A stretch of 64,000 nt of DNA from Saccharothrix ecbatanensis (lineage in GTDB: Bacteria > Actinomycetota > Actinomycetes > Mycobacteriales > Pseudonocardiaceae): the NCBI RefSeq assembly GCF_014205015.1, contig NZ_JACHMO010000001.1, positions 2,356,001-2,420,000 of the forward strand. Reading direction: 5' to 3'. Positions 1 through 64,000 of this stretch are shown piece after piece. The position numbers and the translations under genes were made by a program. How positions within the stretch are numbered: the first letter of the stretch is position 1; each line of letters starts with the position of its first letter. The notes beneath the pieces were generated by a model. That model searched no databases. It was not told the DNA's origin and saw nothing but the letters and a program-made list of their open reading frames with translations.

Positions 1-2
1 CC

Positions 3-1988
3 GTCACCAAGCACATCACCGTGGACCAGGTGACCGTCCGCGGCGCGGGCCACTGGCACAGCGTGGTCGCCGGCGACCGGGTCGGCTTCTACGGCCTCGG
101 CGAGCCGTCGAGTTGCGGCCAGGGCGGCAACTCCGGCGTGAGCACCCGCGTCGGCCTGCACGACTTCGCGATCATCGGCGAGGTCTCGAACCGGGTCGAC
201 TGCGACCAGACCAACGCCATCGGCGGCGCGTTGGGCGGCGGTTCGGTGATCTCCGGTATGTTCCTCCAGCACACCAAGGTCGGCCTGTGGCTGGACGGCC
301 CGTTCGACGGACTCACCATCCGCGACAACAAGGTGGTGGACCAGCTCGCCGACGGCATGAACCTGCACCGCGGCATCAGCAACGTGCTGATCGAGCACAA
401 CCTGTTCCGCAACATCAGCGACGACGGCATCGCGTTCTGGTCGGAGCACCAGGCCGACCACAGCAACACGATCCGCCGCAACACCGTCGTCGTGCCGATG
501 AAGGCCAACGGCATCGCGATCTACGGCGGCCGGGACAACATCGCCACCGAGAACGTCGTGGCCGACACGCAGGACCAGGGCGGCGGCATCCACGTCGGCA
601 ACCGGTTCTCGTCCGTCCCGCTCGCCGGCACGACCACGTTGTCCCGCAACACCACCCTGCGCGCCGGTGTGCTCGACTCCAACTGGCAGTTCGGCGTGGG
701 CGCGCTGTGGTTCGACGCCCGCGACGGCGCGATGAACGGCCGGATCGACGTCACCGACACCGATCTGATCGACAGCAACTACGAGGCGATCCAGTTCATC
801 AGCGGCACTATCACGAACGTCCACTTCAACGGCGTGCGGATCAACGGCGCGGGCACGTTCGGCATCCAGCTCCAGTCGCCGGGAGCGGCGTCGTTCACCA
901 ACGTCACCGCCACCGGACTCGGTCGCGCCGGGATCTACAGCTGCCTGGGGGAGAACGGGTTCCAGATCACCAAGGGCGCGGGCAACTCCGGCTGGGACGG
1001 TCCGTCGTACTGCGGCCCGTGGCCGGACCCGATCTACGGCGACCCGACCAACCCGCCGACCAGCACCACAACCACCACCACAACGACCACGACGACCACC
1101 ACTACGACGGTTCCTCCCGGCGGCAACCTGGCCCGGGGCAAGGCGGCCACGGCGTCCAGCGCGAACGGCGGGTTCCCGGCCTCCAGTGCGGTGGACGGTG
1201 ACGCGAACACGTACTGGGAGAGCGCGAACAGCCAGTTCCCGCAGTCCCTGACCGTCGACTTGGGACGGTCGGAGAGCGTCGGCCGACTGGTCCTGAAGCT
1301 GCCGCCGCCTGCCGCGTGGGAGGCGCGCACGCAGACCTTGAGCGTGTCCGGCAGCACGGACGGCAACGCCTACAGCCAGGTGGTCGCGTCCGCCGGGTAC
1401 CGGTTCGATCCGGCGTCGGGCAACCAGGTGACCATCCCGGTGTCAGGGAGCCACCGCCACCTGCGGTTGACGTTCACCGGCAACACCGGGTGGCCCGCCG
1501 GTCAGTTGGCCGAGCTGGAGGCGTACAGCGGCCCTGCGACGACCACGACTACGACCACCACCAGTCCTCCACCGACCGGGAACGTGGCGCGGGGCAAGCC
1601 GGTCCAGGCCTCGGCCAACGGCGGTTTCCCGGCGTCGAACGCGGTGGACGGTGACGTGAACACCTACTGGGAGAGCCCGAACAACGCGTTCCCGCAGTCG
1701 CTCACGGTGGATCTGGGCCGGGGGATCGCGGTGAACCGGATCGTGCTGAAGCTCCCGCCGGCGGCGGCGTGGGCCGCGCGCACGCAGACGTTGAGCGTGT
1801 CCGGCAGTACGGACGGCAATGCCTACAGCCAGGTTGTGGCGTCGGCCGGGTACCGGTTCGATCCGGCGTCGGGCAACCAGGTGACCATCCCGGTGTCGGC
1901 GAACCACCGCTACCTGCGGTTGACGTTCACCGGCAACACGGGGTGGCCGGCCGCTCAGCTGGCCGAGTTGGAGGCGTACGCGGGCTGA
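3..1988 (+). CDS. GH87-like alpha-1,3-glucanase (mycodextranase), C-terminal part
   Basis: The frame is open from base 3 with no preceding start, so the N-terminus lies outside the window. The first ~345 visible residues have the Asn/Gly-rich pattern of a right-handed parallel beta-helix (DNKVVDQLADGMNLHRG, HNLFRNISDDGIAFWS), like actinobacterial GH87 mycodextranases. Two F5/8 type C (discoidin) domains follow, each preceded by a Thr-rich linker (about residues 353-368 and 513-524). The discoidin domains share NARGK, SSTDGNAYSQVV-like and FDPASGNQVTIPVS segments and are nearly identical in their second halves. Likely a secreted enzyme attacking fungal or bacterial alpha-1,3-glucan. The family rests on the helix pattern plus architecture; a pectate-lyase-like helix with another specificity is possible. 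Confidence 0.7.
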   Translation, partial: VTKHITVDQVTVRGAGHWHSVVAGDRVGFYGLGEPSSCGQGGNSGVSTRVGLHDFAIIGEVSNRVDCDQTNAIGGALGGGSVISGMFLQHTKVGLWLDGPFDGLTIRDNKVVDQLADGMNLHRGISNVLIEHNLFRNISDDGIAFWSEHQADHSNTIRRNTVVVPMKANGIAIYGGRDNIATENVVADTQDQGGGIHVGNRFSSVPLAGTTTLSRNTTLRAGVLDSNWQFGVGALWFDARDGAMNGRIDVTDTDLIDSNYEAIQFISGTITNVHFNGVRINGAGTFGIQLQSPGAASFTNVTATGLGRAGIYSCLGENGFQITKGAGNSGWDGPSYCGPWPDPIYGDPTNPPTSTTTTTTTTTTTTTTTVPPGGNLARGKAATASSANGGFPASSAVDGDANTYWESANSQFPQSLTVDLGRSESVGRLVLKLPPPAAWEARTQTLSVSGSTDGNAYSQVVASAGYRFDPASGNQVTIPVSGSHRHLRLTFTGNTGWPAGQLAELEAYSGPATTTTTTTTSPPPTGNVARGKPVQASANGGFPASNAVDGDVNTYWESPNNAFPQSLTVDLGRGIAVNRIVLKLPPAAAWAARTQTLSVSGSTDGNAYSQVVASAGYRFDPASGNQVTIPVSANHRYLRLTFTGNTGWPAAQLAELEAYAG

Positions 1989-1991
1989 CCC

Positions 1992-2462
1992 TCACTCCGA
2001 CGGGAGATCGCCCCGCCACGCCCGCTGGTTCTCCGTGATCCGCCCGAACAGCCGTTTGAACTCGCCGAACCCGTCGCAGCCGACGCGTTCGGCGTTGCGC
2101 TGTTCGATGGCGGCCATGATCGCGTCGGCCTGGACCATCTGGTCGAGCCCGCGTTCGGTGGGCATGACGAGCTTCGCGCGACGGTCGCACGGGTCGGGGT
2201 GGCGGGTGACGTAGCCGAGCGCCTCCAGCTCGTCCAGCACCTTGCCGACGACCTGTTTGTGCTGGCCGGAGCGCCGCGCGATGTCGGTGGCGCGGGTGCC
2301 TTCGGGGTCCAGGTAGGCGAGCACGGCGCCGTGCAGGGGGCGGAGGTCCGGGAACCCCTGGCGGGCCAGCGTGTCGAACAGCTCCTCCTGCACGGCCAAC
2401 AGCAGTCGGCTGGTGAGCACGCCCAGGTCGGGGTGGGTCAGTTTGCGTTCGCCTCGACGCAT
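1992..2462 (-). CDS. MarR family transcriptional regulator
   Basis: A 156-residue winged-helix protein of normal MarR length. The recognition region reads ATDIARRSGQHKQVVGKVLDELEALGYVTR and the wing reads DPCDRRAKLVMPTERG (these are adjacent segments). The start is ATG at 2462 because AAGGAG lies 7 nt upstream; a longer reading from 2501 would start inside the operator. It is divergent from the quinone reductase gene, and a perfect 10+10 bp inverted repeat sits between them, so it most likely represses itself and that gene and responds to quinones, phenolics or oxidants. Two cysteines (DPCDRR and VGCDGF) could be redox sensors, which is inference. Confidence 0.85.
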   Translation of the reverse strand: MRRGERKLTHPDLGVLTSRLLLAVQEELFDTLARQGFPDLRPLHGAVLAYLDPEGTRATDIARRSGQHKQVVGKVLDELEALGYVTRHPDPCDRRAKLVMPTERGLDQMVQADAIMAAIEQRNAERVGCDGFGEFKRLFGRITENQRAWRGDLPSE

Positions 2463-2487
2463 CGCGCCGCTCCTTCGGTCACCCAAG

Positions 2488-2514
2488 GTGATAGTCACCA
2501 TATTTGACTATCAC
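2488..2514. promoter_or_regulatory. MarR operator, perfect inverted repeat
   Basis: GTGATAGTCA, 7 bp spacer, TGACTATCAC: a perfect 10-bp-arm palindrome midway between the divergent marR-like and wrbA-like genes. An extra half-site TGACTATA follows at 2521-2528. It overlaps a candidate -35 (TTGACT, 2504-2509) for the rightward gene; TATAAC at 2525-2530 is the likely -10, with a short 15 bp spacing. Confidence 0.8.
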
Positions 2515-2566
2515 AGGCTATGACTATAACGTCTTGAGCGTGATCAAGCAGCAGGAGGAGTCCACC

Positions 2567-3175
2567 GTGGACAGTCCCGTCAAAGTCGCGATCGTCTACT
2601 ACTCGTCAACCGGGAACATCGCCCACATCGCGCAGGAGATGGCCGACACGGCGGAGAAGGCCGGCGCCGAGGTCCGGTTGCGCAAGGTCGCCGAACTCGC
2701 GCCGCAGTCCGCGATCGACGCCAACCCGGCCTGGGCGGCCCACGCCGCTTCGGCCGCCGACGTCGCGGTGGCCGTCGCCGACGACCTGATCTGGGCGGAC
2801 GCCGTGATCATGGGCACGCCGACCCGGTTCGGCAACGTGTCGTCGCAGCTCAAGCAGTTCCTCGACACACTGGGTGGCGCGTGGCAGCAGGGGCTGCTGG
2901 CGGACAAGGTCTACAGCGGGTTCACGTCCACGGCGACGCTGCACGGCGGCCACGAGTCGACGCTGCTGGCGTTGGCCAACACGTTCCACCACTTCGGCGG
3001 CATCGTGGTCGCGCCCGGCTACACGCATCCGGACAAGTTCGCCGACGGCAACCCGTACGGCACCTCGCACCACGACGGGGGTGGCTCGATCGCTGTGGAC
3101 GACACCGTGCGCGCCGCGGCCCGTGTGCAGGCTGAGCGAGTCGTCCGCTTCGCCCGCGCGATCGCCGCCGCCTGA
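2567..3175 (+). CDS. NAD(P)H:quinone oxidoreductase, WrbA/flavodoxin-like
   Basis: The 202-residue length matches the WrbA family (~200). The N-terminal FMN phosphate loop reads YYSSTGNIAHIAQ and the second flavin loop GTPTRFGNVSSQLKQFLD, followed by FTSTATLHGGHE, the WrbA signature region. Such cytosolic FMN enzymes make two-electron reductions of quinones, avoiding semiquinones. GTG at 2567 is chosen because AGGAGGAG lies 6 nt upstream; an in-frame ATG at 2504 falls inside the operator. Transcription is probably controlled by the divergent MarR regulator through the palindrome at 2488-2514. Confidence 0.88.
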   Translation: MDSPVKVAIVYYSSTGNIAHIAQEMADTAEKAGAEVRLRKVAELAPQSAIDANPAWAAHAASAADVAVAVADDLIWADAVIMGTPTRFGNVSSQLKQFLDTLGGAWQQGLLADKVYSGFTSTATLHGGHESTLLALANTFHHFGGIVVAPGYTHPDKFADGNPYGTSHHDGGGSIAVDDTVRAAARVQAERVVRFARAIAAA

Positions 3176-3380
3176 CGATCGTCGAGGCGCGCATCCGGCT
3201 TTCGGACGTGCGTGGGGCGCGGTGCGCGACGCACCGCGCCTCGTTCACTTCTTGTCCAGCCACACCATCCACTCGCCGTGCGCGCCCTCGTGCTCGACGC
3301 TGATAACGATCTCCTCGCCGGGTCGCCCTCCGGACCCCTGTCCCTGCACGCTGGCGGTAGTCAACCAGGGGGGCGGACGG

Positions 3381-4574
3381 GTGCTGACGGCGTTACGGGT
3401 GGGGGATTTCAGGCTGCTGTGGGCGGCGCGGACGATCAGTGTGTTCGGCACTTGGCTGCTCGTCGTGGCGGTGCCGGCGCACGTCTACCTGCTCACCGGC
3501 TCGTACATGGCGGCCGGATTGGCGTTGGCGGCGGAGTTCCTGCCGCCGGTGCTGCTCGGGCCGTTCGCCGGGGTGGTGGTCGACCGGTGGGACCGGCGGC
3601 GGGTGATGATGGCGGCCGACGTGCTGCGTGCCGCCGCCCTCGCACTGCTGCTGCTCGCCCGTGACCCCGGCGACCTCTGGCTGGTCTACGTCGCGTTGGT
3701 CGTCGAGAGCACCGGAACGGTGGTGTTCCGACCGGCCGCCCAAGCGCACACGCCGGTTGTCGTCGGCACCGGCACGGCGTTGAGCGGGGCCAACGCGCTG
3801 AACTCGATCACGGACGGTGTGGCCCGGCTCGCCGGCGCGCCACTGGGCGTCGCGTTGCTCGGCCTGGTCGGGTTCGAAGCGCTGGTGCTGATCGACATGG
3901 CGAGCTACCTGGTCTCGGTCGGCCTGATCGCGTTGATGTCCAAGCGAGCCACCACGACCACAGCGCGGGGCGTGGGCAAGGAGTTGGCGGAAGGGCTGGC
4001 GTTCCTGAAGAAGGAACGGACGGCCTCGTCACTCCTGGTCGTCAGCAGCGTCTTCCTGGCGGCGAACGCCTCGCTCAGCGCGTTGCTGGTCCCGTTCGGC
4101 ATGACGACCCTGGGCGGCATCGGGCCGGTCGGGCTGGTGATGTCCGGACTGGGCGTTGGGTTCCTGCTCGGTGCGCCCCTGACCCGGCTCCTGGTCGACA
4201 GGCTGCGCACCGGACCCCTGCTGGCCGCCGCACTCGTCGCCACGGCCGTGGGTTTCGTGCTGCTGTTCAGCTCACGGTCGATGACTTCCGCCGTGCCGGC
4301 CGCAGTTCTCATCGGGTTGGCCGGGTCCGCGGTCCTGGTCGTCACGCAGACCGCCGTGCAACGGGTGACACCCACCGACGTGCTGGGACGGATCAGCGCG
4401 GTGATGTTCACGGGGGAGGCGGTGGCGACGTTCGTCGGCGCGCTGGCCGGCCCTGCTCTGGCCGAGACCACGTCACCGCGCACGGCCGCTTACACCGCGT
4501 GTGCGATCACGTTGCTCAGCGCGGTCTACGCGGCCAGATCGACGCCTTCCGTTCACCAATCGTTCGCCCGCTGA
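3381..4574 (+). CDS. MFS transporter (DHA3/EntS-like exporter)
   Basis: A 397-residue hydrophobic protein with the periodicity of 12 membrane helices. Motif A of the major facilitator superfamily is visible between helices 2 and 3 (DRWDRRRVMMAAD). N-terminal ALRVGDFRLLWAARTISVFGTW is typical of the MFS_3 group, which includes enterobactin and macrolide exporters. The GTG at 3381 is preceded by a G-rich stretch rather than a clear Shine-Dalgarno site, so the start is tentative. It is separated from the next gene by a hairpin and is not obviously part of the TelA operon. Substrate unknown. Confidence 0.85.
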   Translation: MLTALRVGDFRLLWAARTISVFGTWLLVVAVPAHVYLLTGSYMAAGLALAAEFLPPVLLGPFAGVVVDRWDRRRVMMAADVLRAAALALLLLARDPGDLWLVYVALVVESTGTVVFRPAAQAHTPVVVGTGTALSGANALNSITDGVARLAGAPLGVALLGLVGFEALVLIDMASYLVSVGLIALMSKRATTTTARGVGKELAEGLAFLKKERTASSLLVVSSVFLAANASLSALLVPFGMTTLGGIGPVGLVMSGLGVGFLLGAPLTRLLVDRLRTGPLLAAALVATAVGFVLLFSSRSMTSAVPAAVLIGLAGSAVLVVTQTAVQRVTPTDVLGRISAVMFTGEAVATFVGALAGPALAETTSPRTAAYTACAITLLSAVYAARSTPSVHQSFAR

Positions 4575-4578
4575 TTCG

Positions 4579-4607
4579 CCGTTCCCCGCGTCATACAAGG
4601 GGAACGG
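4579..4607. terminator. Hairpin between MFS gene and TelA operon
   Basis: CCGTTCCCC and GGGGAACGG form a perfect 9-bp stem with an 11-nt loop just after the MFS stop codon. There is no T-run, so it could be a terminator or an operator of the following operon. Confidence 0.5.
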
Positions 4608-4647
4608 GAGAGATGATCAGCGGGGAACACGGGGGTGAGCGGGTCCA

Positions 4648-5727
4648 GTGAAACGCCGGTTGTCCATCGGCTTGGCCGTGGTGTTGTTGGCCGCCGTCGT
4701 CGCGGTGGTCGTGTGGGGTCGTTCGGACGACGCCGAGGGCGGCGAAGCGGGCGACCTGACCGTCGTGCGCGGCGTCATCGGGTCGGAGAAGCTGGCCTTC
4801 TTCAGCGATCAACGCGTGGTCGACGCGTTCGCCAAGCAAGGTCTGAAGGTAGAGGTGGACACGGCCGGCTCGCGGCAGATCGCCACCTCCGTCGACCTCG
4901 GCAAGTACGAGTTCGCGTTCCCGTCGTCCTCGCCCGCCGCGCAGAAGATCCAGCGCGACCGCAAGACGACCGCCGCGCACACGCCGTTCCAGTCGCCGAT
5001 GGCCGTGGCCACGTTCGAGCCGATCGTCCAGCTGCTCCAAGCGGCCGGTGTGGTGGCCAAGGGTCCGGGCGACTACCTGGTGCTCGACGTGGCCAAGTAC
5101 CTGGAGCTGACCAAGGCCGGCACGCGCTGGGACCAGCTGCCCGGCAACACCGCCTACCCGGCCCGGAAGAACGTCCTCATCACCACGACGAACCCGGCCG
5201 AGTCGAACTCCGCCGCGATGTACCTGTCGATCGCGTCGTTCGTGGCCAACGGCAACACCGTGGTCGGCACGCCGGAGCAGGAGGCGGCGGTCCTGCCCGA
5301 CGTCGCCCGGCTGTTCCGCGACCAGGGCTACACGCAGAACAGCACCGAGGGCCCCTTCGAGGACTACCTCGCGGCCGGCATGGGCAAGACGCCGCTGGCG
5401 CTGATCTACGAGTCCCAGTACCTCGATCGCGTGGTGCGCGCCGACGGCTCGATCCGCCCGGACATGCGCCTGCTCTACCTCGCCCCGACGGTCTACTCGA
5501 AGCACACGCTGGTCCCGTTGTCGGACAAGGGCGACCAGGTCGGCAAGCTGCTGACCACCGATCCCGAACTGGGCAAGCTCGCCGCCACCTTCGGCTTCCG
5601 CACGAGCGACCCGCGGCTGTTCGCCGAAGTGGTGGGGGACAAGGCGCCCGCCGACCTGGTGGACGCGGTCGAGCCGCCGTCCTTCGAGACGCTGGAACGC
5701 CTGCTCGACGCGGTCGGGAAGTGGTGA
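4648..5727 (+). CDS. Substrate-binding-protein-like, first gene of TelA operon
   Basis: 359 residues with an N-terminal membrane anchor or signal (SIGLAVVLLAAVVAVVVWG, about residues 6-24) and no lipobox. The remainder resembles a type 2 periplasmic binding fold: GVIGSEKLAFFSDQRVVDAF near the mature N-terminus, FPSSSPAAQKI and ITTTNPAESNSAAMYLS in the ligand region. No transport permease is adjacent. The gene ends in Trp-TGA at 5725-5727, where an IS200/IS605-type element begins; the ancestral next codon would have been the ATG of telA. Role unknown; in this family pairing it probably senses or binds a ligand outside the membrane for the TelA/VWA proteins. Confidence 0.7.
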   Translation: MKRRLSIGLAVVLLAAVVAVVVWGRSDDAEGGEAGDLTVVRGVIGSEKLAFFSDQRVVDAFAKQGLKVEVDTAGSRQIATSVDLGKYEFAFPSSSPAAQKIQRDRKTTAAHTPFQSPMAVATFEPIVQLLQAAGVVAKGPGDYLVLDVAKYLELTKAGTRWDQLPGNTAYPARKNVLITTTNPAESNSAAMYLSIASFVANGNTVVGTPEQEAAVLPDVARLFRDQGYTQNSTEGPFEDYLAAGMGKTPLALIYESQYLDRVVRADGSIRPDMRLLYLAPTVYSKHTLVPLSDKGDQVGKLLTTDPELGKLAATFGFRTSDPRLFAEVVGDKAPADLVDAVEPPSFETLERLLDAVGKW

Positions 5728-5870
5728 CTCCGCCCACGCCTGCAGACGCGGGCTTCCTGCGTCGGTGGCTAGGCCCCCGCGCAGAGGGCCAGCCCGGCCC
5801 TGTGCAGAACGTTCAGCGCGCCGACGCGGTCCGCGTTCTCTCGGAATCCGCACTTGACGCACTCGAACTT
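5704..5870 (-). ncRNA. Predicted reRNA (omegaRNA) of TnpB
   Basis: By analogy with ISDra2-type systems, the guide RNA covers the 3' end of tnpB plus the right end of the element, and its guide is the flanking DNA. Visible here: the stop codon region of tnpB, a 9-bp right-end hairpin (5732-5753) and terminal TCAC (5727-5724), followed by flank 5723-5704, which is the 3' end of the binding-protein gene on the minus strand. The 5' boundary is a guess. Confidence 0.4.
5732..5753. repeat. Right-end hairpin of the IS element
   Basis: GCCCACGCC and GACGCGGGC form a 9-pair stem (two G-T pairs) around a TGCA loop, ending 5 nt from the terminal TCAC (minus sense). This is the layout of IS200/IS605 right ends. 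Confidence 0.75.
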
Positions 5871-6989
5871 GGCTTGGGTGGTGCGGTTCTCCGCGCTTAC
5901 GTGTCCGCATCCTCCGGCGGAAGGCGGGCACGTGCGGGAGGTGTTGCGGGCGTCCACCGCGATCACTCGGCGACCGGCGCTCTCAGCCTTGTTCGCCAGG
6001 ATTCGGAAGAACAGCCCCCAACCCGCGTCCAGGATGCCGCGGTTCAACCCGGCCTTCGCGGCAGCCCCGTTCGGAAGGAACGAGCCCGCGTTGTCCGGAT
6101 CGGACTTGGGTGCGGGCGCTCGCGTCATGCCCGCCGTATTCAGCTTCTCGTGCCCGATCACGTCGTGCTTGGCGATCACGGCGTTCGCCGCCTTGTGGTG
6201 GTGGTCCAGGCGGCGGCGCTGGATCTTCGAATGAAGCCGGGCGACTTTTCGCGCTGCGGCCCGGTGTTTCCTGGTGCGACGTCGGATGCGTTTGGGGAAG
6301 GCGTCCAGTACACGCTGAGCGGCGGCCAGTACGTCGGCCATCGCCTTCAGGAATCGCGGGTTCTCCTCGTGGTTCCCGTTGGAGTCGGTGAAGAAGTGCA
6401 CCGTGCCCATGTCGATGCCGACGAGCGATCCGGTTGCCGGGAGTCGTGCATCCGGCACGTCGTCGCAGGCCAGGATGACGTACCAGCGCTTGCCCTCGCG
6501 CTTGACGCTGACCGTCTTGACCCGACCGTGCACGGGCCGGTGCCGGTGGACCCGGATGTGTCCGACGCCCTGCAACCGGACGCGGGTCTGACGATAGTGA
6601 GGGGCGGAGTCCCAGCGGCAGCCGTCCCCGTCCTTGGGGAACTCCACGGTGTCGAAGTGCCCGACACCCTTGAAACGCGGGTAACCCGGCGTCCGACCCG
6701 CCTTGACGCGGCGGAAGAACGCTCGCATCGCCTTGTCCAGCCTCCGCAGGGTGGCCTGCTGCGACGAGCACGACCACCGGCCTTGACGTTCGGGGTCGAA
6801 CGCCCGGATCTCCTTCAACTGTGCGGACTGATCCCCGTACCGCACGGTGGTTACCGACGGGTGGCGGTAGGCGTCGCGTCGTTCCTGCAACGCCCCGTTG
6901 TAGAGCGAACAGTGGTCCCGAAGCATCTCCGACAGCGCCTGCACCTGCTTGGCGGTGGGACGGAGGAGGAACTTGTAGGCGCGCTTCAC
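5769..6989 (-). CDS. tnpB: RNA-guided endonuclease TnpB
   Basis: 406 residues, normal TnpB length. The RuvC-like catalytic triad is intact: D193 in GIDMGTVHFF, E281 in IGHEKLN, D387 in NADRVGALNVL. A zinc ribbon lies between the last two, but its first pair is C354-x6-C361 (CPPSAGGC) instead of the usual C-x2-C; the second pair C377-x2-C380 is normal. The start is GTG at 6989 (MKRAYKFLLRPT), with AAGGAGG about 7 nt upstream; the GTG at 6995 is too close. Known TnpB proteins cut DNA guided by an RNA from the element's right end and help retain the element. It opposes the host TelA operon in direction. Confidence 0.93.
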   Translation of the reverse strand: MKRAYKFLLRPTAKQVQALSEMLRDHCSLYNGALQERRDAYRHPSVTTVRYGDQSAQLKEIRAFDPERQGRWSCSSQQATLRRLDKAMRAFFRRVKAGRTPGYPRFKGVGHFDTVEFPKDGDGCRWDSAPHYRQTRVRLQGVGHIRVHRHRPVHGRVKTVSVKREGKRWYVILACDDVPDARLPATGSLVGIDMGTVHFFTDSNGNHEENPRFLKAMADVLAAAQRVLDAFPKRIRRRTRKHRAAARKVARLHSKIQRRRLDHHHKAANAVIAKHDVIGHEKLNTAGMTRAPAPKSDPDNAGSFLPNGAAAKAGLNRGILDAGWGLFFRILANKAESAGRRVIAVDARNTSRTCPPSAGGCGHVSAENRTTQAKFECVKCGFRENADRVGALNVLHRAGLALCAGA

Positions 6990-7135
6990 AAACACACCCT
7001 CCTTCCACCCCGGTCAAAGCCACTCGATCCTTACACACACGACATGTCTGCTTACCGAGGGGAGGTGGCGAGGATGCCCGGTACAGCCAAGAACGACTGG
7101 TCCGGCCCCACAGCGGCGATTCACCCCGCAGCTCT

Positions 7136-7154
7136 GGCGACGGGGCCCCTCGCC
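7136..7154. repeat. Left-end palindrome of the IS element
   Basis: GGCGA c GGGG CCCC TCGCC, a near-perfect palindrome 5 bp from the proposed left boundary at 7159. Subterminal hairpins of this kind are what Y1 transposases bind at left ends. Confidence 0.6.
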
Positions 7155-7162
7155 GAACTGTG

Positions 7163-8314
7163 ATGGACGACTTCACCCTCACCGCGCCGGAGCCGGTGAC
7201 GCCGATCCCGGTGGAACGCGCGGCCGGGCTGATCGCGCTCGGCGACGACGTGCGCGATGACGTCGACCGGCGGGCCGGGCAGTTCGCCGAACGCCTGCAA
7301 GCGCTGGACGCCCGGTCACCGGAGTTCACCGCCGTGCTGGACGACGTGCTCGCGGTCGGCGAGGCGGACATGCGTGCCGCGGCGGGTGTGGCGGGCGCGA
7401 TGCTGGACCGCTCGGCCCGCGCCATGCGTGACAACTCGCCGCAGGTCCAGGTCACCACCTCCCTGTCCGACCTGCGCCGCACGGTCGGCGAACTGGACCC
7501 GGCCAAACTGCCGATCACCGGCCGCAAGCTGCTGAAGGTCTTCCCCGCCGGGAACGCCGCGAAGAAGGCCCTCGACCGCTACCGCGCGGCCGGTGAGCCG
7601 GTGAACGCGCTGGTGGTCGACCTGCGCGACCGCCAGGACGTGCTGCGCCGGGACAACGCCGCCATCAAGGGCGAGCGGGAGCGGTTGTGGCGGGCCATGG
7701 GCAAGCTGTCCGAGGCCGCCGCGTTCGCCGAGGCGGTGGACGCGGCGATCGACCGTCAGGCCGACGTGTTCGACCTGACCGATCCGGCGAAGGCACGGGC
7801 GTTGCGCGCGGACGTGCTGCACCCGATCCGGCAACGCCACCAGGACCTGCTGACCCAGCTCGCGGTGAGCGCGCAGGGCTACCTGGCGCTGGACCTGGTG
7901 CGCCGCACCAACGACGAGCTGATCCGTGGCGTCGAACGCGCGGTGACGACCACCGTGGCCGCGTTGCGGATCGCGCTGCTGGTCAGCGGCGCCCTGGCGA
8001 GCCAGCGGGACGTGCTGGACGAGGTCGCCGCGTTGCAGGCCACCACGGACGGCCTGATCCGGGCCAACAGCGACCTGCTGGACTTGCAGAGCGCGGAGAT
8101 CCGCCGTGCGAGCAGCGACCCGGCCGTCGCGGTCGAGACGATCCGCGCGTCGTTCGACCGGATCTACGCGGCGATCGACGCGGTCGACGGGTACCGGGCG
8201 GACGCGGTGCGCACGATGGCGGTGACCGTCGAGTCGCTGTCGGGGGAGATCCGCCGCGCCGAAGAGCATCTGCGCCGCTCGCACGACGCGACGGCGGCCG
8301 AGGGGGACCGATGA
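7163..8314 (+). CDS. telA: Toxic anion resistance protein, TelA family
   Basis: 383 residues, predominantly alpha-helical and charged, matching the TelA family length. Recognisable segments: LPITGRKLLKVFPAGNAAKK, ALDRYRAAGEPVNALVVDL, LRTTNDE-like DLVRRTNDELIRGVERAVTTTVAALRIA. TelA proteins are linked to tellurite and other membrane-active stress; the biochemical role is unsettled. The ATG at 7163 coincides with the end of the inserted IS element, whose right border replaced the native upstream ribosome-binding region, so translation may now be weakened. The following gene overlaps by ATGA at 8311-8314. Confidence 0.85.
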   Translation: MDDFTLTAPEPVTPIPVERAAGLIALGDDVRDDVDRRAGQFAERLQALDARSPEFTAVLDDVLAVGEADMRAAAGVAGAMLDRSARAMRDNSPQVQVTTSLSDLRRTVGELDPAKLPITGRKLLKVFPAGNAAKKALDRYRAAGEPVNALVVDLRDRQDVLRRDNAAIKGERERLWRAMGKLSEAAAFAEAVDAAIDRQADVFDLTDPAKARALRADVLHPIRQRHQDLLTQLAVSAQGYLALDLVRRTNDELIRGVERAVTTTVAALRIALLVSGALASQRDVLDEVAALQATTDGLIRANSDLLDLQSAEIRRASSDPAVAVETIRASFDRIYAAIDAVDGYRADAVRTMAVTVESLSGEIRRAEEHLRRSHDATAAEGDR

Positions 8315-9933
8315 GGACTGCGCTCGTGGTGACCGGGCTCGTGCTCGCCACGCTGCTGACCGGGTGCACCGACGAACCGGATCCGGCCGCGCCGGTCGGT
8401 CCGGCGGAACCGGGTGTGCTGCGGGTGCTCGCGGGCAGCGAGTTGACGGACATGCAGCCGGTGCTGGACGAGGCCGCCAAGGCCACCGGCATCAAGGTGA
8501 AGTTCACGTTCACCGGCACGCTCGAAGGCGCCGAGGCGTTGGCGAACGGAGAGGTGGACGGCAAGTACGACGCCGTCTGGTTCTCCTCCAACCGCTACCC
8601 GGCGGGCATCCCGGACGCCGCGAAACGGCTCGGCAACCAGGTCAAGATCATGAGTTCGCCGGTGGTGCTCGGCCTGTCGACGTCGTCGGCGAAGCGGTTG
8701 GGGTGGGCGGACAAGCGGGTCGGCTGGGGCGAGATCGCCGAGCAGGCCGGGCGCAAGGCGTTCAGCTACGGCATGACCGACCCGTCCGCGTCGAACTCCG
8801 GCTTCTCCGCGCTGGTGGGAGTGGCGTCCGCGTTGGCCGGCGCGGGCAACGCCGTGGACGCGGGCCAGATCACCGCGGTGACGCCGCAGCTCAAGAGCTT
8901 CTTCGGCGCGCAGGCGCTGTCCGCCGGGTCGTCGGGCTGGCTGTCCGAGGCCTACCAGCGCCGGGCCACCGGGCAGGACCCGGGCGCGCAGGTGGACGGG
9001 CTGATCAACTACGAGTCCGTGCTGCTGTCCATGAACGCGGCCGGGAACCTGCCCGAACCGCTCACCGTGGTCTACCCGAGCGACGGCGTGGTCACCGCGG
9101 ACTACCCGTTGACGCTGCTCACGGACGCCGGTGACGACGCGCGTGACGCCCACCAGCGGCTCAGTGACCACCTGCGCACGGCGGACGTCCAGCGCAAGAT
9201 CATGGAGACCACGCACCGGCGGCCGGTGGTGCCGGGTGTCGAGCTGGCGTCCGCGTTCGCGGTGCGCGACCTGGTCGAGCTGCCGTTCCCGGCCGCGCGC
9301 GACTCGGTGGACGCCCTGCTCTCGGCCTACTTCAACCAGATCCGGCGGCCGTCGCGCACGCTGTACGTGCTGGACACGTCGGGTTCGATGGCGGGGGACC
9401 GGATCGAGTCACTGCGGTCCGCGCTGGTCCGCCTGACCGGTGCGGACGACTCGCTCACCGGCCGCTTCCGCCAGTTCCGCAGCCGGGAAGAGGTGACCAT
9501 GCTGCCGTTCAACACGGCTCCCGGCGCGCCGCGCACGTTCACCATTCCCGAGGGTGATCCGCGGGCCGGGCTGGCGGAGATCAAGGCGTTCGCGGAAGGG
9601 CTGCGTGAAGGCGGCGGCACGGCCATCTACGACAGCCTGTCCCGGGCGTACGAGGTGATGGGACCGCTGGTCGCGGCCGACCCGGACCGGTTCACGTCGA
9701 TCGTGCTGATGACCGACGGCGAGAACTCGAACGGCTCGGGCCTGGCCGAGTTCCAGGCGTCGTACCGCTCGGTGCCCGAGTCGGTGCGGCAGGTGCCGGT
9801 GTTCACCGTGTTGTTCGGCGAGGGCAGCAGCGCGGAGTTGGGCATCGTCGCAGCCATGACCGGTGGCAAGGTGTTCGACGCGCGCAACGGTGAACTAGGC
9901 AAGGTGTTCCAGGAGATCCGCGGCTACCAATGA
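8311..9933 (+). CDS. Lipoprotein: substrate-binding domain fused to VWA domain
   Basis: 540 residues. A lipoprotein signal ends in LLTGC (Cys19). Residues ~35-330 form a type 2 binding-protein domain (VLRVLAGSELTDMQPVL, FTGTLEGAEALANGE, MTDPSASNSGFSALVG, DGLINYESVLLSM). Residues ~348-540 are a von Willebrand A domain with a complete MIDAS motif D355-x-S357-x-S359 (LDTSGSM), a later Thr in GGGTAIYDS and MTDGEN. It is therefore exposed on the outer face of the membrane and binds a divalent metal. It overlaps telA by 4 nt and the next gene by 4 nt (ATGA), indicating one translationally coupled operon. Confidence 0.85.
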   Translation: MRTALVVTGLVLATLLTGCTDEPDPAAPVGPAEPGVLRVLAGSELTDMQPVLDEAAKATGIKVKFTFTGTLEGAEALANGEVDGKYDAVWFSSNRYPAGIPDAAKRLGNQVKIMSSPVVLGLSTSSAKRLGWADKRVGWGEIAEQAGRKAFSYGMTDPSASNSGFSALVGVASALAGAGNAVDAGQITAVTPQLKSFFGAQALSAGSSGWLSEAYQRRATGQDPGAQVDGLINYESVLLSMNAAGNLPEPLTVVYPSDGVVTADYPLTLLTDAGDDARDAHQRLSDHLRTADVQRKIMETTHRRPVVPGVELASAFAVRDLVELPFPAARDSVDALLSAYFNQIRRPSRTLYVLDTSGSMAGDRIESLRSALVRLTGADDSLTGRFRQFRSREEVTMLPFNTAPGAPRTFTIPEGDPRAGLAEIKAFAEGLREGGGTAIYDSLSRAYEVMGPLVAADPDRFTSIVLMTDGENSNGSGLAEFQASYRSVPESVRQVPVFTVLFGEGSSAELGIVAAMTGGKVFDARNGELGKVFQEIRGYQ

Positions 9934-10532
9934 TCCGTTACCTGGGCTCGACCAAGAACCTCGTCGGCTGCGTCGGCGGTCTCGTCGGCGTGCTGCTGCA
10001 CCTGACGGGTGTGGTCGGCGGGCTGTGGCCGGTGGTGGTGGCCGGGCTGTACGCGGTGGGTGCGTTGCTGGCGCCGTCGGAGAAGGTCCGGCTGGTGCCG
10101 GTGGACGCCGTCACCGAGGCCGGGCAGCTCCGCTCGGAACTCGACTCCCTGGTGCGCGAGGTCGGCACGCAGGCGTCCCGGGTGCCTCCGTCCGCGGTGG
10201 CGGCGGTGGGTCGGATCGCGGGGGTGCTCGGCGACCTCCTCGGCCGACCCGACGCGTTGGCCGCCAACCCGGACCTGCGGCACACCGTGGTCCGCTTGGC
10301 GCGCACCGATTTGCCGTTGTCCGTGCAGACGTACCTGAACCTGCCGTGGTGGTTCGCGGTGAAGCAACGCGCGGGTGGGGAGCCGAGCCCCGGTGACGAG
10401 CTGACGACCCAGCTGGGGCTGCTGGAGGCCGAGGCGCACCGGCTGGCCGAGCGCGTGTACGCGGCGGACGTGAACCAGCAGGCCGACCACACGCGGTACT
10501 TGCGGGAGCGGGACGCGGGCGAGCCTTTCTGA
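9930..10532 (+). CDS. Small membrane protein, XpaC-like partner of TelA
   Basis: 200 residues. One or two hydrophobic helices occupy residues 8-48 (GCVGGLVGVLLHL, PVVVAGLYAVGALLA), followed by a soluble helical region ending DHTRYLRERDAG. In Bacillus and relatives a TelA homologue is paired with XpaC, a small membrane protein with a cytosolic helical tail; position and topology here agree, but sequence identity cannot be judged by eye. The ATGA overlap at 9930-9933 ties it to the VWA lipoprotein. Function unknown. Confidence 0.6.
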   Translation: MIRYLGSTKNLVGCVGGLVGVLLHLTGVVGGLWPVVVAGLYAVGALLAPSEKVRLVPVDAVTEAGQLRSELDSLVREVGTQASRVPPSAVAAVGRIAGVLGDLLGRPDALAANPDLRHTVVRLARTDLPLSVQTYLNLPWWFAVKQRAGGEPSPGDELTTQLGLLEAEAHRLAERVYAADVNQQADHTRYLRERDAGEPF

Positions 10533-10785
10533 CCGCAGGGGGAGTTAAGGGGTCGGCGCGGCGGTCGCCTCTCGGCGAGTGGCTCGACGCGGCTCCAGCC
10601 TGACAAGACGGTATTCCGCGACGGCGCTAGGTGAGGCCCGGGGACACGGACCGCACCGACCGAAGCTTCCAACGGCTCGGGGCCGTCCGGTGTTCCCGAC
10701 TGCGCGTGGCGTGCGTCACGAGTCCTCAGTTTCCGTGGGATAGCGTCCGGACGATCGACCATACGGTCGCGTACGGAGGTGTCGG

Positions 10786-11199
10786 ATGACGGCGTTGGCT
10801 CTGCTCACGGCAGGTGTGTTGGTGCTGGTGAGTGCGATTCACGTGCTGTGGATCTTCTCGCCGTGGCCGTGGCGGTCATGGGAGGAGTTCGGCCGGAAGG
10901 GGGCCGACGTGTCGGTGGACAAGCTGCCGCCACCCGCTCTCACGGCCGCCGTGGCCGTGCTGCTCGGGCTGGCCGCCTACCTCGTTGTGGGACGGGCGGG
11001 TCTGGTCGGCGTCCCGGGTCCGTCGTGGTTGACGGTGGTCGGCACGGCGGGTTTGGCGGCGGTGTTCCTGCTGCGCGGTGCGGGCGGGTTGGTCGTGTCG
11101 TCACGGCGGTCGACCGACTTCGCCCGCTTGGACCTGCGCGTCTACTCGCCTTTGTGCCTGGCGTTGGCGGTGTCCTGCGCCGTGATCGCGTTCGCCTGA
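10786..11199 (+). CDS. DUF3995 family membrane protein
   Basis: 137 residues with four predicted membrane helices. The N-terminal segment LVSAIHVLWIFSPWPW is the hallmark of the DUF3995 family; the first helix carries a conserved His-Trp pair. GGAGG lies 6 nt before the ATG. It stands alone: the 250 bp upstream hold no gene and no clear signal, and the xylanase gene converges on it. Function not known. Confidence 0.75.
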   Translation: MTALALLTAGVLVLVSAIHVLWIFSPWPWRSWEEFGRKGADVSVDKLPPPALTAAVAVLLGLAAYLVVGRAGLVGVPGPSWLTVVGTAGLAAVFLLRGAGGLVVSSRRSTDFARLDLRVYSPLCLALAVSCAVIAFA

Positions 11200-11251
11200 C
11201 GGTCTCACCCGATCGGGACGCGTGGACCACTGGGGCGACAATCACTATCGC

Positions 11252-11267
11252 TTCAGTGTTGACTAAA
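11252..11267. promoter_or_regulatory. ROK-operator-like inverted repeat
   Basis: TTCAGT GTTG ACTAAA, preceded by TATCGC. A nearly identical TATAGC + TTCAGT GTGG ACTAAT occurs at 56976-56997 upstream of the endonuclease gene. The pattern resembles operators of ROK-family sugar regulators. Here it lies between convergent genes, so its target is unclear. Confidence 0.35.
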
Positions 11268-11300
11268 CTCAACCATCACGGGTGGTCGCCCGGAATGGGA

Positions 11301-11340
11301 TCGGCCCCCGCCTCAGCACAAAGGCTCAGACGGGGGCCGA
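11301..11340. terminator. Bidirectional terminator hairpin
   Basis: TCGGCCCCCG and CGGGGGCCGA form a perfect 10-bp stem with a 20-nt loop between the convergent DUF3995 and xylanase genes. Confidence 0.65.
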
Positions 11341-11380
11341 CGACTGGCTGTGCACGATCAGCTGTGCACGATCGGATCGA

Positions 11381-12550
11381 CTACGCGCACTTCGGCAGGT
11401 GCGGGTGCTTCTCGCCGCGCTCGACGGCTTCCTTGGCCAGCGTGCACTGGAGAGCGTGGTACGCGGGCTTGCGGGAGAAGTCGTTCCACATCACGGTCGC
11501 CGCACCCTGGCCGGAGAAGAACACCGGCACCCAGGAGTACTTGTCGGTGAAGCCCCAGATCGTGAAGGAGTTGCAGCCCTCCACGTTGAGGCACGCCGAC
11601 AGCGTCCGCTGGTAGTAGTCGGCCTGCTTCGCCAGCATCTCGGCGGTGGGCACGCCGTCAGCGGGCAGGTCCATCCGCACGTCCAGCTCGGTGATGGCGG
11701 TCTCGAGGCCGAGGTCGGCGAACCGGTTCAGGTTCGTCTCCAGGTCACCGGGGAAGCCGTACCGGGTGCTGAGGTGCGACTGGGCGGAGAACCCGTGCAC
11801 CGGCACGTCCTGCGCGAGCAGGTCCTGGATCAGCGTGTAGTAGGCGTTGCTCTTGGGGTTGACGCCCTCGACGTTGTAGTCGTTGAAGAACAGCTTCGCC
11901 TTGGGGTCGGCCTCGTGCGCCCAGCGGAACGCGTCCGCGACGATGCCGGGGCCGAGCTCGCGGATCCAGATGTTGTCGGTGGTCCGCAGCCGGCCCGAGT
12001 CGTCGAAGATCTCGTTGGCCACGTCCCACTGCTGGATGTCGCCCTTGTAGCGGCTCACGACCGTGGTGATGTGCTCACGCAGGATCTCGCGCAGCTCGTC
12101 GGGCGTGAAGTCGCCCTGCTCCACCCACTGCGGGTTCTGGCTGTGCCACAACAGGGTGTGCCCGCGGACCGCCTGGTTGTTCTTCCGGGCGAAGTCGACG
12201 ATGGCGTCGGCCATGCCGAAGTTGTAGCGGCCCTGCTCCGGGTGGATGTACTCCCACTTCATCTGGTTCTCGGCGGCCACCGAGCTGAACTCGGCCGCGA
12301 GCACCTTGCGGTATTCGAGGTCCTTGGTGAACGGGTCGGGGTAGGGCTGCGACTCGTGGTGGCCGCCGCCGGCTGCGGCGGTGCCGATGTAGAACCCCTT
12401 GGGCGCGACCCAGCGGAGGGTGTCCTTCTTGGCGTGCCCTGCCGACAGGTCGCCGCTGGTGGGTACTTCGGCTGCGGCTGCCACCAGTGCCAGCGGTGAC
12501 GTCAACGCGATCGCGGCAAGCGCGGCGGTGGCGAGGCGGATCGACTTCAT
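11381..12550 (-). CDS. Secreted endo-1,4-beta-xylanase, GH10
   Basis: 389 residues with a Sec signal (IRLATAALAAIALTSPLALVAAAAE, cleaved near 27) and a single GH10 barrel, no carbohydrate-binding module. The acid/base Glu is E180 in QWDVANEIFDD and the nucleophile E289 in AITELDVRM; GHTLLWHSQNPQW and GFTDKYSW are other GH10 signatures. It hydrolyses xylan backbones outside the cell. ATG 12550 is chosen because the signal peptide starts there; an upstream extension is not coding-like. A CGAAAGTTTCG palindrome 40 bp upstream suggests control by a LacI-type xylose/xylan repressor. Confidence 0.92.
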   Translation of the reverse strand: MKSIRLATAALAAIALTSPLALVAAAAEVPTSGDLSAGHAKKDTLRWVAPKGFYIGTAAAGGGHHESQPYPDPFTKDLEYRKVLAAEFSSVAAENQMKWEYIHPEQGRYNFGMADAIVDFARKNNQAVRGHTLLWHSQNPQWVEQGDFTPDELREILREHITTVVSRYKGDIQQWDVANEIFDDSGRLRTTDNIWIRELGPGIVADAFRWAHEADPKAKLFFNDYNVEGVNPKSNAYYTLIQDLLAQDVPVHGFSAQSHLSTRYGFPGDLETNLNRFADLGLETAITELDVRMDLPADGVPTAEMLAKQADYYQRTLSACLNVEGCNSFTIWGFTDKYSWVPVFFSGQGAATVMWNDFSRKPAYHALQCTLAKEAVERGEKHPHLPKCA

Positions 12551-12589
12551 GGGGACTTCGCTTTCTCGGACGACTGCGACGGCGGCTTT

Positions 12590-12600
12590 CGAAAGTTTCG
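12590..12600. promoter_or_regulatory. Xylanase operator CGAAAGTTTCG
   Basis: An 11-bp palindrome 40 bp upstream of the xylanase start, overlapped by TTTCGAAA. The motif CGAAN-TTCG is known upstream of Streptomyces xylanase genes, where it mediates repression by a LacI-type regulator. A further half-site TTTTCGAGA lies at 12616-12624. Confidence 0.6.
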
Positions 12601-12824
12601 AGATTGACCCAGTAATTTTCGAGATGCCGGACACTAAGTCGATTGCCGCGCGATCGTCAAGACCTGTCCACGCTGTGTCTCGATCCGTCGACGTCGGGTC
12701 CGCGTTGGTCCGTTCTGTGGCATGCATACGCCCATACGTGTCACTAGTTCACCCACCTGGGGAACGTGTGTTCGACTACGGTGGAACCCGTTGATCGAAC
12801 TACATCACTCGGGGGTCTGCGGAC

Positions 12825-14045
12825 ATGAGGAAGCTGGCGGCACTGCTGGTCGCGGTGCTGGGGATCGCGCTGGTTCCGGGCACGGCGACGGCATCGGGCC
12901 TGGGGTGGGGTGCGACGTGGGCGGCCTCGCCGCACGCGCCGACGGACGTGTTCGGGCCGGGTTGGGGCACGGTCGGGTTCGACGACCACACCGTCCGCCA
13001 GGTCGTCCGGATCAGCGAGGGCGGCGCGGCGGTGCGCATCAGGCTGTCCAACGCGTACGGCACGTCGCCGCTGGTGGTGACGGGTGCGACGGTCGCGCGT
13101 GCGGAGGGTGGGGCGGCCGTGCGGCCGAGCACCGTTCGGCACGTGACGTTCGAGGGCCGGCGGTCGGTGACGGTGCCGGTCGGCGGTGAGGTGGTCGGTG
13201 ATCCGGCGGCGTTGTGGGTGTCGCCGTTGAGCCGGGTGACCGTGACGCTGTACCTGGCCGAGCCGACCGGTCCGGCGACGGGCCACGGGTTGGCCAGTGC
13301 GACGAGTTGGCGTGCGTCCGGGGACCACCGGGCGGACGTGGCGGCGGACGCGTTCACCGAGACGTCGTCGTCGTGGTTCTACCTCAGCGCGGTGGAGGTG
13401 GTCGACTTCTCGCCCCGGCGTGAGGTCGTGGTGGCGTTCGGCGATTCGATCACCGACGGTGCGGCGTCCACTGTGGACGCTGACAACCGTTACCCGGACG
13501 AGTTGGCGGAACGGCTCGGTGGGCGGCTGGGCGTGGTGAACGCGGGTATCGGCGGGAACCGGGTGCTGAACGACTCGCCGTGCTTCGGCGAGAAGGCGCC
13601 GGCCCGGTTCGAGCGGGACGCGTTGGGGCAGGCGGACGTGCGCACGGTGCTGTTGTTGGAGGGCATCAACGACATCGGGTTCCCGCACTTCGCGCACGAG
13701 TGCACCACGCCGAACCCGGAGGTGGCGGCTGCCCAGTTGATCGCCGGGTACCGGGAGTTGATCGGCATGGCGCGTGCGGCGGGTGTGCGGATCGTGGGCG
13801 GCACGCTGCTGCCGTTCAAGGGGGCCGGGTACTACACCGACGCGGGTGAGGCGGTGCGGGACGAGGTGAACGAGTGGATCCGCACGTCCGGGGCGTTCGA
13901 CGCGGTGGTCGACTTCGACCGTGCGTTGGCGGACCCGGCGGATCGGGACGCGTTGCTGCCGGTGTACGACAGCGGTGACCGGCTGCACCCGAACGACGCG
14001 GGCTACCGGGCGATGGCCGAGGCGGTCGACCTGTCCGTGTTGTAG
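12825..14045 (+). CDS. Secreted SGNH/GDSL hydrolase (esterase)
   Basis: 406 residues. A Sec signal (residues 1-24, ending ATASG) precedes a ~170-residue N-terminal beta-rich domain and a C-terminal SGNH hydrolase. Block I is VVAFGDSITDG (catalytic Ser), block II NAGIGGN, block III LLLEGINDIG, and the Asp/His pair is in DRLHPNDAGY. This layout is common in actinobacterial extracellular esterases that remove acetyl or acyl groups from polysaccharides; the substrate cannot be read from sequence. It is divergent from the xylanase gene, so both may be expressed on hemicellulose. Confidence 0.88.
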   Translation: MRKLAALLVAVLGIALVPGTATASGLGWGATWAASPHAPTDVFGPGWGTVGFDDHTVRQVVRISEGGAAVRIRLSNAYGTSPLVVTGATVARAEGGAAVRPSTVRHVTFEGRRSVTVPVGGEVVGDPAALWVSPLSRVTVTLYLAEPTGPATGHGLASATSWRASGDHRADVAADAFTETSSSWFYLSAVEVVDFSPRREVVVAFGDSITDGAASTVDADNRYPDELAERLGGRLGVVNAGIGGNRVLNDSPCFGEKAPARFERDALGQADVRTVLLLEGINDIGFPHFAHECTTPNPEVAAAQLIAGYRELIGMARAAGVRIVGGTLLPFKGAGYYTDAGEAVRDEVNEWIRTSGAFDAVVDFDRALADPADRDALLPVYDSGDRLHPNDAGYRAMAEAVDLSVL

Positions 14046-14188
14046 CGGCACGAGTTCGACATCCAGCTCAGCTTCCGCATGATCGAGCAGAGCCTGGGCT
14101 GGGCCGCCCGCAACTGCGGTCGCATGAGCAGGTCGACCGGTGGACCTGGCTGGTCATCGCCGCCTACGCGAACAGGCCGAAACTCGGG
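14046..14188 (+). pseudogene. Decayed transposase C-terminal fragment
   Basis: Starting right after the esterase stop, one frame gives RHEFDIQLSFRMIEQSLGWAAR and the frame shifted by one continues QLRSHEQVDRWTWLVIAAYA. Together they match the conserved end of actinobacterial DDE transposases (RFDIEHTFRxxKQTLGW ... EQADRWTWLVIAAYTQLRLA). No N-terminus remains and there is a frameshift near 14113, so it is a relic. Confidence 0.7.
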
Positions 14189-14944
14189 CTAGCGTTCCCG
14201 CATCCGGGATCTGAGCACGTCGAACTCGCATCCCGGCGCGTCCGGATCGAAGCCGTGCTCGATCAGCCAGCGAGACGCCACCAGGCTGCGCAGTGACCAC
14301 CAGGCGCGGATCACGTCCCGGTTCGCGTCGGCGCCGTACCCGGCAAGCAGGTCGTCCAGGCGTTCCTCGTGCCCGAGCGTCAAGGTGGCGAGGTCGAACA
14401 TGGCGTCGCCGGGGGCTGCCTCGGACCAGTCGATGACGCCGGTGACCTCGTCGCCGTCGACGAACACGTGGGTGATCTGGAGGTCGCCGTGGATGAACAC
14501 CGGTTCCCACGGCCGGAGCGCGGCCTCGGCGATCTTGCGGTTGCGCCGGATCACCTCGGCGGGCAGAACGGCGTTGGCGAGCAGCCACGCGCACTCGATG
14601 TCGAGTTCCGCCGCCACGTCGTCGAGGCTGGGCCCCGGCCACTGCGGCAACGGCGCATCGTGCAGCGTCCGTATGGCGGCACCCGCCGCAGCCCACGCCG
14701 ACGGCGACGCAGACGACGGTTCGCCGAGGAGGCCGAGCGCCTTGCCGGGCACGGCGGCGATCGCGAGCACGGGCGGCTCGCGCCAGAGGATCGCCGGGGT
14801 CGGTATCGGCGCCATGGCCATCGCACGCACCTCGACGTCGGCGTGCGCCGGGTCGCCGTCGACCTTCAGGAACACGTCGCCGACGCGCAGTGTCGCGCGC
14901 CGGCTGTGGGCAACGACGACTTCAACCTCTTCCACACCGGTCAT
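14189..14944 (-). CDS. APH-family phosphotransferase
   Basis: 251 residues with the kinase core of aminoglycoside-phosphotransferase-like enzymes: nucleotide-binding lobe VFLKVDGD and catalytic loop FIHGDLQITHVFVDG followed by the metal-binding GVIDWSEAAPGDAMFDLA. The usual loop Asn is replaced by His (HGDLQxTHV), a variant seen in a subfamily of these kinases. The ATG at 14944 gives a standard N-terminus (MTGVEEVEVV). Substrate unknown; not necessarily a resistance gene. It is transcribed towards the transposase relic. Confidence 0.8.
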   Translation of the reverse strand: MTGVEEVEVVVAHSRRATLRVGDVFLKVDGDPAHADVEVRAMAMAPIPTPAILWREPPVLAIAAVPGKALGLLGEPSSASPSAWAAAGAAIRTLHDAPLPQWPGPSLDDVAAELDIECAWLLANAVLPAEVIRRNRKIAEAALRPWEPVFIHGDLQITHVFVDGDEVTGVIDWSEAAPGDAMFDLATLTLGHEERLDDLLAGYGADANRDVIRAWWSLRSLVASRWLIEHGFDPDAPGCEFDVLRSRMRER

Positions 14945-15137
14945 CCTGGCGAGGATGGCCGCCGATGTCGCCGGATTTCGCGGGGTGGCGGGACGCCGCT
15001 CAGCCAGGAAGCCCCTACTGGAGCCCAAAGCGGTGTCGGGAGGGTCTTTGTCGAATTGCGGTCGAACGTGCGTCGAATGGGAAGTCGTTGTCCGCCAACA
15101 CTTCCCAATTCTGTGCACGGATGGTTACAGTGCGATT

Positions 15138-15151
15138 TGGGAGCGCTCCCA
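15138..15151. promoter_or_regulatory. CebR box
   Basis: TGGGAGCGCTCCCA, an exact match to the 14-bp CebR operator of Streptomyces, 50 bp upstream of the LPMO start. CebR is the LacI-family repressor relieved by cello-oligosaccharides. Confidence 0.9.
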
Positions 15152-15200
15152 GCCCTTCCATGGTCGTCTTCACCATGGACATCCTCAACGAGGAGGAAGC

Positions 15201-15872
15201 GTGGCGCTGATATCCGTCCCTGCGAACAAGAGCCTGCTCGCCAAGGCCCTCGCGACCGCCATGGTCGTCGCCGGGCTCATGGCGAGCGTGCTGACCGGTG
15301 TCGCCGACGCGCACGGGTCGACCACCGATCCGCCGTCGCGCAACTACGGTTGCTGGCAGCGGTGGGGCAGTGATTTCCAGAACCCGACGATGGCCCAGCA
15401 GGACCCGATGTGCTGGCAGGCCTGGCAGGCTGACACCAACGCGATGTGGAACTGGAACGGCCTCTACCGCGAAGGTGTGGCGGGCAACCACCAGGGTGCG
15501 ATCCCCAACGGGCAGCTGTGCAGCGGTGGCCGTACCGGCGGCATGCGGTACGCGGCGCTGGACAACCCTGGTCAGTGGAAGGCCGTGACCAAGCCGCGGC
15601 AGTTCACCCTGACCGTCACCGATCAAGCCCGGCACGGCGCGGACTACCTACGGGTGTACGTGACGAACCAGGGCTTCAACTCGACGACGCAGTCGTTGGG
15701 CTGGAACAACCTCCAGTTGGTCGCGTCCACCGGCCGTTACGCGCCGGCGGGCCAGTACCAGGTCGCGGTGAACGCGGGCAGCCGCACCGGCCGCCACATC
15801 GTGTACGTGATCTGGCAGGCCAGTCACTCGGACCAGTCGTACTACTTCTGCAACGACGTGGTCTTCCAGTAG
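15201..15872 (+). CDS. Secreted lytic polysaccharide monooxygenase, AA10
   Basis: 223 residues, single-domain AA10. The signal peptide ends VADA|HGST, so mature His1 is H38; with H145 (DQARHGADYLRVYVT) it forms the copper histidine brace. The C-terminal HSDQSYYFCNDVVF is also typical. It cleaves crystalline cellulose or chitin oxidatively outside the cell; WNWNGLYREGVAGNHQGAIP resembles cellulose-active Streptomyces members, an inference supported by the perfect CebR box upstream. GTG 15201 has GAGGAGG 5 nt upstream. No carbohydrate-binding module. Confidence 0.93.
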   Translation: MALISVPANKSLLAKALATAMVVAGLMASVLTGVADAHGSTTDPPSRNYGCWQRWGSDFQNPTMAQQDPMCWQAWQADTNAMWNWNGLYREGVAGNHQGAIPNGQLCSGGRTGGMRYAALDNPGQWKAVTKPRQFTLTVTDQARHGADYLRVYVTNQGFNSTTQSLGWNNLQLVASTGRYAPAGQYQVAVNAGSRTGRHIVYVIWQASHSDQSYYFCNDVVFQ

Positions 15873-15881
15873 ATCGGCGGT

Positions 15882-15922
15882 GCGGATCCCGGCTCCCGGA
15901 TGCTCGGGGGCCGGGATTCCGC
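15882..15922. terminator. Bidirectional terminator between LPMO and pectate lyase
   Basis: GCGGATCCCGGC pairs with GCCGGGATTCCGC (one bulged T), with further pairing inside, directly after the LPMO stop and before the convergent pectate lyase stop. Confidence 0.6.
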
Positions 15923-15942
15923 TGTGCCCGGAGTTGGCCCGG

Positions 15943-16998
15943 TCAGATCCGGCCGACGCCGGCGCCTTGCGTGACCAGCGCCTTCACGTTGGCCGGGGAG
16001 TCGAGGGTGTAGGCGTAGTAGGTGCGGGGTTCGACGACGGTCCCGAGGGTCTCCGGCGTGCCCGAGTTGACGTAGATGTTGTTGCGCTCCACCACGCGGC
16101 CCGGTCCGCTCTTGTCGTAACCCGACAGGATCGGGTGCGCGACGTTCTCGAAGTAGTTGCCCTCGACCACGACACCGGCGTCCATTGTGGACGCGACGCC
16201 GTAGAGCGAGGTGCCGGCGTAGTAGTTGTTGTAGATGTGCACCGGCTCGGCGAACCGGATGCGCGGGTGGCGTTGGGCCGTGCCGTCGAAGAAGTTGTGG
16301 TGGTAGGTGACCCGCAGCTTGCCCCGGTCCAGGGTGTAGGTGTCGGAATGGCCGATCAGGGCCGTCTTGCTGTGGTCGTGGAAGTGGTTCCAGGACACCG
16401 TGACGTAGTCGGACTGGCGCTTGATGTCGAGCAGTCCGTCGTAGCCGCGGGACAGATCGCAGTGGTCGATCCACACGTGGTGGGCGGAGTTCGTGACGCT
16501 GATCGAGTCGTCCGAGGCGTTGGTGAACCGCAGGTTGCGGATGATCACGTTGTTGCCGGGGCGGGTGGTGGAGCCGAGTTGCAGGCCGCCGCCGGTGATC
16601 TCGGCGGTGGCGCCGACGCCGATGATGGTCTTGTTCGCGACCACGGTCACCATGCCGCCGAGTTGGATGCGGCCGGACACCGTGATGACGTACGGCTCCT
16701 TGCGGCCCACGTAGTCGGCGAGGGCGGCGGCGGTCGTCACGGTGACGGCCTGGCCGCCCGCGCCGCCGGTGGTGCCGTTCTGGCCCAGGGCGTTGACCCC
16801 GGCGAACCCGTTGGCGACGTTCTGGATGACGATGTCCTGGGCGCCGATGTCCTGCGCACCACTGTCCTGCGCACCACTGTTCTGCGCACCACTGTTCTGG
16901 GGATCGGCCGGTCCGGCCCAGGCGGCGCGCGGGGCGGTGGCGGCGACCACGGCGAGTGCCGTGCCGGTGAGCAGGCGTCGTCGGTTGATGGGGCTCAT
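15943..16998 (-). CDS. Pectate lyase, PL1 (third of three)
   Basis: 351 residues. A twin-arginine signal (NRRRLLTGTALAVVAATAPRAAWAG) suggests Tat export. A linker of four 5-residue repeats (QNSGA, QNSGA, QDSGA, QDIGA) precedes the PL1 beta-helix. Signatures: VWIDHCDLS (vWiDH region), SWNHFHDHSKTALIGHSD for calcium binding, and AQRHPRIRFAEPVHIYNNYY with the catalytic Arg. Beta-elimination of polygalacturonate outside the cell. AGGAGA lies before the ATG. The stop of the upstream paralogue is only 24 bp away, so the three lyases form an operon read leftwards. Confidence 0.93.
   Translation of the reverse strand: MSPINRRRLLTGTALAVVAATAPRAAWAGPADPQNSGAQNSGAQDSGAQDIGAQDIVIQNVANGFAGVNALGQNGTTGGAGGQAVTVTTAAALADYVGRKEPYVITVSGRIQLGGMVTVVANKTIIGVGATAEITGGGLQLGSTTRPGNNVIIRNLRFTNASDDSISVTNSAHHVWIDHCDLSRGYDGLLDIKRQSDYVTVSWNHFHDHSKTALIGHSDTYTLDRGKLRVTYHHNFFDGTAQRHPRIRFAEPVHIYNNYYAGTSLYGVASTMDAGVVVEGNYFENVAHPILSGYDKSGPGRVVERNNIYVNSGTPETLGTVVEPRTYYAYTLDSPANVKALVTQGAGVGRI
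16837..16896. repeat. 15-bp in-frame tandem repeat in pectate lyase
   Basis: Four head-to-tail 15-bp units (consensus CTGCGCACCACTGTT; the outermost is diverged), encoding the pentapeptide linker of the adjacent lyase. Length stays in frame, so copy number can vary without breaking the gene. Confidence 0.85.
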
Positions 16999-17022
16999 GC
17001 GTGTTCTCCTGGCTGTGCGGGC

Positions 17023-18021
17023 TCAGATCCGGCCGACACCGACGCCGCCGGGGACGGTGCTCGGCAGGGTCGAGGGGTTGTCCGGGGTGTACGCGTAGTA
17101 CGTGCGGGGTTCGACGACGGTCCCGAGGGTCTCCGGGGCGCCCGAGTTGACGTAGATGTTGTTGCGCTGCACCACCCGGCCCGGTCCGCTCGCGTCGTAG
17201 CCGGAGTAGATCGGGTGCGGGACGTTCTCGAAGTAGTTCGCCTCGACCAGGACGCCGGCGTTCATCGTGGACGCGACGCCGTACAGCGCGTTGTCGCGGA
17301 AGTAGTTGTTGTAGACGTGGATCGGCTCGCCGAACCGGACCCGCGGGTGTCGTTGGGCGGTGCCGTTGAAGTAGTTGTGGTGGAACGTGACGCGCAGCTT
17401 GCCGGCGTCCTGGCTCGCGTTGGAGTCGGAGTGGCCGAGCAGCGCGGTCTTGCTGTGGTCGTGGAAGTGGTTCCAGGAGACGGTGATGAAGTCCGCGCCC
17501 CGGACGATGTCGATCAGCCCGTCCTGGCCGCCGCTGAAGTCGCAGTGGTCGATCCAGATGTGGTGCGAGGACTGCTGGACGCTGATGGCGTCGTCGTCCG
17601 CGCCGCTGAACTTGAGGTTGCGGATGATGACGTTCTGCCTGCGGTACATGTCGAGGCCGCCGCCGCGGATCTCGGCGCCGGGCAGGCCGATGACGGTCTT
17701 GTTCGAGCGCAGGCCCTGTTTGCTGCTGAACGTCATGATCCCGTCGACCTGGATGACGTAGGGCTCGTTGCGGTCGCAGTAGTCCAGGAAGGTCTCGGTG
17801 TCCCGCACGGTGACCACCGGGCCGCCCACACCACCGGTGGTGCCGTTCTGGCCGAGGGTGTTCGTGCCGGCGAACCCGTCGGCGGTCTGGAACGGCTCGG
17901 CCCACACGGGGTTGGTCCGGGCCGGGCTTGAGTGGGCAGCACGTGCGGTCACGGCGGTGAGCGCGGTGGCGGCGGCGCCCGCGAGGAGGCCGCGCCGGCT
18001 GAGCCTGCTGATGTCGTTCAT
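17023..18021 (-). CDS. Pectate lyase, PL1 (second of three)
   Basis: 332 residues with a Tat-type signal (SRRGLLAGAAATALTAVTARA). The catalytic domain parallels the downstream paralogue: IWIDHCDFSGG, SWNHFHDHSKTALLGHSD, AQRHPRVRFGEPIHVYNNYF, and the shared C-terminus ETLGTVVEPRTYYAYT...GVGRI. Extracellular pectate lyase, probably calcium dependent. GAGGAGAAA precedes the ATG. Being more like lyase 3 of the operon in the active-site strand and in tail, it looks like a product of local gene duplication. Confidence 0.93.
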   Translation of the reverse strand: MNDISRLSRRGLLAGAAATALTAVTARAAHSSPARTNPVWAEPFQTADGFAGTNTLGQNGTTGGVGGPVVTVRDTETFLDYCDRNEPYVIQVDGIMTFSSKQGLRSNKTVIGLPGAEIRGGGLDMYRRQNVIIRNLKFSGADDDAISVQQSSHHIWIDHCDFSGGQDGLIDIVRGADFITVSWNHFHDHSKTALLGHSDSNASQDAGKLRVTFHHNYFNGTAQRHPRVRFGEPIHVYNNYFRDNALYGVASTMNAGVLVEANYFENVPHPIYSGYDASGPGRVVQRNNIYVNSGAPETLGTVVEPRTYYAYTPDNPSTLPSTVPGGVGVGRI

Positions 18022-18046
18022 CGTGGTTTCTCCTCTGGATGCGACC

Positions 18047-18129
18047 GGTCAGATGCGCAGGGCAGGTGCGGCAGGGCAGGTGCGGCAGGTCAGGTGCGGC
18101 AGGTCAGATGCGGCAGGTCAGATGCGGCC
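18047..18129. repeat. 14-bp tandem repeat over the stop of pectate lyase 1
   Basis: Six imperfect units (consensus GGTCAGGTGCGGCA) run from the intergenic region into the last three codons of the lyase gene starting at 19149. Read leftwards each unit contains CGCATCTGA or CGCACCTGA, a copy of its Arg-Ile-stop end. Confidence 0.85.
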
Positions 18130-19149
18130 GGTGCCCGCACCGGCGGGCACGATCGTGGGGACCTCGGCGGCCCGGTTGAGGGAGTACGCGTAGTACGTGC
18201 GGGGCTCGACCACGGATCCGCGCACTTCGACCTGGTGGTTGCACTCCACGAGGATGTTGTCGCGGGAGACCATCCGGCCGAGGTCGCCGCTGAAGTCGAC
18301 GCGGCCGGGGTTGTTCACGCTGAAGAAGTAGTTGCCCTCCAGCACCACGCCCGCGTTCATCGCCGAGGCCACGCCGTAGCTGTTGTCGCGGTAGTAGTTG
18401 TTGTAGACGTGCACCGACTCGCCGAACCGGACCCGCGGGTTGCGCTGGTCGGAGCCGTCGAAGTAGTTGTGGTGGTAGGTCACGCGCAACCGGCCGATGT
18501 CCTGCGCGCCGTTGTCGTCGTCGTGGCCGAGGAGCAGCGTCTTGTCGTGGTCGTGGAACCTGTTCCACGAGACGGTGACGAAATCGCTGCCCCTTTTGAT
18601 GTCGACCGCGCCGTCGTCGCCGTTGGAGAAGTCGTTGTGGTCGATCCAGATGTGGTGGCTGAACATCTGCACGTTGATCAGGTCGTCGGTGGCGCCGGTC
18701 AGCGCGAGGTTCCGGATGATGATGTTGTGCACGGCGTTCGCCGGGGGAGTGGTGACGCGGTCGTCCGCCGGCTGGCCGATGGTGAGGCCGCCGCCGACGA
18801 GTCGGGCGTCGGCGCCGAGGCCGATGATGGTCTTGTCCGACGCGACCTTGTGCATGCCGTCGGTGGTGCCGGTCGGCAGCGTGATCGTGCCCTTGACCTG
18901 CACGACCAGCGGTTCCGGGCGGGCGATGTAGTCCAGGAACTGGGCGGTGTTAGTGGCGGTGACGACCGCGCCGCCCGCGCCGCCGGTGGTGCCTTGTTGA
19001 CCGAGTGCGGTGACCGAGGCGAACCCGTCCGCTGTGGTCGCGGCCAGCGCCGGCGTGGCGCCGGGGAGGACGACCAGGGTCGTGGCGAGCATGACGGCGG
19101 CGGTGACGACCTTCGGCAGGGCGCGCGTGTTCCCGACAAGTGTGCGCAT
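18118..19149 (-). CDS. Pectate lyase, PL1 (first of three)
   Basis: 343 residues. A Sec signal (ALPKVVTAAVMLATTLVVLPGATPALA) replaces the Tat signals of the two paralogues downstream. PL1 motifs: IWIDHNDFSNGDDGAVDIKRGSD-type region, SWNRFHDHDKTLLLGHDD, QRNPRVRFGESVHVYNNYY with catalytic Arg. It is the promoter-proximal gene of the three-lyase operon; AGAGGAAA precedes ATG 19149. A promoter (TTGACA, 16 bp, TACGGT) and a LacI-type palindrome lie upstream, so the whole set is probably induced by pectin fragments. Confidence 0.93.
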   Translation of the reverse strand: MRTLVGNTRALPKVVTAAVMLATTLVVLPGATPALAATTADGFASVTALGQQGTTGGAGGAVVTATNTAQFLDYIARPEPLVVQVKGTITLPTGTTDGMHKVASDKTIIGLGADARLVGGGLTIGQPADDRVTTPPANAVHNIIIRNLALTGATDDLINVQMFSHHIWIDHNDFSNGDDGAVDIKRGSDFVTVSWNRFHDHDKTLLLGHDDDNGAQDIGRLRVTYHHNYFDGSDQRNPRVRFGESVHVYNNYYRDNSYGVASAMNAGVVLEGNYFFSVNNPGRVDFSGDLGRMVSRDNILVECNHQVEVRGSVVEPRTYYAYSLNRAAEVPTIVPAGAGTGRI

Positions 19150-19192
19150 GGGAATTTCCTCTCCCGTATGAGGGTGAGTGCAGGGTTTTATC

Positions 19193-19208
19193 GGGAAAGC
19201 GCCTTCCC
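19193..19208. promoter_or_regulatory. LacI-type operator before pectate lyase operon
   Basis: GGGAAAGCGCCTTCCC, a near-perfect palindrome around the GCGC centre typical of LacI-family operators, placed between the -10 box and the start codon of the first lyase. Confidence 0.5.
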
Positions 19209-19214
19209 TTTCGC

Positions 19215-19242
19215 ACCGTAGCGCAAGTTTCGGGCGTGTCAA
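19215..19242 (-). promoter_or_regulatory. Promoter of pectate lyase operon
   Basis: On the minus strand TTGACA (19242-19237), 16 bp, TACGGT (19220-19215), about 65 bp before the start codon. Confidence 0.5.
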
Positions 19243-19265
19243 CGGCCGATGGCAGGCTGGGTCCG

Positions 19266-19448
19266 ATGTTCACATATGTGGCCGGACTATTCGACGGAGA
19301 GGTTCACATATGTGTCGGGGAAGGCCGGTTGAACACCCATTCCGGGTGGCCTGGAATTCGCCGGACGGCATTCTCGACGGTGTGGAGACCCACCCGGGAG
19401 TCGAACCCGGAATCGACGGCTTTGCAGGCCGCCTCACGACCGTCGTGA
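19266..19448 (+). pseudogene. LAGLIDADG endonuclease-like N-terminal fragment
   Basis: ATG 19266 opens MFTYVAGLFDGEVHICVGEG, whose YVAGLFDGE matches the first LAGLIDADG helix of homing endonucleases (typically YLAGLFDGEGxI). After about 20 residues similarity is lost and the frame runs into the tRNA-Cys region, so only a relic remains. The stretch is less GC-rich than its surroundings and carries two copies of TTCACATATGTG (19269-19280 and 19303-19314). Confidence 0.4.
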
Positions 19449-19456
19449 CGTGGGTC
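19383..19456 (-). tRNA. tRNA-Cys (GCA) with compact D-arm
   Basis: Perfect 7-bp acceptor GACCCAC/GTGGGTC, U73 and an encoded CCA (19386-19383). Anticodon arm GCGGC-CTGCAAA-GCCGT gives GCA; T-arm CCGGG-TTCGACT-CCCGG is perfect. U73 and GCA fit tRNA-Cys. Oddities: G instead of U at position 8, and only 17 nt between acceptor and anticodon stems (D-stem CACG/CGTG with a 5-nt loop ACGGT), so it may be non-canonical or a pseudo-tRNA. Confidence 0.7.
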
Positions 19457-19549
19457 GGGCGCCCCCTCCGGGGCGTTGCTGGTCTGGAACCACCGACCGC
19501 CGCCCTCCGGGTCGTTCCCGGTGAGTCGCGGTGGCGCGGGTTCCAGCGG
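19457..19549 (-). other. tRNA-like spacer between the two tRNA genes
   Basis: On the minus strand this holds CCGG-GAACGAC-CCGG, a 4-bp stem with a 7-nt loop and ACG in anticodon position, followed by TGGT-TCCAG-ACCA resembling a T-arm. U33 is missing and stems are short, so at best a degenerate tRNA copy. Nothing else is seen here. Confidence 0.25.
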
Positions 19550-19623
19550 CGCCCCCACCAGGAGTCGAACCTGGGACCTCGCCGTTCGTAGCGGCGCGCT
19601 CTGTCCTGCTGAGCTATGAGGGC
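19550..19623 (-). tRNA. tRNA-Arg (ACG)
   Basis: Cloverleaf complete: acceptor GCCCTCA/TGGGGGC, T8-A9, D-arm GCTC-AGCAGGACA-GAGC, anticodon arm CGCCG-CTACGAA-CGGCG (anticodon ACG), T-arm CCAGG-TTCGACT-CCTGG, discriminator G. No CCA encoded. 74 nt. Confidence 0.9.
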
Positions 19624-19723
19624 ATGGTCGTGCGGACAATTCTTGAGGGCTGCCGATAATGGACGTCCGAGAATCGGCGGCCGCAGTATTCGAATCGCTT
19701 TTCGGGGTGCGCGAAAAGAGAAA

Positions 19724-19754
19724 GCCGCCCTGGTCGGTTTCCCCGACGGGCGGC
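19724..19754 (-). terminator. Minus-strand intrinsic terminator
   Basis: Read leftwards: GCCGCCC and GGGCGGC stem with inner CCGAC/GTCGG pairing, followed by TTTCTCTTTT. It would end a leftward transcript starting near 19880, where no conventional gene is present; the 19755-19950 interval has only small open frames (for example METHNEPGRGHDEHSS..., 29 codons). Confidence 0.6.
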
Positions 19755-19952
19755 TCCCTTGACCGGACCTTTCAACAGGTCACGGCGGGGAGCCCGGACT
19801 GCCCGGACAGCGTCGACGAGTGTTCGTCATGTCCCCTCCCGGGCTCGTTGTGTGTTTCCATGATGCACACCGGCCCGCACCGCGGTCAAACCATTTAGGA
19901 CATCTTTTCGAATCCGGTGGCGGCTGTCCCGCGGGTTGGACAGAATCCCGGG

Positions 19953-22900
19953 GTGACCACCGCACGACGCCTGCTGAAGGCCATCGACCGACTCCCGTAC
20001 GGCGCGCGTCAGCGCCTCCTCGCCCGCACGGCGCGCGAGCTGGCCGCCACCGGGGAGCTGGACGCCCTGCTGTGCGACCTTGACGGTCGAGGCGAGTTCG
20101 AACGGCGCGTGGCGTTGCACCTTGCCTACGTGGCGCGCGATGGCGCGTACGTAGAGCAGTGCCTGTCCGCCGGGCAGACCTCCGTGGTCCGCCAGGCGAT
20201 CGGCGCGGCGATCCGATTGGACCTGCCCGCCGAAGTGTTCCTCGCCCGGCTGCCGCACCTGCCGACCGCGCTGCGCCAGACCTTCTACAGCGCCATTCGC
20301 CGTCATGGTCGCGGGGCGTTGGCGGAGCGACTGTTGCCGGTGGTGCGCGAGACGTTCGGTGATCATGAGGCCGCCGGTCTGCTGCCGGTGTGCTCATCGG
20401 CGGTGGTGATCGAGGCGCTGCCGGACCTGGAGCACGCGATCGCCAACTGGGGCGCGTTGGGTCGCAGCCACCCGACGGTCCTGCTGGACTTCGTGACCGC
20501 CGAGCTGTCCGCCGTCACGCCGGTGTGGTGGCCGGACGTGTGGCGGCGCTTCGGCGACGCCGCGGCCGGTGCCGCGGTCGCCGAGCCGGACCGGGTGCTG
20601 GACCTGCTCGAACGCCTCCTGCCGCACGCGCCGCTGCCGTGGCAGATCGACCGGGTCATCGGCGGTTTGGCCCGGCACGCGCCCGAGCGGGTCGCGCGGA
20701 TGCTGGTCGACCCGCGCCGCACCGGGCACCTGCCCCAACGTCAGTCCCTGTGGCGGGCGCTCGCCGTGATCGGTGACGACGAGCTGATCGCCGTCGCCCG
20801 TTTGCTCGACGGGTCTCGCCTGGCCCGGTTCCTGCACGCGATCGCGCCGTCACGGCGGGCGGCGGTGTTCACCGGCGCGCTCGACGACCGCCCGGACGCG
20901 CCGCTCGACGCCGTGGACGAACTGCCGTCCGCCGCACGGCCCGCCGTCGCCCGCCGGCTGCTGGCCCTGCGCCAGGTCGCGGACGACCCGGCCCGCCGAC
21001 TGGCCGTCACCGCCCGGCTGGCGTGGGCGGACGCCCGTGACACCCTGCTCGCCGCGACCCGCCGTGCGACCGCCGACGAACGCGCCGAGGCGTACCCGCT
21101 GTACCTGGCCGCTGCCGCCGCCACCCGAGACCCGGAGGTCGTCGGCGGTGTGATCACGGGCCTGACCAGGCTCGCCAACGAGCAGGACCCGGTCCGGTCC
21201 GTCGCGATCGCCGCGCTCGCCGCGATCCCGGGGTGGCTGTTCCGCCCGGACGAGGCCGACGCGCTGGTCAAGTTGATGGTCGACGCGACCGAGGCCCGCG
21301 ACTGCTCGTGGCAGACCCAGCAGGCCGTGCGCGCGCTGGCCGACACGGTGATCCGCGAGGGCGCGATGTCCCTCCGTCCTCAGCTGGTCGAGGCCGGGCT
21401 GACCGGGTTGGCGCACATGAGCCGGAACGCGCCGTGGATCAGCCTGAACGGGTTGGACCGGCTGCCACGCGGCGCCGAGCACCAGGTTTTCGAGGCGCTG
21501 CGACCGCGGATCACGGCCGACGCCCGGCTCGGCCGGTTCGAGGTGCTGCTGGCCGTGGCCGCCGGTCTCCGCCGACGCGCGTGGGACATGGGTCCGTTGC
21601 AGGAGCTGCTGGACGAGGCGCGGTCGGCCAAGGACGACGGTGTCGTGCGGCGCGCGGTGGAGCTGTGGCTGGCGCCGTCGGCACAGCGGGACGAACGGGT
21701 GGAGCGCGTGTTCGCCGACGACCCGTCCACCATCACGTTGCACCCGGTGCGGCAGGCGATCGCGTTGCGGCGCACGGATTTGCTGGACCGGGTGATCGGC
21801 CGGTCGCCGCACGGCCGGTTCCTCAAGCGCGGTGTGCGGTACGTGCCGCCGTTCGAGGGCTGCTTCGACCGGTGGCTGCCGCGTCAGGTCACCGCGTTCG
21901 CCGCCGAGCTGACGGACGTCGCCACGTCTCCCCGTGCCAGCGCGTTCGAACGCAGGGCCGCCGTCAGTTCGTTGGGACGGGTGCCGGGCTCGGTGAACCT
22001 GGTGCGCGGGTTCGTCGCCGACCGCGAGACGATCGTGGCGGAGGCGGCGCTGGCCGCGTTGGCGTGGACCGACGAACCCGGCGACGTGCTGCCGGACCTG
22101 CTCGCCCACGTCGGGACCGACCGTGCGCGGGTCGCCGTGTACGCGTTGGGCCGGTGCGCCCGGTTCACCATGCCCGAACGGCTCGGCGCGCTGCTCGCGC
22201 CCGTGCTGGAAGGGCAGAAGGTGACCGCGCGCAAGGAGGCCGTGCGGCTCATCGCGAAGCACCGCACGCCGGGCGCGGTCGTGGCGTTGACGGGGGCGTG
22301 GGAGAACGGCCACCGGGACGTGCGGCGCGCGCTGGTGTCCGCGACCCGCTGGTTCCTGGACGACGAGGCCGCGTGGGACCTGCTGGGCCGTGCCGTCGCG
22401 GACGAGCACGCGGTGGCGGGTGCGGTGCTCGACCTGGGCCCGGACGTGGTGGCGCGCCGGCACCGGGCCCGGTACGCGGAGCTGGTGGGGGCGATCGCGG
22501 GCTCGGCCGACCCGGACACGGCAAGGCTGGGCCTGGCCGCGTCGCCGTCGTGGATCCGCTGGTCGGACAGTGGCGCGGAGCCGCTGGTCGACCGCGTGAC
22601 CGATCTCGCCGACACGGCCACGTGGCGCTATGCGCTGTCGGCGTTGGTGCGGCTGTCCGCCACGACGGCCGACGTGACGCCGCTGCGTGCCGTGGTCACC
22701 GCGCTGCTCGCCGCGGACGGTGAGTTCGACGCGGTCGAGGATCGGGATCTGCCCGCGCGGCAACGGATCGCCGCGCTCGTCGGGGAGTTGTCGGGCACGC
22801 GGAACTCGGAGCACTCGCGTGCGGCGGCACGGACGCTGATCCCGAGCCTCGCCGCGGCCGGATACGGGTCGTGGGCGGTGAACCTCGCGGTGGTCGCCGT

Positions 22901-23228
22901 CGCGTGGGAGGAGGAAGGCGCGGACCTCGACGGGTTGCGCGAGGTGGCCCGCCTGGCGGTGCGGCCGACGCTGGCGCGGCAGGCCGCGGGCGAGCTGACG
23001 GCCGTGCTTCCGGACGTCATGCGGCGGTCGTCCCCGGCACGGCTGCTCGACGTGGCGAACGCGCTGGCCGGCTCGGGTGCGGCGGCGCTGGCACTGGGGA
23101 TCGCGATCCCGGCCGGTCGTGACGCCGGGTGGCCCGAGGGGTGGCGTGAACTGCTGCGCGGCCTTCGTCGGCACGACGACCCGGACGTGCGCGAGGCCGC
23201 GTCCGCCGTGTTCACCAGTCAGGAGTGA
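19953..23228 (+). CDS. Large HEAT-repeat protein
   Basis: 1091 residues made of tandem helix pairs with the Arg/Ala/Leu/Asp pattern of HEAT-like repeats (for example FERRAAVSSLGRVPGSVNLV, ETIVAEAALAALAWTD, ARVAVYALGRCARFTMPERL, KEAVRLIAKHRTPGAVVAL). No enzymatic motif, signal or membrane segment, so a cytosolic scaffold or binding protein. The GTG at 19953 is chosen because VTTARRLLKAIDRLPYG starts a clean helix; no Shine-Dalgarno is evident and the transcript may be leaderless. Similar large alpha-solenoid proteins are common in actinomycetes without known role. The lipoprotein gene converges on it with 24 bp between stops. Confidence 0.75.
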   Translation: MTTARRLLKAIDRLPYGARQRLLARTARELAATGELDALLCDLDGRGEFERRVALHLAYVARDGAYVEQCLSAGQTSVVRQAIGAAIRLDLPAEVFLARLPHLPTALRQTFYSAIRRHGRGALAERLLPVVRETFGDHEAAGLLPVCSSAVVIEALPDLEHAIANWGALGRSHPTVLLDFVTAELSAVTPVWWPDVWRRFGDAAAGAAVAEPDRVLDLLERLLPHAPLPWQIDRVIGGLARHAPERVARMLVDPRRTGHLPQRQSLWRALAVIGDDELIAVARLLDGSRLARFLHAIAPSRRAAVFTGALDDRPDAPLDAVDELPSAARPAVARRLLALRQVADDPARRLAVTARLAWADARDTLLAATRRATADERAEAYPLYLAAAAATRDPEVVGGVITGLTRLANEQDPVRSVAIAALAAIPGWLFRPDEADALVKLMVDATEARDCSWQTQQAVRALADTVIREGAMSLRPQLVEAGLTGLAHMSRNAPWISLNGLDRLPRGAEHQVFEALRPRITADARLGRFEVLLAVAAGLRRRAWDMGPLQELLDEARSAKDDGVVRRAVELWLAPSAQRDERVERVFADDPSTITLHPVRQAIALRRTDLLDRVIGRSPHGRFLKRGVRYVPPFEGCFDRWLPRQVTAFAAELTDVATSPRASAFERRAAVSSLGRVPGSVNLVRGFVADRETIVAEAALAALAWTDEPGDVLPDLLAHVGTDRARVAVYALGRCARFTMPERLGALLAPVLEGQKVTARKEAVRLIAKHRTPGAVVALTGAWENGHRDVRRALVSATRWFLDDEAAWDLLGRAVADEHAVAGAVLDLGPDVVARRHRARYAELVGAIAGSADPDTARLGLAASPSWIRWSDSGAEPLVDRVTDLADTATWRYALSALVRLSATTADVTPLRAVVTALLAADGEFDAVEDRDLPARQRIAALVGELSGTRNSEHSRAAARTLIPSLAAAGYGSWAVNLAVVAVAWEEEGADLDGLREVARLAVRPTLARQAAGELTAVLPDVMRRSSPARLLDVANALAGSGAAALALGIAIPAGRDAGWPEGWRELLRGLRRHDDPDVREAASAVFTSQE

Positions 23229-23252
23229 ACACGGCTACGCCTCCGTGCCGCG

Positions 23253-24251
23253 TCAGGACACCACCAGCGAGCGCGCCATCTCCCGGAACGCCGGCAGCTG
23301 ATCCGGGTGGGTGGCGGGGTCGAAGTCGCCGGCGATGACGATGTAGCCGTCGTCGGTGAACACGATGGCGGCGTACACGGTCTCGCCACCGCGGCTGCCG
23401 GCGCCGGTCAGCTCGAAGCCGGGCAGGCCGGCGATCTCCACCTCGGCGGTCGAATCCGCGGACGGCTTGGCCGGCAGACCCTTGAACCGCGTGACGGCGA
23501 ACGAACGGCGCTCGCCCTCGGCGACCAGGGCCTGTCCCAGGGACGGCGCGGCGAGCAACTTGGGCGCGTCCGCGCCGGACTCGCCGCCGAGGGTGAACAG
23601 GACCGCCCCGCCCACGGCGTCCTTGCGTTCGTACCCGGCGGCCGGGGCGAGGTCGAAGCCGAGATCGCCCGCGGCCGTCTCCGCGCTCCACCGTGCGCTG
23701 GTCAGCACCGCCAGCAGGTCGTCCGCGGTGAGCGACCCGTCCTCCTCCGCGGTGCCGCTGATCAACACGACGGTGTCGTCCGCGGCCAGCACGGCGATCG
23801 CCTTGGCGTAGGTCTGGCCGGACTGGCGCTGGACGCCGGACGCCACGATGGCCGGGCGGCCGGCGATCGTCAGCCGCCGCACCTCGCCCATCTCCAGCCC
23901 CTGCTTGGCGGCCTTGGCCCCGGTGAAGCCGGTGGCCATCTCGTTCATCACCTCCTGCGGCGTCTGGTCGTTCACGGGCATGGTCGTCACCACGATCGAG
24001 TTCCGGGTTCCCGGCTCGCCCAAGCCGGACAGCCTCTCGTCGACCGTCATGCCGTCCGGCACACGCAGGAGGATGTTGGTGCGGGGGATGGCGGCGAAGT
24101 CGCCGAGCGCCACCGGGTCCGCCGAGATCGTGGTGGCGGACGTGGACTGCGACGTGGACGACCCGGCGGTCGGCGTCAACTGCCCGGCACAACCGCCCAG
24201 CAGCACGACGCCGCACAGCGCGACGACGGGCAGCATTGTTCTCGACGACAT
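23253..24251 (-). CDS. Lipoprotein of unknown function
   Basis: 332 residues. Signal peptide MSSRTMLPVVALCGVVLLGGC with lipobox LGGC, then a Ser/Thr-rich spacer (TAGSSTSQSTSATT) and a mixed alpha/beta extracellular domain (TNILLRVPDGMTVDERLSGL, VLTSARWSAET, YAAIVFTDDGYIVIAGDFDP). The pattern recalls actinobacterial surface lipoproteins that monitor or protect the envelope, but no family is certain. The ATG at 24251 has GGGGG 8 nt upstream; a GTG 15 nt earlier is an alternative. Confidence 0.75.
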   Translation of the reverse strand: MSSRTMLPVVALCGVVLLGGCAGQLTPTAGSSTSQSTSATTISADPVALGDFAAIPRTNILLRVPDGMTVDERLSGLGEPGTRNSIVVTTMPVNDQTPQEVMNEMATGFTGAKAAKQGLEMGEVRRLTIAGRPAIVASGVQRQSGQTYAKAIAVLAADDTVVLISGTAEEDGSLTADDLLAVLTSARWSAETAAGDLGFDLAPAAGYERKDAVGGAVLFTLGGESGADAPKLLAAPSLGQALVAEGERRSFAVTRFKGLPAKPSADSTAEVEIAGLPGFELTGAGSRGGETVYAAIVFTDDGYIVIAGDFDPATHPDQLPAFREMARSLVVS

Positions 24252-24412
24252 TCCGGAATCCCCCACGATGGCAGCCAGGTGCGACGCGCGAGACGCTACC
24301 GTTCGCCGAGGGCCGGGCGAAATCCGAAACGGCTGGTCAGCGCATGATCGCGGGGTGCGGCGAGTTCAGGCAGGCGTCAACCGGGATCGCAGCGTCAACC
24401 GGGATCGCCGCG

Positions 24413-24649
24413 TCAGCCGGGGTCGCCGCGGCGCTTGCGGTGCACCACCCAGCCGAAGTCGACGATCAGCACGACCACGATCACCGCGAGCAGCACCGCG
24501 AGCCACGTCAGACCCGCCCGAACGCACAGCCACGCCGCCACGCCGTTGAAGACGACGCCGAACCCGGCCAGCCACAACCGCAGGGTCAACGCGCTGCGCG
24601 GCGGTGCGGGTGGTGGCAGGTCGTCGTCCGGTTGGCGGGGCGGGGTCAC
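24413..24649 (-). CDS. Small two-helix membrane protein
   Basis: 78 residues: a Pro-rich cytosolic N-terminus (TPPRQPDDDLPPPAPP), two hydrophobic helices (LWLAGFGVVFNGVAAWLCV and LAVLLAVIVVVLIVDFGWVV) and a basic tail HRKRRGDPG. The GTG start overlaps the stop of the upstream gene (GTGA, 24649-24646), so the two are translationally coupled. Function unknown. Confidence 0.65.
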   Translation of the reverse strand: MTPPRQPDDDLPPPAPPRSALTLRLWLAGFGVVFNGVAAWLCVRAGLTWLAVLLAVIVVVLIVDFGWVVHRKRRGDPG

Positions 24650-24987
24650 GTCCGCCACTCCTCCTGCCAGCCGTGGTGCGTGTCGTAGGCGGCGGCGACC
24701 ATCTCCAGCACCGACCGGTCTTCGGTCCGCTCGATCTCGCCGCGCAGCCACCGCGCCTTCTCCTCGAACGGCACGGCCACGCGCTCGTCCTGCGCGTGCG
24801 CCGAGCCGGGCACGAGCAGCAACTCCCGGCCGTCGTCGGACCGCAGGATCCTCAGCCGTCCCCGGAGTTCGGCCTCGTCCAGGAGCGGCGAGTGGTCCTG
24901 TTCCAGCCGTTCCTCGTCTTCGGTGAGCCGGTCCAGGACGAACCGGCGCAGGTCCTCATCCGACAGGCGTTTCGGCTCCACGTCCAT
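24646..24987 (-). CDS. Hypothetical acidic cytosolic protein
   Basis: 113 residues, rich in Glu, Asp and Arg, helical (LSDEDLRRFVLDRLTEDEE, FEEKARWLRGEIERTEDRSV). It ends YDTHHGWQEEWRT. No recognisable family or motif. It is the first gene of a two-gene unit with the small membrane protein downstream (4-nt overlap) and divergent from the M20 peptidase, 63 bp away. Confidence 0.6.
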   Translation of the reverse strand: MDVEPKRLSDEDLRRFVLDRLTEDEERLEQDHSPLLDEAELRGRLRILRSDDGRELLLVPGSAHAQDERVAVPFEEKARWLRGEIERTEDRSVLEMVAAAYDTHHGWQEEWRT

Positions 24988-25050
24988 GGGCACGGGGTAT
25001 CCCGTTCCCGCCCGGCCACACGTGCGGGACAGGCCGGGCACGATGGCGGG

Positions 25051-26223
25051 ATGGACCTGGTGCCCCTGGCCGAGCGGTTGCTCGGTATCCGCTCGACCGC
25101 CGACCGGCCCGACGAGCTGCGCCGGGCGTTGGACTTCGTGCTCGACGTCGTCGGACCGGGCTTCACCGTGGAACGGTTCGAGGCGGGCGGGAAGCCGAGC
25201 GCGCTCGTCTACGCGGGCGGGCGTCGGCCGCACTTCCGGGTGATCTTCAACGCGCACCTGGACGTCGTGCCCGGCGCGGACGACCAGTTCCTGCCGCGTC
25301 GTGACGGCGACCGCCTGATCGGCCGCGGCACGCAGGACATGAAGCTGTCCGCGCTGGTGCTGGCCTCGGTGTTCCGCGATATGGCAGCCCGGCTGCCTTA
25401 CCCGATCGGGCTCCAGCTCGTCACCGACGAGGAGGTCGGCGGGCGTCACGGCACCCTGCACCAGTTGGAGCAGGGCGTGACCGGGTCGTTCGTGGTGATC
25501 GGGGAGCACAGCGCGCTGCGGGTCGTGAACGAGTCCAAGGGCCTGATCACCGCACGGCTGCACGCGGTCGGACGTGCCGCGCACGGCGCGTACCCGTGGC
25601 TGGGGGACAACGCGTTGCTCAAGCTGATGCGGGCGGTGGACGGCGTGCTCACCGCGTACCCGGTGGCGACGGCGGAGGCGTGGCGGACCACGGTCAACGT
25701 CGCCCGCGTCTCGTCCGGGAACCAGGCGCTCAACCAGGTGCCCGCGGACGGGACCGCGTGGCTGGACATCAGGTTCCCGCCGCAGGACAGCGACTTCGCC
25801 GGCCGAACGTGCGACGAGATCGCCGCCCACCTCACCGCCCTGTGCCCGCCCGGTGTCACGGCGGCGGTCGACCACGCCGAACCACCGCACCGGGCTGATC
25901 CGGCTGGCGTCGACGTGCTCGCTTTGCAGCGCGCCGCCCGTGCCCAGGGGTATTCGGGGGAGCTGCTGCGCAAGCACGGGGCGGCCGACTCCCGGTTCTT
26001 CTTCCAGCGGGGGATGGACGCGGTGATCTTCGGCGTCGGCGGGGACGGGCAGCACGGGGCGGACGAGTACGCCGACCTGACCACGGTCGAGCCGTACCGG
26101 CGCGCGCTGACCGCGTTCTTGGAGGGGATCGCCGAACGTGAGGGCATCGCCAAGCGCGTTGCTGAACCCGACGGCATTGCAGAAGCCGAGGGCGTCGAAC
26201 CTGAAGGCATTGCAAACCCGTAA
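25051..26223 (+). CDS. M20 family metallopeptidase/deacylase
   Basis: 390 residues with the M20 pattern: metal His and Asp in FNAHLDVVPGADD, bridging Asp in GRGTQDMK, catalytic Glu pair in TDEEVGG, later dimerisation-domain TVNVARVSSGNQALNQVPADG and a C-terminal metal His in GGDGQHGADE. Hydrolyses peptide or N-acyl amide bonds; substrate unknown. The last ~30 residues are an irregular repeat of EGIA/PDGIA/PEGIA units absent from normal family members. It ends 23 bp before an ArsR gene. Confidence 0.88.
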   Translation: MDLVPLAERLLGIRSTADRPDELRRALDFVLDVVGPGFTVERFEAGGKPSALVYAGGRRPHFRVIFNAHLDVVPGADDQFLPRRDGDRLIGRGTQDMKLSALVLASVFRDMAARLPYPIGLQLVTDEEVGGRHGTLHQLEQGVTGSFVVIGEHSALRVVNESKGLITARLHAVGRAAHGAYPWLGDNALLKLMRAVDGVLTAYPVATAEAWRTTVNVARVSSGNQALNQVPADGTAWLDIRFPPQDSDFAGRTCDEIAAHLTALCPPGVTAAVDHAEPPHRADPAGVDVLALQRAARAQGYSGELLRKHGAADSRFFFQRGMDAVIFGVGGDGQHGADEYADLTTVEPYRRALTAFLEGIAEREGIAKRVAEPDGIAEAEGVEPEGIANP

Positions 26224-26236
26224 CGCAGTGGTTACG
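26219..26236. promoter_or_regulatory. Candidate ArsR operator
   Basis: CGTAAC, 6 bp, GTTACG: perfect 6-bp arms ending 9 bp before the ArsR start codon and overlapping the stop of the M20 gene. Confidence 0.5.
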
Positions 26237-26245
26237 CTTCCTGGT

Positions 26246-26665
26246 GTGGACGAGGTGGCGGCAGCGATCGCCGACCCGGTGCGGCGGGAGATCCTGGAGA
26301 TGCTGCGTGACGAAGCGCGGCTGTCGGCCGGGAACATCGCCGAGCGGTTCGCGATCAGTCGGCCCGCGGTGAGCAGACACCTGCGGGTGCTGCGGGAGAG
26401 CGGGTTGGTGCGCGACGAGACGGTGGGCCGGCAGCGGTTCTACGTGCTCGACGCCTCCCGCCTGACGCCGTTGGCGCAGTGGCTCGCCTTGTTCGAGCGC
26501 TCGGGCCGTCCCGCGGACCGGCCTTCGGGCTGGGAGCACCACCTCGACGCCCTCGAAACCGAGGTCTACCGCGCCCGGCGGGAACGCCGCCCCGACAAAC
26601 CTGACGAATCTGACAAACCTGACGAATATGACGAATATGACGAATCCGAGGAGAACACGGCATGA
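26246..26665 (+). CDS. ArsR-type winged-helix repressor
   Basis: 139 residues. The helix-turn-helix reads LSAGNIAERFAISRPAVSRHLRVLRESGLV, preceded by the ArsR-typical ADPVRREILEML. No metal-binding cysteines are present, so it belongs to the group paired with AHSA1 proteins and not the arsenic sensors. The acidic tail has repeats (PDESDKPDEYDEYDESEE) from 9- and 12-bp DNA repeats. GTG 26246 is tentative. ATGA overlap with the AHSA1 gene shows a coupled operon; the palindrome at 26219-26236 suggests autoregulation. Confidence 0.85.
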   Translation: MDEVAAAIADPVRREILEMLRDEARLSAGNIAERFAISRPAVSRHLRVLRESGLVRDETVGRQRFYVLDASRLTPLAQWLALFERSGRPADRPSGWEHHLDALETEVYRARRERRPDKPDESDKPDEYDEYDESEENTA

Positions 26666-27168
26666 CCCCCATCCCCACCGGCCGGCTGTTCCGCACCGAC
26701 ACCGGCAGCGACCTGGTGCTCACCAGGACGTTCCGCGCGCTCGCCGACGATGTGTGGGCGAGCCTGACCGAGCCGGAGCGCACCGCCCGGTGGTTCGGGC
26801 CCTGGGAGGGCGAAGGGCGGCCGGGTAGCACGGTCAAGGTGCAGATGGTGTTCGAGGAGCAGGAGCCGTGGGTCGACGTTCGCATCGAGGCGTGCGACCC
26901 GCCTCAGCGGCTGTCGCTGTCCATGGCCGACGAGGCCGGCTCGTGGCGGATGGAGCTGGTGCTGTCCGAAGTGGACGGAGTCACCGAGCTGCGACTGGTG
27001 CACCACCTGGACACCGAGGAGGGCCTCGGCGAGGTCGGTCCCGGCTGGGAGTACTACCTCGACATGCTGCTCGCGTCCCGAGCCGGTAAACCCCTGCCGT
27101 CCTTCGACGACTACTACCCGTCGCAGAAGGCCCACTTCGAGTCCCTGACCACGGCCGTCGACTTATGA
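26662..27168 (+). CDS. SRPBCC/AHSA1 domain protein
   Basis: 168 residues with the AHSA1 signatures LTRTFRALADDVWASLTEPERTARWFGPWEG and WEYYLDMLLASRAGKPLPSFDDYYP. The fold has a deep hydrophobic cavity for a ligand. Partnership with an ArsR repressor is a common actinobacterial arrangement; the ligand and purpose are not known. Overlaps the regulator by 4 nt. Confidence 0.88.
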   Translation: MTPIPTGRLFRTDTGSDLVLTRTFRALADDVWASLTEPERTARWFGPWEGEGRPGSTVKVQMVFEEQEPWVDVRIEACDPPQRLSLSMADEAGSWRMELVLSEVDGVTELRLVHHLDTEEGLGEVGPGWEYYLDMLLASRAGKPLPSFDDYYPSQKAHFESLTTAVDL

Positions 27169-27285
27169 GCGTGGCGGCTGCACGGCTGTGAACTGCGGAG
27201 TTCCCGGATCGGGGGTACCGTTCGAGGCGCAGCGGGTTGAGCCAGCAGCCACTGCCTTCTTCGACCCCCGAGGAGGCTGCGGGCC

Positions 27286-27711
27286 GTGAGAGCAGAGCGA
27301 TTCGACCACCCGTTCCGGGTGGAACGGCAGGTGCACGGCTACGCCGTCGTCGTACGGGTGGCCGGCGAGGTGGACGCGTTGACCGTCCGCGAGCTGAAAC
27401 GCGAGATCGCGGTCGGCCTGGCGCTGGCCACCCCGCCCGCCCCGGTCGTGGTGGACTTGACCGAAGTCGAGTTCTTCGCCGCCGCAGGCCTGAACGAACT
27501 GCACCGCGGTCACTTGGCGGCGCAGGCGGCGGGTGTGATGCTGCGCGTCGTCGCCTGCCACCGTCACGTGCTCCGGCCGTTCGAGATCAGCGGCCTCGAC
27601 CACGAGCTGAGGCCGTGCCGAACGCTGGCGGAAGCACTGGTCGTGCGAACCCCCAACGGCGTCCGCAAACTCACCGTGCCCGACGTGACGCACGCCAGCG
27701 GCGCCCGCTGA
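27286..27711 (+). CDS. STAS-domain protein (anti-sigma factor antagonist-like)
   Basis: 141 residues with a STAS fold: VVRVAGEVDALTVRELKREI, then VVVDLTEVEFFAAAGLNELHRGHL. In true anti-sigma antagonists the latter carries a phosphorylatable Ser (DSSG/DSAG); here it is Ala-Ala-Ala-Gly, so regulation by a serine kinase is unlikely and the protein may be constitutively active or bind another partner. GTG 27286 follows GAGGAGG by 9 nt. No kinase or sigma gene is nearby. Confidence 0.8.
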   Translation: MRAERFDHPFRVERQVHGYAVVVRVAGEVDALTVRELKREIAVGLALATPPAPVVVDLTEVEFFAAAGLNELHRGHLAAQAAGVMLRVVACHRHVLRPFEISGLDHELRPCRTLAEALVVRTPNGVRKLTVPDVTHASGAR

Positions 27712-27724
27712 CCCGAGTCGGTCG

Positions 27725-28750
27725 GCCGCGTGGGCCAGCCGCGTGGGCCAGCCGCGTGGGCCAGCTGCGTGGGTTGGCCGCGTGGGTTGGCCGAACGGTG
27801 CAGTGCAGTACACCGGCCGAGCGTGCCAACCCCAGCGCGTCGCCGTGCGGGCCGAGGCCCGCATGGTGACCCGTCGTGCTTTGTCACGTGCACCGGCCGG
27901 TGGCGCTGCCGCAACCGGGTGACGGTGAGCCCAACCCAGCGGGCTGCCGGGCGCGTGAACTGAGCGGGCTGACGTGTCGCGCCAGCCGAGTTGAACCGGA
28001 GTGGCGGCGGGTGGGTCCGCCTTGCGGGCGGACCTAGCCCGCCCGTCGAGCGGGATGGACGCCGCGCCAACCAAGTACGCCGAACCGAGCTAGCCGGGTG
28101 CACCAGCGGGGCGCGCTGCCGCAACCGACCGTGCGGCCAACCCAGCGAGCTGCCGGGCACGCGAGCTGAGCGGGTTGATGTGTCGCGCCAGCCGAGTGTG
28201 CTGACCCGTAGTGGTAGCGGGTGGGCCAGCCCTGCGGCGAAGCTATCGCCATGCCGAAACGGGATAGCCGCCGCGCCAACCCAGCGCACCCACGTCCTGC
28301 TAGCCAACTGCACCGGCCGGGCGCTGCCGCAGTGTCGTGACTCAGCGGTCCGCCCGGCGTGCTGGCTGTGGGTGGTTTCCCGGCGCACCGGCCGATTGGT
28401 CGTCGTGCGGTTGGCCGGGCGCTCACCCAGCGTGGTGGTAATCGAGCGTGTTAACCGGGCGTGCTTGCGGAGCGTTGGGCGGCGCGTTAACCCGGCGTGG
28501 TAGTCGAGCGGTACGGAAGGCGGCTAACTCGGCGTGGTTGCGGAGCGTTGAGCGGTGGGCGAGCTGGGTGGGGCCCGGAGGTTGGCGGCGGCCGAGCTCG
28601 GTGTGGTCGCGGAGGGTTGGCGGTGGGTGAGCCCGGTGTGGTCGCGGAGGGGTAGGGGTCCGCGGTGGGCGAGTCGGGTGTGGCATGGAGGGTTGGGCGG
28701 TCGGCGGGTCTGGCAGGGGGTTGAGTGGGCGCTAACCGAGTGGGCTGGCG
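27725..28750. repeat. 1-kb non-coding repeat tract
   Basis: Three repeat types in series. First, five 13-bp units (GCCGCGTGGGCCA) at 27725-27789. Second, a ~209-bp imperfect tandem repeat with copies starting GCGCTGCCGC at 27903, 28113 and 28321. Third, about six ~35-bp units around GGTGTGGTCGCGGAGGGTTGGC between 28440 and 28700. Open frames here are Arg/Pro-rich artefacts; I see no gene. Confidence 0.8.
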
Positions 28751-29458
28751 CTAGCCGAGTGTGCTGGCGTAGGCCAGCGCGCCCAGCGCGGTGGTGGTGG
28801 CGAGGGTGGTCAGGACTGACCGGCGGCTTGGCTTTGGGCCGTTCGAGGCCAGTCGTAGCCCGCCTGGCACGAGCGCCACGCATAGGCCGACGACGGCGAT
28901 CACCGATGTGACCTCCGTGCCCTTCAACACGCCTAGCGGCAGCAAGCACATCGCGGCCAAAGCGAGTGCGCGGGCTGGGCCTAGGACGCCGCTGCGGTAG
29001 GCGGCGAACGCCAGAACCAGCCAGCCGAACAGGATGGTGAACGACAGGAAGCTGAACAGGTGCACGTTCTGGTACGACGTGCCAACGAGATCGGTGGCGG
29101 CCTGAGCGCCGTGGTGCTCCACCAGACCGTGTGCGGCCTGGTCGATTCCGGCGTGGAACGTGCGTTCCAAGAGGCCTACGAGTACTAGGCAGCCACCCCA
29201 TGCCGCCAGGAGGGGCCGGGTTCTCCCGATTTGGTGCGTCAGCGCGACTACGGCCGGGGCCAGCAGCACGGTCCCGGCGATGAACGCGGTGTGCGCGGCG
29301 GTCATCAGGGCCGGGTGGGTGGCGACGGCAGCCAGCTGGTCAGGGAAGAAGTAGTGGAACGGCCACCGCAGCAGGACCGCGACCAGCAGGAGCACCGGGC
29401 CGAAGACCATCGCGGTCGCGGTGAGCCAGCGGCCGGGGAAGGTGTGGTGGGTTGTCAT
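28751..29458 (-). CDS. Multi-pass membrane protein
   Basis: 235 residues with about six hydrophobic helices (TATAMVFGPVLLLVAVLL, AAHTAFIAGTVLLAPAVVALT, LAAWGGCLVLVGLL, FSFLSFTILFGWLVLAF and two more). A conserved-looking HAGIDQAAHGLVEHHG loop contains four histidines. No family recognised with certainty. Its C-terminus abuts the repeat tract, and the final codons (AYASTLG) fall within repeat-like sequence. Confidence 0.65.
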   Translation of the reverse strand: MTTHHTFPGRWLTATAMVFGPVLLLVAVLLRWPFHYFFPDQLAAVATHPALMTAAHTAFIAGTVLLAPAVVALTHQIGRTRPLLAAWGGCLVLVGLLERTFHAGIDQAAHGLVEHHGAQAATDLVGTSYQNVHLFSFLSFTILFGWLVLAFAAYRSGVLGPARALALAAMCLLPLGVLKGTEVTSVIAVVGLCVALVPGGLRLASNGPKPSRRSVLTTLATTTALGALAYASTLG

Positions 29459-29518
29459 GGGGATGACTTTGGCGGGCGGGGGGTGGTTTCGGATCGGCCT
29501 ACGGTCCGAAGTGGAGGA

Positions 29519-30310
29519 TCAGACCAGGGTCCTATGCCGCCGGAGGAACGGGCGGTCGCCAAGCGGCACGTCGACCATCGGCCCGGCCGCGCGCAGCACC
29601 ACGTCGAGCGCCCGTGCCGGATCCGACATGTAGACCTGACTGAACCACGCCATGTTCGCCTCCACCACCGCGAGCGTGGCGCGAGGGTCGTTCGGCGGGC
29701 CGGTGAGACCGACGTCCACCACGACCGCGGAGGGCAGGCCGGGAAGGTTCGCCGCGAACGCGCATACACGGGCCGCGTCGGGGCAGTCGGCCAGCGGCGC
29801 CGGGTCGAGGCGCCCCCACGTCGCGTATCGCGAGCCCGTGCGCACCTCGCCGTCGAGCAGGAACAGGCGGAACTCCGCAGCGAACTCGACCACATCGGCC
29901 ACCAGCACGGCCGTGTCGGCAGGCAGGTCGGCCGGCAGTTCACCGCCGTGCTCGTAGACGCGGGCAGTGAAGCTCTTGCTGCTGGGCGGTTTCACGAACA
30001 CCCGATCGGGCCGAGAACGGGCTTCGCCGAGCGTGGTCGCGTGGATCCGGCGGCCGACGAGAGACAGCGGTAGCCCCGGAAGCCAGTCGTCGGCCGGTTC
30101 GAGCAGGCAGAGGTCAGGGCGGAGGTCAGGGCGGAGGTCGGCGACGAGACGGTCGGCGAACAGGGGTCCGCCGTAGTAGTGCACCCGCACCGCGGAGGCC
30201 ACTGCCGGAACCACAGCGGAGACCACGGCCATGCCCCGATCCACCGCCGCGCGGGCAAGCGGACCGATCGTGGGCAGCGCAGCGGGCGGGACGAGCAGGG
30301 AGCCGGTCAT
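29519..30310 (-). CDS. ATP-grasp (R2K clade) domain protein
   Basis: 263 residues from ATG 30310 (an in-frame GTG at 30367 is an alternative start). VFVKPPSSKSFTARVYEHG resembles the nucleotide-binding Lys strand of R2K-type ATP-grasp proteins, and VVVDVGLTGPPNDPRATLAVVEANMAWFSQVYMSDP the metal-binding end with Glu and Asn. Members of this clade are predicted peptide- or protein-modifying ligases with unknown targets. It is divergent from the GNAT gene by under 80 bp, and no substrate peptide gene is evident. Confidence 0.65.
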   Translation of the reverse strand: MTGSLLVPPAALPTIGPLARAAVDRGMAVVSAVVPAVASAVRVHYYGGPLFADRLVADLRPDLRPDLCLLEPADDWLPGLPLSLVGRRIHATTLGEARSRPDRVFVKPPSSKSFTARVYEHGGELPADLPADTAVLVADVVEFAAEFRLFLLDGEVRTGSRYATWGRLDPAPLADCPDAARVCAFAANLPGLPSAVVVDVGLTGPPNDPRATLAVVEANMAWFSQVYMSDPARALDVVLRAAGPMVDVPLGDRPFLRRHRTLV

Positions 30311-30387
30311 GGTCCGGACATCGTGCGGACGAAGGAGCCGTCCGTCGAGCGAATAGTCCGCCGGCACGCCTCCGTAGGCTACTGCGG

Positions 30388-30780
30388 GTGATCGACTACG
30401 AGTGGCGGGGCACGTTCGAGAACGGCGAGCTCAACGCACTGCATGCGGAAGGCTTCGATCACCCGCCGTTGGACGACGACTGGTGGGGCCGGGTCACCCG
30501 GCACAGCCTGGGCTGGGTCACCGCACGCCGCGACGACGAGCTGCTGGGATTCGTCAACGTGGCCTGGGACGGCGCGATCCACGCGTTCATCCTCGACACC
30601 CTTGTCACCGGAACGGCACAACGGCAGGGCGTCGGACGACGACTCGTCGCCACGGCGGTGGACGGCGCGCGGGCCGCCGGGTGCGAGTGGCTGCACGTCG
30701 ACTTCGACGACCACCTCAAGCCGTTCTACTTCGACAGCTGTGGCTTCCAGCCCACCAACGCGGGCCTCATCGCGTTGTGA
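30388..30780 (+). CDS. GNAT acetyltransferase
   Basis: 130 residues, a minimal GNAT domain. The acetyl-CoA pyrophosphate loop is QRQGVGRRLVATAVDGARAAG and the C-terminal half FYFDSCGFQPTNAGLIAL is typical (the YxxxGF motif). GTG 30388. Substrate unknown. The divergent ATP-grasp gene may share its promoter region. Confidence 0.88.
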   Translation: MIDYEWRGTFENGELNALHAEGFDHPPLDDDWWGRVTRHSLGWVTARRDDELLGFVNVAWDGAIHAFILDTLVTGTAQRQGVGRRLVATAVDGARAAGCEWLHVDFDDHLKPFYFDSCGFQPTNAGLIAL

Positions 30781-30874
30781 GAACCAGCGTGTGAGGAACC
30801 CCTTGCGGGCGTCACCGCGTGTAGGTCGGCCGGACACGGGTAGTCGGCGGAGGACTGCCGACAAGGAGGAGCAC

Positions 30875-33142
30875 GTGGATCCGATCAAGCCCGCCAAGGT
30901 CGTGAAAGAAGCCCTGGAGAAGGCGGTCGAGAAGGTCGCCGACCTGGTCACACCGCCTGCCCCGGGCAAACCCGCCGGCGTATCGCCACCCGTGGACCCG
31001 CCGAACCGGCCACAAGGCCCGCTACCCCGCAAACCCGACCAAGCGTCCCCCTCGACGCGGACCGCCACCGGCGCGGAGACCGGGGCCGCCGCGGACACCC
31101 GTGGCCAGCAGGCCGAATACCTCACCACCGCCCAAGGCGCACGCCTGTACGACACCGACCACTCCCTCAAAGCCGGTGAACGCGGCCCGACGCTGCTCCA
31201 AGACCACCACCTGCGCGAGAAGATCACCCACTTCGACCACGAACGCATCCCCGAACGGGTTGTCCACGCCAGGGGCGCGGCGGCACACGGCGTCTTCGTC
31301 GGCTACGGCACCGCCGCCCAGGTCTGCAAGGCCGGTTTCCTGGCCGAGGGCGTGACCACCCCGGTGTTCACCCGGTTCTCCACGGTCGTGGGCTCGCGCG
31401 GCTCGGCGGACACGGTGCGTGACACTCGCGGTTTCGCCACGAAGTTCTACACCGCCGAGGGCACGTTCGACCTGGTGGGCAACAACATCCCGGTGTTCTT
31501 CATCCAGGACGGCATCAAGTTCCCCGACATCATCCACGCCGTCAAACCGCACCCCGACCGCGAGATCCCGCAGGCACAGAGCGCGCACGACACGTTCTGG
31601 GACTTCGTGTCCCTGCACACCGAGGCCACCCACCACCTGTTCTGGCACCTGTCCGACCGGGGCATCCCGCGCTCCTACCGGATGATGGAGGGCTTCGGCG
31701 TCCACACGTTCCGCCTGGTCGACGCCAAGGGCGCCACCACGCTGGCCAAGTTCCACTGGAAGCCGAAGCTGGGCGTGCACTCCCTAACGTGGGAGGAGGC
31801 GCAGCTCATCAACGGCATCGACCCGGACTTCCACCGCCGCGACCTCGCCGACGCCATCGAATCCGGCGCGTTCCCCCAGTGGGAGCTGGGCATCCAGGTC
31901 TTCCCGGACACGCCGGAGCAGACGTTCGAGGGCATCGACCTGCTCGACCCGACCAAGATCGTGCCCGAGGAACTGGCTCCGGTGCAGCCGATCGGCATGC
32001 TCACGCTCAACCGCAACCCCACGAACTTCTTCGCCGAGACCGAGCAGGTCGCGTTCCACGTCGGGCACCTGCCGCCGGGCATCGACGTCACCGACGACCC
32101 GCTGCTGCACGCCCGACTGTTCTCCTACCTCGACACCCAGATCACCCGGTTGGGTGGACCGAACTTCGCGCAGATCCCGATCAACCGGCCGCACGCGCCG
32201 GTCAACGACATGCTGCGCGACGGGTTCCACCAGCACGCCGTGCAGAGCGGTGTGGCGCCGTACAAGCCGAACACGCTGGACGGCGGCTGCCCGTTCATGG
32301 CGGGCGCGGACGTCGGCGCGTACGTGGAAGTCGCCCAACCGGTGGCCCAGTCCGTCAAGCAGCGGGAGGCGCCCGCGTCGTTCGCCGACCACTTCACCCA
32401 GCCGCGCCTGTTCTACCGCAGCCTGAGCCCGGTGGAGCGCGAGCACGTGGTGCGGGCGTTCACGTTCGAGCTGGGCAAGTGCTACGAACAGTCGATCCGG
32501 GAACGCGCGCTGCGGATCCTGGCGAACGTCGACGCCGAACTGTGCGCGCAAGTGGCCGACGGTCTCGGCCTGCCCGCGCCGGAAGCGACGAAACCGGTCG
32601 GCGAGGTGACGCCGAGCCCGGCGTTGTCGCAGATCGGGCAGGTGTGGCCGACCGCGGGCCGGATCGTCGGCATCGTGGTCGACGCGGAGAACCAGGCGAG
32701 CCTCGACGGCCTGCACGAACTGCGTCAGGCGATCAACGCCGCCGGCCTCACGCCGTTGGTCATCGCCGCACGCGGCGGGCATTTGGAGGACGGGCTGGAA
32801 GCGCAGCGGACGTTCCTCACCGCCCGCTCGGTCGAGTTCGACGCCCTGCTCCTGGCCGCCGCGCCACCGCCCGCCCCGGACGCGCTGCCGAGCCGTGACG
32901 ACAAGGCCGCCGCCCAAACCGCCGTCGACCCGCGCGTGGTGCTGATGATCGAGGAGTGCTACCGGCACGCCAAGGCGATCGGCGCGTGGGGCGACGGCCC
33001 GACCGCGCTGCTGGAGGCGCGGGTCGCGCCGGACGACCTCGGCATCGTCGTCGGCGACTCCCCGGCCGGCGTGTTCCAGCAGGTCCAGGAGCTGCTCGGG
33101 ACGCACCGCGTGTGGGACAGGTTTCCCGCCACCGTCGTCTGA
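30875..33142 (+). CDS. katE: Large-subunit catalase (clade 2, KatE/HPII type)
   Basis: 755 residues, the size of HPII catalases. A lysine/proline-rich N-terminal extension (to about residue 75) precedes the catalase core: catalytic His131 in RVVHARGAAAHGVF, Asn in VGNNIPVFFIQDG, and the haem-ligand Tyr in ARLFSYLDTQITRLG. The last ~150 residues are the flavodoxin/DJ-1-like domain characteristic of clade 2 (RIVGIVVDAENQASLDGLHEL). AGGAGG sits 5 nt before GTG 30875. Cytosolic haem enzyme that dismutates hydrogen peroxide. Confidence 0.95.
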   Translation: MDPIKPAKVVKEALEKAVEKVADLVTPPAPGKPAGVSPPVDPPNRPQGPLPRKPDQASPSTRTATGAETGAAADTRGQQAEYLTTAQGARLYDTDHSLKAGERGPTLLQDHHLREKITHFDHERIPERVVHARGAAAHGVFVGYGTAAQVCKAGFLAEGVTTPVFTRFSTVVGSRGSADTVRDTRGFATKFYTAEGTFDLVGNNIPVFFIQDGIKFPDIIHAVKPHPDREIPQAQSAHDTFWDFVSLHTEATHHLFWHLSDRGIPRSYRMMEGFGVHTFRLVDAKGATTLAKFHWKPKLGVHSLTWEEAQLINGIDPDFHRRDLADAIESGAFPQWELGIQVFPDTPEQTFEGIDLLDPTKIVPEELAPVQPIGMLTLNRNPTNFFAETEQVAFHVGHLPPGIDVTDDPLLHARLFSYLDTQITRLGGPNFAQIPINRPHAPVNDMLRDGFHQHAVQSGVAPYKPNTLDGGCPFMAGADVGAYVEVAQPVAQSVKQREAPASFADHFTQPRLFYRSLSPVEREHVVRAFTFELGKCYEQSIRERALRILANVDAELCAQVADGLGLPAPEATKPVGEVTPSPALSQIGQVWPTAGRIVGIVVDAENQASLDGLHELRQAINAAGLTPLVIAARGGHLEDGLEAQRTFLTARSVEFDALLLAAAPPPAPDALPSRDDKAAAQTAVDPRVVLMIEECYRHAKAIGAWGDGPTALLEARVAPDDLGIVVGDSPAGVFQQVQELLGTHRVWDRFPATVV

Positions 33143-33210
33143 CGATCGCAAGGTGATCGTAAGGTGATCATCGGTCGAAACGGATCGCCGAGGTCGGGGG
33201 ACCGGCCAGA

Positions 33211-33477
33211 ATGCAGCGGGTGAACGACAAGGCGCCGGCCGACGGGGACGCGGCCGGCGCCACCGTCCCGAGCCCTCTGCCGAGAAAGCCGATAGTGACC
33301 GCCATTCCCGGTGACCGCGACGCCTCGACCCTCGTGCTGATCTGCGACCACTGCGGTCGCACCTACCCGGAGCCGAGCCCCGAGTGGGCGGGCCTGTGGC
33401 AGGCCGCCACCGCCGCCGGGTGGGGCGGCCGGGGCAGACCCGTCGGACCGCACCGGTGCCAGGTCTGCGCCGTTTGA
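33211..33477 (+). CDS. Small zinc-ribbon-like protein
   Basis: 88 residues with two cysteine pairs, ICDHCGRTY and HRCQVCAV, spaced 37 residues apart, which probably bind one zinc. The N-terminal third is Ala/Pro-rich and likely disordered. Family not recognised. ATG 33211 or GTG 33223-type downstream starts are possible; no strong ribosome site. Confidence 0.55.
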   Translation: MQRVNDKAPADGDAAGATVPSPLPRKPIVTAIPGDRDASTLVLICDHCGRTYPEPSPEWAGLWQAATAAGWGGRGRPVGPHRCQVCAV

Positions 33478-33556
33478 CCCGTGTACGTCAGCGGGCCTCG
33501 CACAGGCCGAAGCCACCCGGTTTCCATCCGGCAGCGAATCAAGCGGATCCAGCGGA

Positions 33557-34435
33557 TCAGCCCGCCACGGCGTCCCGCTCCGACTTCACCCGGGTCAGCA
33601 GGTACCCGGCCACCGCGGCGAGCGGGAACATCACCACCCCGTACACGGCGGCCGGCACGGCGAGTTGCTCGCTGCCGAGCACGGTCACCGCGACCGTGAT
33701 CGCCAACGTGCTGTTGTGGATGCCCACCTCGAACGCCGACGCGATCGCCTGCCGCTTGCCGACCTTCGCCAGCCGGGGGATCAGGTAGCCGGCGGTCAGG
33801 CTGCACGCGCAGAACAGCACCGTCACCAGCCCGATGTCGGCCAGGTAGCCGCCGATGTTCTCCCGTTCGGCGACGATCGTGCCCGCGATGACGGCCACCA
33901 GCACCACCGCCGAGAAGATCCGCACCGGCTTGTCCGCCCGGTCCGCGAACGCGGCCGACCAGCGGCGCACCAGCATGCCCAGCACCACCGGCACCAGCAC
34001 GATCGCGAACACCTGCGCGACCTTGCCGAACTCCAACCCCACCGCGCCCTCGGCCGACGGCTCGAAGTAGTCCAGCGCGAAGTTGACCACCAGCGGCAGG
34101 GTCGCCACGGCGAGCACCGAGTTCACCGCGGTCAGCGTGATGTTCAGCGCGACGTCACCGCGGAACAGGTGGCTGAACAGGTTCGCCGTGGTCCCGCCGG
34201 GCGACGCGGCCAGCAGCATCATGCCGACCGCCAGCACCGGGTTCAGCCCGAGCACCACGACCAGCCCGAAGCACACCACCGGCAGCAGGATGAGCTGCGT
34301 CGCCAACGCGACCGCCACCGCTCGCGGCTCCCGTGCGATCCGGGCGAAGTCGGCGACCGTCAACGACAGCCCGAGCCCGAACATGACCACGGCCAGCGCG
34401 ATCGGAAGTCCGACGCTCGTCAGTGCGGAGTCCAC
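33557..34435 (-). CDS. Bile acid:sodium symporter (BASS) family transporter
   Basis: 292 residues with about ten helices. Family hallmarks: VVMFGLGLSLTVADF near the N-terminus, MLLAASPGGTTANLFSHLFRGDVALNITLTAVNS (the crossover sodium-binding region) and EVGIHNSTLAITVAV (second crossover). GTG 34435 has AGGTGG 5 nt upstream. Bacterial members import organic acids or sulfonated compounds with sodium; substrate unknown here. Confidence 0.9.
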   Translation of the reverse strand: MDSALTSVGLPIALAVVMFGLGLSLTVADFARIAREPRAVAVALATQLILLPVVCFGLVVVLGLNPVLAVGMMLLAASPGGTTANLFSHLFRGDVALNITLTAVNSVLAVATLPLVVNFALDYFEPSAEGAVGLEFGKVAQVFAIVLVPVVLGMLVRRWSAAFADRADKPVRIFSAVVLVAVIAGTIVAERENIGGYLADIGLVTVLFCACSLTAGYLIPRLAKVGKRQAIASAFEVGIHNSTLAITVAVTVLGSEQLAVPAAVYGVVMFPLAAVAGYLLTRVKSERDAVAG

Positions 34436-34592
34436 GGCGACCACCTGCGTTTCTGCGTCGAGCCCGGCATCGGGAGGAGCCGCATCTTCCCCCAGAACGG
34501 GACGGAATGGGGAGGCCCGACACCGGTTCGATGGCATTCGGTGATCAAGGCGTGCGAGCACGCCGACCGTGTCGTGAGCGTTGAATTCGGGG

Positions 34593-34659
34593 GTCCTGAA
34601 CGTAGGACACGGTTGTTCTGAACGTAGGACTCGCGGGTTCTGAACGTAGGACTCGCGCG
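34593..34659. repeat. 22-bp tandem repeat, three units
   Basis: Units GTCCTGAACGTAGGACACGG, GTTCTGAACGTAGGACTCGC and GTTCTGAACGTAGGACTCGC (each then 2-3 nt), in an otherwise empty 296-bp gap. The core TGAACGTAGGAC is invariant, and in unit 1 GTCCT/AGGAC can pair. Confidence 0.85.
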
Positions 34660-34731
34660 GTGGGAGGGTTGGCTGTTAGCGTTAACAACGCGTGGGCGCG
34701 GTGCCTCGGCGGCGCATCGCGCCCGCGTGCG

Positions 34732-35732
34732 CTACCGACTTCCCAGTTGCGCCAGCGTGCGGCCGACGTTCTGCTCCACGATGTCCAGCATCCCGGCCCG
34801 GTGGGGGAAGTCGCCGTCCAGCAGCCTGAGCGGTCCCGCCACCAACGACAGGTAGGTGGCCAGCCGGTACAGGCGCAGCCGGGCGGGGTCGAGGTCCGGG
34901 TTCGCGAAGTGGCGGTAGTGGGGACCGAACCTCAGCTCCAGGAAGGCGTGCTCCCACTCGACGTCGAAGAACACCGCGCCCTCGATGTCGATCAACACCG
35001 GCTCGTCGCGTTCGGCGTCGACGAGGACGTGGTCGGGGCCTAGCTCGCCGTGGACCAGACCGAATCGGGATCGCGGCGCGACGTCGGCATGTCTCGTCCG
35101 CAGCCGGTCCGCCAGCCGATCCCGCACGGCGTCGAGCCGGTCGACCCGGTCGGCGGACGCGGTGAGGTTGGTGAGTGCTTGGCGCAGCACGACGTCTTCG
35201 AGGCGTTCGAGCTTTTCGAGGGGTTCGTGCGGCTTCGGGTCGGCGGTGTGGGCGTGCATGTCCCGCACGGCGGTCCCGAGCTTGGCCAGCACGCCTTCGG
35301 CCCGCTGCGGATCACGGGCCGTCAACTCCTCCAACGTGCCGCCGCGAACGTCCTCGACCACCGCCACGTCACCCAGCGGCCCACCGGCCTCGCGCAGCAG
35401 CACCCGGGGCGCCCGGACGCCTACGGCCGACAGCCGGTCGTGCGCCTGTCGGAACAGTTCCAACCCGGTGGTGTGCTGGAACGGGCTGTCCGGATCCACC
35501 GGCGCGTCCGGCCAGAAGTCCTCGTCGGGGTGCCACACGTAGGCGATCCCGCTGGTGCCGTCGGCCAATCCGAGCCGGTAGACACCCTTCTTCGTGCCAC
35601 CCCGCAGCCGCTCGACCGACACCAGGTCCGGGTTCCGAACACGGCCCGTGTGACACCGCGCAGGTCTTCGAGCCCGAGGTGCTTCCGCACGGCAGGACCG
35701 GGTCCGCTCTCGTCCGATGGCATGTCCGCCAT
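34732..35732 (-). pseudogene. APH-family phosphotransferase with apparent frameshift
   Basis: The main frame encodes a kinase-like protein: VERLRGGTKKGVYRLGLADG, catalytic loop LVHGELGPDHVLVDAE and metal-binding VLIDIEGAVFFDVEWEHA. Upstream of about 35640 that frame has poor third-position GC and no start, whereas another frame from ATG 35732 or 35723 reads MPSDESGPGPAVRKHLGLEDLRGVTRAV with normal codon use. The natural N-terminus is therefore in a different frame and a one-base shift between ~35620 and 35660 separates the halves: a mutation or a sequencing error. Last gene of a leftward operon, 26 bp after the SDR stop. Confidence 0.6.
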
Positions 35733-35758
35733 GATCGCGCACGGGCACGCCGCCCGGT

Positions 35759-36553
35759 TCAGGGCAGGATCGAGTCGACGTAGCCGCCGTCCACGCGCAC
35801 CGCCGCCCCGGTCGTCGCCGACGCCTGCGGTGACGCCAGGTACACCACCAGGTTGCCGATCTCCTCCGGCTCGATCAGCCGCCCCAGCAGGGACTGCGGC
35901 CGGTGCAGGCGCATGAACTCGCGCTGCGCCTCGTCCCACGGCAGCGATCGGTCCACCAGCTGGTAGACGAAGTCCTCGACCCCGCCGGTGTGCGTCGGCC
36001 CGGCGATCACGCAGTTCACCGTCACCCCGCTGCCCGCCGCCTCCTTGGCGAACCCCCGCGACACACCCAGCAGCGCCGTCTTCGACACCCCGTAGTGGAT
36101 CATCTCCGCCGGGATCGCCACGGCCGAGTCGCTGGCGATGTACTGCACCCGCCCCCACCCGCGCTCCCGCATCCCCGGCAGGTACGTGCGGGTCAGCCGG
36201 ACGGCCGCCAGCACGTTCACCTCGAAGTACCGCCGCCACTCGTCGTCGCTGATCTCCAACGCCGGCTTCGCGCCGAAGATGCCGACGTTGTTCACCAGCA
36301 CGTCCACCTCGGGCAGCTCGGCCGCCAACGCCGCCGCCCCGGCCTCCGTGGACACGTCCGCCGGCACGCCGACCAGGTTCGCCCCCGGCACGTCCTCCCG
36401 CAGCCGCGCCACCGCCGCGTCCACCGCCTCGGCCTTGCGCCCGTTCACCGCCGTCCGAGCCCCGGCCCGCGCCAACGCCGCCGCGATCGCCTCGCCGATG
36501 CCCTGCGTAGATCCGGTGACCAGCGCCGTCTTCCCGCTCAGATCCAGGTGCAT
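35759..36553 (-). CDS. Short-chain dehydrogenase/reductase
   Basis: 264 residues, classical SDR. Cofactor motif TGSTQGIG with following Arg (NGRKAEAV) favours NADP; NNVG at the end of strand 4; catalytic Ser in IASDSAV and Tyr-x3-Lys in YGVSK; C-terminal VDGGYVDSILP. Part of a leftward operon (MFS, PLP enzyme, SDR, kinase-like). Substrate unknown. Confidence 0.93.
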   Translation of the reverse strand: MHLDLSGKTALVTGSTQGIGEAIAAALARAGARTAVNGRKAEAVDAAVARLREDVPGANLVGVPADVSTEAGAAALAAELPEVDVLVNNVGIFGAKPALEISDDEWRRYFEVNVLAAVRLTRTYLPGMRERGWGRVQYIASDSAVAIPAEMIHYGVSKTALLGVSRGFAKEAAGSGVTVNCVIAGPTHTGGVEDFVYQLVDRSLPWDEAQREFMRLHRPQSLLGRLIEPEEIGNLVVYLASPQASATTGAAVRVDGGYVDSILP

Positions 36554-36590
36554 GCCGACGATGATCGCGCAGCCGGCCCGACCCCGCCGG

Positions 36591-38000
36591 TCACGAGTAC
36601 AGCGCCCCCAGGAACTCCACCAACAGCCGTTCCCGCAACGCCGGACGTGCCGCGGCGAGCAGCGTGTTCACCGTCGCCATCCGTTCGGGCAGGCCGGTGT
36701 CCCCGGTCATGCCCGCTGCCGCGAGCAACCCGCCGAACTCCTCCGGCGTGAGCGAGTCCGGCTCCAACCCGCCGATGAACTCCAGGACCTCAGGCGCCAC
36801 CGCGACCGGTCCGGCCTCCACCGCCGCCTTCACCGACGCCCGCAGGTCGGCCAGCAACTCCGACTCCTGCCCGTGGTTCGCCGCCGTCACGGTCAGGTGC
36901 AGGTTCGCGGGGGAGGAGCGGTAGGCGAACTGCGGCTGCACGTACCAGTTCCGCGCCTTCATCTCGTCGGCCACGGTGAACACGTCGAAGTCGTCCCGTG
37001 ACGCCGCGACCGCCAGCAACGTCGACGAGGGCGCGCCCAACACCCGCAACCCGTCGATCTCCGCGATGCCCTCGCGCAACACCCGCGTGCTTTCCAACGC
37101 CCGCAACGCCAACGATCGGTACCCGTCGTCACCGATGTGCCGCAGCACCGCCCACGCCGCCGCCAACGGCCCACCTGATCGAGTGGACTGGGTCGTCGAG
37201 TTCAACATCGTGTAGCCGGGCCAGGCGGCCGACGCGAAGTACTGGGACCGGCGCAGGTCGGCCGACGCATGCAGCAGCACGGACGTTCCCTTGGGGCAGT
37301 ACGCGTACTTGTGCAGGTCCACCGAGATGCTGGTGACGCCCGGCACCGAGAAGTCGAACGGCGGCACGTCGGGCCCGTGCGGCAGGACCCATCCGCCGAT
37401 GCACGCGTCCACGTGGAAGCGCACGCCGTGTGCCGCCGCAGCAGCAGCGATGTCCGCGATCGGATCGACCACCCCGTGCGCGTACGACGGCGCGCTCGCC
37501 ACCACCAACACCGTGGACGAGTCGATCGCCGCCGCCATCGCCGCCGCGTCCGCCTGGAACGTCACCGGATCCACCGGCACCGCCACCACCCGCACCCCGA
37601 AGTAGTGCCCAGCCTTGTGGAACGCCGCGTGCGCCGTCTCCGGCAACACCATCGAAGGCCGCTCGACGTCCGGCCGCGCATCCCGTGCAGCGACGACCGC
37701 GAGCAGGCACGACTCGGTGCCGCCGGACGTGACCGTGCCGACCGTCCGGTCATCGCCGCCCAACAACCGCGCGGCCGTGCGCACCACGTCGTTCTCCAGC
37801 CGCAGCAGGCTCGGGAACGCGGTCGGGTCCAGGCCGTTCACCGATGCGGCCAACGCGTGCGCGGACGCGGCCAGCTCGTCCAACCCCGGCAGCGCGCTGT
37901 CGTACACGTAGGCCAACGTCCGACCGCCGTGCGTGGGCAGGTCGCCGGCCCGCAAAGCACGCAGCTCGGCCAGAACGCCATCGGCGGACACGTCGGTCAC
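36591..38000 (-). CDS. PLP-dependent decarboxylase/lyase, S1P-lyase-like
   Basis: 469 residues of the group II decarboxylase fold. PLP-site features: GTVTSGGTESCLLAV, DACIGGWVLP and the Schiff-base Lys in SVDLHKYAYCPKGTS, which is closer to sphingosine-1-phosphate lyase (SVDxHKYGxxPKG) than to glutamate decarboxylase. It would cleave a phosphorylated amino alcohol or decarboxylate an amino acid. GTG 38000 overlaps the stop of the MFS gene (GTGA), so expression is coupled. The SDR downstream could process the aldehyde product; this link is inference. Confidence 0.8.
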   Translation of the reverse strand: MTDVSADGVLAELRALRAGDLPTHGGRTLAYVYDSALPGLDELAASAHALAASVNGLDPTAFPSLLRLENDVVRTAARLLGGDDRTVGTVTSGGTESCLLAVVAARDARPDVERPSMVLPETAHAAFHKAGHYFGVRVVAVPVDPVTFQADAAAMAAAIDSSTVLVVASAPSYAHGVVDPIADIAAAAAAHGVRFHVDACIGGWVLPHGPDVPPFDFSVPGVTSISVDLHKYAYCPKGTSVLLHASADLRRSQYFASAAWPGYTMLNSTTQSTRSGGPLAAAWAVLRHIGDDGYRSLALRALESTRVLREGIAEIDGLRVLGAPSSTLLAVAASRDDFDVFTVADEMKARNWYVQPQFAYRSSPANLHLTVTAANHGQESELLADLRASVKAAVEAGPVAVAPEVLEFIGGLEPDSLTPEEFGGLLAAAGMTGDTGLPERMATVNTLLAAARPALRERLLVEFLGALYS

Positions 38001-39283
38001 CGGGTCTCCTCACGCAGCAGGGGAAGGGCCGCCAACGCCAGCACGGCCGGGATGACGGTGAAACCGAGCAGCGCGGCCGTCACCGCGCCGGAGGACTGCA
38101 CGGCCGAGCCGTCGGTGCTCGCGGTGTACCCGCCCAACGCCAGGACCAGCCCGTACACGCCCGGACCGAGTGCCAGGCCCAACGTCTCGCCGGCCGTCCA
38201 CACGCCGGAGAACAAACCCGCCCGTGTCGCACCGGAACGCTGTTCCTCGGCGGTGATCACGTCCGGCAGCATGGCCAGCGGGAACACCTGCATGCCCGCG
38301 TAACCCACGCCGATCACCGCCATCAGCGCCAGCACCGCCGTCACCGGCAGCACCCGTGACGCGGTCAACCCGGCCACCGCGACCGCGAAGAGCGCCGAAG
38401 CGGCCACCAACCCGACCCGTTTGCCGTATCGGCGGCCGACCCGTTGCCACAGCGGCATGACCAGCAGCGCGGGGCCGACGAACCCGACGAACAGCACGGT
38501 CTGCAAGCCTTGCTCGCCCAATACCAGTCGGGCGAAGTAGTCGACGCCCGCCAACATCGTGCCAAGGCCCACGGCTTGCGCCACGAACACGGTCAGCAGC
38601 AGCCGGAACGCCCGCGACTCGCGAACCACCGCCAACAGCTCGCCGACACCGGCCGCCGACGCCACCCGACGTGAGGCCGGGACCCGGCGCGTGCCCACGA
38701 ACGTTGCCAGCGTGCCGACGACCATCAGCGCCGCGACCGCCACGCCCATCCCCGGATACCCGACGAGATCCCGCACCGCCGGCGCACCCGCGCCGCTGAT
38801 CAGGATGGCCAACGCCAGGAACGCCATCCGCCACGCCATCAGCCGGGTGCGCTCGTCGTAGTCCTCGGTGATCTCGGCGGCCATCGCCACGTACGGCACT
38901 TGGAAGAACGCGTAGGCGGTCGCGCAAGCGAGGAACACCAACGCCACGTACGCCGCCGCGCCGGTTCCGGTGAACGGCCCGGCGAAGAGCAGGGCGAACA
39001 GGACCGAGGTGGCGAGCCCGCCGTGCAGGAGGAACGGTCGCCGGACACCGGCCCGGTCGCTGATCCGACCGGCGACCGGGTTGAACAGGACGTCCCATGC
39101 CTTCGGGGCGAGGACCAGCAGTCCGGCGAGGGCGGCGGGCACGGCCAGGCTGTCGGTCAGGTAGGGCAGCAGGAGCAGGCCGGGCACCGTGGCGAACGCG
39201 CCGGTGACAAAGGACCCCGCCGCATACCCACCCCGAACCCCGCCCGCAATCTGCCGCATAGGCGGAGAAGTTTCGCATTCCAC
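37997..39283 (-). CDS. MFS transporter, sugar:cation symporter (GPH) type
   Basis: 428 residues, 12 helices. GVRGGYAAGSFVTGAFATVPGLLLLPYLTDS and KAWDVLFNPVAGRISDR are typical of the GPH/MFS_2 group, with PYVAMAAEITEDYDERTRLMAWRM as its conserved loop. First gene of the leftward four-gene operon; GTG 39283 is tentative and ATG 39259 possible. May bring in the substrate of the PLP enzyme. Confidence 0.85.
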   Translation of the reverse strand: MECETSPPMRQIAGGVRGGYAAGSFVTGAFATVPGLLLLPYLTDSLAVPAALAGLLVLAPKAWDVLFNPVAGRISDRAGVRRPFLLHGGLATSVLFALLFAGPFTGTGAAAYVALVFLACATAYAFFQVPYVAMAAEITEDYDERTRLMAWRMAFLALAILISGAGAPAVRDLVGYPGMGVAVAALMVVGTLATFVGTRRVPASRRVASAAGVGELLAVVRESRAFRLLLTVFVAQAVGLGTMLAGVDYFARLVLGEQGLQTVLFVGFVGPALLVMPLWQRVGRRYGKRVGLVAASALFAVAVAGLTASRVLPVTAVLALMAVIGVGYAGMQVFPLAMLPDVITAEEQRSGATRAGLFSGVWTAGETLGLALGPGVYGLVLALGGYTASTDGSAVQSSGAVTAALLGFTVIPAVLALAALPLLREETR

Positions 39284-39382
39284 CCACTACCTGCGCGAGG
39301 GCCACTTCGGGCATCGGGCGGCGGGCAGTGCGCGGCGCTGTACGCCGCGAGGGATGGTGCCGGCCACGCGGGGCTGGGGCGT

Positions 39383-39976
39383 TTAGGCCGGGTGCTGTGA
39401 GCGGTTGGTGGTTGGGGTGGTGCCGGTCAGTTCGGCGACCAGTGCGACACCTACCTCGCCCGCCCGCTCTCCACCCGGATGCGCTGCCGTCGCGTACATG
39501 CCTTCGATGACGAGCCAGATCCGCTCAGCCAGCAGTTCGGGGTTCGGGAGGCCGGTCTGCCGGGTCAGCTCACCGATGTGCGCCCGCACGTCCGCCAAGT
39601 GGTCGGCGGCGAACCGGCCCACCTCGTGGTCCGGGAACTCGGTGAAGCAGTTGCGGAACGCGCAACCCCGGTAGTCGACCTCGCCGACCTGGCCCGCGGC
39701 CAACCGCGTGATCGCCACCAACTGCGCCGCCGGGTCATCGACGAGCGGCGCGGTCGCCTGTTCGACCTGGTCCATCCAGAGCGAACGAATCCTTGCGAGG
39801 TGGGCGACGACCAAGGCGTCCTTGCCGGGGAACTCCCGGTACAGCAGGTTCTTCCCGCAGCCGCACTCGTCGACGATCCGCTGCATCCCCACCGCACGCA
39901 CCCCGTGCTCGGTGAAGAGCCGGGCCGCCGTGTCCAAGATGCGGTCCCGAGTGCCCGGTTCCCGCTGACGCGCCAT
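39383..39976 (-). CDS. TetR family transcriptional repressor
   Basis: 197 residues. N-terminal HTH: RDRILDTAARLFTEHGVRAVGMQRIVDECGCGKNLLYREFPGKDALV. Two further Cys lie in YRGCAFRNCFTEF of the ligand domain, a feature of a TetR subgroup. ATG 39976 follows a GTG one codon earlier. It is divergent from the NmrA-like reductase, and three copies of a CGGACC-GATC-GGTCCG palindrome fill the gap, so it surely controls both genes. Confidence 0.9.
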   Translation of the reverse strand: MARQREPGTRDRILDTAARLFTEHGVRAVGMQRIVDECGCGKNLLYREFPGKDALVVAHLARIRSLWMDQVEQATAPLVDDPAAQLVAITRLAAGQVGEVDYRGCAFRNCFTEFPDHEVGRFAADHLADVRAHIGELTRQTGLPNPELLAERIWLVIEGMYATAAHPGGERAGEVGVALVAELTGTTPTTNRSQHPA

Positions 39977-39992
39977 CACGTGAGCAGCTTAG

Positions 39993-40008
39993 CGGACCAA
40001 TCGGTCCG
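39993..40008. promoter_or_regulatory. TetR operator 1
   Basis: CGGACCAATCGGTCCG, one base from the perfect palindrome, 17 bp upstream of the TetR start codon. Confidence 0.8.
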
Positions 40009-40046
40009 TTCCCTTGACGTGGCTCTTCAACGTAAAGCAAGATCGG

Positions 40047-40077
40047 CGGACCGATCGGTCCGGGACTGATCGGTCCA
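40047..40077. promoter_or_regulatory. TetR operators 2 and 3
   Basis: CGGACCGATCGGTCCG (40047-40062) is a perfect palindrome; GGGACTGATCGGTCCA (40062-40077) is a 13/16 copy sharing one base with it. They lie 20-50 bp before the NmrA-like gene. Confidence 0.85.
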
Positions 40078-40097
40078 TAACGGGAAGGAACGGACGA

Positions 40098-41000
40098 ATG
40101 TCGGCACCCAGCGTGCTCGTGCTCGGCGCAACAGGCAGGACCGGCGGCGCCTTAGTCGACCAACTGGTCGACGCCCACCGTGAAGGCGAAGTGACACTGA
40201 TCGCCGCAGTCCGCCGCCCCGAGGCCGCCGCGGCCTTCACGGAACGCGGCATCGAGACACGCCACGTCGACCTGGACTCCGCCGAGCGGCACGGGCTGGC
40301 CCCGATCGTCGCGGCACTGCGGGACGTGCGGCGGGTGTTCCTCGCCTCCGGCTACGACGTGCGGATGCTCAGCCAGGCCAAGGCCGCGATCGACGCCGCC
40401 CGGCTCGCGGGCGTCGACCACCTTGTCCACCTCGGGGTCCACGCCGAACCGGACACCACGGTCGTCCACTACGGCTGGCACCAGCTGGTTGAGGCTCACC
40501 TGGCGCGATCCGGGCTCGGGCACACCAATCTCCACCCGACCGCGTTCATGCAGAACCTGCTGATGCCGGTGATGAGCGACCCGGAGTCGGCCGTGCTGAC
40601 CCACTACATCGGCGACGCACCGACAAGCTGGGTGGACGCGGACGACATCGCGGCGGTCGCGGCGACCATCCTGCGATCACCGGAAGAGCACGACGGCCGG
40701 AGCTACGGTCTCGGCACCGAGGTCGCCACCATCAAAGGTGTCGCGGCCATCCTCACGGAGCTGACCGGGCGGACATGGCGGCACGCGGCGAGGGAACCGG
40801 GGGAGTTCCTGGCGGCGGTGACGGCGGCGGGCGCGGACCCGGTCTACATGGACTGCGTGCGCAACGTCTTCGAACGGATCAGGGACGGATCACTGCCGGA
40901 GGCGGCGGCCACGTTCGACACGGTCGAGCGGATCACGAAGAGGCCGGCCACGTCGCTGCGCACGTTCCTCGACCGTCACCGCGAGCACTTCACAGCATGA
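40098..41000 (+). CDS. NmrA-like NAD(P)-binding reductase
   Basis: 300 residues, atypical SDR. Dinucleotide loop VLVLGATGRTGGALV, later HLGVHAEPDTTVVHYGWHQLVEAHLARSGL and TNLHPTAFMQNLL, as in NmrA/YtfG-type quinone reductases or redox sensors. AAGGAA precedes the ATG. Expression is likely induced when the divergent TetR releases its three operators, suggesting a role in response to a small toxic or redox-active compound. Confidence 0.88.
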   Translation: MSAPSVLVLGATGRTGGALVDQLVDAHREGEVTLIAAVRRPEAAAAFTERGIETRHVDLDSAERHGLAPIVAALRDVRRVFLASGYDVRMLSQAKAAIDAARLAGVDHLVHLGVHAEPDTTVVHYGWHQLVEAHLARSGLGHTNLHPTAFMQNLLMPVMSDPESAVLTHYIGDAPTSWVDADDIAAVAATILRSPEEHDGRSYGLGTEVATIKGVAAILTELTGRTWRHAAREPGEFLAAVTAAGADPVYMDCVRNVFERIRDGSLPEAAATFDTVERITKRPATSLRTFLDRHREHFTA

Positions 41001-41005
41001 ACGGA

Positions 41006-41043
41006 CCGCTGGGGCGTCGAAGGGGTGCTCGACGCCCCAGCGG
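41006..41043. terminator. Bidirectional terminator
   Basis: A perfect 15-bp stem (41006-41020 with 41029-41043, loop AGGGGTGC) between the convergent NmrA-like and GH16 genes. Confidence 0.85.
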
Positions 41044-41050
41044 CCAAGGA

Positions 41051-42433
41051 CTACGACGCAGGCACCGTGTCGACGTGGTCCACGCCGGAGGTGCGGTAGC
41101 CGTTCACGCGCGACTGCACCTGGGCCGGGCTGAGCACCTGGTCCTTGGCGAAGTACACGTAGTCCACGTGCTGCTGGTACGCGCGGTCACCGGGTGTGCC
41201 GACCAGGCCGCCCGAGATGAACCACAGGTTGAAGTTCAGCGACATCGGCGTCTCCGGGTAGTACTTGTCACCGTGATCGGCCACCTGCGCGCCGTCGATG
41301 AAGTACTTCACCCGGCCACCGGACACCTGGATCACCAGGTCGTGCCACCCGGCGTAGCTCTGCCGCTGCTCGGTGTGGATGTTGTCGGCGATCCACGGCT
41401 CGTTCTGGTAGGTCTCCCAGGTCGTCTCGTACATGATGTTGGCGGGCTCGCCCCACCCGCCGTTGGGCAGGTACTCGAAGTCGATCTCGCCGTAGTTCGG
41501 GTCCATGTTGCTGTTGAGCGGCGTGATGGTGAAGAACGTCTGCACCACGTGGTCGCCGTCGGGACCGTAGACCGGCGCGTCGGAGAACTTCACCCGCGCC
41601 GCGTACGTGCCCTCGAAGAACTTCCGCTGGTGGTACAGCTCGGTCTGCCGCGCGGACGACCCGTTGTTGGACGACTCCAGCCGCATCGACTTCTGGCCGT
41701 CCACGGTCGGGAACGTCACCATCGCCGGATCCCACACCGCTCCCGGCACGCCCGGACCGCCACCGCCCGAGCGGACCGTCCACCCGCGCTGGGAAATCCG
41801 CGAGTCCACGGAGCTCGCGTAGTTGAAGTCGTCGAACAACGCCGGGCCGTTCGGGTTCGGCGGAGTCGAGGACGTGGTCGTGGTGGTCGGGCCGGTGCCA
41901 CCGGGCGGCGTGCCCCACAGCAGGGTTCCCGCCCGGTGCACGGTCACCCGTGACCACGCGGAGTAGGTGCTCGCCGCGCGGAACGAGTAGTCGTCGGACT
42001 GGGTGATCGGCCCCCAGTTCGACCGGTAGAACCGCAGTTGCAGGTCACCGGTGTCGGCGCCGGGCCCGAGCGAGCCCGCGCCCGAGGTGAACCCGACCTC
42101 CAGGTACCGGTCGGCCGCGCCGCCGGTCAGCGTGCCGAAAGCGCCGGTCACGTTGGCGCAGCCGCGCACCGCCCACGAGCACGCGAAGCGGTAGCCGACG
42201 TCGGGCGTGTCGCTCTTGAAGTAGTAGCGGACCTTCAACTCGGTCAGCGGCACGGTCGTGCCGCCGGTGTTGACCAGCTTGAACCACGGTTCGACCTGGT
42301 CGGTCGTCGCACCGGACGCGCTGGTCCGGTACTGGGCGGTGACCACGTCGGCGGCGAACGCCATCGGCGCGACCACCAGCGCGGCGACGGACACCGCTGC
42401 GGCTCCGATCGCCGCGATCATGCGTGCGGACAC
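41051..42433 (-). CDS. Secreted CBM3-like plus GH16 glycoside hydrolase
   Basis: 460 residues. Signal peptide to about residue 27 (PMAFA), then a CBM3-type beta-sandwich (~29-160: VEPWFKLVNTGGTTVPLTELKVRYYF), a Thr/Pro linker (TTTTTSSTPPNPN) and a GH16 domain. The GH16 catalytic motif is E316-I-D318-F-E320 in YGEIDFEYL. Cleaves beta-1,3/1,4-glucan or a related polysaccharide. GTG 42433 has GAGGAGA 5 nt upstream, inside the 15-bp gap after the GH20 gene, so it is the last gene of the das-type operon. Such an addition is not part of the Streptomyces das locus. Confidence 0.88.
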   Translation of the reverse strand: MSARMIAAIGAAAVSVAALVVAPMAFAADVVTAQYRTSASGATTDQVEPWFKLVNTGGTTVPLTELKVRYYFKSDTPDVGYRFACSWAVRGCANVTGAFGTLTGGAADRYLEVGFTSGAGSLGPGADTGDLQLRFYRSNWGPITQSDDYSFRAASTYSAWSRVTVHRAGTLLWGTPPGGTGPTTTTTSSTPPNPNGPALFDDFNYASSVDSRISQRGWTVRSGGGGPGVPGAVWDPAMVTFPTVDGQKSMRLESSNNGSSARQTELYHQRKFFEGTYAARVKFSDAPVYGPDGDHVVQTFFTITPLNSNMDPNYGEIDFEYLPNGGWGEPANIMYETTWETYQNEPWIADNIHTEQRQSYAGWHDLVIQVSGGRVKYFIDGAQVADHGDKYYPETPMSLNFNLWFISGGLVGTPGDRAYQQHVDYVYFAKDQVLSPAQVQSRVNGYRTSGVDHVDTVPAS

Positions 42434-42448
42434 AGTGTTCTCCTCAAG

Positions 42449-43933
42449 TCAGCAGGGTGGGACAGGGGAGCGGGCGTCGTCCTCCTTTCGGGGCAAGGGC
42501 ACGGACAGCGCGCTCAGGCGGCCGGTGTGCGCGCGCATCCGTTCGGTGAAGTCGGTCCAGGACGGGCGCTGAGCCCAGAGCGTGTCGGCCAACGCCGCCA
42601 GCCGGGGGTACGCCAGCCGTTCGAGGTGGTGTGCGGTCGGCACGTACTCCGTCCACAGCGCGCACTGTGCGCCGAGCACCCCGTCCGGCAACGGCAGGTC
42701 GTAGACGTCCCGCGCGGTCACCACCAGGCCGGGCTGTCCGGCCGGCTCGTCGGGGTCGGCGGACTGCGGGTAGTCCAGGTAGGTCGAGCGGTGCGGCGCC
42801 ATCACCACGGCGTGCCCGAGGTCCATCGCCGCCCGCGCGTCCGCCGCGTCACGCCACGGCATCACCACCGCGCGTGGGTCGCCGATCGGCTCCCACGACA
42901 CCGGCACCCGCCCGCGCTCGACGACGTGGTCGGCCATCGCGCGCAGGAACCAGCCGTGCAGGTCGTGCGGACCGGTCAACTCCTCGCGGCGGACCCGCCG
43001 CAGCGCACCGGGACTGGACTCCCACTCCGCGGTGGGGCACTCGTCGCCGCCCAGGTGCACGTGCGGGCCGGGGAACACGTCCACCACCTCGTCCAGCACG
43101 TCACGGCAGAACTCCAGCACGGCGTCGTCCACGCCGAACACCGCGTCGCTGATGCCCCACCGCGTCCACACCGGCGACCGGCGCCGGGGGAAGTTGCCCA
43201 GGTGCGGGTAGGCGGCCAAGGCGGCGCGGGCGTGTCCCGGCATCTCGATCTCCGGCACGATCCGCACACCGCGTTCGTCGGCGTACGACACCAGCCCGGC
43301 CAGCTCGGAGCGCGTGTACGAACCGCCGTGCGGCACGCCGTCGCCCATGGTCTCCGCACGCCACCCGCCGACCGACGTCAGCAGCGGGTGGCGCGGCACC
43401 GGCATCCGCCAGCCCTGGTCGTCGGTCAGGTGCAGGTGCAGCACGTTCAGCTTGTGCACCGCCATCAGGTCGACGAACCGGCGCAGCACCGCGACCGGCT
43501 GGAAGTGCCGCGCCACGTCCAGCAGCACCCCGCGCCACGGCAGCCGCGGCGCGTCGCGGACGTCCACCCCGGGCAGCGTCCAGTCCACATCGGACACCGG
43601 CCGTGAGCCCAAGGCCGTCGGCGACATCAGCTGCCGGATCGTCTGCACGCCGTGCGCCAGCCCGTGACGCGTGGCCGCTCGCAGCACCACCGCGTGCTCG
43701 TTCACGGTCAGCGCGTAGCCCTCGTCGCCGAGCCCGATCAGCCGGTCGTCCAACGCGAACACCACCCGGCCGTCCTCGTGCAGCGGCAGCGGCAACCCGG
43801 TGGCCGGTCGCACCAGCGCGCGCAGCAACCGTGCCGCGCCCTGGGCGCCGGGCGTGGCACGGATCGCCGTGTCGCGGTCGAGCGTGAACCGGCCGTGCCG
43901 CCGGATCAGTCGCGTCGGTCGTGGAACGATCAC
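42449..43933 (-). CDS. dasD: Beta-N-acetylhexosaminidase, GH20
   Basis: 494 residues without a signal peptide, so intracellular. An N-terminal GH20b-like domain leads into the barrel: HKLNVLHLHLTDDQGWRMPV, PEIEMPGHARAALAAYP, and the catalytic Asp297-Glu298 pair in HLGGDEC; WEP and ALWTEYV complete the site. It would split imported chitobiose to GlcNAc. GTG start 16 bp after the permease stop, in the order dasA-dasB-dasC-dasD seen in Streptomyces. Confidence 0.92.
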   Translation of the reverse strand: MIVPRPTRLIRRHGRFTLDRDTAIRATPGAQGAARLLRALVRPATGLPLPLHEDGRVVFALDDRLIGLGDEGYALTVNEHAVVLRAATRHGLAHGVQTIRQLMSPTALGSRPVSDVDWTLPGVDVRDAPRLPWRGVLLDVARHFQPVAVLRRFVDLMAVHKLNVLHLHLTDDQGWRMPVPRHPLLTSVGGWRAETMGDGVPHGGSYTRSELAGLVSYADERGVRIVPEIEMPGHARAALAAYPHLGNFPRRRSPVWTRWGISDAVFGVDDAVLEFCRDVLDEVVDVFPGPHVHLGGDECPTAEWESSPGALRRVRREELTGPHDLHGWFLRAMADHVVERGRVPVSWEPIGDPRAVVMPWRDAADARAAMDLGHAVVMAPHRSTYLDYPQSADPDEPAGQPGLVVTARDVYDLPLPDGVLGAQCALWTEYVPTAHHLERLAYPRLAALADTLWAQRPSWTDFTERMRAHTGRLSALSVPLPRKEDDARSPVPPC

Positions 43934-43949
43934 CAGCAGAACCCCCGAA

Positions 43950-44786
43950 TCAGCCTTTGACCGCGCCGCCGACGATGCCGGTGGTGACCCGGCCCTGGAG
44001 CACGAGGAACACCACCAGCACGGGCAGCATGAACAGGGTCGAAGCGGCCATGGTCGCGCCCCAGTCGGTGCCGAACGTGTTGCTGAACGACGACAGCCAG
44101 ACCGGCAGCGTGCGGTCGTCCTGGTTCTTGATGATCAGCACGTTGGCGAAGGCGAACTCGTTCCACGCGGTGATGAACCCGAACAGCGAAGTCGCCAGCA
44201 GACCCGGCGCGAGCAGCGGGAACACCACCCGCCGGAACGCCTGCGCCCGCGAGCACCCGTCCACCAGCGCCGCCTCTTCGAGGTCGACGGGGATGGCGGC
44301 GAGGAACCCGCGCAGCGTCACGATCGTGAACGGCAGGGTGATCATGAAGTAGACCAGCGTGAGCATCCAGAGCGTGTCGAGCATCCCGGTGTCCCGCGCG
44401 ATCACGTAGATCGGGATGAGCAGCGCCTCCCACGGCGTCATCTGCGCCACGAACACCATCAGGATGAACCCGCGCCGCCCCTTCCACCGCAGCCGCGCCA
44501 CCGCGAACGCCGCCAGCAACGCCACCACGAGCGCCAACAGCACCGCCCCGCCCGCGACCAGGATGCTGTTGCGCCAGAACGACCAGAAGCCCTGCGCCGA
44601 CACCGCCGTGCCGAAGTGCTCGAACGTCAACGACAGCGGCAGGAACGTCGGCGTCTCGGCCTGGATGTCGCGGGTCGGCTTGAACGCGGTCAGCACCATC
44701 CAGTACACCGGGAACACCGACACCACGAACACGACCACCGCGGCGACACCGCGCAGCACCCTGCCGGTTGCGGGACGGCCGGTCAC
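43950..44786 (-). CDS. dasC: ABC sugar permease, MalG type
   Basis: 278 residues with six helices and the permease EAA loop EEAALVDGCSRAQAFRRVVFPLLAPG. N-terminus FPVYWMVLTAFKPTRDI is typical of CUT1 MalG-like subunits. GTG 44786 overlaps the stop of the preceding permease gene by 4 nt. Together with the MalF-like partner it forms the channel for a di- or oligosaccharide, inferred to be N,N'-diacetylchitobiose from the gene context. No ATPase gene is present; as in Streptomyces a shared MsiK-type ATPase elsewhere would be needed. Confidence 0.9.
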   Translation of the reverse strand: MTGRPATGRVLRGVAAVVVFVVSVFPVYWMVLTAFKPTRDIQAETPTFLPLSLTFEHFGTAVSAQGFWSFWRNSILVAGGAVLLALVVALLAAFAVARLRWKGRRGFILMVFVAQMTPWEALLIPIYVIARDTGMLDTLWMLTLVYFMITLPFTIVTLRGFLAAIPVDLEEAALVDGCSRAQAFRRVVFPLLAPGLLATSLFGFITAWNEFAFANVLIIKNQDDRTLPVWLSSFSNTFGTDWGATMAASTLFMLPVLVVFLVLQGRVTTGIVGGAVKG

Positions 44787-45733
44787 GAGACCTCCTCCTG
44801 CCGGTACATCTGCCGGAAGTACGCCAGCAGCGCCAGCACGAGCAGCAGCACCATGAGCATCGACACCGCCGCGCCGAGGTCGTAGCGCTGCAACGACTGC
44901 GCGACCTGGAACGCGTACACCGGCAACGTCGTGGTGGCCTGCCCCGGCCCGCCCTGGGAGATGACCCAGATCTGGACGAAGCACTTGGCCACCCAGATCA
45001 CCTCCAGGCAGGTGATCAGCCCGAACATGGCCCGCAGCACGGGGAACGTGATGGAGGCGAACTCCCGCCACGCGCCGGCGCCGTCCATCCGCGCCGCCTC
45101 GTACAGCTCGGACGGCACCGTCACCATGGCCGCGTACAGCGACAGCGCCGCGAACGGCACGGACTGCCACACGATCAGCGCGACCAGGATCCCGAACGTG
45201 GCCGGACCGTCGGCGAACCACGTGTAGTCGCGGTAGCCCTCGAACCCGAGCGACACCAGCACCCAGTTGACCACCCCGAGCCGGGACTGGAACAGCCACT
45301 GGAACACCGTGGTCGCCGCGATCACCGGAGTCGCCCACACCAGCACGAGCCCGGACATCACCAACAGCCGCGTCCACCTGCCCAGCCGCACCAGCAGCAG
45401 CGCGACCAGCGTGGACAACACCATGATCAGCACGACGTTGATCGCGGTGAACACCAGCGTGCGCCGCACGACCGCCCAGAACTCCGGGTCGCTCAGCACC
45501 CGCGTGTAGTTCGCCAGGCCCACGAACCGCGCGCCGCCGCGGACCAGCTGCGGCAGGCCGAACTCCTGCACGGACATGACCACGTTGCGCACCAACGGGT
45601 ACAGCAGCAGGAACCCCATCGCCAGCACGGTCGGCGCGATCAGCAGGTACGGCCACCAGGGCGTACGGCGGCGGCGCGGGGGAGGGGTCGACAGCGGGCG
45701 GCGCTCGACCGCCCGCGTCAGCGTCGTCGCCAC
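44783..45733 (-). CDS. dasB: ABC sugar permease, MalF type
   Basis: 316 residues. An Arg/Pro-rich N-terminus (RRPLSTPPPRRRRTP) precedes helix 1 (PYLLIAPTVLAMGFLLLYPL) and five more helices; EAA loop YEAARMDGAGAWREFASITFPVLR. It ends in RQMYRQEEVS. GTG 45733 is 2 bp after the binding-protein stop and its own stop overlaps the next permease. Confidence 0.9.
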   Translation of the reverse strand: MATTLTRAVERRPLSTPPPRRRRTPWWPYLLIAPTVLAMGFLLLYPLVRNVVMSVQEFGLPQLVRGGARFVGLANYTRVLSDPEFWAVVRRTLVFTAINVVLIMVLSTLVALLLVRLGRWTRLLVMSGLVLVWATPVIAATTVFQWLFQSRLGVVNWVLVSLGFEGYRDYTWFADGPATFGILVALIVWQSVPFAALSLYAAMVTVPSELYEAARMDGAGAWREFASITFPVLRAMFGLITCLEVIWVAKCFVQIWVISQGGPGQATTTLPVYAFQVAQSLQRYDLGAAVSMLMVLLLVLALLAYFRQMYRQEEVS

Positions 45734-45735
45734 GG

Positions 45736-46980
45736 CTACGCGCCCGAGTTGAGCGCCTGGGTGATCACCTTGTCCGCCTCGGCCGCGGCGGTCGCCGGGT
45801 CCGCGCCGGTCAGCACCGCGGTCAGGAACTCCTTGATCGGGTTGCGCGCCTCGACCGCCGCCCAGTTCGGCGAGTTCGGCGTGGCGCGCCCGTTGACCGC
45901 GCCCGCCGCCATCGCCGCCGCGCCGGGGTCGTCGCCGACCGCGCTCGCGAGCGACGTCCGGTTCGGCACGTAGTTCATCGCCTTGGCCAGCTCGACCTGC
46001 CACTTCTCCCCGGCCAACGCCTTCACCACGGCGTACGCGCCGTCCTGGCGAGTGGAGGCGAGGGGGATGATCAGGTCCGAGCCGCCGGTGAACACCGCGC
46101 CCGGCTTGGCCGCGGTCTTGCCGGGGATGGGGAAGAAGCCCAACTGGTCCGCCAGCTCCGGGTTGGCCTTGGCGACCAGCTTCGCCGCGCCGGGCACCGC
46201 GATGAACTGCGCGACCTCGCCGCCCGCGACCACGTCGGTCTGCTGCGGTTTGGCCTCGTCGGAGTCCTTCGGCCCGTCGCCCAACGCCTGGAGCTTCCGG
46301 TAGAAGTCCGCGCCCGCCAACGCCTCCGGCGTGTTCAACGCGCCGGACCACTTGTCGCCTTCCTGTTCGGCGAGGTCACCGCCCTCGTCCCAGACGAACC
46401 CGGACAGCACGTACCAGTTCTGGCCGGGCAGGTAGATGCCCTGCGTGTCGCCCTGGTCGAGCTTTTCGGTGGCGGCCAGCCACTCGTCCCGCGTCTTCGG
46501 CGGCGCGACCCCGGCCGCCTCGAACAGGTCCTTGCGGTAGATGACGACCCGGTTGGCCGCGTAGAACGGCACGCCGAACTGCTTGCCGTCCACCGCGCCC
46601 GGCTCGGCCAGGCCGGGGATCCAGTCGTCGCCGCCCAGCTCGCCGACCTTGGCGGACAGGTCGGTGACGCCGTCGCTGGCCGCGTACTGCGCGACCTGCG
46701 TGTTGCCCACCTCGATCACGTCGGGCGGATCGGTGCTGGCCAGCGCGCTGGTCACCTTCTGCGTGATGCCGTTCCACTCCTGGATCTGGATCTTCAGGTC
46801 CAGCTCGGGGTGGTCGCGCTCGAACTCGGACTCGAAGCGGCTGACGAAGTCGTCGGTGGCCGAGTCCTTCATCAGCCAGACCGTGATGTCCTGCTTGCCG
46901 CCGGACGCGCCCGGGTCGGCGCCGCAGGCGGACAGGACGAGCAACGACGCGAGGACCACGGCGACGGGGCGTTTCGGCAC
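45736..46980 (-). CDS. dasA: ABC sugar-binding lipoprotein
   Basis: 414 residues. Lipoprotein signal MPKRPVAVVLASLLVLSAC with lipobox LSAC. CUT1 binding-protein features: ITVWLMKDSATDDFVSRFESEFE, DPPDVIEVGNTQVAQYAASDGVTDL, FGVPFYAANRVVIYRKDLFEAAG, FTGGSDLIIPLAS. AGAGGTGA precedes GTG 46980. Assigned DasA because of the permeases, GH20 gene and DasR-like regulator alongside; specificity for chitobiose is inferred from context only. Confidence 0.88.
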   Translation of the reverse strand: MPKRPVAVVLASLLVLSACGADPGASGGKQDITVWLMKDSATDDFVSRFESEFERDHPELDLKIQIQEWNGITQKVTSALASTDPPDVIEVGNTQVAQYAASDGVTDLSAKVGELGGDDWIPGLAEPGAVDGKQFGVPFYAANRVVIYRKDLFEAAGVAPPKTRDEWLAATEKLDQGDTQGIYLPGQNWYVLSGFVWDEGGDLAEQEGDKWSGALNTPEALAGADFYRKLQALGDGPKDSDEAKPQQTDVVAGGEVAQFIAVPGAAKLVAKANPELADQLGFFPIPGKTAAKPGAVFTGGSDLIIPLASTRQDGAYAVVKALAGEKWQVELAKAMNYVPNRTSLASAVGDDPGAAAMAAGAVNGRATPNSPNWAAVEARNPIKEFLTAVLTGADPATAAAEADKVITQALNSGA

Positions 46981-46997
46981 GTCTCACCTCTCAGCTG

Positions 46998-47007
46998 ACC
47001 AATTGGT
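46998..47007. promoter_or_regulatory. ACCAATTGGT palindrome before dasA
   Basis: A 10-bp palindrome 18 bp upstream of the dasA start, containing DasR-type TTGGT half-sites in reversed order. Could be an accessory operator. Confidence 0.4.
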
Positions 47008-47031
47008 AAACCTCGGTGGAGCCTGTCCGAA

Positions 47032-47047
47032 GATGGCATAGACCAAT
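47032..47047. promoter_or_regulatory. DasR-responsive-element-like site 1
   Basis: GATGGCATAGACCAAT matches 13 of 16 positions of the NagR/DasR element ATTGGTATAGACCAAT, in the dasA-dasR intergenic region. Confidence 0.65.
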
Positions 47048-47076
47048 CTGGCAGTCAACACCCAGTTCACAGCGGT

Positions 47077-47088
47077 GAGAGCGCTCTC
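47077..47088. promoter_or_regulatory. CebR-like palindrome in das promoter region
   Basis: GAGAGCGCTCTC, a perfect 12-bp palindrome sharing the GAGCGCTC core of the CebR box at 15138 but with different outer bases. Confidence 0.45.
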
Positions 47089-47113
47089 GATCTTCACCGA
47101 CATCGACCTGACC

Positions 47114-47129
47114 ACTGGTCTGACATACT
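47114..47129. promoter_or_regulatory. DasR-responsive-element-like site 2
   Basis: ACTGGTCTGACATACT: the left half is exactly the DasR half-site ACTGGTCT; the right half is degenerate. A further ACTGGTC follows at 47127-47133. Located 33-48 bp before dasR. Confidence 0.5.
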
Positions 47130-47161
47130 GGTCGGCGACCGGCAAGACGAAGCGAGGCGGC

Positions 47162-47974
47162 ATGGCCGAACCGATCCTCAAGCGCGAACGGGTGCGCGAC
47201 TACCTGCTCGAACTCATCGAGACCCACCCGCCCGGCGCGCCCATCCCGGCCGAACGGGCGCTGTGCCGGCAGCTCGAGGTCTCCCGGCCGACGCTGCGCT
47301 CGGCCGTCGACGAACTGGTCAACACCGGCCTGCTGATCCGCCAGCACGGCCGCGGCACGTTCGTCGCGCCCGCCAAGATCACCCAGGAGCTGGTGTCCGC
47401 CGACCGCGCGATGACGGTGCCGCAGGCGGACGGCGCGTGGACCAGCCGGGTGCTGGAGCACGCGCGCATCCCGGCCGGCGCGCGGGTCGGCCGCAGGCTG
47501 CGCGTGTCGCCGGCGGCCGAGATCACCTACATCGCCCGGCTGCGCCTGGTCGACGGGTCGCCCATGGCGATCGAGTACCTGCACGTGCCGGTCGCCGTGG
47601 CGCCCGGCCTCACCGTCGAGGACATGGAGTCGGGCAACTTCTACGACCGGCTCGCCGACCACGGCGTGCACGTCAGCGACGCGGTGCAGTCCATCGAGCC
47701 GACCGTCACCAACGAGGACGAGTCCACGCTGCTCGGCGTGCCGGTGTTCGCGCCCGCGCTGTTGTTCGAGCGGCTGACCAACGACACCACCGGACGCCCG
47801 GTCGAGTACGTGCACTCGTTGTACCGGGGCGACCGCTACCGGATCGTGTCCCGGCTGTCGCTCGCGCCGACCGCGCCCACGCCCGGCGCGCGGGCGGGCC
47901 ACCACCCCGGCATCCCGCCCGGCGACCTGTCCTCCGGCACGGTCCGCTCGGCCACCAGGGGCGACGTCCAGTAG
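47162..47974 (+). CDS. dasR: GntR/HutC family regulator, DasR-like
   Basis: 270 residues. Winged HTH at the N-terminus (PAERALCRQLEVSRPTLRSAVDELVNTGLLIRQHGRGTFVA) and a UTRA effector domain (ITYIARLRLVDGSPMAIEYLHVPV, RPVEYVHSLYRGDRYRIVSRL), like DasR/NagR, whose ligands are GlcNAc/GlcN phosphates. An unusual Pro/Gly/Ala tail of ~35 residues follows the UTRA domain. ATG 47162 with GAGG just upstream. Divergent from dasA; two DasR-type sites between them support control of the operon. Streptomyces DasR is ~254 residues. Confidence 0.85.
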   Translation: MAEPILKRERVRDYLLELIETHPPGAPIPAERALCRQLEVSRPTLRSAVDELVNTGLLIRQHGRGTFVAPAKITQELVSADRAMTVPQADGAWTSRVLEHARIPAGARVGRRLRVSPAAEITYIARLRLVDGSPMAIEYLHVPVAVAPGLTVEDMESGNFYDRLADHGVHVSDAVQSIEPTVTNEDESTLLGVPVFAPALLFERLTNDTTGRPVEYVHSLYRGDRYRIVSRLSLAPTAPTPGARAGHHPGIPPGDLSSGTVRSATRGDVQ

Positions 47975-48065
47975 CCCTGGGTGCTTCTCCTGCGGCCGGA
48001 CGCACGTGCTGCCAGGATGGGTCCGCCCGTACGACCTTCCCCGTATGACCGTCAAGGAGGACCCG

Positions 48066-48473
48066 GTGGCGTCTCGACTCAACCCGTACATCAGCTTCGC
48101 GGGAAACGCCCGTGAGGCGATGGAGTTCTACGAATCGGTCTTCGGCGGCACGCTGCGGCTGAACACGTTCGGCGAGTACGGCGACCCGGACGCGCCCGAG
48201 GCGGGGAAGATCATGCACGGCATGCTGGAGACACCCAGCGGCTACACCATGATGGGCGCCGACACCCCGCCCGGGATGTCCGTCAACGCGGGCGACAACA
48301 TCACCATCAGCCTCAGTGGCGACGACGCGGACGAGCTGCGCGGCTACTGGGAGAAGCTGTCCGAGAGCGGCAACATCATGATGCCGCTGGAGAAGCAGAT
48401 GTGGGGCGACGAGTTCGGCGCCTGCCAGGACCGCTTCGGCATCTCGTGGATGGTCAACATCAGCGGCACGTGA
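48066..48473 (+). CDS. VOC family protein, PhnB-like
   Basis: 135 residues. LNPYISFAGNAREAMEFYESVFGG is the PhnB/glyoxalase-like N-terminal signature and WGDEFGACQDRFGISWMVNI the C-terminal one. A dimeric metal-binding fold; enzymatic role unknown. GTG 48066 has AAGGAGG 5 nt upstream. Confidence 0.9.
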   Translation: MASRLNPYISFAGNAREAMEFYESVFGGTLRLNTFGEYGDPDAPEAGKIMHGMLETPSGYTMMGADTPPGMSVNAGDNITISLSGDDADELRGYWEKLSESGNIMMPLEKQMWGDEFGACQDRFGISWMVNISGT

Positions 48474-48507
48474 GCGCGCCCGCCGCCCGGCCTCGTACCA
48501 TCAGCCC

Positions 48508-48861
48508 GTGGTGAACCGGTTGGGCGAGTTGGAACGTGCCGCGATGGACGTCCTGTGGGACCGGGGCGAACCGGTCGCGGTGCGGGAGGTCGTGCGCGCG
48601 CTGAGCGACCGCGACCTCGCCTACACGACCGTGATGACCGTGCTGAACCGGTTGGTGAAGAAGGGTTTCGTCCGCCGGGAGGCGGGGGAGGGGCGTGCCT
48701 GGTACTACGCGCCGGTGGCCAGCCGCGAGGAGTACGTCGCCCGGCTGATGCTGGACGCGCTGTCGCTGACCGGCGACCGGGAGACCGCCCTGGCGCACTT
48801 CGCCCAGTCGATGAGCGCGCCCGAGGCGGAGGCGTTGAGCCAGGCGCTGGACGAACGGTGA
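48508..48861 (+). CDS. BlaI/MecI/CopY family repressor
   Basis: 117 residues, a compact winged-helix repressor: LGELERAAMDVLWDRGEPVAVREV, YTTVMTVLNRLVKKGFVRREAGEGRAWYYAP. In beta-lactam systems the partner M56 protease inactivates BlaI; the same pairing is present here with a 4-nt overlap (GTGA). Two palindromes of BlaI type occur before the next operon, so that is the probable target. No beta-lactamase gene is near. Confidence 0.92.
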   Translation: MVNRLGELERAAMDVLWDRGEPVAVREVVRALSDRDLAYTTVMTVLNRLVKKGFVRREAGEGRAWYYAPVASREEYVARLMLDALSLTGDRETALAHFAQSMSAPEAEALSQALDER

Positions 48862-49754
48862 ACGCCGCGCTGCACCTGGTGGCGACCTTGGCGCTGTGCA
48901 CGGTGGTCGCGGGCCCGCTGGCCGGTGCACGGTGGGTCTGGCGAGCCCCGCGCACCGGCATCCTGCTGTGGCAGATGCTCGGCCTCACGTGGGTGATGTC
49001 CGTGGTCGGGCTGCTGCTCGCCCTCGGCCTCGCCCCCTACGACGCCCCCATCCCGGTCGCCCTCGGCCGATGGGTGGCCGACGCCGTGCGCGGGGACGTC
49101 ACGCCGCTCGCCGTCCTGGTGGTGCTGGGCCTGCTGTCGGCGTTGGACCTGCTGATCGGCCTGCTGTGGACGTGGTGGTCGGTGCTGAGGGTGCGGCGGC
49201 GGCACCGTGACGTGCTGGCGCTCGTGGCCCGTCGTGACGACGCCGCGCCCGGCGCGCTCGTGCTCGACCACCCGCACGTCGTCGCGTACTGCGTGCCCAG
49301 CGCGCGGTCGGTCGTCGTGCTGAGTTCGGGCGCGCTGACCGCGTTGACCAAGGACCAGCTGGACGCCGTGCTGGGGCACGAGCACGCGCACGGCCGTGAG
49401 CGGCACGACCTGGTCTTGCTGCCGTTCAGCGCGCTGTGCGCGGTGCTGCCGAAGGTCCGCCTGGTGCGGTCGGTCGCGCAGGCGGTGGCGTTGCTGGTGG
49501 AGATGCGGGCGGACGAGAGCGCGAGCCTGCGTCACGGCGCGGTGCCGTTGGCGGCGGCACTGCGCAGGTTCAGTGCCGTCCGGCCGCCCGAAGGTGCGCT
49601 GGGTGCGGTTGCGTTGGGTGCGGCTGACATCGCGGTCGAGGCACGGCTGGACCGGCTCGCGGGCCTGCCGCCGCTGCCTCCGGTGCTGCGGTGGTCCGTG
49701 CTGGTCGCAGGCCTGGTGCTGGTCTCGACCCCGGCGAGCTTCCTGGTCTTCTGA
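48858..49754 (+). CDS. M56 family (BlaR1/MecR1-like) membrane metallopeptidase
   Basis: 298 residues. Three N-terminal membrane helices, then the zinc motif HExxH as GHEHAHGRERHD and one C-terminal helix (WSVLVAGLVLVSTPASFLVF). There is no extracellular penicillin-binding sensor domain, as in other actinobacterial members, so the signal is unlikely to be a beta-lactam bound as in BlaR1. It probably cleaves the co-encoded BlaI repressor when triggered. Confidence 0.9.
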   Translation: MNAALHLVATLALCTVVAGPLAGARWVWRAPRTGILLWQMLGLTWVMSVVGLLLALGLAPYDAPIPVALGRWVADAVRGDVTPLAVLVVLGLLSALDLLIGLLWTWWSVLRVRRRHRDVLALVARRDDAAPGALVLDHPHVVAYCVPSARSVVVLSSGALTALTKDQLDAVLGHEHAHGRERHDLVLLPFSALCAVLPKVRLVRSVAQAVALLVEMRADESASLRHGAVPLAAALRRFSAVRPPEGALGAVALGAADIAVEARLDRLAGLPPLPPVLRWSVLVAGLVLVSTPASFLVF

Positions 49755-49766
49755 CCCCTCCGGATC

Positions 49767-49804
49767 GGCTACTACAACGTGTAGTGCTACGTTCTGTAGT
49801 AGCC
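49767..49804. promoter_or_regulatory. Double BlaI-type operator
   Basis: ACTACA-ACG-TGTAGT (49771-49785) is a perfect inverted repeat; GCTAC-gttct-GTAGT (49786-49800) is a second. The outer arms GGCTACTACA and TGTAGTAGCC (10 bp) frame both. Located 17-54 bp before the next start codon. Confidence 0.8.
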
Positions 49805-49820
49805 ATTCCGGAGGGGTTCG

Positions 49821-50201
49821 ATGATCCAAGTCCTGGCGACCGCGTTGACGGTCGTAGCGCTCGTCGCCGCTGCCTGGTCGTTGGGGTTGGCCGTGCTCGA
49901 CCGCCCGATCACGTTGCGCACCAAACCGACGCTGTGGCTCGCGGCGGTCGTCCTGCTGCTGGAGGTCGGGCTTCTGGTGCAGGCCGTGGCCGGTGTCGTC
50001 GCCATGCTCGGCGCCGACCGTGAACTGGACCGGGCCACGTTCGTCGGCTACCTGATCGGCGCGGCGGTCGTGCTGCCGTTGGGCGCGGTGTGGTCGGTGG
50101 CCGAACGGTCCCGGTGGGGCGCCGGCGTGCTGACCATCACCTGCCTCAGCGTGCCGGTGATGATCCTGCGGCTGAACCAGCTGTGGGCCGGCCATGGGTG
50201 A
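49821..50201 (+). CDS. Membrane protein co-transcribed with ccsB
   Basis: 126 residues with four hydrophobic helices (TALTVVALVAAAWSLGLAVL, LWLAAVVLLLEVGLLVQAVAGVVAML, TFVGYLIGAAVVLPLGAVWSV, GVLTITCLSVPVMILRL). GGAGG 6 nt before ATG. It overlaps ccsB by 8 nt. Similar small proteins are found in actinobacterial genomes without assigned role. BlaI operators directly upstream make it the first gene of a BlaI-controlled unit. Confidence 0.75.
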   Translation: MIQVLATALTVVALVAAAWSLGLAVLDRPITLRTKPTLWLAAVVLLLEVGLLVQAVAGVVAMLGADRELDRATFVGYLIGAAVVLPLGAVWSVAERSRWGAGVLTITCLSVPVMILRLNQLWAGHG

Positions 50202-51072
50202 CCGGCTCGGAGTGACCGCGCTGCTCAGCGACTGGCTGTTCACGAGCGCGTTCGGCGTCTACATGCTCGCGGCCCTGCTGTGCTCCGCCGAGTACGCGCT
50301 CACCCGGCACGCGGCGAGCCCGCCGGCCTACGCGGTGAGGTTGGGGCGGTCCGGTGTCGCGCTGACCGTCCTCGGTGGACTGCTGCACCTGGGATCGCTG
50401 GCGCTGCGCGGTGTCGCCACCGGTCGGGTGCCGTGGGGCAACATGTACGAGTACCTGTCCGCGGTCGGTCTGATCGCCGTCGGCGTGTGGCTCTACCTGG
50501 TGTTCCGGCACGACATGCGCCGGATGTCGGTGTTCGTGCTGCTGCCGATCGCGTTGCTGCTGTTCCTGGCGGGCAACCGGCTCTACACCGAAGCCGCGCC
50601 GCTCGTGCCGCCGCTGCGCTCCTACTGGATCGTCATCCACGTCGCCGCGGCGATCATGGCCAGTGGTGTGTTCCTGCTGTCCGGTGTCGTCAGCGCGCTG
50701 CACCTGGTCAGCACGGGGGAGTTCAGCCGGAAGGGCAAGTCGGGCCGTCGGCTGCCGCCCGCCGAGGACCTGGACAAGATCGCCTACCGCACCGGCACGG
50801 TCGGGTTCCTGACGCTGACGTTCGCCATCGTCACCGGCGCGGTGTGGGCGGAGCAGGCGTGGGGCCGGTTCTGGGGCTGGGACCCGAAGGAGACGGTCGC
50901 CTTCGCGTCCTGGGTCTGCTACGCCGCCTACCTGCACGCCCGTGCCACGGCGGGCTGGCGGGGACGGCGTTCGGCGTGGCTCAACGTGATCGGTCTGGTC
51001 GTCGTGCTGTTCAACCTGTTCTTCGTCAACCTCGTCGCCGTCGGCCTGCACTCGTACGCCGGGGTGAAGTGA
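50194..51072 (+). CDS. ccsB: Cytochrome c biogenesis protein CcsB (CcsA/ResC-type)
   Basis: 292 residues, about eight helices. The haem-handling tryptophan-rich loop reads WGRFWGWDPKETVAFASWVCYAAYLHAR, with candidate haem-ligand His in VIHVAAAIMASG, HLVSTG and LHSYAGVK; NMYEYLSAVG is also typical. With ResB it would ligate haem to apocytochrome c outside the membrane in system II. No resB, ccdA or resA gene lies in the window, so this is a second or split copy. Placed behind BlaI-type operators. Confidence 0.9.
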   Translation: MGDRLGVTALLSDWLFTSAFGVYMLAALLCSAEYALTRHAASPPAYAVRLGRSGVALTVLGGLLHLGSLALRGVATGRVPWGNMYEYLSAVGLIAVGVWLYLVFRHDMRRMSVFVLLPIALLLFLAGNRLYTEAAPLVPPLRSYWIVIHVAAAIMASGVFLLSGVVSALHLVSTGEFSRKGKSGRRLPPAEDLDKIAYRTGTVGFLTLTFAIVTGAVWAEQAWGRFWGWDPKETVAFASWVCYAAYLHARATAGWRGRRSAWLNVIGLVVVLFNLFFVNLVAVGLHSYAGVK

Positions 51073-51094
51073 CCAGCGCATGTTTCAGATGTGG

Positions 51095-51532
51095 CTAGCG
51101 CTCCCGGTCGAGCGGACCCCAGGCGGTGTCGGCGTTGGCGTCGACCAGGCGTTCGCACTCGGCCATCACCTCGTCCGCGATCCACCCGATCGGACGATGG
51201 CACTGGACCAGCGGCTCGTTGTCCGGGCCTCGCCCGACCTCCTCGCCCTCCAACACCCACGGCCGCACCCCCGGCCCCCGGCGTTCCCGCAGGTGGCGGT
51301 AGTCGTGCAGGCGGCGGGCCACCCACAGTCGCAGCGGCCGGTCGCCCCACCACGGCTCGATCGCCAACGGGTTCGCGGACAGGCCGGGCAGCCGCCCACC
51401 GGTCAACCCGTCCCGACTGCCCCGCCCGCCGTCCGCGTCGGGGCCACGCGACCAACGCACGAACAACTCGTGCGCGGGCGCGCGGTCGTCGATCAGCGCG
51501 ACGAGGTCGTCGAGGTCGGCGAAGGTGCGCAT
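51095..51532 (-). CDS. DUF6098-like hypothetical protein
   Basis: 145 residues, soluble. ELFVRWSRGPDADGGRGSRDGLTGGRLPGLSANPLAIEPWW, PLRLWVARRLHDYRHL and PWVLEGEEVGRGPDNEPLV follow the pattern I associate with DUF6098 of actinobacteria. Function unknown. It converges with ccsB (22 bp gap). Confidence 0.6.
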   Translation of the reverse strand: MRTFADLDDLVALIDDRAPAHELFVRWSRGPDADGGRGSRDGLTGGRLPGLSANPLAIEPWWGDRPLRLWVARRLHDYRHLRERRGPGVRPWVLEGEEVGRGPDNEPLVQCHRPIGWIADEVMAECERLVDANADTAWGPLDRER

Positions 51533-51594
51533 GACCGGGGGATAGCCCGCGAAGCGGAGGTTCGAACGCGATGGGCTTGGGTATGAGCTAGAGC

Positions 51595-53103
51595 ATGACG
51601 GAAGCGACCACGACGGCCCGGCACTCGCTGTGGTCGGAGGCCATCCCGCACGGGCGGTTCCCGGCGCTCACCGGCGAGACCGCCGTGGACGTCGCGGTCG
51701 TCGGCGGCGGTATCACCGGGATCACGACGGCGCTGCTGCTCAAACGGGCGGGGCTGCGGGTCGCGGTGGTGGAGGCGGACCGGGTCGGCAGCGGGGTGAG
51801 CGGCAACAACACGGCCAAGGTCACCGCGCTCCAGTCCACTGTGTACTCGACCATCGAACGCAAGCACAACGCCGAAGTGGCGTCCGACTACGCCCACGGC
51901 AACATGGCCGCCGTCAAACGCGTGGCCGCGTTGGTGTCCGAGGAACGCCTGGACTGCGACCTGCACCGGATGCCCGCGTACACCCTCGCGTTCGACGAGC
52001 GCGAGCTCGCCGCCGTCGAGGAGGAGGGCACCGCCGGGATCAAGGCCGGTCTGCCGCTGTCACGCGATCGCGGTGAGCTGATGGGCGTGCCGTTCCCGGT
52101 CGCGGGCGCGGTGCGGTTGGACGACCAGCTGGTGATCCACCCCGTGAAGTACGTGCGCGGCCTGGCCGAAGCGGTCGACGGCGACGGATCGCGGGTCTAC
52201 GAAGGCAGCCGGGTCCAGGGCGTCGAGGACGGCAGGCCGTGCCGCGTCCACACCGACCGGGGCACGGTCGTCGCCGAACGCGTGGTGATCGCCACGCACT
52301 ACCCGATCCTGGACCGCGGCCTCTACTTCGCGCGCCTAGAGCCCGTGCGGGCGTACTGCATCGCCGCACGCCTCCGGTCCGGCACGCCTCCGACCGGTCT
52401 GGCGATCAGCGCCGGCAGCCCGTCGTGGTCGCTGGCGCGGCACGGCGACCTGCTGATCGTCGCCGGGCGCAGTCACCCGACCGGCTCGTCCGAAGGCGAC
52501 CCGTACGGCGGGCTGATCGCGTTCGCCGAACGGCACTGGGACGTCGCCGAGGTCACCCACCGCTGGTCGGCCCAGGACCCGACCTCCTACGACAACCTGC
52601 CGATGATCGGCTCGTACATGCCCGGCTCGACCACCCTGTACTGCGCGACGGGGTTCATGAAGTGGGGCCTGAGCAACGGCACCATGGCCGCCGAACTGCT
52701 GACGGACCTGGTGGTGGGCCGCGCGAACCGGCTCACGGCGACGTTCAGCCCGCACCGGCTCACCTTGGGCGCCACGCCGAAGCTTGCCAAGCTGAACGCG
52801 AAGGTCGCCGTGGACCTGGTCGGCGACCGGCTCCGGTCCGCCGAGGTCGGCTCGGTCGCGGACGTGCCGGTCGGCGCGGCGCGGGTGGTGCGGGACGGCA
52901 CGGGCAAGGCCGGGGTGTACCGCGACGAGGCGGGCGGCGTGCACGGCGTGTCTTTGCGCTGCACGCACCTGGGCTGCATGGTGCGCTTCAACGACGCCGA
53001 GCGCAGCTGGGACTGCCCGTGCCACGGCTCCCGGTTCGACGTGGACGGCGCCGTGCTCGAAGGCCCGGCGACCAAGCCCTTGCCGCGGCGCGACCCGGCC
53101 TGA
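51595..53103 (+). CDS. FAD-dependent oxidoreductase fused to Rieske domain
   Basis: 502 residues. N-terminal FAD-binding DadA-like oxidoreductase ([44 protein letters not shown]) and a C-terminal Rieske [2Fe-2S] domain with both ligand pairs, CTHLGCMV and CPCHGSRF. This two-domain form is a recognised family of uncertain substrate in actinobacteria and Bacillus. It starts a tightly packed operon: its TGA overlaps the next ATG (TGATG at 53101-53105). Confidence 0.92.
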
Positions 53104-54176
53104 TGACCGTGGGCGTCGAGGAGGAGTTCCTCCTCGTGGACCCGTCGACCCGCCATCCGGTGGCACGCGCCGGGGACGTCCTGGCACGAGTGCGGGGTCT
53201 GCCGCCGGGTGCGGAGGTCCACCGTGAGCTGAGCCGCGCGCAGGTGGAGTTCGCCAGCGGAGTGTGCGCGGACCTGGACGAGTTGCGCGACCAGCTCGTG
53301 ACGGGACGCCGTGTGTTGGCCGATGCCGCCTACTCCGAAGGACTGCGGCTGATCCCGTCCGGCTCACCGGTGTTCGCCGACCCGGACCCGGGGTTGAGCG
53401 AGGGGGAGAGGTTCGAGCGGATCGAGGCGATGTACCGCGGCCAGGTGGACGACTACCAGTGCTGCGGCTGTCACGTCCACGTCGGTGTGCCCGACCGGGA
53501 GACGGCGGTGCGCGTGGTGAACCACCTGCGGCCGTGGCTGCCGACGCTGCTGGCGTTGGGAGCCAACTCGCCGTTCGTCCGGGGCCGGGACACCGGGTAC
53601 GCGAGCTGGCGGATGATCGACCAGGCGGGGTTCCCGGGTTCGGGCGTGCCGCCGTTCTTCCGCACGGCCGCCGACCACGACCTCCGCGTCACCCAGCTGA
53701 TGGCCTGTGGCGCGCTGGTCGACGCGGCCATGACGTTCTGGCTGGCCCGGCCGTCACCGCGGTACCCGACTGTCGAGGTTCGTGCCGCCGACACCGTGGC
53801 GACGGTCGACGACGCTGTGCTCCAGGCCGGTCTGACGAGAGCGCTCGTGGACGCCGCGCTCGCCGGGGGAACCGCTCCGGACCTGGACGACCAGGTGTTG
53901 GCGGCGGCGGTGTGGTCGGCCGCCCGGTACGGCCTCACCGGTCCGGGCGTCGACCCGTTCGCCGCACGCCAAGTGCCCGCGGTCGAGTTGGTGGAGGCGT
54001 TGCTGGAGCACGTGTCGGACGCGCTCGGCGACGACCGTGACCGGGTTCGGAAGCTCGTGCGGGGCGTCCTGGAGAACGGGACGGGTGCGGAACGGCAGCG
54101 CCGCGCCGGATCACCGGAAGCGGCCGTCGATCTGCTCGCGTGCACGGGCGTCCGAGCGGGTAGTCCACCGTCATGA
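53103..54176 (+). CDS. YbdK-type carboxylate-amine ligase (GCS2 family)
   Basis: 357 residues. [20 protein letters not shown] is the start signature of YbdK/EgtA-like glutamate-cysteine-ligase-2 proteins; CCGCHVHVGVPDRETAVRVVNHLRPWLPTLLALGANSPF and PTVEVRAADT are further hallmarks. It should form an amide or peptide bond between a carboxylate and an amine with ATP; weak glutamate-cysteine ligase activity is known for the family. Couples by overlap to genes on both sides, so it likely acts in the same pathway as the Rieske and diiron proteins. Confidence 0.88.
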   Translation: MTVGVEEEFLLVDPSTRHPVARAGDVLARVRGLPPGAEVHRELSRAQVEFASGVCADLDELRDQLVTGRRVLADAAYSEGLRLIPSGSPVFADPDPGLSEGERFERIEAMYRGQVDDYQCCGCHVHVGVPDRETAVRVVNHLRPWLPTLLALGANSPFVRGRDTGYASWRMIDQAGFPGSGVPPFFRTAADHDLRVTQLMACGALVDAAMTFWLARPSPRYPTVEVRAADTVATVDDAVLQAGLTRALVDAALAGGTAPDLDDQVLAAAVWSAARYGLTGPGVDPFAARQVPAVELVEALLEHVSDALGDDRDRVRKLVRGVLENGTGAERQRRAGSPEAAVDLLACTGVRAGSPPS

Positions 54177-55168
54177 CCACTGCGGATCCGGCCGTTCACC
54201 AAGCCGTGCTGCCCACGCCGCGCGGCCCCGTGTCCGCTGCCGTCGTCGAAGCTCTGCGCGCCGGTCCGCCGGCCGACCTGCCGTCGCACGTGTCGGCCGA
54301 CCCGTACGGCGAAGACCTGCAACTGGCCCTGCACGTCTGCTACGAGCTGCACTACCAGGGCTTCACGGGGGTGTCGGACGAGTGGGAGTGGGATCCGGAG
54401 CTGCTGCGGTTCCGCGCCACGCTGGAGCAGGTGTTCCTCGACGCGCTGCGGCACGACGTGCCCGGCGGTGTGGACGTCGGTGGTGTGCTGGACGAACTGC
54501 TGGTCGAGCCGGTCGACGCCGTCGGTGTGAGCCACTACCTCCGTGATCAGGGGGAGTGGTGGCAGATGCGCGAATACCTGGCGTTGCGCTCGGTCTACCA
54601 CCTCAAGGAGGCCGACCCGCACGCGTGGGTCATCCCGCGCCTGCGCGGCCGGGCGAAGGCGGCGCTGGTGGCGGTCGAGTTCGACGAGTTCGGCGGCGGG
54701 CGCGGTGACCGGATGCACTCGCGGCTGTTCGCGGACCTGCTCGTCGGCGCCGGTCTGGACGACGGCTACCTGCGCTACCTGGACCACGTGCCCGCCGAGA
54801 TGGTGGCGACGGTGAACCTGATGTCGTTGTGCGGCCTGCACCGGTCGCTGCGTGGCGCCCTGGTGGGCCACTTCGCCGCCGCCGAGATCACCACCGCGCC
54901 CAGTGCCGCGCGGATGGCGAAGGCGCTGGAGCGGCTGGACGCGCACCCGGACTGCGTCGAGTTCTTCACCGAGCACATCGAGGCGGACGCGGTGCACGAG
55001 CAGGTGATGCGGCGGGACGTGATCGGCGACCTGCTGGCCCGTGAGCCGGGGCTGGCCGAATCCGTGGTGTTCGGCGTGCAGGCCACGGAGTTGCTGGAAC
55101 AACGGCTGGGTGAGCACCTGCTGGGCGCGTGGACGGCGGGACGCTCGGCGTTGCTCCTACCGCTGTAA
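54173..55168 (+). CDS. Heme-oxygenase-like diiron (iron-containing redox) protein
   Basis: 331 residues, all helical, with scattered Glu/His pairs arranged as in heme-oxygenase-like diiron oxidases: E58-x-H60 (CYELHYQGF), E146-x3-H150 (LKEADPH), E169/E172 (AVEFDEFGGG), H268/D272-x2-H275 (TEHIEADAVHE). Members oxidise amino-acid or fatty-acid derived substrates, giving alkenes, nitriles or N-oxygenated products. ATGA overlap with the ligase gene. Substrate unknown. The CDGSH and methyltransferase genes converge on it. Confidence 0.8.
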   Translation: MTTADPAVHQAVLPTPRGPVSAAVVEALRAGPPADLPSHVSADPYGEDLQLALHVCYELHYQGFTGVSDEWEWDPELLRFRATLEQVFLDALRHDVPGGVDVGGVLDELLVEPVDAVGVSHYLRDQGEWWQMREYLALRSVYHLKEADPHAWVIPRLRGRAKAALVAVEFDEFGGGRGDRMHSRLFADLLVGAGLDDGYLRYLDHVPAEMVATVNLMSLCGLHRSLRGALVGHFAAAEITTAPSAARMAKALERLDAHPDCVEFFTEHIEADAVHEQVMRRDVIGDLLAREPGLAESVVFGVQATELLEQRLGEHLLGAWTAGRSALLLPL

Positions 55169-55218
55169 AGCTCCGGCCGCTGCAAACGCGGGAGAACCGC
55201 TCAACCAGAGGAGATCCG

Positions 55219-55410
55219 TCAACGACGCTTGCGGTGGCTGGTGTCGCACAACGGATAGCGCTTGCTGCGCCGGCACGCGCACACGGCGACGACGAAACGG
55301 TCCGAGCACACCACCGTCCCGTCGTCCAGCCGCAGTTCGACCGGCCCTTCCACCAGGACCGGTCCGCCGGGCACGACCGTCACCACCCGGGCTTCACGCG
55401 GCGTCGGCAC
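55219..55410 (-). CDS. CDGSH-type iron-sulfur protein
   Basis: 63 residues. The motif C44-x-C46-x8-C55-D-x2-H59 (CACRRSKRYPLCDTSH) gives the three-Cys/one-His ligand set of CDGSH [2Fe-2S] proteins. N-terminal beta strand VVPGGPVLVEGPVELR is typical. GTG 55410 lies inside the end of the methyltransferase gene (17-nt overlap), so they are co-translated. Probably an electron carrier or cluster donor for the neighbouring diiron or Rieske protein. Confidence 0.88.
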   Translation of the reverse strand: MPTPREARVVTVVPGGPVLVEGPVELRLDDGTVVCSDRFVVAVCACRRSKRYPLCDTSHRKRR

Positions 55411-56041
55411 GGATCACCACCAGTTCCTCGTGTTCCTGGCCGTCCGCGATGAGGTCGCGCCGGGCCAGCCACCCGGCCCGCTGCCGCATCACGGGTCCGA
55501 ACGGGACGGTGCGACGGGCAACCACCGATGCCTTCAGCCCACCACCGCGCAACTGTCGCAGCGTCACGTCCGAATCGCACAACGTCGAGTGCACGATCAG
55601 CCCCATGCCCTTGGCCGCCAACAACAACGGCATCACGGAGCACAACCGGTCGAGCACGGAGCGTCCCCGCGGTCCCGCATCCCAAGCCCTCGCACGTCCA
55701 CGTTCCGGCGTCGACGGGCTCGGCACGTACGGGGGATTAGCCGTGATGACGTCGAACTCGTCGCTGCCGACCAGGTCGCCGAAATCACCGCGCCGCACGC
55801 GCACCGGCAGACCGCGCAACCGCGCGTTGACCCAGGTGGCAGCCACCGCACGGCGGCTCAGGTCGACCGCCGTGACGTGACCCGCACCGGCCAGCCCGGC
55901 GGCGATCGCGACCGCGCCGGTGCCGGTGCACACGTCCAACACGCGCCCGCCACGCGGCATGCCGGCGCCGGCCAGCGCCTCGGCGATCAACCAGGTGTCC
56001 TCTTGTGGCCGGTACACACCCGGCGGCCTCCACAACAACAT
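55394..56041 (-). CDS. HemK2/MTQ2-like SAM-dependent methyltransferase
   Basis: 215 residues. VYRPQEDTWLIAEAL at the N-terminus, SAM loop VLDVCTGTGAVAIAAG and catalytic NPPY (ITANPPYVPSP) as in HemK-type glutamine or lysine N-methyltransferases. The C-terminus (EHEELVVIRADAA) fits the HemK2 group. In bacteria this group often lies next to CDGSH and diiron proteins, as here; its target is unknown. Confidence 0.88.
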   Translation of the reverse strand: MLLWRPPGVYRPQEDTWLIAEALAGAGMPRGGRVLDVCTGTGAVAIAAGLAGAGHVTAVDLSRRAVAATWVNARLRGLPVRVRRGDFGDLVGSDEFDVITANPPYVPSPSTPERGRARAWDAGPRGRSVLDRLCSVMPLLLAAKGMGLIVHSTLCDSDVTLRQLRGGGLKASVVARRTVPFGPVMRQRAGWLARRDLIADGQEHEELVVIRADAA

Positions 56042-56160
56042 GGTCTTTGGTTCCCGAAGCCACGGGCGGCAAACGGGTGCGCGGAAAGGGAATGGACCGC
56101 CCGGTACGGGGAATCCTCTTGTGCCCGAACAGGCTCAGACCGCCGGAACAGGGAGGTCGG

Positions 56161-56925
56161 ATGGGCGTGGTGGAGGCGGCGCGCGAAGCGGCCAGGGAAC
56201 AGGTGCTGGTGGCCATGATGCTCGGCATCCCCCGTCTGCTGGGCGATCCGGCGTGGCGTGCCGCCGAACCGGACGAAGGCCGTGGCCTCGGTGTGCTGCT
56301 GGCGCCGGGGTTCGGTTTCGGGGACCGGAGCCTGCACCTCACCGCCACGTGGTTGCGCAAACGCGGTTACGTTCCCATCGGGGCGAGGATCGGCCTGAAC
56401 GTGGGCTGCACGACCGAGTTGGTCGACCGGCTGGAACGCCGGTTGGCGGCGCACGTCGAGGCGACCGGCGGCAAGGTGGTGCTGTTCGGCCAGAGTCGCG
56501 GCGGCGGGCTGTGCCGACTTCTCGCGGTGCGCAGGCCGGAGTTGGTGCGTGGCCTGGTGATGCTCGCCAGCCCGGTGCTGGACCAGCTGGGCGCGCACCC
56601 CAGCGTGGTGCGGGTGGCGCGGAAGTTGGCCAGGCTGTCGGCGGCGGGCATTCCGGGCCTGCTGGACCAGGACTGCTTCGCGGGCACGTGCTACGAAACG
56701 AACTCCACGGCCATGGCCCGACCGCTGGAGGTGCCCGCGATCGCGGTGTTCTCCCGCAACGACCCCATCGCGCCGTGGGAGCTGTGCGCGGACCCGTGCG
56801 CGGACTGCGTGGAGGTGGCCAGCAGCCACACCGGCATGAGCCTGGACCCGGAGGTGTACCGGCTGCTCGCGCCACGACTGGCGGCCTGGGCCAGGATCAG
56901 CGAACCCGCCCCACGCGCCGGCTGA
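56161..56925 (+). CDS. Alpha/beta hydrolase
   Basis: 254 residues. LLAPGFGFGDRSLHLTATWLRKRGY for the oxyanion strand, nucleophile elbow VLFGQSRGGG (G-x-S-x-G), acid in FSRNDPIAPWE and His in VASSHTGMS. Esterase/lipase type with unknown substrate; no signal peptide, although residues 19-30 are hydrophobic. GGGAGG 4 nt before ATG. Confidence 0.88.
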   Translation: MGVVEAAREAAREQVLVAMMLGIPRLLGDPAWRAAEPDEGRGLGVLLAPGFGFGDRSLHLTATWLRKRGYVPIGARIGLNVGCTTELVDRLERRLAAHVEATGGKVVLFGQSRGGGLCRLLAVRRPELVRGLVMLASPVLDQLGAHPSVVRVARKLARLSAAGIPGLLDQDCFAGTCYETNSTAMARPLEVPAIAVFSRNDPIAPWELCADPCADCVEVASSHTGMSLDPEVYRLLAPRLAAWARISEPAPRAG

Positions 56926-56981
56926 GCCAACCTCCACGATCGGGTGCCTGCCGCTCGTTTGAGGCCAGTGGTCTTTATAGC

Positions 56982-56997
56982 TTCAGTGTGGACTAAT
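56982..56997. promoter_or_regulatory. ROK-operator-like inverted repeat
   Basis: TTCAGT GTGG ACTAAT, preceded by TATAGC, 115 bp before the endonuclease start. Same motif as at 11252. Confidence 0.4.
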
Positions 56998-57112
56998 TCT
57001 TATCTCTTCCCGAACGGTTCGTTGATCATTCACTCGAACGAGTGATCTTCCATGGGATCCTGCCGAGGTGCGGCCACCCTGCGCCGCCGCGCCCGGGAGG
57101 AGACACCCCATC

Positions 57113-58279
57113 GTGCGATCCCTGCTGAATCCGCTTGCCGTCGTCGTTTCCGTGGTCGCCATAGCGGCGGCCCTGCTGATCCCCACCGCCGCCGCTGCCA
57201 CGCCGATCACCGTCGCGCAGGCCATCGGCCAGCAGACCGGCGCGTCCGCCACCGTCCGCGGTTACGTCGTCGGGCAGCCCACCGCCACCAATACCGTGGT
57301 GCGGTCGAACTTCCCGTCCGACTACGCGTTGGCGCTGGCCGACACGCCCACCCAGACCAGCACGAGCCAGATGCTGTACGTGCAGATCACGTCGGCGTTC
57401 CGGGCCCAGTGGGGCCTGCGGACCAACCCCGGTCTGCTCGGCGCGCGGATCGACGTGACGGGCCCACTGAACGCGTACTTCTCGCACCCGGGCCTGACGT
57501 CCCCGACCGCGTTCGCCCACGCGGGCACGTCGCCGACCACGACGACCGCACCGACCACCGTCACGACCACCACGAGTTCCGGTGGCGGCTACGACACCAC
57601 GTACTACCGCAACGCGATCGGCAAGACCGGCTCGTCGCTGAAGACGGCGTTGAACGGGATCATCCGCACCAACACCAAGCTGTCGTACGACCAGGTGTGG
57701 AACGCGTTGAAGGTCACCGACCAGGACCCGAACAACAGCGCGAACGTGATCCTGCTGTACTCGGGGCGTTCGCAGAGCAAGACGCTCAACGGCGGTGACC
57801 CGAACGACTGGAACCGCGAGCACGTCTGGGCCAAGTCGCACGGCGACTTCGGCACCGCGACCGGTCCGGGCACCGACATCCACCACCTGCGGCCGACGGA
57901 CGTGTCGGTGAACTCGGAGCGTGGGAACAAGGACTTCGACATGGGTGGTTCGCCGGTGGCCGAGGCGCCCGGCAACTACACCGACACCGACTCGTGGGAG
58001 CCGCGCAACGCCGTGAAGGGCGACGTCGCCCGGATGCTGTTCTACATGGCCGTGCGGTACGAGGGTGGCGACGGCTACGTGAACCTGGAGATGAACAACA
58101 ACGTCAACAACGGCACGGCGCCGTACCACGGCCGGCTGTCGGTGTTGCTCCAGTGGAACGCGCAGGACCCGCCGGACGCGTTCGAGAAGCGCCGCAACCA
58201 GGTCATCTACGACACGTACCAGCGCAACCGGAACCCGTTCATCGACCACCCGGAGTGGGCGGCGTCGATCTGGGGCTAG
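57113..58279 (+). CDS. Secreted endonuclease I (NucM-type) with N-terminal OB-like domain
   Basis: 388 residues. Signal peptide ends AAAA (about residue 29). Residues ~30-140 form an OB-like domain starting ITVAQAIGQQTGASATVRGYVVG, a Thr-rich linker follows (TTTTAPTTVTTTTSS), and residues ~165-388 are endonuclease I: DWNREHVWAKSHGDF holds the His-metal site, then TDIHHLRPTDVSVNSERGN and RNPFIDHPEW. Extracellular non-specific nuclease for nutrient DNA/RNA. Start GTG 57113 has GGGAGGAG 10 nt away. Confidence 0.9.
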   Translation: MRSLLNPLAVVVSVVAIAAALLIPTAAAATPITVAQAIGQQTGASATVRGYVVGQPTATNTVVRSNFPSDYALALADTPTQTSTSQMLYVQITSAFRAQWGLRTNPGLLGARIDVTGPLNAYFSHPGLTSPTAFAHAGTSPTTTTAPTTVTTTTSSGGGYDTTYYRNAIGKTGSSLKTALNGIIRTNTKLSYDQVWNALKVTDQDPNNSANVILLYSGRSQSKTLNGGDPNDWNREHVWAKSHGDFGTATGPGTDIHHLRPTDVSVNSERGNKDFDMGGSPVAEAPGNYTDTDSWEPRNAVKGDVARMLFYMAVRYEGGDGYVNLEMNNNVNNGTAPYHGRLSVLLQWNAQDPPDAFEKRRNQVIYDTYQRNRNPFIDHPEWAASIWG

Positions 58280-58299
58280 ACCCTGTCCGGTCCGACGAC

Positions 58300-58342
58300 A
58301 ACGCCTGCCCTCGCCGCCTCACACGCGGCCGGGGCAGGCGTT
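58300..58342. terminator. Terminator after endonuclease gene
   Basis: AACGCCTGCCC and GGGCAGGCGTT (11-bp arms) with inner GCCGC/GCGGC pairing, 21 bp after the stop. Confidence 0.85.
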
Positions 58343-58386
58343 TCTCGTGCCGGATGAGTATTCGGCGTTGACTGTGAACGCGAACT

Positions 58387-58402
58387 CTGTTCGACTGAAC
58401 AG
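58387..58402. promoter_or_regulatory. Inverted repeat before LLM gene
   Basis: CTGTTC GACT GAACAG, followed by another CTGTTCAG at 58408-58415, 15-43 bp before the start codon. Candidate repressor site; no regulator gene is adjacent. Confidence 0.45.
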
Positions 58403-58429
58403 GACGTCTGTTCAGTAGGGGGTTGGGTC

Positions 58430-59305
58430 ATGAGGGTCGGGATCACCATCCTGCCGGAGTACCGCTGGGCCGAGGCGAAGCCGCGGTGGCAGGCGGCGGA
58501 GGCGTACGGGTTCGCCCACGCGTGGACGTTCGACCACATCGGCTGGGGGCCGCTGGTCGACCACACGTGGTTCGGCTCGGTGCCGACGTTGAGCGCGGCG
58601 GCGCAGGTGACCTCGCGGATCGAGTTGGGCTTCATGGTGGCGTCGCCGAACTTCCGCCACCCGGTGCCGTTCACCAGGGACGTGACGGCGCTGGACGACC
58701 TGTCGGACGGACGGTTGACGGTGGGCGTCGGCGCGGGCGGTCTGGGCGGGTACGACGTGGAGGTGTTCGGCGGCGGGACCGCGCCGGCCAGTCGATCACG
58801 CCGGTTCGAGGAGTTCGTGGAGCTGCTGGACGCGTTGCTGACGCGGGAGCGGGTCGACTACTCCGGCGAGTACTACACGGCGGTAGACGCCCGCAACGCG
58901 CCTGGTTGCGTCCAGCGCCCGCGGACGCCGTTCGTGGTGGCCGCGAACGGTCCGAAGGCGCTGGCCCTGGCGGCGAGGCTGGGTCAGGGCTGGGTGACCA
59001 TCGGTTCGCACTACGACACGTTGGACGGGTGGTGGAAGTCGGTGGCCGAGTTGCCGGCCCGTTTCGACGACGCGTTGGCCGCGGAGTCCCGGCCGTCCGC
59101 CGAGGTGCGCCGTTTCCTCCAGACCGACGCCGCGCCGCTGTACGCGTTGTCGAGCATCGAGTGCTTGCGCGACTTCCTGGGTCGGGCGGACGAACTGGGC
59201 TTCACCGACGTGCTGCTCCCGTGGCCGAGGGAGTCGGGTCGGTTCGCCGGTGACGAGGCGATCCTGGACACCGTCGCCACCGACGTCCTGCCGACCCTCT
59301 CCTGA
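58430..59305 (+). CDS. LLM-class flavin/F420-dependent oxidoreductase
   Basis: 291 residues with the luciferase-like barrel: FAHAWTFDHIGWG, IELGFMVASPNFRHPVPFTRDVTALDDLSDGRLTVGVGAGG and FVVAANGPKALALAARLGQGWVT. In actinomycetes such proteins often use F420. Substrate unknown. An inverted repeat overlaps its promoter region. Confidence 0.88.
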   Translation: MRVGITILPEYRWAEAKPRWQAAEAYGFAHAWTFDHIGWGPLVDHTWFGSVPTLSAAAQVTSRIELGFMVASPNFRHPVPFTRDVTALDDLSDGRLTVGVGAGGLGGYDVEVFGGGTAPASRSRRFEEFVELLDALLTRERVDYSGEYYTAVDARNAPGCVQRPRTPFVVAANGPKALALAARLGQGWVTIGSHYDTLDGWWKSVAELPARFDDALAAESRPSAEVRRFLQTDAAPLYALSSIECLRDFLGRADELGFTDVLLPWPRESGRFAGDEAILDTVATDVLPTLS

Positions 59306-59932
59306 CCGACCGCTGTCTGCCCGGTTGGCTGTCCGGGCCGCCGTGACCGGGACCGGTTCGTCGCCGACTTCGAGCGCGAGGCCGTGCGCTTGTTCGACAG
59401 CGTGGTGGCCGGCAGCGCCGAGGTGCGCTCGTTCGTGACGCCCCAGGAGATCGCCGCCGGTTCGCTGTCCCAGGCCCGCAAGATCGAGGTGATGCGGGCG
59501 ATGTGCGACGCGAGTCAGGCCGGCGGCTCCGTTGCGCCAGTTGCCGAAGGCTGCGCGTAGGGCGGACTGTCCGTTGTAGATGGTCGTGGGCTGTGCCGAC
59601 CGAGCCCGAGCATCGACAGCGCCTTGTAGACGCTGGAGTGCGGCGCGCGCCGGAGCACACCTTCGTCGGTCCGCCATTTCGGGCTTCGTGACGCCTTGCA
59701 TCCGCTCTCTGTCTTGATCGACGAGCAGGACGGTCGGATGTCGCCCGAACTCGTGAACTTTGGCGGGTTTCCGGTCCCCGACACCCACAGCGGCCACGTG
59801 TGATGTGACCGACCGGATGAACCTTCGCCGAGGGCCGCAACCTGGCCGAGTGGTGTTCGGTCCGGGCACCACTCTTAGCTCTGGGTGACTGTTAGCTTGC
59901 GGACAGCAATGAATCCAGACGAGGAGGCGATC
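59306..59932. other. Gene-poor interval with decayed open frames
   Basis: No intact gene. A startless frame 59342-59560 (+) reads RDRDRFVADFEREAVRLFDSV...ARKIEVMRAMC with good codon use and looks like the end of a lost gene. On the minus strand 59784-59515 reads PHSSVYKALSMLGLGR, also without clear context. Both end abruptly; family not identified. Confidence 0.5.
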
Positions 59933-60241
59933 GTGAAACGCAGGTTCGGTGTCGTGCTCGGCGGGCTCGCGTCCGTCATCCTGCTGGCTCCGCTCGCCCC
60001 GCCGGCGCAAGCGGCAACCGGGCAGGTTGCGGTGTTCTCGGTCGAGTTCCTTCCACTTGAGACCTATGAGAACCCCAGGGGCTGCAAGGTACTTCCGGCC
60101 GGCGCGCACGTGTTGGCAAACCTGACCGACGGCGACGTGACGATCTTCAGCGACCAGCTGTGCCTCACGCCGGCCATGGTCACGGTGCCGGCGGGGTACG
60201 GCACGCACGTGCCGTCGCTCGGCGCGGCGTTCCGCGCCTGA
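59933..60241 (+). CDS. Small secreted protein
   Basis: 102 residues. Signal peptide KRRFGVVLGGLASVILLAPLAPPAQA, then ~75 mature residues with two cysteines (GCKVLP, QLCLTP) that could form one disulfide. GAGGAGG 5 nt before GTG. No family recognised; the beta-rich mature part resembles small actinobacterial secreted proteins. Confidence 0.7.
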   Translation: MKRRFGVVLGGLASVILLAPLAPPAQAATGQVAVFSVEFLPLETYENPRGCKVLPAGAHVLANLTDGDVTIFSDQLCLTPAMVTVPAGYGTHVPSLGAAFRA

Positions 60242-60284
60242 ACCCTGTCCGCGCAAACGAATCCGATGAAGTGGAAAGGCGCAA

Positions 60285-61532
60285 GTGTCCTTCGATCTGG
60301 TCGTGGTCGGAGTCGGCTACGTCGGGCTGCCGCTCGCGGCGGCGGCCACCGCCGGGGGTCTGTCGGTGGCCGGGTACGACACCAGTCCGGACGTGGTCCG
60401 TACCCTCACCGAGGGCCGCTCGCACGTGCTGGACGTGCCGTCCGCCGAGCTGCGGGTGATGCGCGCCAGGGGTTTCACCCCCACGACCGACCCTTCGGTG
60501 ATCGCCGGGGCCGACACCGTGGTGATCTGCGTGCCGACCGGTTTAGGCGCCGACGGTCGACCTGACCTGGGTGCGGTCCGTGCCGCCGCCGAGACCGTGT
60601 CCGAGCACCTGAGGCCCGGCACGCTGGTGGTCCTGGAGTCGACCAGCTTTCCCGGCACCACCGACGAGGTGCTGCGGCCCGTGCTGGAGCGGCACGGTCT
60701 GCTTGCCGGAGAGGACTTCCCGCTCGGCTACTCGCCCGAACGGGTCGACCCCGGCAACCGGCACTACGGCATCCGCAACACACCCAAGGTGGTGAGCGGG
60801 CACACGCCGTTGTGCGCGAAGCACTGCGCCACGTTCTACAGCCGGTTCGTCGACACGGTCGTGGTGGCGCGCGGCACCCGTGAGGCCGAGATGGCGAAGC
60901 TGCTGGAGAATACCTACCGGTACGTGAACATCGCGCTGGTCAACGAGATCGCCGTGTTCTGCGACCGGATCGGCGTGGACGTGTGGGACGTGCTGCACTG
61001 CGCGGCCACCAAACCGTTCGGCTTCCAGCCCTTCACCCCCGGGCCGGGCGTCGGCGGGCACTGCATCCCGATCGACCCGCGCTACCTGCTGGACAAGGCC
61101 CGCCGTGAAGGCGCCCGGCTCGGCGTGGTGGAGGCCGCGCGGCTGGTCGACTCGGCGATGCCGTCCTATGTGGTCGAACGCGCGGTGCGGTTGCTGGCCG
61201 ATGAGGGCGTGCCGGTGGAGGGTGCGCGGATCCTGCTGTTGGGTGTCTCCTACAAGGCCGATGTGCCGGACACGCGTGAGTCCGCCGCGTTCCGGATCGT
61301 CGACGAGCTGTGCGCGCTCGGCGCGGTGGTGGGCTACCACGACCCGGTGGCCGGCGCCGTGACCGCGCTGGGTCCGCCCGTCGCCGACCTCGACTCCGCG
61401 CTGCGCACGAGCGACGCCACCGTGCTGCTCGTCGCGCACAGCGGCTACGACCTCGGCCGCCTGGCCAGGAACGCGCGGCGGCTGCTCGATGTCACGGGCA
61501 GCGTGCCGGGAGGGGAGGTCATGCGCCTCTGA
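60285..61532 (+). CDS. UDP-sugar (nucleotide-sugar) dehydrogenase
   Basis: 415 residues with all three domains of UDP-glucose/UDP-ManNAc dehydrogenases: NAD loop VVGVGYVGLPLAAA, ESTSFPGTTDEVLRPVLE and NTPKVVSGHTPL in the first half, catalytic Cys in GVGGHCIPIDPRYL, and the C-terminal LGVSYKADVPDTRESAAF. The GHCIPIDP form and gap pattern fit the WecC/UDP-HexNAc dehydrogenase branch. Oxidises a nucleotide sugar to the uronic acid for a surface glycan. GTG 60285 with GGAAAGG upstream. No glycosyltransferase genes are next to it. Confidence 0.9.
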   Translation: MSFDLVVVGVGYVGLPLAAAATAGGLSVAGYDTSPDVVRTLTEGRSHVLDVPSAELRVMRARGFTPTTDPSVIAGADTVVICVPTGLGADGRPDLGAVRAAAETVSEHLRPGTLVVLESTSFPGTTDEVLRPVLERHGLLAGEDFPLGYSPERVDPGNRHYGIRNTPKVVSGHTPLCAKHCATFYSRFVDTVVVARGTREAEMAKLLENTYRYVNIALVNEIAVFCDRIGVDVWDVLHCAATKPFGFQPFTPGPGVGGHCIPIDPRYLLDKARREGARLGVVEAARLVDSAMPSYVVERAVRLLADEGVPVEGARILLLGVSYKADVPDTRESAAFRIVDELCALGAVVGYHDPVAGAVTALGPPVADLDSALRTSDATVLLVAHSGYDLGRLARNARRLLDVTGSVPGGEVMRL

Positions 61533-61623
61533 GACGCCCCGACGGGGGAGCCGGTCCGGAGACCGGATTCGCACGCCGATTTTCGCTGGAACAACGTTTT
61601 TCACACTGAGGAGAATCCCCGAA

Positions 61624-62166
61624 ATGGTCATGTCCACGACCGTCAAGAACGATCGGCTCAAGAAGCGCTTCGAGAAGTGGGACGTCAACGGCAACGGCCG
61701 GATCGAGAAGTCCGACTACGAGGCCGAGGCGCACCGCATCATCCAGGCGTTCGGCGAGGACCCGGCGTCCCCGCAGGCGCGGGCGCTCCTCGACGCCTAC
61801 GTCTCCATGTTCGAGTTCCTGGCGACCAAGGCCGGGGTCAGCGTGAACGGCGCGATGACCGAGGACCAGTTCCTGAGCGTCGTCGAGGCGCAGGTGTTCG
61901 CCGAGGGCGACGCCGGCTTCAACCGCGTGATCCGGCCGACCGTCGCGGCGATGGTCGGGCTGTGCGACACCGACGGCGACGGCGAGGTCAGCCCGTCGGA
62001 GTTCCGCAGGTGGCTGGAAGCGATCGGCGTGGACGCCTCGTCCGCGGTCGAGTCCTTCCGCACGATCGACGTCAACGGCAGCGGGACGTTGACCGTGGAC
62101 GAGCTGGTGGCCGCGGTGCGCGCCTACCACTTCGGCACCCTGGACGTGCCGCTCCTCGGTCACTGA
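61624..62166 (+). CDS. Calerythrin-like EF-hand calcium-binding protein
   Basis: 180 residues, close to calerythrin of Saccharopolyspora erythraea in length and layout. Canonical EF loops: 20-31 (DVNGNGRIEKSD), 115-126 (DTDGDGEVSPSE) and 149-160 (DVNGSGTLTVDE); the second hand around NGAMTEDQF is degenerate. The C-terminus FGTLDVPLLGH matches that family. Cytosolic calcium sensor or buffer. Confidence 0.93.
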   Translation: MVMSTTVKNDRLKKRFEKWDVNGNGRIEKSDYEAEAHRIIQAFGEDPASPQARALLDAYVSMFEFLATKAGVSVNGAMTEDQFLSVVEAQVFAEGDAGFNRVIRPTVAAMVGLCDTDGDGEVSPSEFRRWLEAIGVDASSAVESFRTIDVNGSGTLTVDELVAAVRAYHFGTLDVPLLGH

Positions 62167-62179
62167 CCTGACGCACACG

Positions 62180-62214
62180 AACGGCGCCCCGGGGACGATC
62201 CCCGGGGCGCCGTT
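62180..62214. terminator. Strong bidirectional terminator
   Basis: A perfect 16-bp stem (62180-62195 with 62199-62214) with a CGA loop, between the convergent EF-hand gene and the 137-residue protein gene. Confidence 0.92.
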
Positions 62215-62225
62215 TCGCGTGAAGG

Positions 62226-62639
62226 TCAGACGGCGGGAACGACCGCCGGGCTGAACACCACGCCCATCTCGGGCCGCAGGCCGAGTTCCGGGCCGGTGCG
62301 CGGGGTGGGGGTGCTGATCAGGATGTTGTAGTGGTTCGGGTGGTGGCAGGCGTCGAACCCGAGCACGGTGCCGACCAGACCGCCGTCGCACCACACCTCG
62401 TCGCCCCGGTCGATCACGCCCGCGTTGGCGATCTCCACGAACCCGAGGAACGCGACCCGGTCGACGCGCGCGCCCGGCGTGGTGTCGTGGTGGTCGGTGG
62501 TCACCAGCTCGTGCACCTCACCGCGGCGCACGCAGCGGCTCGCGTACGGCTCCAGGCTCATCCCGCGGTCGTCGCGGCGGTGCACCAGGACCTTCACCAC
62601 CCTGCTGCCGACCGCCCGCTTGTCGCCGTCCTCCAGCAT
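62226..62639 (-). CDS. Hypothetical beta-rich protein in dehydrogenase operon
   Basis: 137 residues. VVKVLVHRRDDRGMSLEPYASRCVRRGEVHELVTTDHHDTTPGARVDRVAFLGFVEI and GTVLGFDACHHPNHYNILI (separate segments) suggest a barrel-like metabolite-binding protein with several His; a DUF6917-like assignment is possible but unverified. Its ATG overlaps the stop of the Gfo/Idh gene (TGATG), so it belongs to that pathway, perhaps as an accessory to a sugar or polyol enzyme. Confidence 0.6.
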   Translation of the reverse strand: MLEDGDKRAVGSRVVKVLVHRRDDRGMSLEPYASRCVRRGEVHELVTTDHHDTTPGARVDRVAFLGFVEIANAGVIDRGDEVWCDGGLVGTVLGFDACHHPNHYNILISTPTPRTGPELGLRPEMGVVFSPAVVPAV

Positions 62640-63541
62640 CACGCGCCCTCTCGTCGGTATGCCTCGTCCACCAGGTCCAGCGCGGCCAGGCCGCCGTCCC
62701 GCCACGCCGGACCGAGTGCCACGGCGTGCGCGAAGTCGTGCAGCACGCCGGTGTACTCGTGCCACAGCGAGCCCTTGAACTCGTCGAAGCCGGCGAGCAT
62801 GTCCGCCCGCAGCGCGGTTCCGTCGGTCAACCGGACCGTCACGTCCTTCGTCTCGCCCGGGTGCGACCAGTCCAGCTCCACCGTCGCCGGCGCGGTCCCG
62901 CGCACGTGCAGCACGGCATGCCGGTCGACGCCCGCCGTGCGCGTGATCCGCACCGACTCCAGCGTCAGCTCGCCGAGGAACAGCCGGACCAGGTCCAGCG
63001 CGTTCGGCCCGTTGTCCGCCACGCACCCGCCGCCGGACCGGGCCGGGTCGAGGTACCAGCGGTCGCGGCCGACGTGCTCCTCGATCCGTTCCAGGTAGCG
63101 CACGGTCAGCTCGGCGATCGGCGCGCCGCCGGTCAGCTTGTCCCGCAACGCCAGCACGTTCGCGTTGTACCGGCGGTGGAACGCGGTGAACAGCGCCACG
63201 TCCCGCGCCCGCGCCGCCTCGGCCACCGCCAGACCATCCCGCAGCGTGGTGGCCAGCGGCTTTTCCACGCACACCGGCAGCCCGCACGCGATGGCGTCGA
63301 GCGCGACGCCCGCGTGGACGTCGTTCGGCGCCGTCACCACCACCGCGTCGAGGCCGCCCGCGTCGAGCATCGCGCGATGTGACCGGTACACCGGCACGCG
63401 GTGCCCGGCGGTCGCCTGTTCGTCCGGATCGCACACGGCGGCCAGTTCGAAGCGCGGCGAGGAGGCGATCGCGGCCAGGTAGAACCGCGAGATCACCCCC
63501 AGCCCCACCACGCCCAACCGGATGATCTGGTGCCCGGTCAT
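62639..63541 (-). CDS. Gfo/Idh/MocA family oxidoreductase
   Basis: 300 residues. NAD(P) loop IIRLGVVGLGVISRFYLAAI, then VVVTAPNDVHAGVALDAIACGLPVCVEKPLATT with the EKP signature, and AFHRRYNAN. Acts on a sugar, inositol or related polyol. Overlaps both neighbours (ATGA at 63541-63538; TGATG at 62639), so it is coupled to the Ldh-type dehydrogenase and the small protein. Confidence 0.92.
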   Translation of the reverse strand: MTGHQIIRLGVVGLGVISRFYLAAIASSPRFELAAVCDPDEQATAGHRVPVYRSHRAMLDAGGLDAVVVTAPNDVHAGVALDAIACGLPVCVEKPLATTLRDGLAVAEAARARDVALFTAFHRRYNANVLALRDKLTGGAPIAELTVRYLERIEEHVGRDRWYLDPARSGGGCVADNGPNALDLVRLFLGELTLESVRITRTAGVDRHAVLHVRGTAPATVELDWSHPGETKDVTVRLTDGTALRADMLAGFDEFKGSLWHEYTGVLHDFAHAVALGPAWRDGGLAALDLVDEAYRREGA

Positions 63542-64000
63542 CCCGCCTCCCTCAGCTCGGGCGCGACCGCGCGCAGCTCCTCGTACAACTCCACCGGCAC
63601 CGGAACGCCGTGCGCCCGCCGCCACCGCGCCCGTTCACCCTCGTGCCACCCCGGGTACGACACCGCCTTGCGCGGGTCGACGGGCAGCGCGCCCACCACC
63701 GCCCCGAACAGCGCCGACGCGTCCTCGGCGAACCCGGACCGCAGCGCCGACGGTGCGAACGCCAACGCCGTCACCCCGATGTCGTCGTCCTGCGACACCG
63801 ACGACGTCGGTCCCGTCGTCGCACCCGGCACCAGCGCGGCCAGCACCTCGACCAGCAGACCGAGCCCGAAACCCTTGTACGCGCCCGTTTCCGCCGCGCC
63901 GCCCAGCCACAGCAGGTGGCCGTCGCCCCGGTCGAACGCGGCCGGGTCGGTCACCGGCGTCCCGTCGTCCGCGGCCAGCCACCCCGGCGGGATCTCCTCA
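63538..64000 (-). CDS. Ldh-family (malate/sulfolactate-type) dehydrogenase, partial
   Basis: Runs off the right end; 154 C-terminal residues visible, starting EEIPPGWLAADDGTPVTDPAAF. GAAETGAYKGFGLGLLVEVLAALVPGA is the family signature (K-G-x-G-L-x-x-x-x-E), and WHEGERARWRRAHGVPVPVELYEEL the usual C-terminus. These NAD(P)-dependent 2-hydroxyacid or delta-1-piperideine-2-carboxylate type enzymes often accompany Gfo/Idh proteins in catabolic operons. Confidence 0.88.
   Translation of the reverse strand, partial: EEIPPGWLAADDGTPVTDPAAFDRGDGHLLWLGGAAETGAYKGFGLGLLVEVLAALVPGATTGPTSSVSQDDDIGVTALAFAPSALRSGFAEDASALFGAVVGALPVDPRKAVSYPGWHEGERARWRRAHGVPVPVELYEELRAVAPELREAG

Follow-up and report, generated by a model that had tools for sequence, protein, structure and literature searches.

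In Saccharothrix ecbatanensis, an IS200/IS605-type element splits an operon directly at the start codon of telA, lying antisense to that operon. It is a member of an actinobacterial subgroup in which insertions cluster at gene starts. Both flanking coding frames appear to have been kept upon insertion, and the copy seems to have lost its tnpA gene later. We assign this account as a whole a probability of about 0.83. The window, i.e. the entire 64,000-nt stretch of contig NZ_JACHMO010000001.1 that was analyzed, contains the following relevant features (window coordinates):

5724-7162, minus strand: whole IS200/IS605-type element, 1439 bp, with its left end at 7162 and its right end at 5724
5724-5768, minus strand: right end, with a hairpin and terminal TCAC (GTGA on the plus strand); expected to form the guide RNA's 3' scaffold
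5769-6995, minus strand: tnpB, encoding a putative RNA-guided nuclease of 408 aa (NCBIfam guided_TnpB, 2.2e-70)
6996-7162, minus strand: left end, where the loss of tnpA appears to have left a scar near 7013-7020
7163-7166, minus strand: target and expected TAM, 5'-CCAT (ATGG on the plus strand, the telA start)
5704-5723, minus strand: predicted guide, comprising the 20 nt of flank that adjoin the right end; antisense to the binding-protein gene at its 3' end
4648-5727, plus strand: binding-protein-like gene, whose final sense codon (TGG) and stop codon (TGA) are formed with element bases 5724-5727
7163-8314, plus strand: telA (toxic-anion-resistance family; Pfam PF05816, 9.9e-76)
8311-9933, plus strand: SBP/VWA protein gene, next in the operon, with an ATGA overlap at 8311-8314
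9930-10532, plus strand: gene of a 200-aa protein, further in the operon, with an ATGA overlap at 9930-9933

The element is placed at 5724-7162 because the right ends of its relatives are mostly GGAGTCAC followed by variable flank (32/38 rows), while their left ends start immediately after CCAT. CCAT is found at the left end of 68 of the 74 unique elements, although the target was partly assumed in this count, as the left-end search patterns either contained CATCA or sought CCAT. The alternative targets CCATC and CATCA were dropped; CCAT combined with a TCAC right end recreates the empty sites of both the window and a second locus, L042. Coincidence is unlikely, because the CCAT/AGTCAC geometry repeats in dozens of insertions. 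The tnpB product matches Pfam OrfB_IS605 and Cas12f1-like_TNB as well as TnpB structures in the PDB, and it contains both the zinc finger and the RuvC D/E/D motifs (GIDMG, GHEKL and NADRVG) that characterize TnpB in the IS200/IS605 family. As is typical of the family, there is no target-site duplication and the short target is located at the left end only; the Y1 TnpA (HUH) transposase is missing from the window copy. Among 13 right ends including that of the window, 3 of the 12 predicted pairs in the consensus hairpin are changed at both partners, the covariation alignment being confined to this end. When the two window ends are folded as single-stranded DNA, neither is clearly better than its shuffles (z 0.52 and -1.10). 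An Rfam search of 5500-7400 yielded no match, and scans of 5600-7300 for sigma-70 sites and terminators were likewise negative; the binding-protein-like gene has no match in Pfam or NCBIfam. A search of the phage collection gave matches to three Thermus phage records, each with <39% identity. An antisense ORF at 4635-7163, ending at the TGA before telA, is probably a composition effect.

The concentration at gene starts was assessed across the window's tnpB family, for which we scored 67 distinct insertions: 51 with a window-type left end and 16 from a second subgroup. Of those with the window-type left end, 33/51 are located at gene starts, compared to 284/3595 ATGG sites in actinobacterial DNA; the second subgroup also targets CCAT, with 4/16 at starts. 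In contrast, an annotated start next to the left end is found in 0/7 plasmid loci that carry relatives, of which five are from the second subgroup. The starts themselves are supported for 10 of 16 scanned downstream proteins (CydB, PepN, OtsA, two thiolases, a fumarate reductase flavoprotein, a LysR regulator, an LLM oxidoreductase and two SDRs), in which the first positions of the family profile align within the first 15 residues; the remaining six either lack a match or match a profile starting only at residues 32-181, leaving their starts unsupported. In a thiolase operon, comparison of L042 with L305 reveals a TGATG junction whose empty allele corresponds exactly, with 40/40 upstream bases matching. 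The empty site of L153 (PepN) was not confirmed, its sole fairly close relative being too diverged upstream.

When read toward the downstream gene, the left end contains a Shine-Dalgarno-like sequence in 26/51 copies; in the window left end, such a sequence was looked for and is absent. Upstream of empty sites, one occurs in 45% of 69 cases, compared to 20% of 3631 random ATGG sites. We see even odds that the left-end sequence is simply a by-product of a small hairpin (CCT-loop-AGG) required by the transposase and not a ribosome site. CCT-N3-7-AGG is present in 27/51 left ends, including 18 of the 26 with a Shine-Dalgarno-like sequence, and exact words of at least 4 sit 3-7 nt from the ATG in 35/51, though the left ends are related. 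Copies at starts number 19/26 with the Shine-Dalgarno-like sequence and 15/26 without, so it is not a clear predictor of the site. However, eight left ends have a Shine-Dalgarno-like sequence without the hairpin, its mean strength over 17 left-end clusters exceeds that of each of 300 shuffles, and it is found in 0/16 members of the second subgroup.

The start-codon concentration itself could also reflect survivorship, with elements inserting at any CCAT and selection removing the insertions elsewhere, a scenario to which we concede nearly an even chance. Its appeal lies in a target of just four bases and in the rarity of in-frame internal insertions (5/51 vs 1032/3595), which indicates that selection acts. 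However, insertions at starts exceed not only chance, but also those at sites scored non-coding (28:11 vs 246:568, p 2e-7), and the second subgroup is less often found at starts despite sharing the CCAT target (p 0.009 for the above counts). A more ambitious proposal, which we advance tentatively and would sooner bet against, is that this actinobacterial IS605 clade is specialized for insertion between ribosome-binding site and start codon. Its target would be ATGG in antisense; the upstream stop codon would come from its right end and the TG, often with a Shine-Dalgarno sequence, from its left end, such that operon junctions would stay translatable.

The loss of tnpA is apparent from the congener G016, which has the same insertion, except with tnpA plus tnpB. 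At this site, G016 has an ORF (up to 150 aa) that was interpreted as TnpA, and the tnpA of some relatives is annotated as IS200/IS605. A blastn comparison of the window with G016 yields two segments, between which lie 398 nt in G016 and 6 nt in the window. Since G016 has both genes at the same site, the window copy is, as judged from these alignments, a tnpA-deletion derivative of a lineage that once had tnpA, rather than the intrinsically tnpB-only mobile unit originally described. It is a somewhat less than even bet that the two insertions do not descend from one inherited event, the element having been copied between species into an identical position, e.g. by TnpB-guided homing. Consistent with this, the window pairs with the element-free G014 at telA (100/100), whereas G014 pairs with G016 at rpoB (99/95). 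Likewise, the predicted guide, which was positioned by analogy with the ISDra2 reRNA (PMC8612924), would match the empty allele, fitting those of G014 and G005 with one mismatch. Differences at four-fold sites amount to 22/213 in tnpB and 72/437 in two neighboring genes (p 0.043), although this contrast is weak. One old insertion followed by precise losses accounts for the pattern as well, and no clear G016-type recombination tract is seen at distances up to about 1 kb from the element.

Regardless of its route of arrival, the position of the element can be verified from genomes lacking it. The original prediction called for such a comparison, and in 15 congeners without the element the binding-protein gene and telA are adjacent. 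This agrees with its view that the operon was split without a net loss of host bases, and the native upstream context of telA has indeed been replaced by the element. The empty site reads GGGAAGTG|ATGG; the window flanks joined at 5723|7163 give GGGAAGTGATGGACGAC, which agrees with the empty sites of congeners such as L008 (GCGAAGTGATGGACGAC) and L004 (GGGACGTGATGGACGAC). Among 11 element-free junctions, seven are TGATG, one is TAATG, two are GTGA and one has a 1-base gap. The predicted insertion at a TGATG stop/start overlap is real, as are the ORF end at 5727 (TGA at 5725-5727), the telA start at 7163 and the GTGA at both borders (5724-5727 and 7160-7163). Its boundary was partly misplaced. 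The TG of the present TGATG stems from the left end of the element and is not ancestral, and the next two junctions of the operon (8311-8314 and 9930-9933), said to share this arrangement, are the ATGA overlaps. A 1436-bp element bordered by duplicated GTGA, with GTGGTGATG as the ancestral junction, agrees with the GTGA at both borders, but is highly improbable, since this join exceeds the empty site by 3 bp, these extra bases occur in 0/11 element-free junctions (the six closest congeners included), and most other copies have CCAT without GTGA at the left border.

Based upon these features, a history of the 1439-bp element can be proposed. An ancestral element, then with tnpA and tnpB, would have inserted directly 3' of CCAT, which is antisense to the ATGG at the start of telA within the TGATG overlap, presumably by the single-strand peel-and-paste route of known IS200/IS605 members and with no host bases lost. 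At the TG|ATG junction, the right end, GTGA on the operon strand, closes the upstream frame as TGG TGA; the binding-protein gene gains one codon, for Trp, and takes its stop from the element. In the six closest congeners without the element, this gene indeed ends without the TGG codon. The left end starts with CA and restores the TG before the telA ATG, and thus both frames survive even as the native context of telA was replaced. Later, an internal deletion of about 0.4 kb in the window lineage would have removed tnpA, with tnpB and its catalytic motifs retained.

If this holds true, a simple mobile element would avoid harm by landing at start codons and bringing its own translation signals. 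The element also offers a naturally occurring TnpB whose predicted TAM is CCAT, compared to TTGAT for ISDra2, and a clear example of tnpA lost and tnpB retained at one site. Among the titles and abstract openings searched of open-licence PMC papers, neither a CCAT target nor start-codon insertion is reported for the IS200/IS605 family, and TnpB, CCAT and TAM do not co-occur as whole words within the open-licence PMC papers searched. ISDra2 and IS608 resemble the G016 copy in their tnpA/tnpB layout and likewise insert 3' of a short left-end target without duplicating it, and the ISDra2 TnpB is also 408 aa. Their targets, TTGAT and TTAC, respectively (PMC8612924), differ from CCAT. In the present subgroup, insertions concentrate at start codons, and the window copy lacks tnpA. 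IStrons are mobile elements with a feature that renders insertions harmless to the host (PMC4227781). They splice out as RNA, whereas here the frames are kept through the insertion site and the sequences of the ends. TnGBS and other promoter-targeting elements also tie insertion to a gene-expression signal; they sit upstream of promoters, whereas the present element is directly at a start codon. The window copy itself resembles the tnpB-only derivatives of the IS1341-like group, which similarly have just tnpB left between recognizable ends, except that here a congener with a full tnpA plus tnpB version at the same site reveals the origin.

The insertion between the binding-protein gene and telA of S. 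ecbatanensis (window at G000 C1:2356001-2420000) can be compared directly with intact junctions of congeners. The features concerned, in window positions, are the following.

5724-5727 and 7160-7163: copies of GTGA
5769-6995, minus strand: tnpB, a guided-TnpB family protein by profile match
7163: start of telA

Judged by the ends of its relatives, the element, which is of IS200/IS605 type, spans 5724-7162, and joining 5723 to 7163 yields GGGAAGTGATGGACGAC. Within the genus, telA is found in 17 of 25 genomes, the window's included, and the binding-protein gene adjoins it without an element in 15 of the 16 other telA-bearing genomes. The junction was seen in 11 of these 15 element-free congeners, with TGATG in 7 of the 11. 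The original prediction had set the element between the two GTGA copies and joined the flanks there, which leaves an extra GTG. Since that extra GTG occurs in 0 of the 11 element-free junctions, the insertion lost no host base and gave the binding protein one more Trp codon, and both the stop codon of the binding protein (5725-5727) and the TG preceding the telA ATG (7161-7162) are now supplied by the element. Nor do the next junctions of the operon repeat TGATG, as had also been proposed; they are ATGA.

The insertion rule seen at telA is borne out by a second locus (L042), where a relative of the element lies directly before a thiolase gene. This gene occurs in 17 of the 22 genomes of that genus, and 15 loci were compared. 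The predicted empty site equals that of one of them (L305) across all 40 upstream bases, again with a TGATG junction, and 11 further loci are similar to it. The remaining 3 of the 15 are the L042 genome itself, one locus with a misplaced offset (L312), and one with different upstream sequence (L314), which nevertheless also has TG before the ATG. For a relative beside a pepN gene (L153), the empty site was not confirmable by comparison with element-free relatives.

Downstream of tnpB, GGAGTCAC is followed by unrelated flank in 32 of 38 relatives (unfiltered, window included), and the left ends of those relatives mostly begin directly after CCAT. From 153 loci with a tnpB match, 79 had both ends found and 74 were unique once identical flanks were removed, the loci left out being mostly of subgroup 2 (below) or truncated copies. 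The word before the left end is CCAT in 68 of the 74, TCAT in 2 and another in 4, and the right end is AGTCAC in 73 of 73 with sufficient flank (GAGTCAC in 66), although these words were partly imposed rather than independently found, as the searches were pattern-based. Subgroup 1, whose left end is the window's own CA... (two CGG included), was sought as any base plus CATCA, with a few as CCATCA and four placed by hand; for subgroup 2, comprising other left ends (mostly CCC...), the search located an inner motif and then checked for CCAT beside it; right ends were sought as AGTCAC-like words. The comparisons with actual empty alleles, at telA and at the L042 thiolase locus, are independent of these imposed words. 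Subgroup 2 (many of L206-L260, and L265-L269) is mostly from Streptomyces and shares the CCAT target; its left end resembles CCCTGATCTTGCG, and some copies have a divergent tnpA. Two loci, L108 and L158, have identical 12 nt after the right end and different left flanks, and may be a single site that holds a rearranged copy.

Whether the ATG beside the left end opens a coding frame was scored by codon usage. The training set was forty 20-kb stretches of four genomes, and every ATGG on both strands of these stretches, stretch ends excluded, served as the control. Sixty-eight of the 74 elements were scored (4 dropped for a non-CAT flank, 2 for a short flank), and merging the window with G016, a congener with the same insertion on its contig C51, left 67 sites. 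In subgroup 1, 33 of 51 sites are at starts, 5 are in frame inside a gene and 13 are neither, compared with 284 starts (7.9%) and 1032 internal in-frame sites among 3595 control ATGG (Fisher p 1e-23 for starts). Subgroup 2 has 4 of 16 at starts (p 0.03), a share differing from that of subgroup 1 (p 0.009). An earlier, stricter score gave 32 of 74 at starts against 246 of 3632 in the control, and starts to non-coding of 28:11 against 246:568 (p 2e-7). Independent support for start-codon siting comes from the sequence upstream of the empty sites, where anti-SD pairing below -6 kcal/mol is found in 45% of 69, versus 20% of 3631 random ATGG. Among 16 downstream proteins picked from those scored as starts and scanned against profiles, 10 align the profile's first positions within their first 15 residues (CydB, PepN, OtsA, two thiolases, a fumarate-reductase flavoprotein, a LysR regulator, an LLM oxidoreductase and two SDRs). 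The other 6 lack support for the scored start: that at L050 has no Pfam match, and elsewhere the best profile starts late, at residue 46 (UreF, L261), 32 (MarR, L115), 181 (L262), 33 (crotonyl-CoA reductase, L060) or, weakly, 43 (L124). Counting against the generality of start-codon siting, an annotated gene start lies beside the left end in 0 of the 7 plasmid relatives examined from 21 records, five of these being subgroup 2 and the gene table being stated to be incomplete.

Read toward the gene, left ends pair with the anti-SD below -6 kcal/mol in 26 of 51 subgroup 1 copies and 0 of 16 of subgroup 2, and the mean energy of 17 left-end clusters falls below that of every one of 300 shuffles. 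Of the copies with such a left end, 19 of 26 are at starts versus 15 of 26 without (window and G016 counted apart), so the pairing is no clear predictor of site, and it is absent from the left ends of the window and G016. Part of this pairing could be due to a small CCT-loop-AGG hairpin next to the cut site.

By protein similarity search, TnpB of this kind is single-copy in the G000 genome; 16 other TnpB-like matches there are distant (27-40% identity), one with an internal stop. The window copy has the catalytic motifs. Its zinc finger holds additional residues, CPPSAGGC in place of CxxC, as in G016, two Streptomyces relatives and one Actinomadura relative among the rows printed. G016 has, upstream of tnpB and on the same strand, an ORF interpreted as TnpA, at most 150 aa long. 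About 390 bp are missing from the window copy at this place, so it is a tnpA-deletion derivative.

The telA-locus tree pairs the window with element-free G014 (100/100), whereas the rpoB tree pairs G014 with G016 (99/95), placing the element in two lineages that are sisters on neither tree. This conflict among G000, G014 and G016 suggests recombination within the genus. Some 1200-1700 nt upstream of the insertion, G014 is sharply unlike the window and G016, perhaps having another gene. One old insertion followed by losses could be envisaged; the lower four-fold divergence of tnpB between window and G016 (22/213, against 72/437 in two neighbouring genes, p 0.043; p 0.014 with a third gene added) weakly favours later transfer instead. 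Against the empty alleles of G014 and G005, the predicted guide shows 1 mismatch; with four other congeners (G015, G004, G009 and G017) the number is 3-6, and with three congeners compared that are more distant it is 8-12, so that homing by TnpB to empty alleles of congeners is conceivable.

Without tnpA, the window element would be immobile by itself unless a TnpA acts from elsewhere. For known members, two sources (PMC8612924; PMC11870625) describe a TnpA that cleaves and religates single strands 3' of the target and a TnpB that cuts the empty allele beside the same motif. By analogy, insertion at this site would have followed the TnpA route of these members, and the window TnpB, its motifs kept, could still guard the site.
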